Source of the DNA: Nitrospinae bacterium RIFCSPLOWO2_12_FULL_45_22
GTDB taxonomy: Bacteria > 2-12-FULL-45-22
DNA length: 9,132 bases
Assembly (NCBI GenBank): GCA_001803565.1
Contig: MHDQ01000178.1
Coordinates: forward strand, 1-9,132
Direction: 5' to 3'
In this document: in pieces, positions 1 to 9,132 of the stretch
Numbering within the stretch: position 1 is the first letter of the stretch
How the letters are laid out: every line of letters begins with the position of its first letter
The notes under the pieces: model-generated
Database searches by the model: none
Told to the model about the DNA's origin: nothing
The model's input: only the letters and a program-made list of their open reading frames with translations
Program-made: the position numbers and the translations under genes

Positions 1-676
1 CTGCTTCTATTATCCCGGCCAGGATAGTCTCCTTAGATTTACCCTTATGGATATGGGATATGACCTCAGATTCTGCAAAGACCGTGCAGTAGCTACTGAC
101 CCGTTCGATATGCTGGGCGTGGCAGGCCAACTCTCCTACCTCATCCAGGGATACCTGTAATAGGTTGGCCATAATTTCCAGGAAGGCCCCGGTACCGGCG
201 GCACATTTGCTGTTACAGACAAAATTTTTCACCCCGCCTTTTTCATCCAGCTTCATCGCCCGGGTCCCCTCGGCACCAATATCCAATACGGTCCGGGCTG
301 TCGGGAACAAGTAAAAGGCCCCGCGGGCATGACTCAACTGCTCAGTACGGGTTTTCTGGGCAAAACTGACCGTGCTACGGCCCACACCCGTAGCAACTAT
401 ATACGTCAGGTCTGAGCGGGAAAGCCCGGTGTCAGCCAGAATTTGCTCCATAGCTGTTTTAGAACCTACTGCCCCTCCTTCTTCGGTTACCAGGGTCTTG
501 GTGGCGATAATATGGGAGGAATTAGATGGGGCAGAGCAAGCCTTCGGGCTGAGGCCCTCTAGGCCGAAGGCTCTGCCACTACAGTTATGATCTGTCCTGG
601 CGGCCAATATTTGGCTATTGGATAAAACCACAACTTTGATACTCTGAGTCCCTACATCTATCCCGGCAGTTATCAT
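1..676 (-). CDS. BcrA/BadF/BcrD/HgdC-family activator ATPase, 3' end cut off by the window edge
   Basis: The first 225 residues are visible (ATG at 676-674); the C-terminus lies beyond base 1. The protein starts with the acetate kinase/Hsp70-type phosphate loop GIDVGTQSIK (5-14). It then has ATGVGRS (95-101), DIGAEG (132-137), NSKCAAGTGAFLE (155-167) and YCTVFAESEVIS (196-207). By family knowledge, C158 and C197 each give one or more ligands to the [4Fe-4S] cluster shared across a homodimer; their 39-residue spacing matches that in HgdC. ATP hydrolysis drives single-electron transfer to the partner dehydratase/reductase. The gene starts 6 nt after the stop of the upstream 392-aa core subunit, with only a weak ribosome site, so it is probably translationally coupled. 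Residues 29-55 have no counterpart in the family and look inserted. DIGAEG, rather than HgdC's DIGGQD, resembles the BcrD/BadG branch as I recall it (inference). Family certain, exact substrate system open. Confidence 0.93.
   Translation of the reverse strand, partial: MITAGIDVGTQSIKVVVLSNSQILAARTDHNCSGRAFGLEGLSPKACSAPSNSSHIIATKTLVTEEGGAVGSKTAMEQILADTGLSRSDLTYIVATGVGRSTVSFAQKTRTEQLSHARGAFYLFPTARTVLDIGAEGTRAMKLDEKGGVKNFVCNSKCAAGTGAFLEIMANLLQVSLDEVGELACHAQHIERVSSYCTVFAESEVISHIHKGKSKETILAGIIEA
494..610 (-). repeat. Palindromic element inserted in frame in the ATPase gene, flanked by a diverged 18-bp direct repeat
   Basis: The core is an inverted repeat: GGCAGAG + CCTTCGG (530-536 and 541-547, with a 4-nt CAAG bulge) against CCGAAGGCTCTGCC at 564-577, with a 16-nt centre that includes a repeated AGGCC. 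On both sides lie similar 18-mers (494-511 and 593-610, 12 of 18 identical by hand count), encoding IIATKT and ILAART. Either one fits the family position equivalent to EIVAKS in HgdC as I recall it. The first cluster cysteine is residue 158, compared with 127 in HgdC, so the gene is about 31 residues longer upstream of it. This looks like an in-frame palindromic insertion, comparable in style to Rickettsia palindromic elements; that comparison is an analogy, not homology. Confidence 0.55.
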
Positions 677-682
677 CAGTGT

Positions 683-1861
683 TTATCCACCGATCATTTC
701 AATGAAGGCCTCGATACTGCCCCGCATCTGCTCTAACCCTTCCAGGGTATAATCCCCTTCCATATGTAAAACCGGTATGTTGAACTCCCGCTGGATATTA
801 TCTCTCAGGTGGGGATACTCGATAGCCCGGCATTCGCAATAATTCATGATCTGATAGATAGCCCCTCTTACCCTATAGCCCTCTATCCTTTGTTTGGTCT
901 TCTGCCAGCGGTTTTGTGGATGGATATGGCTGCAACCTACCAGACAGGTCTCGGTAGAGCGGGGACAATCCACTGCCAGTGAATATTTAGCAATAGCCCG
1001 TACCGGATCGCTATCTAGCTCGATATTCGACTCGAAATAGCTGCTGGCACAGCTTATATCCTCCGCCACTACCTGGCCACCACACTCTTCTATGATCTCG
1101 TAAAGTCGGGCATTTACCTGATCAAAGGCGCTCCCGGCCAGATAGAGCCTCATACCGGGGGTGGTGTTATTTCTTTTAGCTACCTCGGTCAATCGTTTCT
1201 TCAATAACTCATTATGCTTATCCATAGGCATGAGGGTACTGGCATATTCTATCTCCCAGGCCTCTTTGCCCGATATAGGCAAGGGGTCCCGCTTCCTTAG
1301 TTCCTCCAGTTGGTTCATTAAGTCAAAATGTTCGTTATATACTGCTATGGCCTGGTTTAATTGCTCATCAGTTATCTCTATCCTGAGACCCCGCTCGACT
1401 TGTTGCTTGAAATATTGGAGCTCGCGGGTATAAAAATCTAGTACTTTAGGCCCGGTAGTCTTCATAGGATAATTTATATAGACCACATAAGGGCAAAGCT
1501 CCATACCCGCCAGGGTAGATTTTTCTCTGGGTACTAATTCCCGCCACCAGTACTCCATCCGGGCAATAAGGTCACAGGTATTAGGGACTACTACCCCATC
1601 CAGGTAATCATAGACCCCCCGGGCACCAAGGTCTAAACAGCTACCTACATAGCGACAGCCATAAGGCACCAAATGGCCATCAACTTTCTGAAACTTATCC
1701 GTACTGCCGTAGATCCTGACGGGTAAAACACCTGCTGCAAACAAGATCACATCGGGTACTACGCAACAAAAATAACCAAAGACCTTGCCCTGGGTCTTTT
1801 CTTTCCACTCCTTTACTGCCGCATGACGGTCGGTCACATATTTTTCGAATTCCGTGGTCAT
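683..1861 (-). CDS. BcrC/HgdB-type core subunit (2-hydroxyacyl-CoA dehydratase / benzoyl-CoA reductase family, 392 aa)
   Basis: This is the smaller core subunit of a two-subunit Fe-S enzyme that takes activated electrons from the ATPase encoded just downstream. Length (392 aa) and layout match BcrC (about 385 aa) and HgdB (about 380 aa). Likely cluster-ligand cysteines are C69 (PYGCR, where BcrC has a similar YICR), C96 (PNTCDLI) and C342 (MNYCECR). The C-terminus has the family ending GIP-like NIPVLHMEGDY followed by GLEQMRGSIEAFIEMI (368-390). The AAGGAGGG-type ribosome site at 1867-1874 overlaps the stop codon of the 437-aa subunit gene, indicating coupled translation and a 1:1 complex. 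Whether the reaction is ring reduction of an aromatic acyl-CoA or dehydration of a 2-hydroxyacyl-CoA cannot be decided from this protein alone. The family is clear. Confidence 0.9.
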   Translation of the reverse strand: MTTEFEKYVTDRHAAVKEWKEKTQGKVFGYFCCVVPDVILFAAGVLPVRIYGSTDKFQKVDGHLVPYGCRYVGSCLDLGARGVYDYLDGVVVPNTCDLIARMEYWWRELVPREKSTLAGMELCPYVVYINYPMKTTGPKVLDFYTRELQYFKQQVERGLRIEITDEQLNQAIAVYNEHFDLMNQLEELRKRDPLPISGKEAWEIEYASTLMPMDKHNELLKKRLTEVAKRNNTTPGMRLYLAGSAFDQVNARLYEIIEECGGQVVAEDISCASSYFESNIELDSDPVRAIAKYSLAVDCPRSTETCLVGCSHIHPQNRWQKTKQRIEGYRVRGAIYQIMNYCECRAIEYPHLRDNIQREFNIPVLHMEGDYTLEGLEQMRGSIEAFIEMIGG

Positions 1862-1866
1862 CTCTT

Positions 1867-1874
1867 CCCTCCTT
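1867..1874 (-). promoter_or_regulatory. Ribosome binding site overlapping the upstream stop codon
   Basis: The minus strand reads AAGGAGGG here, 5 nt from the ATG of the 392-aa subunit, and its first bases belong to the TAA stop (1875-1873) of the 437-aa subunit gene. It confirms the start and implies translational coupling of the two subunits. Confidence 0.8.
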
Positions 1875-3186
1875 ATCTTTTTTTTGCCCTTTGTAACAGT
1901 TGCTCAGCAAAGGCATCCAACCGGTTATATACCTGGGCCTCAGAAAATAGCCGCTCATCTACCAGGTCCCCTTCCAGAGTCACTGTGGGTATTCCCAGGC
2001 TCTTCTCCAGGGTGTGATTGATCTCTAAGCTAGGAAAGACAATGGGCCGGCAGGTAATCAGATAGGATAATACTACGCCCAAGATCTTGTATTGCTGGCA
2101 GTCATGCAGCATGGAATTGACCATATTACCCACACCGGTACCCAGCATGAGCCAGCGGTTAGCCAGCTCCCGCACCGGGTCTTCGCGCCTCCTTGGCGGC
2201 CACGGCCAGGGGTTATATGCCGGCTCATAGACAAATACACCACCATATTTCTCAAAATAGTTGAAGATACTCATGTTATACCAGGTAGGCAAGCCATACC
2301 AGAGCAACCGGAACCACTCATCCTCAATCTGGCCAATTCCTTGCTTTACTCGTTCTCTGACTTCATCCCGTAGCTTGACATAAAAGTCGTAGCACCTCTT
2401 GGTGCCGAGCTGGTACATACCAGGATACATAGTACCAAAACCATCGGCACAGCCCATGGGTGATGGGACTGCTTTACGCAGCTCCAGTATCTCCTGGCGC
2501 GCATCATTGGTCTTATAAGACCAGTCCAGGCACTCATTGAGGCGGGCCGGATCATATTTGGCACCGGTAACCTCTTCAGCAAATCGAAGGAAGTCTTCTA
2601 CCTGCGAGACATAATAGTCCACTTCATGCTCCCGGGCTGAGGCCTGGGTGATCCCCTCAAAGATCCGCTCTGGCCTATCCAGGCAGAAATAGGGTACATT
2701 AAGCCGTTGCGCCATATCCTCGAACCATTTAACGCGTACATCACAGACACAACTGGTCGTAACTATCATATCCGGCAATGGCATCCCACCTATCGGTGCA
2801 TCCTGCCACTCGCCCGTTCTTAAGCCATGAATGACCCAGCCGGTAGAGACCCGCTGGTAGCCACAAATATAGCTGGCATAATCCTCCTGCTCTGCTACCC
2901 GGGCGAATCTCACGGCCTCCTTTTCTACCGATTCATCCCGGCTACCACCCCGGCGCTGTGTAGCACAGAGGGCCGCATATTGTTCCGGGAAAAAGGGCAA
3001 GATGCCCATGCAGTGAAACAACTCCTTATCCATCGCCGCACAAGACCAGGCGATAGGCTTTCCCTGGGCCTTGCCGGTATGGCCATTAATATAATCGTCT
3101 TTGATGAAGAGCCAGGTCTCCCGGGCGGTCTGCAGAGACTTTTTTGAGCCGGCTGTCTTGATCCTCGTCTCAGCTTGGGTAGTCAT
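1873..3186 (-). CDS. BcrB-type core subunit (2-hydroxyacyl-CoA dehydratase / benzoyl-CoA reductase family, 437 aa)
   Basis: This is the larger core subunit and the first gene of the leftward operon. Length equals that of BcrB (about 436 aa). Likely cluster cysteines are C108 (YICGY), C148 (SCVCDVRVKWFE; BcrB has a similar C..x..KWFE motif) and C379 (YLITCRPIV). The C-terminal block GIPTVTLEGDLVDERLFSEA followed by NRLDAF corresponds to the BcrB pattern of a TDLVDPRYFS-like motif followed by NRLE. A Trp/Pro/Arg-rich stretch (NPWPWPPRRRED, about residues 322-333) occupies a loop that I do not remember from relatives. The ATG is preceded by GAGGAGGG (3196-3203) at 9 nt spacing. It should form a heterodimer with the next gene's product. 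Benzoyl-CoA reductase-like resemblance is stronger than HgdA resemblance, but that is judged from memory of the families, not an alignment. Confidence 0.9.
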   Translation of the reverse strand: MTTQAETRIKTAGSKKSLQTARETWLFIKDDYINGHTGKAQGKPIAWSCAAMDKELFHCMGILPFFPEQYAALCATQRRGGSRDESVEKEAVRFARVAEQEDYASYICGYQRVSTGWVIHGLRTGEWQDAPIGGMPLPDMIVTTSCVCDVRVKWFEDMAQRLNVPYFCLDRPERIFEGITQASAREHEVDYYVSQVEDFLRFAEEVTGAKYDPARLNECLDWSYKTNDARQEILELRKAVPSPMGCADGFGTMYPGMYQLGTKRCYDFYVKLRDEVRERVKQGIGQIEDEWFRLLWYGLPTWYNMSIFNYFEKYGGVFVYEPAYNPWPWPPRRREDPVRELANRWLMLGTGVGNMVNSMLHDCQQYKILGVVLSYLITCRPIVFPSLEINHTLEKSLGIPTVTLEGDLVDERLFSEAQVYNRLDAFAEQLLQRAKKR

Positions 3187-3195
3187 CTCTCGTGT

Positions 3196-3203
3196 CCCTC
3201 CTC
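3196..3203 (-). promoter_or_regulatory. Strong ribosome binding site of the 437-aa subunit gene
   Basis: The minus strand reads GAGGAGGG, 9 nt before the ATG at 3186. It fixes the start of the first gene of the leftward operon. Confidence 0.8.
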
Positions 3204-3244
3204 TTTTTTAGTCTTTAGTCGTTTATCCAAATCGTTAATCACTT

Positions 3245-3273
3245 ATCTTATAACATAGCTGGCCTATTGCCAA
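3245..3273 (-). promoter_or_regulatory. Probable sigma70-type promoter of the leftward dehydratase/reductase operon
   Basis: On the minus strand, TTGGCA (3273-3268) is followed after 17 nt by TAAGAT (3250-3245). An overlapping TATAAG gives an alternative -10 with a 15-nt spacer. The start of transcription would fall near 3238, leaving a leader of about 50 nt. The -35 box lies inside the CTATTGCCAATAG palindrome. Confidence 0.45.
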
Positions 3274-3276
3274 TAG
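3264..3276. promoter_or_regulatory. Palindrome CTATTGCCAATAG, candidate operator 1
   Basis: A perfect 6-1-6 palindrome (CTATTG-C-CAATAG) covers the minus-strand -35 box. A protein bound here would block the leftward promoter. It shares the 7-mer ATTGCCA/TGGCAAT with the palindrome centred at 3300/3301. Confidence 0.45.
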
Positions 3277-3290
3277 AAAAATTGATCATG

Positions 3291-3310
3291 GGATTACCAA
3301 CTGGCAATCC
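3291..3310. promoter_or_regulatory. Imperfect 9-2-9 palindrome, candidate operator 2
   Basis: GGATTACCA and TGGCAATCC are inverted around a 2-nt centre with 8 of 9 pairs matching. The centre is 30.5 bp from that of operator 1, close to three helical turns, and the site lies between the two divergent promoters. A shorter palindrome, CTCCT-A-AGGAG, follows directly at 3310-3320. Confidence 0.4.
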
Positions 3311-3340
3311 TCCTAAGGAGTGTATCCCAATTTATGATTC

Positions 3341-3369
3341 TTGAACTGGGCTAAAAATATTGCTAAAAT
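3341..3369 (+). promoter_or_regulatory. Sigma70-type promoter for the 97-aa CMD-like gene
   Basis: TTGAAC (3341-3346) and TAAAAT (3364-3369) are separated by exactly 17 nt and differ from consensus at one or two positions each. Transcription should start near 3376, giving a short leader with AAGGAGGAG (3386-3394) as the ribosome site. Confidence 0.65.
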
Positions 3370-3399
3370 AGTGATTGAGATAAACAAGGAGGAGAAAAG

Positions 3400-3693
3400 A
3401 TGCAAAAACCACCCTTCATCGAAGCCTTAGAAAAGAATGCACCTGAACTTTTACCTGATGCTGCAAAGAATGTTGACTTTTTAAATGCGGATACGGCTTT
3501 GCCTGCAAAGGTAAAACTTTTAATGGCAGCTATGGTTGACGCTATAAAGAGTCATCCCGATGGAGTTAAGGCATTAGTGGGAATGGCAAGGCAAAAAGGG
3601 GCTAGCGAAGACGAGATAAAGGATACCCTAAGAGTTGTGTTGGCAATGGATGGTATGCCCGGTTTTGTCACAGCTACGGCAGCTTATCAGTAA
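3400..3693 (+). CDS. AhpD/carboxymuconolactone-decarboxylase-like small protein lacking cysteines (97 aa)
   Basis: An excellent ribosome site (AAGGAGGAG, 3386-3394) and its own promoter support this short gene. The second half (about 35-95) fits the all-helical CMD/AhpD fold: LPAKVKLLMAAMVDAI, then GASEDEIKDTLRVVLAMDGMPGFVTATAAY, where the GAS-x-EI motif and the following helix are the family's most recognisable part. In peroxidase members a CxxC-x3-H active site sits before GAS; here the matching stretch reads HPDG and the whole protein has no cysteine, so a thiol peroxidase role is excluded. The family is also known for non-catalytic or decarboxylase members. The function is unknown; position next to a dehydratase subunit gene suggests a role tied to the acyl-CoA pathway, which is inference. 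It could also be a stand-alone stress or regulatory protein. No signal peptide or membrane segment is seen. Confidence 0.75.
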   Translation: MQKPPFIEALEKNAPELLPDAAKNVDFLNADTALPAKVKLLMAAMVDAIKSHPDGVKALVGMARQKGASEDEIKDTLRVVLAMDGMPGFVTATAAYQ

Positions 3694-3821
3694 TATGCAG
3701 CGCAAAATTAGTTCTGGTATATGGCAAACCTTTTCATGGCAGAGACTCTTATGCGGTATACTTACAAACCCGCAGAGGGGCAAAGGCCGTTAAGAAAAAT
3801 CGAAAGCTAAAAGGTCAACTG

Positions 3822-5132
3822 ATGATGACCCACCGAATCTATCCTACAAAGCCCTTAGAATGTTGGCAAAAGGTCAAAGAATTAAGGCTGAATCATTATA
3901 AAGAAGTGATAACAGCTAGAGACCAAGGCAAAATTGTCGTACAGGGAGGAGCCAATGCCATCTTATCTCTCATAGCTGGCCTGGGAGACTTTGTTTTTCT
4001 GGGTGGGGAGCCTTATGGGGCCAGTGTTGGATTTGATCCGGCGTTTAGTGAACAATGTGCCATGGCTACCGAAGCTAAAGGGTTTGCCCGGGATCTATGT
4101 GCCTACATGAGAAATTATCTGGGCTCTATGTTTCTTGATCGCTATTATTTTGGTGGTAAGTTTCCAAAGCCGGATTTTTGTATTTCGACCCACATATGCG
4201 ATACTCACGCTAAGTGGTTCCAAATAGTTGGTGAGCACTTTGGCACGCCTCATATTGCAATTGACTATCCGATAAGTACCACTTACCGCCGCAAAGAGCA
4301 AAAGATTGAGTATCTGGCCTCACAGATGCATGAGTGTATTGAAGAGATGGAGAAACTAACAGGCTGTTATTATGATGATGAAAAATTGATAGAGGCCGCC
4401 CGGAATGAATTTAAAACCATGTCACTATGGGGTGAGATTTGTCTCTTAAACCAGTCTATACCCGCACCACTCGATCAGAAATCAATGCTCAGCCTATATG
4501 TCTTACCGCTCCAGACCAGACATCAGAACGAGACAGTGCAATTCTATGAACTTCTGAGGGACGAGGTAAAAGAAAGGGTGGAGAACCAGATAGCTGCTGT
4601 GGCTACAGAAAGGTTTCGCTATATAGATGACAGTCAACCACCCTGGTATTATTTAAAGATCTTCCGCTATTTGGAGAGATATGGAGCCGTTTCCGTAGGT
4701 TCCTACTATTCCTTTCTCCTTATGGGCATGATGGAAGAAAAGGGTGGGACCTGGGTAGTAAAAAAGACCCCTGAGGAGAGTGGAATAGTATTTAAGAGTC
4801 GGGATGATGTATTGCGGGCATTGGCCCAATGGTACTTAGAGAGGTCGGTCTTGTGTATGCTCCTCAATCCTCATGAGAAGAGCACCCAGATGATAAGTAT
4901 GGTGCAGCAGTGGCATGCCAAGGCAGTGATCATGCACCTCAATCGGGGTTGTGAAGGAACCGCTATGGGTCAACTGGAAAATAGACTGGCCTTGATAAAG
5001 GCAGGGATACCGGTCTTAACCTTCGAGTCAAATATGGCAGATCGGAGGGAATTTGATGAAACCCAGATTTTGGATCGGTTAGATGCCTTTATGCAAAGCC
5101 AGGGCTTAAGAAAATTGGATGATCTAGGCTAG
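3822..5132 (+). CDS. HgdA/FldB-like 2-hydroxyacyl-CoA dehydratase core subunit (436 aa)
   Basis: The family is recognised from GDFVFLGGEPYGA (55-67), DLCAYMRNYLG (91-101), HICDTHAKWF (124-133) and a C-terminal block HLNRGCEGTAMGQLENRLALIKAGIPVLTFESNMADRREFD in outline (about 371-410), which I recall as characteristic of HgdA/FldB-type subunits. Expected cluster ligands are C93, C126 and C377. The enzyme class dehydrates (R)-2-hydroxyacyl-CoA with one recycled electron from an activator ATPase. It differs clearly from the 437-aa BcrB-type protein transcribed the other way. The gene follows the CMD-like gene after 128 nt. The ribosome site is weak (AAAAGG, 3809-3814) and there are two adjacent ATGs (3822 and 3825); either could be used. 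No partner beta subunit or activator lies beside it on this strand, so it must share a partner, act with a distant one, or be a relic. Whether it is a dehydratase or a reductase subunit remains inference. Confidence 0.88.
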   Translation: MMTHRIYPTKPLECWQKVKELRLNHYKEVITARDQGKIVVQGGANAILSLIAGLGDFVFLGGEPYGASVGFDPAFSEQCAMATEAKGFARDLCAYMRNYLGSMFLDRYYFGGKFPKPDFCISTHICDTHAKWFQIVGEHFGTPHIAIDYPISTTYRRKEQKIEYLASQMHECIEEMEKLTGCYYDDEKLIEAARNEFKTMSLWGEICLLNQSIPAPLDQKSMLSLYVLPLQTRHQNETVQFYELLRDEVKERVENQIAAVATERFRYIDDSQPPWYYLKIFRYLERYGAVSVGSYYSFLLMGMMEEKGGTWVVKKTPEESGIVFKSRDDVLRALAQWYLERSVLCMLLNPHEKSTQMISMVQQWHAKAVIMHLNRGCEGTAMGQLENRLALIKAGIPVLTFESNMADRREFDETQILDRLDAFMQSQGLRKLDDLG

Positions 5133-5141
5133 TCCTTCTAC

Positions 5142-5282
5142 TTAACTCAAGCCGAGCATTTGCAGGAAAGACTCTACTTGATCTCTTACCTGATGTATAT
5201 AGTCTGGCAAATGCAAATCACCTGCCTTCCTGTCAACTCTAGCAGAGCAATAGCAAATACAAAACCCTAGCGCCGCTTTCGA
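5142..5282 (-). pseudogene. Probable decayed C-terminal end of an HgdB/BcrC-like gene
   Basis: The minus strand is open from just inside a TAA at 5285-5283 to the TAA at 5144-5142 and contains no plausible start. Its last residues read AGDLHLPDYIHQVRDQVESFLQMLGLS. The part from GDL onward aligns by eye with the standard HgdB-type ending (a TDY..GQLRTRIEAFLEML pattern) and with the ends of the two minus-strand subunits in this window (RGSIEAFIEMI; NRLDAF). Upstream, the reading shifts frame: a neighbouring frame (5304-5239) gives IKNDGIIESGARVLY, faintly like the DGVI block that precedes the last cysteine in the family, but no intact domain can be rebuilt. It lies 9 nt from the convergent HgdA-like stop. 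The alternative is a chance open frame or part of a dispersed non-coding repeat. Confidence 0.4.
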
Positions 5283-5309
5283 TTATCCCGTCGTTTTTGA
5301 TCATGTAAG

Positions 5310-5336
5310 GTGAGGGGTTCCCAGAGTAGACCTCAC
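5310..5336. repeat. Hairpin with 6-bp stem (GTGAGG/CCTCAC)
   Basis: GTGAGG at 5310-5315 pairs perfectly with CCTCAC at 5331-5336 around a 15-nt loop in the gene-poor stretch before mazG. No U-run follows in a position to make an intrinsic terminator on the plus strand. Its role is unknown. Confidence 0.3.
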
Positions 5337-5337
5337 A

Positions 5338-5371
5338 AAAATAGCCATTCGCAAAAATAAATCGCTATTTT
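5338..5371. repeat. AT-rich inverted repeat AAAATAGC/GCTATTTT
   Basis: The arms at 5338-5345 and 5364-5371 are perfectly complementary (8 bp) around 18 nt. The octamer CAAAAATA occurs twice within or beside it (5336-5343 and 5352-5359). It ends 17 nt before the mazG -35 box, so it could be a regulator site or a weak terminator for transcription entering from 5132; neither is shown. Confidence 0.35.
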
Positions 5372-5388
5372 GCTGGATATGGCTTTGC

Positions 5389-5417
5389 TTGACTAAATCC
5401 GGCAGCTAACCTATACT
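5389..5417 (+). promoter_or_regulatory. Strong sigma70-type promoter of the mazG-cinA operon
   Basis: TTGACT (5389-5394) and TATACT (5412-5417) are spaced by exactly 17 nt, each one base from consensus. Transcription should start near 5424, about 32 nt before the mazG ATG, with AAAGGAG (5439-5445) as ribosome site. No other promoter this good is seen downstream, so it may serve all four plus-strand genes. Confidence 0.75.
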
Positions 5418-5455
5418 GGGGAAAAAATAAAGCCAGATAAAGGAGCAATATTATT

Positions 5456-6232
5456 ATGATACAGGAACCGGGGGCATTTGTTCGGTTATTAGCTATAATG
5501 GATCAGTTGAGACAAGAAGGGGGCTGCCCCTGGGATAGGGAGCAGACCCGCCATTCTCTGAAACCTTTCTTGATCGAAGAGGCCTATGAGGTAATCGAAG
5601 CCATCGAAACCGGCGAGCCAGATAAGATCAAGGAGGAGCTGGGGGACCTCCTCTTCCAGATAATCTTCCATGCCAAAATCTCTGAAGAACGAGGAGAATT
5701 CAGTATAGAGGATATTATTAAGACTACAGCGGAAAAGATGATCAAACGCCACCCCCATGTCTTTGCTCAGAAAAAGCTCCAGAATGCCCAGGAAGTCCTT
5801 ATACAGTGGGAGGGAATTAAGCAGGCGGAAAATAAGCGCTCTATTCTGGAAGGTGTACCGGCTCAGTTACCCAGCCTCTTACGCGCCCATCGCTTACAAG
5901 ACCGGGCAGCCCGCGTGGGCTTTGACTGGGAAAATACCGGGCAGGTACTAGAGAAAGTGGAGGAGGAGTGGAGAGAATTTGGTGCGGCCCTATCTGAAGG
6001 CGATCAGGTTCAGATGGAAAAAGAGTTCGGGGACTTGCTGTTCTCGCTGGTCAACCTGGCCCGCTTTGTCCACATTAATCCTGAGGATGCCCTAAGGAGG
6101 ACTATTAAGGAGTTCATCCGCCGCTTCCAGCACATAGAAAAGGGGTTGGAGCGAGAAGGTAAGGCCCTTAATGAAGTGTCACTGGCTGAAATGGATACCC
6201 TATGGGAAGAGGCCAAAAAAGAGGAGAAGTAG
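5456..6232 (+). CDS. mazG: MazG nucleoside triphosphate pyrophosphohydrolase
   Basis: MazG hydrolyses (d)NTPs to the monophosphate and pyrophosphate in the cytoplasm, cleaning up non-standard nucleotides and influencing the (p)ppGpp stress response in E. coli. At 258 aa it is full length (E. coli 263 aa) with two tandem all-alpha MazG domains. The first has GGCPWDREQTRHSL (22-35), the metal-binding EEAYE (41-45) and EELGDLLF (60-67), then MIKRHPHVF (95-103). The second has RAARVGFDW (150-158), EKVEEEW (166-172), EKEFGDLLFSLVNLARF (188-204) and the MDxLWEEAK ending. All acidic metal ligands expected from the family appear present in both domains. The start is set by AAAGGAG 10 nt upstream. The stop is 1 nt before the cinA ATG, so the two are co-translated. 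Confidence 0.97.
   Translation: MIQEPGAFVRLLAIMDQLRQEGGCPWDREQTRHSLKPFLIEEAYEVIEAIETGEPDKIKEELGDLLFQIIFHAKISEERGEFSIEDIIKTTAEKMIKRHPHVFAQKKLQNAQEVLIQWEGIKQAENKRSILEGVPAQLPSLLRAHRLQDRAARVGFDWENTGQVLEKVEEEWREFGAALSEGDQVQMEKEFGDLLFSLVNLARFVHINPEDALRRTIKEFIRRFQHIEKGLEREGKALNEVSLAEMDTLWEEAKKEEK
6221..6226 (+). promoter_or_regulatory. Ribosome binding site that sets the cinA start
   Basis: GAGGAG lies inside the last codons of mazG, 7 nt before the ATG at 6234. It favours this start over an in-frame ATG 63 nt upstream, whose 21 extra residues are the out-of-frame reading of the mazG end and match nothing in CinA. Confidence 0.8.
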
Positions 6233-6233
6233 T

Positions 6234-7496
6234 ATGAAGGCTGAGATAGTAATGATCGGTTCAGAGTTGCTCCTGGGCCAGATTGTGGATACCAATGCCA
6301 CTTACCTGGCCCAACAATTAAATAATATTGGTATCAGCTTATACTATAAGACTACCGTGGGTGATAACCCCGGCCGTATGGAAGAGGTCTTAAACCAGGC
6401 CCTAACCCGCTCGGATATGGTTATTGCTTCAGGTGGACTGGGGCCGACCGATGATGATCTTACCCGGGAAGTAGCGGCTAAAGTAACCGGCCGGGAGCTA
6501 GAATTTAAGCAGGAACTGATGGACTATATTGAAGCGCTTTTTAAGAAGGTGGGGATGAGGATGTCTCCCAGTAATCGCCGCCAGGCTTATGTCCCTAAAG
6601 GCTCAAGAGTAATCCCTAACCCCCGCGGCACGGCCCCCGGTTTTATTGTAGAAGACCCCAGAGGGCTGCTGATAGCTATTCCCGGTGTACCAGCCGAGGT
6701 AAAATTCCTGATGGAAAATTCGGTAATACCTTTTCTTCGGGAAAAGTTTGGCCTGGGCCAGAGCATAATCAAGTCCCGGGTGCTGAAGATCTGTGGCATT
6801 AGCGAGTCTGCCCTGGGGGAGACCATAAAAGATTTACTCACCACCAGCCAAAACCCTACCCTGGGTATCCTGGCCAAACAAGGAGATATGGAGGTACGGG
6901 TGACCGCCAGGGCCAGTAGCGAGCCAGAAGCTGATTCCCTCATTGCCGTTATGGAGGCCGAAATAAGACGTCGCTTAGGAAATATTATTTATGGCGCAGA
7001 TGAAGATACCCTGGAAGGAATCGTTTGTTCACTCTTACAAGAGATGGGTTTAAGATTGTCGGTGCTGGAGACCAATACTGGTGGCCTGGTAGCCCAGCGA
7101 CTGGTTAGTATTGCCCCGCAGGTATTAAAAGAAGGGTTTGTAGCTATCAGTGATGAGGCCAAGAGACGCCTGGCCTCGACGGCTGAACTGGAAGCCGATA
7201 GTCCCTCCCTGGCTAACTTGCTGGCAGAAAGTATCAGGCGGGTTAGCGGCTCAGACCTGGGCCTGGCCATAGTGAGCAAGACCCCGCTAAGCCCGATAGG
7301 AGAGAAAGCCCGCCAGGAGATAGACTATGGCCGGACTTATTTTGCCTTTGCCTCTAATCAAGGGATAACCAACTTTGAATATGGCTTTGGGGGCTGGAGT
7401 AAGGATAGTCAGCCCCGGACGGCTACAGTAGCCCTGGAGATGGTGCGCCGTAACCTCAAGGGTATGAAGATGGAATTTGTCACGAAAGAGAAATAA
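6234..7496 (+). CDS. cinA: CinA-family protein: MoaB-like N-terminal domain intact, C-terminal (PncC-type) domain degenerate
   Basis: The 420-aa length matches full CinA (about 410-430 aa). The N-terminal COG1058 domain (1-170) carries EIVMIGSELLLGQIVDTNA, SGGLGPTDDDLTRE (66-79), NPRGTAPGF (129-137) and IPGVPAEVKFLM (149-160). In characterised relatives this domain hydrolyses ADP-ribose and related pyrophosphates. A small linker domain follows (181-230, with GISE and PTLGILAKQGDMEVRVTARA). The C-terminal domain (about 258-415) corresponds to NMN deamidase PncC, but the signature AESCTGG reads LETNTGG (278-284) and the Gly-rich GIAGP loop is replaced by SKTPLSPIG (348-356). Deamidase activity is therefore doubtful, which is inference. 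It follows mazG by 1 nt. In some Gram-positives cinA is a competence-linked gene; nothing here points to competence. Confidence 0.93.
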   Translation: MKAEIVMIGSELLLGQIVDTNATYLAQQLNNIGISLYYKTTVGDNPGRMEEVLNQALTRSDMVIASGGLGPTDDDLTREVAAKVTGRELEFKQELMDYIEALFKKVGMRMSPSNRRQAYVPKGSRVIPNPRGTAPGFIVEDPRGLLIAIPGVPAEVKFLMENSVIPFLREKFGLGQSIIKSRVLKICGISESALGETIKDLLTTSQNPTLGILAKQGDMEVRVTARASSEPEADSLIAVMEAEIRRRLGNIIYGADEDTLEGIVCSLLQEMGLRLSVLETNTGGLVAQRLVSIAPQVLKEGFVAISDEAKRRLASTAELEADSPSLANLLAESIRRVSGSDLGLAIVSKTPLSPIGEKARQEIDYGRTYFAFASNQGITNFEYGFGGWSKDSQPRTATVALEMVRRNLKGMKMEFVTKEK

Positions 7497-7563
7497 AATG
7501 GTGACAGCTCACGGGGTTCGGTTAACAGGGCGCAGAAAAAGGGTTTAAATAAGGAGATAAGAC

Positions 7564-8571
7564 ATGAAAGATAGAGCCGAAGGAGCGCAAGAGTTACAAA
7601 GGATCATGGAGATAGCCCATGCCTACTGGGCATCTTCTTGCCTGCTGGCAGGCAATGAATTGGGCATCTTCAAGGTATTGAGTCCGGGGCCTAAAGATGC
7701 CAGGGAGATAGCGCAGGCTATTGAGGGCGATTTGCGGGCTACTACTATCTTGCTCAATGCCCTGGCTGCCCTGGAATTTTTGCAGAAAAAAGGAGAACAA
7801 TACCAGAATATGCCTGCCACCGAACAGCACCTGGTAGAAGGTAAGCCAGCGGCCATCACTAATATGCTCCATCATAGTTATGATATGTGGGGTGCCTGGG
7901 GTAGCCTGGCCAGCGTAGTACGACAGGGCTCTCCGAAGATCAATTGGGAGGATAACTTCTTAAGGCAAAAACCTGAGCGAGTAAGCCACTTCATCCGGGC
8001 TATGGATGAGATAGGGGCTGCCAGCGCTGCGGAGCTGGCCAGGCGGCTGGACCTGAGCCGGGTAAAGAGGGTATTGGACACGGCGGGTGGGCCCGGGAGT
8101 TATGCCTATGCTATGATCCGGATAAACCCCAATATTAAGGCCACTATCTTTGACCTGCCTCTGACCCTGCAGGTGACCCAGGAATATGTGGCAAAGAATA
8201 AAATGCCCGATAATATAGAGCTAAAAGAAGGCGATCTTTTGAAAGACCCATTAGGCGAAGGGTATGACCTGGTCCTCTTTTCCCATATCTTCCATGCCTA
8301 TTCACCAGACGAAAACCGGGAGTTTCTCCGCAAAGGCTATAAGGCCCTGAATCCCGGTGGTCAATTGGTAGTCCACGATTTTCCGGTAGATGAGACTAAG
8401 ACCTCACCCCCACAAGCTGCCCTCTTCTCGGTTAATATGCTGGTCAATACCCAGGCGGGCGCGGCATATTCAGTGAATGAATTCATTCAGTGGATGACGG
8501 ATGTGGGCCTGCGGGATATCAAGACCGAGGATATCCTGGGCCGCTCCAATGCCTTTATTGGCTACAAATGA
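7564..8571 (+). CDS. SAM-dependent methyltransferase, O-methyltransferase family 2 type (335 aa)
   Basis: The start follows AAGGAG (7551-7556) by 7 nt. Residues 10-95 form the winged-helix dimerisation domain typical of this family (IMEIAHAYWASSCLLAGNELGIFKVL, then REIAQAI...RATTILLNALAALEFL). The catalytic Rossmann domain begins with motif I VLDTAGGPGSY (170-180) and the acidic loop IFDLP (195-199). It continues with EGDLL (222-226), YDLVLFSHIFHAY (234-246, with H241 near the place where plant-type O-methyltransferases have a catalytic His) and ALNPGGQLVVHDF (261-273). It should transfer a methyl group from SAM to a small molecule, most often a hydroxyl; the substrate is not visible. It lies 67 nt after cinA and overlaps the PHP gene by 4 nt, suggesting that the two work together. 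Relatives include acetylserotonin and hydroxyneurosporene methyltransferases. Confidence 0.88.
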   Translation: MKDRAEGAQELQRIMEIAHAYWASSCLLAGNELGIFKVLSPGPKDAREIAQAIEGDLRATTILLNALAALEFLQKKGEQYQNMPATEQHLVEGKPAAITNMLHHSYDMWGAWGSLASVVRQGSPKINWEDNFLRQKPERVSHFIRAMDEIGAASAAELARRLDLSRVKRVLDTAGGPGSYAYAMIRINPNIKATIFDLPLTLQVTQEYVAKNKMPDNIELKEGDLLKDPLGEGYDLVLFSHIFHAYSPDENREFLRKGYKALNPGGQLVVHDFPVDETKTSPPQAALFSVNMLVNTQAGAAYSVNEFIQWMTDVGLRDIKTEDILGRSNAFIGYK

Positions 8572-9083
8572 AGCTAAAGTTGGATCTGCATACCCACTGC
8601 TACGAAGCCCTGGGGTTCCCTGAACCAAGTATCGAGACGGTGGGAGTTATTATAGATGCCGCCAGGAGAAAAGGGCTGGATGGGTTAGCTATTACTGAGC
8701 ATTACAGCAAACGCTATGGCCTTCTGAGTAAAGAGATTGCCCAAAAATATTTCGGTGATGAAATAATTATTATACCGGGCCAGGAGATCCGGGTCTACAC
8801 TCAGGAGGTAGTAGAATTATATATGGATGAGGGGAGGGTGTTTAGATTCCTGGTCCACCCCTCTAACCTTTATGCGTTTGAGAGGCATGAATACAACATC
8901 CAGGGTATTGAAATAGATAACCATCTGCATAATGGCTATATTTATAAAGAAGGGGTACGGCAGTTAGCCGCCCAGCGCGGCCTCTTACTCCTGAGAAATA
9001 GCGATGCCCATAACTTAGAAGCCCTGGGCAGTTTTTACAACCTCCTCTCTTTAGAAGAGATTAATACTCCGACCGAGTACTAA
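8568..9083 (+). CDS. PHP-domain metal-dependent phosphoesterase, compact (171 aa)
   Basis: The ATG overlaps the methyltransferase stop (ATGA), which points to translational coupling; an in-frame ATG 78 nt upstream would only add a nonsense reading of the methyltransferase tail, while PHP proteins begin with the DLHTH motif near residue 6. Metal-binding motifs appear in order: LDLHTH (H8, H10), AITEH (E44, H45), PGQEI (E73), VHPSN (H97), EIDNHLHNG (115-123) and RNSDAH (D146, H148). The set is complete for a multi-metal site. PHP proteins hydrolyse phosphoesters (nucleotides, histidinol phosphate, DNA ends); this small stand-alone form resembles COG0613-type phosphoesterases but is shorter than the usual 220-280 aa. 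Its substrate is unknown. A CCAAT/ATTGG mini-hairpin (8546-8561) lies just before the start and no clear ribosome site is present. Confidence 0.87.
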   Translation: MKLKLDLHTHCYEALGFPEPSIETVGVIIDAARRKGLDGLAITEHYSKRYGLLSKEIAQKYFGDEIIIIPGQEIRVYTQEVVELYMDEGRVFRFLVHPSNLYAFERHEYNIQGIEIDNHLHNGYIYKEGVRQLAAQRGLLLLRNSDAHNLEALGSFYNLLSLEEINTPTEY

Positions 9084-9099
9084 GTGGCCCCAGGCTAAA

Positions 9100-9125
9100 T
9101 AACACCTCCTTCCTTTAAGGTGTTA
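9100..9125. terminator. Inverted repeat after the PHP gene, possible weak terminator
   Basis: TAACACCT (9100-9107) and AGGTGTTA (9118-9125) form a perfect 8-bp stem with a 10-nt loop, 17 nt after the last stop of the operon. The stem is not GC-rich and no U-run follows on the plus strand; on the minus strand it is followed by TTTAG. It may end the operon, act for a gene beyond the window, or be an operator of such a gene. Confidence 0.35.
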
Positions 9126-9132
9126 CCCTTAC

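Follow-up and report, generated by a model that had tools for sequence, protein, structure and literature searches.

A GTAG-headed REP element in frame within the activator ATPase gene of a Nitrospinae bacterium

The window, meaning the whole stretch of DNA analysed here, comprises the 9,132 nt of positions 1 to 9,132 of contig MHDQ01000178.1 from the Nitrospinae bacterium RIFCSPLOWO2_12_FULL_45_22, the genome of which is a fragmented draft of 321 contigs that is 85% complete. Its minus strand carries an activator ATPase gene immediately 3' of the genes for two 2-hydroxyacyl-CoA dehydratase D-type subunits, both of these operon partners being intact. The contig end cuts off the 3' part of the ATPase gene, which is present as a partial ORF of 225 aa. 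The features of the locus are as follows:

2–676, minus strand: activator ATPase (BadF/BadG/BcrA/BcrD, HgdC type); ORF with PF01869 (E 7e-41) and PDB matches 4eht and 1hux
683–1861, minus strand: 2-hydroxyacyl-CoA dehydratase D-type subunit of the ATPase operon (PF06050, E 5e-71)
1873–3186, minus strand: 2-hydroxyacyl-CoA dehydratase D-type subunit of the ATPase operon (PF06050, E 7e-56)
494–592, minus strand: 99-nt (33-codon) insertion, residues 29–61, from alignment with ~70 relatives and pLDDT below 50 at residues 32–65
593–610, minus strand: 18-mer encoding ILAART, strand 3, from 18-mer comparison and the AlphaFold2 model
494–511, minus strand: 18-mer encoding IIATKT, 12/18 identical to 593–610
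530–583, minus strand: REP element TGTAGTGGCAGAGC...GCTCTGCC, 54 nt or 18 codons, long-loop subtype
579–582, minus strand: GTAG head preceded by CT, read from the sequence (TGTAG at 583–579)
570–577, minus strand: outer REP stem, 5' arm GGCAGAGC
530–537, minus strand: outer REP stem, 3' arm GCTCTGCC
539–572, minus strand: inner palindrome forming the long loop, 34 nt, 100% identical at contigs C211 and C117

The ATPase was assigned to the BadF/HgdC activators on the basis of its PF01869 profile match and the presence of both [4Fe-4S] cysteines, C158 and C197, which form invariant columns in an alignment of 41 sequences. All invariant residues of the family are retained in the window protein, and six further matches to the family were found in the same genome. 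Like the HgdC/HadI activators (1hux, 4eht), the protein has an ASKHA fold and two cluster cysteines 39 residues apart, but unlike them it has 33 extra residues after strand 3. The first-pass annotation had given the same cysteine spacing together with a shift of 31 residues for the first cluster cysteine relative to HgdC, a value that fits 33 inserted residues and a start two residues shorter. The motif DIGAEG/DIGSEG was observed in this protein (residues around 132–140) and in L032 of the same order, most of the family having DIGGQD, which suggests from the sequences a separate subfamily. It should also be noted that the plus-strand region 3400–5132 of the window holds a third dehydratase D-type ORF (PF06050), which is divergent from the activator operon and follows a small carboxymuconolactone-decarboxylase-like ORF.

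Alignment with ~70 relatives showed the 33-residue insertion to be private to the window protein, at residues 29–61 or equivalently 23–55. Extra residues had been annotated at this spot and they are indeed absent from the relatives, although their number is 33 and not the estimated 27 or so (residues 29–55). The insert is missing from the nearest relative, L032 (53–61% identical), in which ILATRV runs directly into the following segment, and from two other ATPase-family members of the window genome; it carries two cysteines, C32 and C47, as had been noted. An AlphaFold2 model built from 41 sequences (mean pLDDT 79.8) has a core like that of 4ehu and 1hux, with HgdC-type activators as the best structural matches, and comprises a strand at residues 22–30, an unstructured stretch at 32–65 (pLDDT below 50) and a helix at 68–83. 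In the model the insert thus follows strand 3 and precedes helix 1, instead of occupying an early beta-hairpin turn as had been proposed. The inserted stretch is probably a disordered loop that leaves the conserved residues intact, although its low pLDDT partly reflects the lack of aligned sequence there, making disorder likely rather than proven. The suggestion that an insertion might be tolerated at this site agrees with the model in structural terms.

Within the insertion, the annotated hairpin-forming palindrome at 530–577 was confirmed, with arms at 530–537/570–577 (100%) and 539–550/561–572 (92%), and the ATPase frame, read from 676 to 2, is open throughout it. Folding statistics were weak (RNA z −1.35, DNA z −1.68) and were set aside as the main evidence since the z-scores are unimpressive; the case for the palindrome is based on repeat-family evidence instead. 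When the genome was searched, the window element found matches with an E value of 6e-11 and 100% identity over 34 nt, and the outer arm CTGTAGTGGCAGAGC had many further matches with a 119-nt segment as query. Besides its two identical copies, the inner palindrome recurs with 91–97% identity at four contigs (C173, C246, C320 and C189) and as a broken copy at C268. The REP arm TGTAGTGGYMGAGC, allowing one mismatch at most, occurs 110 times in the genome versus once for the reversed control pattern. The unit is laid out as GTAG-TG-stem-TT-stem. In a set selected by the 5' arm alone, with the 3' arm left free, 62 of 90 copies were perfectly paired over 6 bp and the stem types stayed paired, namely GTCGAG/CTCGAC (29), GCAGAG/CTCTGC (28) and GCAAAG/CTTTGC (5). 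Since the 3' arm tracks the 5' arm in a set picked by the latter, it is the hairpin that is conserved. Units of the CA type and TC type frequently form head-to-head dimers, and CT directly precedes GTAG in 21 of the 48 CA-type copies, as it does in the window copy. The family as a whole shows the characters of GTAG REPs, i.e. a GTAG end, a compensatory stem-loop, many dispersed and mainly intergenic copies, and inverted dimers; judged from its sequence, the window element is a GTAG-headed REP of the long-loop subtype inside a gene. At seven loci (L020, L022, L025, L029, L030, L004 and L209) REP dimers were observed inside longer repeats which end like GGGTGTGGCTATT...AATAGCCACACCC, with a second type having TAATTAGTTGCCACTGAAAAA ends; these REPs are apparently nested in MITE-like elements.

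The window REP encodes CSGRAFGLEGLSPKACSA, residues 32–49 of the ATPase, and its 54 nt leave 45 nt (15 codons) of the 99-nt insertion unaccounted for. These remaining codons encode DHN, PSNSSH and one of the two alike strands ILAART and IIATKT. The bordering 18-mers (494–511 and 593–610) had been described as similar; they match at 12 of 18 positions, a value equalled by ~0.1% of the codon-aligned 18-mer pairs in the ATPase gene, so that the likeness is, at the level of sequence, real but weak. It may reflect an old duplication or chance. A fresh target-site duplication was rejected, because other copies match the REP core at 34 of 34 positions, against only 12 of 18 for the two 18-mers.

The position of the copies in the window genome was then considered. 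Among ~97 REP arms inspected with their context, the ATPase copy was the sole clear one deep in a conserved gene; one arm falls close to the C-terminal end of an MtaB-like ORF and the rest are intergenic or upstream of true starts. In 238 kb of the genome (86% ORF cover), on contigs chosen partly for carrying REPs, none of 24 units lay inside a real gene, a result with a chance of 3e-21 under placement by ORF cover. The REPs are therefore kept out of genes by selection or site choice. Thus the earlier proposal of a family of protein-invading repeats in this organism is supported as regards the many genomic copies, but not as regards protein invasion. Five in-ORF matches (L164, L202, L204, L213 and L217) were discarded as upstream extensions of true starts, and TGTAGTGG-like matches within two ORFs, L227 and L303, appear to be fortuitous and not REPs.

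Identical 22-nt REP units were detected in two genomes, G039 and G060, both from one other phylum, and a search of 97 genomes with the full unit gave matches in these two only. Four other tested genomes had scattered single arm matches, and the units were not found in G001, a genome of the window's own order. Counting close variants, there are 151 units in G039, 15 in G060 and 64 in the window genome. Within G039, a 1.7-Mb draft, wholesale in-frame REP insertions, often tandem, were seen in conserved housekeeping enzymes at ten loci (L263, L280, L328, L338, L339, L342, L344, L186, L188 and L191). The conserved proteins carrying them, under short names that are a reading of Pfam and PDB matches, are TopA, DprA, IspE (with seven tandem units), IspG, ThiL, TrpE, TrpG, the CCA-adding enzyme, Asd, a TsaB-like protein, an oligopeptide ABC ATPase and a radical SAM activase. 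Alignment of IspE, TopA, TrpE and ThiL to solved structures showed the REP peptides as added segments between conserved blocks. In a 389-kb sample of G039, half of it picked for REPs, 27 of 110 units lay within ORFs. Tandem spacing within genes was 24 or 30 nt in six of six cases, compared with multiples of three only in part among the 31 cases outside genes (Fisher p 0.002, from small numbers and with the tandem pairs of one gene being non-independent). Single in-frame units occur in G060 at four loci (L237, L241, L247 and L257), in ORFs that were named from their sequences rather than by a family scan as ThrC-like, GltX-like, hydrogenase-protease-like and Memo/AMMECR1-like. The frame used in the window, TGT AGT GGC AGA (CSGR), recurs in copies from the other phylum alongside further frames; a short unit has no stop codon in most of its six frames. 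Protein-invading behaviour is genuine in the other phylum, more so than in the window organism. It is tentatively suggested, as a possibility somewhat short of an even chance, that one REP lineage spread between two phyla and became a wholesale protein invader in one of them, with the window copy as an uncommon protein insertion from the end of the spectrum where REPs are intergenic. If so, tandem REP arrays would lie in frame within essential housekeeping enzymes, unit and spacer together measuring 24 or 30 nt and so preserving the frame.

Five Y1 transposase loci were found in the window genome. One of these, L174 (1342–2060 on contig C141), is flanked by two GTAGTG hairpins of opposite orientation, one immediately ahead of the gene's conserved part and one behind it, while a third GTAGTG hairpin, EPAGSDRSPDLSS, lies in frame within the transposase ORF. 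For TnpA_REP of Escherichia coli, recognition and cleavage in vitro use GTAG and a nearby CT, with the CT beside the REP as the cleavage dinucleotide (PMC8266576). The arrangement here resembles the REPtrons and TnpA_REP (RAYT) of that study in having GTAG 5' of the hairpin, an adjoining CT and a Y1 gene with flanking GTAGTG hairpins at L174. It differs in that the stem of the L174 hairpins, GGCAGGTC, is not one of those of the abundant REP family, and in that no transposase was linked to the exact window family; a transposase gene flanked by the exact window-type REP was not found in the 85%-complete genome. A second Y1 transposase, L173 (C49), is surrounded by GTAGGG...GGCATTGCC hairpins of a different REP type.

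Taken together, the best explanation is with high probability that a REP was inserted in frame in the ATPase gene, where it adds an extra stretch as a probably disordered loop. The REP family, its GTAG head with compensatory stem, the in-frame insertion and the intact conserved residues are all observed. As regards the mechanism, a REP-associated (Y1/HUH) transposase would have mobilised the REP in single-stranded form and a GTAG-headed long-loop copy would, as a rare event, have entered the activator ATPase gene. The gene would have stayed open because the element amounts to 18 codons without stops in the frame used. The insert would then protrude from the ATPase, which presumably remains active, at the junction of strand 3 with helix 1, and would have been retained through selection for the frame and a tolerant loop; its survival is attributed to whole codons, an open frame and a tolerant site.

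Other explanations of the insert were weighed against this in-frame REP insertion. A dedicated protein invader of the window genome, of the Rickettsia palindromic element (RPE) type, would also be in frame and palindromic with few stops and a tolerant loop, and RPE are known as palindromic in-frame insertions in conserved proteins. Yet the family is intergenic in the window genome except for the ATPase copy, many in-frame copies in conserved genes being found instead in G039, and its end tag is GTAG while the RPE of R. conorii have a CGTC tag (Di Nocera et al. 2013; PMC3733652) and another sequence; this origin is considered very unlikely. It is also unlikely that the ATPase gene is now a pseudogene, its frame open through luck or youth. 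The gene does leave the contig and six other matches to its family exist in the genome, but its 225 codons are open with every invariant residue kept, the rest of the operon is undamaged, and conserved proteins of G039 and G060 bear inserts of this kind.

The insert could alternatively be a selected functional loop, providing for example two extra cysteines or an expression-tuning mRNA hairpin, as C32 and C47 lie within it and the region can form a hairpin as RNA. Against this quite implausible reading, the RNA z-score is just −1.35, both cysteines come from ordinary REP codons (CSGRA..ACSA), as they do in unrelated G039 proteins, and the loop is probably disordered. Finally, an assembly artefact, in which a repeat joined two contig pieces, may be envisaged for a repeated segment in a draft of so many contigs; it is barely credible, given that the sequences flanking the REP share a frame and encode two halves of a single protein that match each other.

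The in-frame REP of the window adds to a known kind, as GTAG-tagged REPs including intragenic ones, most of the latter in O. terrae, have been described (Di Nocera et al. 2013; PMC3733652). These published GTAG REPs share with the present family the GTAG end, the short perfect stem, a short or long self-complementary loop (long in some published families), the head-to-head dimers and a mainly intergenic position with some copies in frame in genes. This comparison with the 24 published GTAG families is by description and not by stem sequence, and the present case differs in the genomes concerned and in the identical units common to two phyla. A literature search for such in-gene REPs in metagenome-assembled genomes found nothing specific. 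The window copy is a case in which a conserved redox enzyme partner has gained a peptide from a REP, an element usually termed extragenic. With the related insertions of G039 and G060, over a dozen enzymes carry this repeat peptide, read in several frames; such a natural collection would make it possible to measure which protein loops accept insertions, and whether REP mobility creates new protein segments.
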